Made by a program: the position numbers and the translations under genes. This document shows positions 1-7,603 of a DNA stretch of 7,603 nucleotides, in pieces. The notes under the pieces are model-generated. The model did not search any database. It worked only from the letters and a program-made list of their open reading frames with translations, and was not told the DNA's origin. Origin of the DNA: an uncultured bacterium (lineage in GTDB: Bacteria; CAIJMQ01); the NCBI GenBank assembly GCA_903821905.1, contig CAIJMQ010000008.1, forward strand, positions 1 through 7,603. Reading direction: 5' to 3'. Positions within the stretch are counted from its first letter, which is position 1. Each line of letters begins with the position of its first letter.

Positions 1-2
1 CT

Positions 3-1166
3 GTAAATAAAGGTTATTCAGAAAAAGAAGACCCAATGGGTTGGTCATACTATCCTGCCAATTATTTCACAAGCATTGCTCAAGACAAATCAGGTAACAT
101 TCTCTTTGTTAATAGACACGACTTTATACGAAGATGGAATAATCCAGATTCCCGTTTTACACCCATTACTTTTCAAGAGCAATTAGCATCTAGGAACTTC
201 TTTTATTGCATAACTGTAGATAAAGATGATTCTGTCTGGGTAGGAAGTTATGGCGGAGGCATAATTACTAACAACTCCTCGTTTAAATTCCCTTCCCAAA
301 ATATCAAATCTCAAATTACATTGGAAGAAGAAAATACTCCTGTTGATTTCTCAAAACAGCCCTATCAAAAAGAATTGATAGCAAAGACATCGAAACTACT
401 AAAAGATTCTCCTTTAAAAGAACAGGCATATTATATTGGCGAGGATTGGCTAACCCAAGGTGATTGGATAGGAAACTATGGTGAATATGCTTGGATATTT
501 CCTTCTTACTATGCTGCCTATCCTCTTCAAAATATTTTGGGAGGTTCTGATAGATTAGGGCTGAAAACTTTTAAGCATATAAATTGGAATGCATATATAG
601 GTGAGAATTCTGACTTTAATGAGGGTATAAGAGGTTGGGAACTTGAACCCGGAGAAATTGATTATGGAGAATGGGAAAACCCAAGAGTTCTTCAAGACCC
701 TTTAGGTGGTGGCAGACATCATGCCTCTTGGGACGACCATGCTGAAGCTTATCCGCGTCCTCTTATTAGAGAAGGTCCTCATATATATTTAGACCTTGAC
801 TTTATTGAAGAAGGTATCTTTATTGTTTCATTTTATTTTGTGAACAACGACGGCCATGAAGGCGACTCAATGAATCGATATAGAGATTACACTATTTCTG
901 TAAAGAAAAGAATAGAAAAAAGTATTCCTAAGATATTCCGTTTTGAGGGAACTGGAGTAGAAATTAACTGGAAAACAATTTCAGAAAAGGAATTCAACGA
1001 TGTTCCTGTTTTGACATCCTGCAGGGTGAATGATTTTAGAGCAGGTGTGTACAAAAGTTTTATACTCAAAGGACCTGCAGAATATACCATCAAAATTGAC
1101 AAGAAAGAGAGTTTTAATACTATTGTTTCCGGCATATTTATAGATAAAGTTGAAGAACCCAAATAA
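3..1166 (+). CDS. Probable exported beta-propeller protein with C-terminal beta-rich domain (5' end missing)
   Basis: The reading frame is open from the first bases of the window, so the true start lies upstream; the ATG at 36 is probably internal. At least 388 residues are visible. Counting from the Met at 36, residues 11-26 and 59-76 resemble blades of the two-component-regulator propeller type; the second contains DKDDSVWVGSYGGGI. A linker with aromatic-rich stretches follows (about 130-200), then a His/Asp-rich segment, GGGRHHASWDDHAEAYP (224-240). The end is beta-rich (about 245-371), with RYRDYTISV and GVYKSFILKGPAEYTIKI. Propellers of this kind are usually sensory or protein-binding and often extracytoplasmic; the C-terminal part looks like an adhesive or ligand-binding beta-sandwich, which is inference. 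No catalytic motif is recognised. The next gene has its own strong promoter, so this gene probably belongs to a separate upstream transcript. Confidence 0.8.
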   Translation, partial: VNKGYSEKEDPMGWSYYPANYFTSIAQDKSGNILFVNRHDFIRRWNNPDSRFTPITFQEQLASRNFFYCITVDKDDSVWVGSYGGGIITNNSSFKFPSQNIKSQITLEEENTPVDFSKQPYQKELIAKTSKLLKDSPLKEQAYYIGEDWLTQGDWIGNYGEYAWIFPSYYAAYPLQNILGGSDRLGLKTFKHINWNAYIGENSDFNEGIRGWELEPGEIDYGEWENPRVLQDPLGGGRHHASWDDHAEAYPRPLIREGPHIYLDLDFIEEGIFIVSFYFVNNDGHEGDSMNRYRDYTISVKKRIEKSIPKIFRFEGTGVEINWKTISEKEFNDVPVLTSCRVNDFRAGVYKSFILKGPAEYTIKIDKKESFNTIVSGIFIDKVEEPK

Positions 1167-1212
1167 AAATAATTATAGGGATTAAATAAAGATTCTATAG
1201 ATTGGATAGCCG

Positions 1213-1240
1213 TTGACAAATTAAGTTTGGGGTATATAAT
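1213..1240 (+). promoter_or_regulatory. Consensus sigma-70 promoter for the Cys-rich/TPR operon
   Basis: A perfect TTGACA (1213-1218) and a perfect TATAAT (1235-1240) are separated by 16 bases. Transcription would start near 1247, giving a leader of about 80 bases before the ATG at 1329. No other convincing promoter was seen between the stop at 1166 and 1329. Two exact hexamers in an AT-rich intergenic region suggest strong, perhaps constitutive, expression. No operator-like repeat was seen around it. Confidence 0.75.
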
Positions 1241-1328
1241 GAAACACAGTGCAAAGAAAGAAATATCAAACAATCTCAGTAATCTCGTTCAAGAATCCCC
1301 GTATAATAATTAAAAAAGGAGGCTGTTT

Positions 1329-2324
1329 ATGAAAAACGGTCTTGGTCGTTCCTTACCAGTAATCCTAATTGGCATATTAGTCTTATCAATTTTTTCCGTA
1401 TGGCTCTATGAGGTGAACTGTGGTGAAGCAATAGTTGGTGGAGGTGGAGGTGGTGGAGGAGGTGGTGGTGGTTGCAGTGGCTGCGGTTGTTGTACAACAG
1501 GGCAATTCTGTTGCAATAATCAGTGCTATGCTAATGATAGTGGTACGTGTTGTTCAAAGATAGTAGACGGTACTACCGTTCAAAGTTACTGTAGTGGAGG
1601 TTATTGTTGTAATGGTGTTTGCTTTAAAACAGATACAAATAATGATAGTTGTCAGGACCAGTTTTGTTGTGAAGGCTATGGCACCCTTTGCACCCTTTGC
1701 CCATGGGGCAAAATCTGTTGCGAGGGAGGGCCTTCCAACGGCCCATGTTGTACTAAAATAGTGATTGATCCAGAGAGTGGTTCAGGTTCAGGCGTTAGTC
1801 ATATTCCCTGTGATTATTGTCAGATTTGTGGAGAGAATGGGGATTGTATAGGTACTTGTGGTACCGGACAGAGTTGTTGTCCTAGTAGATGGGGTGGCTA
1901 CTGTAGGAATGAAATTACAGAAACAAGTTGTTGTGGATGGGCAAACGAATGTTTGTGTGTAAATAGCCAATGTAGGGTACCAACTTCATCACCTTTTGTG
2001 TTGACTGAGATGAGAAACCCCAGTTATGGTGTCTATCTAAGAACTGCTGTTCATACTCTCTCGGAAACATCTGGAGATATGTCTGTCCCAATTCAAAAAG
2101 GTGGCATTCCTATAAATGAATATTTTATTGAAACTTGTCCGGGCTTAGTACCACATAATGGGCATACTCTTCCAGACGGAACTTTTAGCGATAATCTAGA
2201 AACTGCACGTAACCAAGAAGAGTGTCACGCAAAACAGGTTATTAAAACTAACGGCTGCGATATAGGACATTATTATGTAAACTACTACCCTTGGGGGGTA
2301 GACAAAACTGGTGGTGATTTTTAA
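1329..2324 (+). CDS. Secreted protein with polyglycine run and cysteine-rich domain, function unknown
   Basis: The 331-residue product starts at an ATG six bases after a perfect AGGAGG (1317-1322). Residues 8-27 form a hydrophobic signal or anchor segment. There is no proper lipobox around C31, and a signal peptidase I site after GEA (34) is possible. Then come twelve consecutive glycines (37-48) and a domain (49-215) in which 35 of 167 residues are cysteine, including nine Cys-Cys pairs. A loose unit such as GQFCCNNQC, GGYCCNGVC, GKICC and GQSCCPSRWGGYC recurs. The last ~115 residues have only three cysteines and end in an aromatic-rich tail. The pattern implies a compact disulfide-rich (or, if reduced, metal-binding) extracellular protein; a structural or surface role is inference. 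No enzyme motif is seen. The next gene follows after only a few bases, so the two are co-transcribed. Confidence 0.82.
   Translation: MKNGLGRSLPVILIGILVLSIFSVWLYEVNCGEAIVGGGGGGGGGGGGCSGCGCCTTGQFCCNNQCYANDSGTCCSKIVDGTTVQSYCSGGYCCNGVCFKTDTNNDSCQDQFCCEGYGTLCTLCPWGKICCEGGPSNGPCCTKIVIDPESGSGSGVSHIPCDYCQICGENGDCIGTCGTGQSCCPSRWGGYCRNEITETSCCGWANECLCVNSQCRVPTSSPFVLTEMRNPSYGVYLRTAVHTLSETSGDMSVPIQKGGIPINEYFIETCPGLVPHNGHTLPDGTFSDNLETARNQEECHAKQVIKTNGCDIGHYYVNYYPWGVDKTGGDF
1437..1472 (+). repeat. Twelve-codon glycine run (GGT/GGA)
   Basis: Twelve successive glycine codons, a mixture of GGT and GGA, form a 36-base G-rich tract. It sits right after the predicted export signal and immediately before the first cysteine cluster (CSGCGCC). 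The protein-level run is a flexible spacer or glycine-rich patch. The irregular codon mixture argues for selection on the amino-acid run rather than simple recent trinucleotide slippage, although GGN tracts can still vary in length between strains. Confidence 0.9.
1682..1712 (+). repeat. Tandem 9-mer followed by a perfect short hairpin inside the Cys-rich gene
   Basis: CACCCTTTG occurs twice head to tail (1682-1690, 1691-1699) and encodes the repeated Thr-Leu-Cys. The last bases form the left arm of a perfect inverted repeat, TTTGCCC (1696-1702), ATG spacer, GGGCAAA (1706-1712). The duplication looks like a recent slippage that added one TLC unit. The hairpin has no T-tract and lies within a coding region, so it is not called a terminator. 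Confidence 0.6.
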
Positions 2325-2325
2325 T

Positions 2326-2331
2326 AGGAAG
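2326..2331 (+). promoter_or_regulatory. Ribosome binding site that favours the second ATG of the TPR gene
   Basis: AGGAAG lies just after the stop codon of the Cys-rich gene. It is only two bases from the ATG at 2334 but eight bases from the ATG at 2340. The latter spacing is normal, and starting at 2340 also gives a tidy MKRALLF-type signal peptide, so 2340 is chosen as the start. Confidence 0.6.
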
Positions 2332-2339
2332 ACATGAAT

Positions 2340-3359
2340 ATGAAGAGAGCACTTTTATTTATATGGATGTTAGGTATACTGCTTTTAAACTCATCGCTAT
2401 CTGTTTCTGAAGATAATATTGATGAAGATATTGTGTATAAAGCTCAACGAAAATTAGAGAGTAATGTCGGGCTTATACAAACTGTCTTAGAGAAATATCC
2501 TGATGACGCTGAAATACACCGAGGAGCTGCAGAACTTTATAATGGTATCGGATTAATTGTTAAAAAAGATCCAGCCATCTATGAATACCGAAAAGCAATA
2601 GAATTGAATCCGAAAGATATTACTTATTATACGGGTTTAGGAATGGCATTGTGGTATAAGTACAAGCACGACTATACATACGAAAAAACTGATGACCCTT
2701 CCGAGTTAATAGAAGCCTTAGAGGTAGGAGAAGAGAAGGAACCTAATAATGCATTTTACGATTATATGTGGGCTTCTGTATATTTAATGCAAGGAAAAGA
2801 AAAGGAAGGAATAAAGAAAATTGAAGATGCTCTTAATAAAAAGTATCTTAAACAACATTGGCAGCCTAGGATAAAATCAAAAATTAAGATTCTCGAAGAA
2901 ATGGGTTGTTTTACCAGCACAGAGATAAAAATCAATGTTCCTTATGGTGCAGGAGGCACCGATGAAATGTTAGGAAAGATTATTAGTCATCTAAAGAAGT
3001 TAGGCGAAGGTAAAGAATCTCAGGGGGCATGGGAAGGTGCAGCCGAAATCTACAAAACAATGGTGAAGATGGCAGGACAGGTTAGAAGCGATGCTTGGTT
3101 ACTGGGCACTTCGCATATGAGTAATTACTATGCAAAAACCGCATATAATGGATTATTACGTTGTTATAAAAAATTAGGAATGGAAAACGAGCAATACCCA
3201 ATAGAACAAGAACTCAAAACTCTCGAAGATGTAATGAATAAAGAATCGGCTGCTTGTGATAAAGGTGCATTATTATTATCTACTCTTAAAGGTGATGAAT
3301 TAGATAAACTTCTTGACGAAATTATAGAAAAAGGTGAAATCAAGGCATCGGGTTTGTAA
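2340..3359 (+). CDS. Secreted tetratricopeptide-repeat (TPR) protein
   Basis: The 339-residue product begins with a signal peptide (MKRALLFIW, hydrophobic to about residue 18, likely cut after SVS near residue 23) and has no lipobox. The middle is helical and TPR-like. The segment from about 56 to 93 (AEIHRGAAELYNGIG through KAIELNPKD) reads as one repeat, and about 137-168 (YDYMWASVYLMQGKEKEGIKKIEDAL) as another; a more divergent repeat lies between them. A helical C-terminal half (about 185-339) contains AWEGAAEIYKTMVKM, also repeat-like but unassigned. TPR proteins bind partner proteins, so an extracytoplasmic scaffold or chaperone for the Cys-rich protein encoded just upstream is a reasonable guess from the operon, not a demonstrated role. 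The ATG at 2334 would add two residues. No enzymatic motif is visible. Confidence 0.85.
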   Translation: MKRALLFIWMLGILLLNSSLSVSEDNIDEDIVYKAQRKLESNVGLIQTVLEKYPDDAEIHRGAAELYNGIGLIVKKDPAIYEYRKAIELNPKDITYYTGLGMALWYKYKHDYTYEKTDDPSELIEALEVGEEKEPNNAFYDYMWASVYLMQGKEKEGIKKIEDALNKKYLKQHWQPRIKSKIKILEEMGCFTSTEIKINVPYGAGGTDEMLGKIISHLKKLGEGKESQGAWEGAAEIYKTMVKMAGQVRSDAWLLGTSHMSNYYAKTAYNGLLRCYKKLGMENEQYPIEQELKTLEDVMNKESAACDKGALLLSTLKGDELDKLLDEIIEKGEIKASGL

Positions 3360-3494
3360 AAGTAGAGAAAACAATAAACAAAAATGTAGTTTCCATATTT
3401 TGTTCTTTTCTTGTAATGTACTCACTTAGTCAAGTTAATTCCAGTTTCAGTTTTGATATCTGTCTTCTGACTATTTATCTTCTATTTAAATAAT

Positions 3495-3523
3495 TTGCCC
3501 AAAGTGATAAGAAAAGATATATT
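3495..3523 (+). promoter_or_regulatory. Candidate promoter of the GH5 glucanase gene
   Basis: TTGCCC (3495-3500, four of six consensus bases) and TATATT (3518-3523, five of six) are 17 bases apart. Transcription would begin near 3530, giving a leader of about 27 bases and excluding the upstream GTG at 3527 as a start. An alternative of equal score is TTGATA (3453-3458) with TATCTT (3476-3481), also 17 bases apart. The 197-base gap after the TPR gene makes a separate promoter likely, but no hairpin terminator was found in the gap, so read-through is possible. Confidence 0.35.
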
Positions 3524-3540
3524 ATTGTGTGTATTTTTAG

Positions 3541-3546
3541 AAAGGA
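3541..3546 (+). promoter_or_regulatory. Ribosome binding site deciding the start of the GH5 gene
   Basis: AAAGGA lies ten bases before the ATG at 3557. An in-frame GTG at 3527 would add ten residues (MCIFRKEILR) in front of the signal peptide and place this site inside the gene. The ATG start gives a normal signal peptide, so 3557 is preferred. Confidence 0.55.
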
Positions 3547-3556
3547 AATCTTAAGA

Positions 3557-5305
3557 ATGAGAAGAGTGTTTTTAAAGCCAATTATTGTTTTAGCTGCTAT
3601 AGTGATATTTTTAGGTAGTTCTCATGTATATTCTGCCGAGCAAATAGGGCAGACTTTTATATCCATCAACCCACAAGAAGCAGTTAAAAATATGTCTCCT
3701 GGCTGGAATTTGGGTGATGCATTAGATGGAATTCCCACCGAAGGTGAATGTTCCTGGTGCAATCCCCCTGTAGAAGAAGATATTTTTGACTATGTAAAGA
3801 AAGCAGGTTTCAAGACCGTCCGTATACCTGTAACATGGGCTTACCATATCGGTCCTGCACCTGATTATAAAGTTGACCCCCAATGGATGGACAGAGTAGA
3901 ACAGGTTGTTGATTGGGCATTAAAGAGAGATTTTTATGTAATCATCGATGCTCATCACGATTCTAGTGTTTGGTTTTCCAAAATGGCTATTGACCCTGAA
4001 ACAGGCAGATATGTAAACGATTATGACAATCAAATAATCAAGCTTGAAGAGCTCTGGCGACAGATAGCAGAAAGATTCAACAGAAAAAATGAGAAATTGA
4101 TATTTGAGATTGTGAGCGAACCTCTTGACGGAGATCGGGAAGCTAAACTTGAAAAACCAACGAATCTGGATAATCCCGAAGTAAAGCATAACTTAACTGC
4201 TGAACAAATGAATGACTTAAATCGGAGGATTTTGAGAATTATCCGTGCATCGGGGGGCTATAGTGACAAGCGTCTTGTGATGGTATGTGGTTTGTCTGAT
4301 GACAGTAAAAAAACATTGCAATTTTTTGACGCACCAAATGATAAATATATAATACTTACGGTTCATTACTATGAACCATGGGATTTCATAAGCAACTGGT
4401 GGGGAAGAATCACTTGGGGTAATGAAAAGGATAAACAAGATCCTGATTACATTTTTAGACGACTTGGTGAGACATTTGTTGAAAACAGATTGCCGGTTGT
4501 TATCGGGGAATGGAGCACTTCATTTAAAATAGATAAGCTTTCAAGATGGTATTATCATAATTATATTGTTAAGACTGCTTATAAGTATGGTATTCCTTGT
4601 GTATTGTGGGACAATGGAAAAGATTACTTTGACAGACAAAAGAGGATTTGGCGGGACGAAACTATTAAAGATATTGTTGTAAATGCAGGGTTGGGCATCC
4701 CTAATTCTTTTGTATTTCCTGCGGATAATTATTTTAGGGAAAAAACTAATGTAGAAGATTTGACGGTTAAACTTGAATTAAACGGCAATGAATTAGTTGA
4801 TATTTATAATGGTGAGGAAAAGCTGGTTAAGGAAAAGGACTATGTATCGGATACTCCAAATTCAAGTGTAACAATAAACAAGAATTATCTTTCAAAACTA
4901 CTTGAATCTGAGAAAACTGGTGTAACTGCAACTCTAAAATTTGATTTTTCACAAGGGACAGATATCCCAGTAGACATTATCAAATACGATTTACCAAAAT
5001 TCTCACAAGATTCAATAATCGTTGACAAGACCAAAGGCGAAATTGAATCTGATATAGTGATTCCTGTATCTTTTAACGGTACCAAATTGGCTACTGTTGG
5101 TGTGGTAGATGAAGCCACTAAAAAATCTGTTGTATATTCATGGACACCTTATCTGCAGATGAATGGGCATTTTGATTACAATGATAAGGAAATTATCCTA
5201 AAGAAGAGATTATTAAACTTATTGAAATCAGATTCCTTAATCACCTTTGAATTCTATCCTAGAAGTGTCAAAGTTGAGATGAAGGTAAAAGTTTTGAAAG
5301 AGTAA
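3557..5305 (+). CDS. Secreted GH5 endo-beta-glucanase with X2 and CBM46-like modules
   Basis: The 582-residue enzyme has a signal peptide (MRRVFLKP plus a hydrophobic core, cut near VYSA at residue 27). A GH5 barrel follows at about 30-385: MSPGWNLGDALDGIPTEG, GFKTVRIPVTW with Arg89, VIIDAHHD with His133/134, acid/base Glu188 in FEIVSEP, His270 and Tyr272 in HYYEPW, nucleophile Glu318 in VVIGEWS, and Trp351 in LWDNG. Residues about 395-480 match the X2 immunoglobulin-like module (LTVKLELNGN, NGEEKL, DYV, TLKFDFSQGTD). About 481-582 resembles a CBM46 module. This order is known in GH5 subfamily 4 glucanases such as the Bacillus halodurans Cel5B type, which hydrolyse beta-1,4-, mixed-linkage glucan or xyloglucan. 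Oddities: Ser replaces the usual Asn before the acid/base Glu, Asp replaces Asn in WNLGN, and Cys replaces Gly in SWGNPP. Exact substrate is uncertain. Confidence 0.92.
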   Translation: MRRVFLKPIIVLAAIVIFLGSSHVYSAEQIGQTFISINPQEAVKNMSPGWNLGDALDGIPTEGECSWCNPPVEEDIFDYVKKAGFKTVRIPVTWAYHIGPAPDYKVDPQWMDRVEQVVDWALKRDFYVIIDAHHDSSVWFSKMAIDPETGRYVNDYDNQIIKLEELWRQIAERFNRKNEKLIFEIVSEPLDGDREAKLEKPTNLDNPEVKHNLTAEQMNDLNRRILRIIRASGGYSDKRLVMVCGLSDDSKKTLQFFDAPNDKYIILTVHYYEPWDFISNWWGRITWGNEKDKQDPDYIFRRLGETFVENRLPVVIGEWSTSFKIDKLSRWYYHNYIVKTAYKYGIPCVLWDNGKDYFDRQKRIWRDETIKDIVVNAGLGIPNSFVFPADNYFREKTNVEDLTVKLELNGNELVDIYNGEEKLVKEKDYVSDTPNSSVTINKNYLSKLLESEKTGVTATLKFDFSQGTDIPVDIIKYDLPKFSQDSIIVDKTKGEIESDIVIPVSFNGTKLATVGVVDEATKKSVVYSWTPYLQMNGHFDYNDKEIILKKRLLNLLKSDSLITFEFYPRSVKVEMKVKVLKE

Positions 5306-5438
5306 CTAATCAATGCCTTTCCTGATTAAGCATGCTATCTTCATAAACTTCTAGTATTTTTGCCAAATCTTTTGTGAATGAAAGCTCTTATCTATCCTTG
5401 CCTTTCTTATTCTTTCAACAAGGTTTGTAGATTAAAGC

Positions 5439-5503
5439 TTGGTGTCCAATAGGTGTCCATAATAGGTCTAAATTGGTATAAATTGATACAAATTGGTACA
5501 AAT
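5439..5503 (+). repeat. Helically phased short direct repeats
   Basis: GGTGTCCA occurs at 5441-5448 and 5452-5459, followed by a partial copy AGGTCTA (5464-5470). Three 10-base tandem units come next: AAATTGGTAT (5470), AAATTGATAC (5480) and AAATTGGTAC (5490), plus AAAT. The GGT/GAT cores recur at spacings of 11, 13, 10, 10 and 10 bases, so nearly all face the same side of the helix. Such arrays are typical protein-binding sites, for example recombinase arm sites or iterons. The array sits about 75 bases from a broken tRNA gene, which fits an integration-site remnant; this function is inference. No integrase gene is present in the window. Confidence 0.6.
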
Positions 5504-5577
5504 AGAATAAGCAACTAAACAGCGATGCTTGGATGGGATTCGATGTGCTGCGGAGTGACTAAAAATTTATTCAGTTA

Positions 5578-5618
5578 GCATTACGAATGCATTGCTCTAC
5601 CAACTGAGCTATCCCGGC
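5578..5618 (-). pseudogene. tRNA-Thr(CGT) 5' half, 3' half missing or scrambled
   Basis: Read on the minus strand from 5618, the sequence is a textbook tRNA 5' half: acceptor strand GCCGGGA, TA, D-arm GCTC-AGTTGGTA-GAGC, then anticodon loop TTCGTAA with anticodon CGT (complement of 5583-5585) for threonine. Anticodon-stem pairing holds for only the three loop-proximal pairs. The match stops near 5578. Further on (around 5536-5544 on the + strand) GGGATTCGA recalls a T-loop, but it is about 21 bases too far away and lacks the opposite T-stem strand. The nearest acceptor-like sequence matches TCCCGGC poorly, and no proper TCCCGGC occurs back to the GH5 gene. It is therefore called a fragment rather than a working tRNA, and a split or intron-bearing gene was not supported. 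Confidence 0.7.
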
Positions 5619-5779
5619 AATATAAATTTAAAATCCAAAAGAAAAAGTCAAAATTTAAAGCTAAAAGACGGAATTATTATAGCTTAATTGAGAGGTTTTT
5701 GCTTGTTCGCCTTGTCTTGTGCAAAGTCTTACTTTTCTTAATCCTCAAAATTTTCTCCGATTTTTATTCTCGTAACCCC
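5619..5779. other. AT-rich intergenic spacer without recognisable gene
   Basis: Together with 5306-5438 this makes up the rest of the gene-free stretch between the GH5 and repressor genes. It contains A/T-rich near-repeats of AAATTTAAA (5626-5634 and 5651-5659) and a weak inverted repeat AAGCTA (5658-5663) / TAGCTT (5680-5685) with a 16-base loop. Positions 5306-5438 hold only a 6-base-arm inverted repeat, TAATCA (5307-5312) / TGATTA (5323-5328), with no T-tract. No coding sequence, convincing terminator or RNA gene was found in either part. Confidence 0.5.
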
Positions 5780-5807
5780 TTGACTATTAATATTTATACT
5801 GTATTAT
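5780..5807 (+). promoter_or_regulatory. Sigma-70 promoter of the YtrA-type repressor/permease operon
   Basis: TTGACT (5780-5785) and TATTAT (5802-5807) are 16 bases apart, each one base off consensus. Transcription would start near 5814, giving a leader of only about 20 bases before the ATG at 5835. The -10 box lies inside a palindrome, as expected for a promoter controlled by the repressor it drives. Confidence 0.65.
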
Positions 5808-5814
5808 TACAGTA
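5797..5814. promoter_or_regulatory. Palindromic operator over the -10 box, probable YtrA-family self-binding site
   Basis: TACTGTA (5797-5803) and TACAGTA (5808-5814) are perfect 7-base inverted arms with a TTAT spacer. A second short palindrome, GTAGT-AC-ACTAC (5812-5823), follows at once and contains TACACT (5816-5821). The pair ACTGTA-N12-TACACT resembles the AGTGTA/TACACT half-sites I recall for Bacillus YtrA. Binding here would block RNA polymerase; which of the overlapping palindromes is the real site is not certain. Confidence 0.6.
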
Positions 5815-5834
5815 GTACACTACAAAAGAAGACC

Positions 5835-6230
5835 ATGTATATAAAGATAAATTCTGACAGCGGAGTGCCTTTATACCTGCAGATTGTGAAACAGGTGAAA
5901 TATCTTGTGGCATGCGGAGCTCTTAAATCGGGAGATAAATTACCTGCAGTTAGAGAATTAGCAATTCAGCTGCGGATAAATCCCAACACGGTTGCTAAGG
6001 CATACCGCGAATTACAACACGAAAAAATTATTGATAGTAAATGGGGTGAAGGTAATTTTATTTCGGAAGAAGTAAAAAATGTATCTGAAACAGAGAAGGG
6101 AAAAATCATATCAGAAATCTTGGATAATGCAATCCAACAGGCAGTGGATATCGGTCTTTCAAAAGAAGAATTAACTAAACTTTTTTCTCAACAACTCAAA
6201 ACAACAAAACCGAAAGGAGCGCAAAAATGA
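5835..6230 (+). CDS. GntR-family (YtrA subfamily) transcriptional regulator
   Basis: The 131-residue protein is a full-length YtrA-type GntR repressor. The winged helix-turn-helix occupies about residues 10-77, with the family signatures GVPLYLQIVKQVKYL, SGDKLPAVRELA, NPNTVAKAYRELQ (recognition helix) and a wing ending GEGNFIS. A short helical tail (about 85-125) replaces the large effector-binding domain of other GntR groups, which is diagnostic of YtrA proteins. Relatives control adjacent ABC transporter genes, often responding to cell-envelope stress or antibiotics; the signal here is unknown. The gene lies 21 bases after the predicted transcription start, with a palindromic operator over the -10 box, so autorepression is likely. 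Its ribosome site is weak (AGAAG, close to the ATG). The stop codon overlaps the start of the next gene as ATGA, indicating translational coupling. Confidence 0.93.
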   Translation: MYIKINSDSGVPLYLQIVKQVKYLVACGALKSGDKLPAVRELAIQLRINPNTVAKAYRELQHEKIIDSKWGEGNFISEEVKNVSETEKGKIISEILDNAIQQAVDIGLSKEELTKLFSQQLKTTKPKGAQK

Positions 6231-7603
6231 AAGCTCTAATCTGGAAAGAATGGCGAGAACAGCGAATTTTTCTACTGTTGGCTGTCATAATTCTTATAAG
6301 TATTAATATGGGCAGTATTATATACCTTAATATGCCCTCTAAAACTACGGTAGACTCTTTATCTTTATATAGATTAGACACTATCAATTATTACAACCTT
6401 TTCTTGGGATGGGTAATCCTGCCTTTGCTTTTTGCTCTTATTTTGGGTGCAACCCCTTTTGTAAAAGAATTTTCAAATAATACACAGGATTTTCTTATTC
6501 AAAGACCAATAAGTACGGCAAAAATATTCTGGCTCAAATTTTTCTTTGGCATTTTTTTACTTTTGTTGATTATTCAACTTTGTCATTTAGTTTTATATGT
6601 CCCCGCTTCTTCTTTTAAGATGCAAATATCAGCTCCCGATTTTAAATCTCCCACTCCTCTTATTATGTTCTATTTACTATCTCTTTTAATATATTCTTCT
6701 ACATTCTTTTCCTCTTTATTATTAAAAAGAGAATTACCAGCGATGCTCTCCTCACTGCTTGCAATAGTTATCGGGATATTATATATCTTACCCCTTTATC
6801 TGATTTTATTTATTATCCTACCTCCTAAGCAATTGCAATTTCTATTTTCGGGGGTAGGGGACGACATAACAGTTTATTATGTCCCAGCATCCATTTTATT
6901 TATAGGTTTTGCGCTCTTTAGTTTTGTTATATGGCAAAAAGCAATTTCCAGGGGACTAAAACCAGCCAAAGTATTTTTCTCTATTACTGGGATAATATTT
7001 CTAATTTATCTTGTACCCCATACAATTCTTAATTTCTCGGCAGGATTGGATTTAAGGAGAGCTATAAAAGAAGCAGAAACATCCGGTATTAAATTAAAAA
7101 TAGAAGAAATTATCCCTCCTCCTGTTCCAGATGAAGAAAATGCTGCTTTAGTTTATCAGGAAGCTTTCAATTTAGTGGGAGAATTGCGTAAAACATACAA
7201 GGATGAATGGGAATATATGCCTTATGAAAGCTACAAAGTTAAACTAGAGGACTTAACAAAAGAACAGAAAAGAACTATTGCTAAACTATTTTTCGAAGAT
7301 ACGGACTTTATTAAACTTTATACCTTGATAGAAAAAGCAGTTAATCTACCATCATGTCGGTTCGATATTAAATATGAAGATGGACCTGCCATGTTATTAC
7401 CTGATCTCAATAAAATGCGGCAATTAGCACAATTAGTGGCAGCACGAACATATATATTGACTGAAGAGAAAAAATATAAAGAAGCATTGGAATCTTTTTG
7501 TGTTGGTCTAAGAATGGGAGAATCTTTAAAAAATGAACCTACACTTATCTCTCAACTTGTTAGATTGGCTTTGGACGGAATTGTAATGGAATCCCTTCAG
7601 CCA
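6227..7603 (+). CDS. ABC-2 type permease fused to a C-terminal soluble domain (3' end missing)
   Basis: An uninterrupted frame of 459 codons runs from the ATG at 6227 to the window edge, so the C-terminus is missing. AAAGGAG (6213-6219), seven bases upstream, is a good ribosome site. The N-terminus MKALIWKEWREQR is typical of ABC-2 permeases (an amphipathic helix before the first membrane segment). Membrane segments are seen at about 14-33, 58-78, 101-125, 144-166, 172-198, 218-236 and 249-269, seven in all. FVKEFSNNTQDFLIQRPIS (78-96) fits the cytoplasmic loop of that family. From 271 on the protein is soluble and helical, beginning with IPPPVPDEENAALVYQEAF (296-314) and including EEKKYKEALESFCVGLRMGE (413-432). 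With the N-terminus inside, seven segments would place this domain outside the membrane. Overlap with the YtrA-type gene indicates a regulated export or envelope-stress transporter; substrate unknown. No ATPase is encoded between the two genes. Confidence 0.85.
   Translation, partial: MKALIWKEWREQRIFLLLAVIILISINMGSIIYLNMPSKTTVDSLSLYRLDTINYYNLFLGWVILPLLFALILGATPFVKEFSNNTQDFLIQRPISTAKIFWLKFFFGIFLLLLIIQLCHLVLYVPASSFKMQISAPDFKSPTPLIMFYLLSLLIYSSTFFSSLLLKRELPAMLSSLLAIVIGILYILPLYLILFIILPPKQLQFLFSGVGDDITVYYVPASILFIGFALFSFVIWQKAISRGLKPAKVFFSITGIIFLIYLVPHTILNFSAGLDLRRAIKEAETSGIKLKIEEIIPPPVPDEENAALVYQEAFNLVGELRKTYKDEWEYMPYESYKVKLEDLTKEQKRTIAKLFFEDTDFIKLYTLIEKAVNLPSCRFDIKYEDGPAMLLPDLNKMRQLAQLVAARTYILTEEKKYKEALESFCVGLRMGESLKNEPTLISQLVRLALDGIVMESLQP

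Follow-up and report, generated by a model that had tools for sequence, protein, structure and literature searches.

The gene at positions 1329..2324 of the analysed window, a complete contig of 7,603 bases from a metagenome-assembled genome (MAG), encodes a cysteine-rich protein of 331 amino acids that matches no family and is an orphan in the collections searched. With somewhat better than even confidence, it can be regarded as a structural or binding protein that is exported, rich in disulfides and restricted to its lineage, most likely a disulfide-hardened protein of the envelope or the extracellular space. The protein is unusual, yet there is no evidence of a new mechanism. As counted in the original prediction, it has 35 cysteines within 167 residues, nine vicinal cysteine pairs (CC) and a run of twelve glycines (Gly12), the total over the whole chain being 39 cysteines. 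In the Cys-rich region (residues 49-215; 1473..1973), one residue in five (21%) is a cysteine, while long ORFs sampled from the same MAG (n = 100) have a mean of 1.2% and a maximum of 5.6%. Features are on the forward strand unless otherwise stated.

The MAG (1.30 Mb, 121 contigs) is 84% complete and 0.4% contaminated. Since the GC content and the tetranucleotide profile of the contig fall within the spread of the other sampled MAG contigs (a sample of stretches, four of which read as N), the contig is probably correctly binned, and contamination was rejected as its origin. A sigma-70-type promoter, TTGACA-16-TATAAT, can be found at 1213..1240, where all 12 of the 12 consensus positions agree (a consensus match and not a mapped start), and a ribosome-binding site AGGAGG at 1317..1322, 6 nt 5' of the ATG; the promoter and the perfect AGGAGG first proposed are thus borne out as sequence matches. 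The frame looks coding, its codon use being nearer to that of the MAG ORFs than that of the other frames: its synonymous-codon score is +0.094 (measured against the 100 sampled long ORFs), whereas both other forward frames score negatively and the reverse strand reaches at most +0.067. Promoter, ribosome-binding site and codon use all weigh against a degenerate or low-constraint orphan, i.e., a repeat gene without selected function, as do the even number of cysteines past the Gly run (38) and the divergence of the repeated modules at the DNA level. Such a gene would account for the lack of any relative in three genomes of the same family and for a Gly run made of simple repeats, and is left with a slim chance.

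Read by eye, the N-terminus contains an apparent export signal (1329..1430; K2/R7, hydrophobic from about residue 8 to 27), and signal peptidase may cleave behind G-E-A (residue 34). With this signal-like N-terminus, the protein is apparently exported, and the putative signal may also be an uncleaved anchor. It is followed by Gly12 (residues 37-48; 1437..1472), written in mixed GGT/GGA codons, by the Cys-rich region and by a C-terminal region of 116 amino acids (1974..2321), which has 3 cysteines and for which no relative was found.

The Gly run had been considered special in itself. However, a search of the class with the DNA of the run recovered two further proteins of the MAG and two in genomes of the same family, and in all four the glycines are followed, directly or a few residues on, by CFIATA, which corresponds to CFI-box-CTERM (NF041770; L061 2440-4434, L062 3877-6414, L063 3835-6048 and L064 1-4305). 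The carriers of these tails are a TolB/PD40-type propeller, an MXAN_6640-type metalloprotease, a papain-like protease (identified by eye) and a subtilase-like protein. The run is less special because the order of a Gly run and then cysteine recurs in this lineage, in the same genome and in relatives, and the simplest reading of Gly12 is a flexible spacer. In the CFI-box-CTERM proteins the run is C-terminal on large proteins, whereas in the window protein it is N-terminal, after the signal, and neither a CFI box nor an NF041770 match can be found there. In the sister family, what comes after the Gly runs is CFI(S/H) plus a very short terminus rich in Arg and Trp (L068 385-4998, L070 599-4141, L071 4221-8501); these tails, which lack the full CFI box, may be a shorter variant or frameshifted copies. 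Gly run and Cys-Gly-rich core also recall a RiPP-like precursor, the cysteines of which would be converted into thiazoles as in microcin B17, where the likeness (Gly run plus CSGCGCC) is superficial. With a Sec-type signal, a length of 331 amino acids, no modification genes in the window and no YcaO found in the 84% complete genome (the same search was positive in 5 of 14 control genomes), this origin is scarcely credible.

Within the Cys-rich region, a short module C-x2-G-x2-CC-x(2-8)-C is repeated about four to five times, with CxxGQxCCxGxC as its consensus. Four modules are delimited here: module 1, CCTTGQFCCNNQCYANDSGTCC (1488..1553); module 2, YCSGGYCCNGVCFKTDTNNDSCQ (1587..1655); module 3, LCPWGKICCEGGPSNGPCC (1695..1751); and module 4, TCGTGQSCCPSRWGGYCRNEITETSCC (1854..1934). 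The nine vicinal pairs are exact as a count, but their excess over chance is weak: shuffles of a region with 35 cysteines in 167 residues give 5.9 +/- 1.6 pairs (P=0.06), so that the number of pairs is only weakly above what the cysteine content would yield. The real excess over composition is the repetition of the module and not the number of CC. C-x2-G-x2-CC is seen 3 times where 0.2 would be expected (P=0.0008). For G-[QKG]-x-CC, which occurs 4 times, P=0.00015. Both P values are optimistic because the patterns were picked once the sequence had been read. No long direct repeats between the modules were found at the DNA level, and there is therefore no sign of recent duplication.

The description of the protein as being of no known family holds across Pfam, NCBIfam, PHROGs, PDB sequences, genomes and contig scans. 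Profile searches with the whole protein and its pieces matched no known family in Pfam, NCBIfam or PHROGs, and the Cys-rich region, whole and in three pieces, had no Pfam match at E up to 10, Stig1 included; the composition filters of HMMER are harsh on such Cys-rich sequence. Against PDB sequences, the protein and its pieces gave nothing convincing, most of the weak matches lying on glycine runs, e.g., in the linkers of scFv and fusion proteins. Scans of GTDB contigs, IMG/VR viral contigs, phages and plasmids returned no relative; these were seeded by six short near-exact peptide stretches, so that distant relatives may have escaped them. Searches of 98 and of 386 bacterial genomes, the latter set including six others of the same class, three of them of the same family, retrieved the gene itself and four marginal matches (three at E 0.004-0.007 and one profile match at E 0.0015), which were rejected as relatives since on reading they appear to be short ORFs or ordinary genes translated in the wrong frame. 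Regarding the structure, an unaligned AlphaFold model has a mean pLDDT of 41; the twenty residues at its start are modelled best (pLDDT of about 70), as a low-confidence hairpin across module 1, and a fold search with this low-confidence model gave nothing meaningful. Since no homologue was found, no conservation stands behind the pairing of any cysteine.

The cysteines had originally been ascribed tentatively either to disulfides or to metal binding, of which the former fits better and the latter has become less likely. CxC is scarce (at least as many are present in 99.7% of shuffles), CxxC is not enriched over shuffles, and neither CxxCH nor CxxCxxCxxxC occurs in the protein, a spacing which argues for disulfides over metal; the CC-x3-C hairpins and the even cysteine count are likewise consistent with disulfides. 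The MAG also encodes a protein resembling DsbA (Thioredoxin_4 4.7e-38, DSBA 7.4e-21), in which a CGFC site and, at the N-terminus, a hydrophobic segment can be recognised. An exported metal-binding protein, metallothionein-like or metal-sequestering, in which reduced thiols would hold soft metals, would agree with the 21% cysteine of the region, with a lifestyle that may be anaerobic and with the fact that VKOR was not found in the 84% complete MAG; if the lineage is anaerobic, the thiols might stay reduced in its envelope and be loaded with metal. Besides the spacing, the single His and 12 aromatic residues of the region, the apparent export together with the DsbA-like protein, and the lack of a metallothionein family match make this unlikely. 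Metallothioneins are rich in CxC and CxxC, have no signal and contain few aromatic residues. The window protein shares their very high cysteine content, but it is apparently exported, poor in CxC and endowed with aromatic residues, and was not retained as one of them. The absence of CxxCH and of CxxCxxCxxxC also disfavors a multihaem cytochrome and a ferredoxin, respectively.

Downstream, a gene for an apparently exported TPR-repeat protein (2334..3359; Pfam TPR_11, 9.4e-08) begins 9 nt past the stop codon with no terminator-like site in between, so that the two genes are probably co-transcribed. This part of the original prediction is supported by the gap; the products may also be functional partners. 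The TPR protein matches others solely via generic TPR repeats, and its predicted model is helical at low confidence (pLDDT 46). The next gene but one after that of the Cys-rich protein (3527-5305) encodes a cellulase of family GH5 that has CBM_X2 and CBM46 domains. The GTDB scan recovered a single relative of this cellulase, in Halalkalibacter urbisdiaboli (43% identity), and the enzyme may have been transferred from Bacillota. Upstream, the contig end cuts a Reg_prop (two-component regulator propeller) protein, the C-terminal part of which (3-1166) lies in the window. With this run of probably exported proteins, the Cys-rich protein could be an adhesive or a matrix or surface-coat component beside a secreted cellulase, either holding plant polymer or building a sheath. 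Such a function is compatible with the disulfide reading, to which it adds a role, but it rests on the neighborhood, in which 167 nt separate the TPR gene from the cellulase gene, and profile searches detected no carbohydrate-binding domain in the Cys-rich protein; we hold it to be doubtful. Further on (5835-7603), the gene of a GntR-family regulator overlaps with the beginning of that of an ABC-2-like membrane protein, which continues past the contig end. Rfam gave nothing at gathering scores on the whole window; below these, a degenerate tRNA-like sequence on the reverse strand (5526-5618; Rfam tRNA, 23.3 bits against a gathering score of 29; none by ARAGORN), with a well kept 5' half and a disrupted 3' half, may represent a broken tRNA or the scar of an integration.

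On the preferred reading, i.e., a disulfide-rich exported protein, the signal would take the chain through the Sec system, and Gly12, following this signal or a membrane anchor, would act as a flexible spacer. Each of about five modules C-x2-G-x2-CC-x(2-8)-C would fold into a small beta-hairpin fixed by disulfides, and these hairpins could together build a compact rod or bead resisting denaturation and proteolysis in the periplasm, at the surface or outside the cell. The membrane-anchored DsbA-like protein could oxidise the module cysteines, and the co-transcribed TPR protein may serve as an exported partner in folding, assembly or display.

Several known disulfide-rich families invite comparison. 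Stig1-like and similar secreted proteins bear short CCxGxC repeats, which the module consensus resembles, with no Pfam match at E up to 10. The disulfide connectivity of ICK/knottin proteins is I-IV, II-V, III-VI. The CC-centered hairpin spacing is common to these and to the modules, and their framework C-C-CC-C-C can be matched twice in the window protein, a number that 37% of shuffles also reach. In granulins, the 12-Cys pattern is C-x5,6-C-x5-CC-x8-CC-x6-CC-x5-CC-x4-C. The same CC-centered hairpin spacing as in granulin and mini-granulin modules is seen here, and C-x5-CC-x8-CC, as in the initial portion of granulin, occurs once, in module 3. Considering that this spacing alone arises in about 5% of shuffles and that the full 12-Cys pattern is absent, with no granulin profile or sequence match in Pfam or the PDB, a likeness of working and not membership is claimed. 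Granulins are ladders of stacked beta-hairpins held by disulfides (PMC11035057), and by analogy the Cys modules may work like granulin-type hairpin modules. At a low probability, they would constitute an independently evolved prokaryotic multi-module CC-hairpin (granulin/knottin-like) fold displayed on a stalk of polyglycine, for which the exported TPR protein would be a dedicated partner in assembly. Should the modules indeed be stacked disulfide hairpins, the question would arise of how up to nineteen disulfides get oxidised, no VKOR having been found; they would also represent a bacterial solution resembling those of granulins and knottins, from a lineage that is sparsely sampled and has a small genome, and could be a source of very stable small scaffolds.
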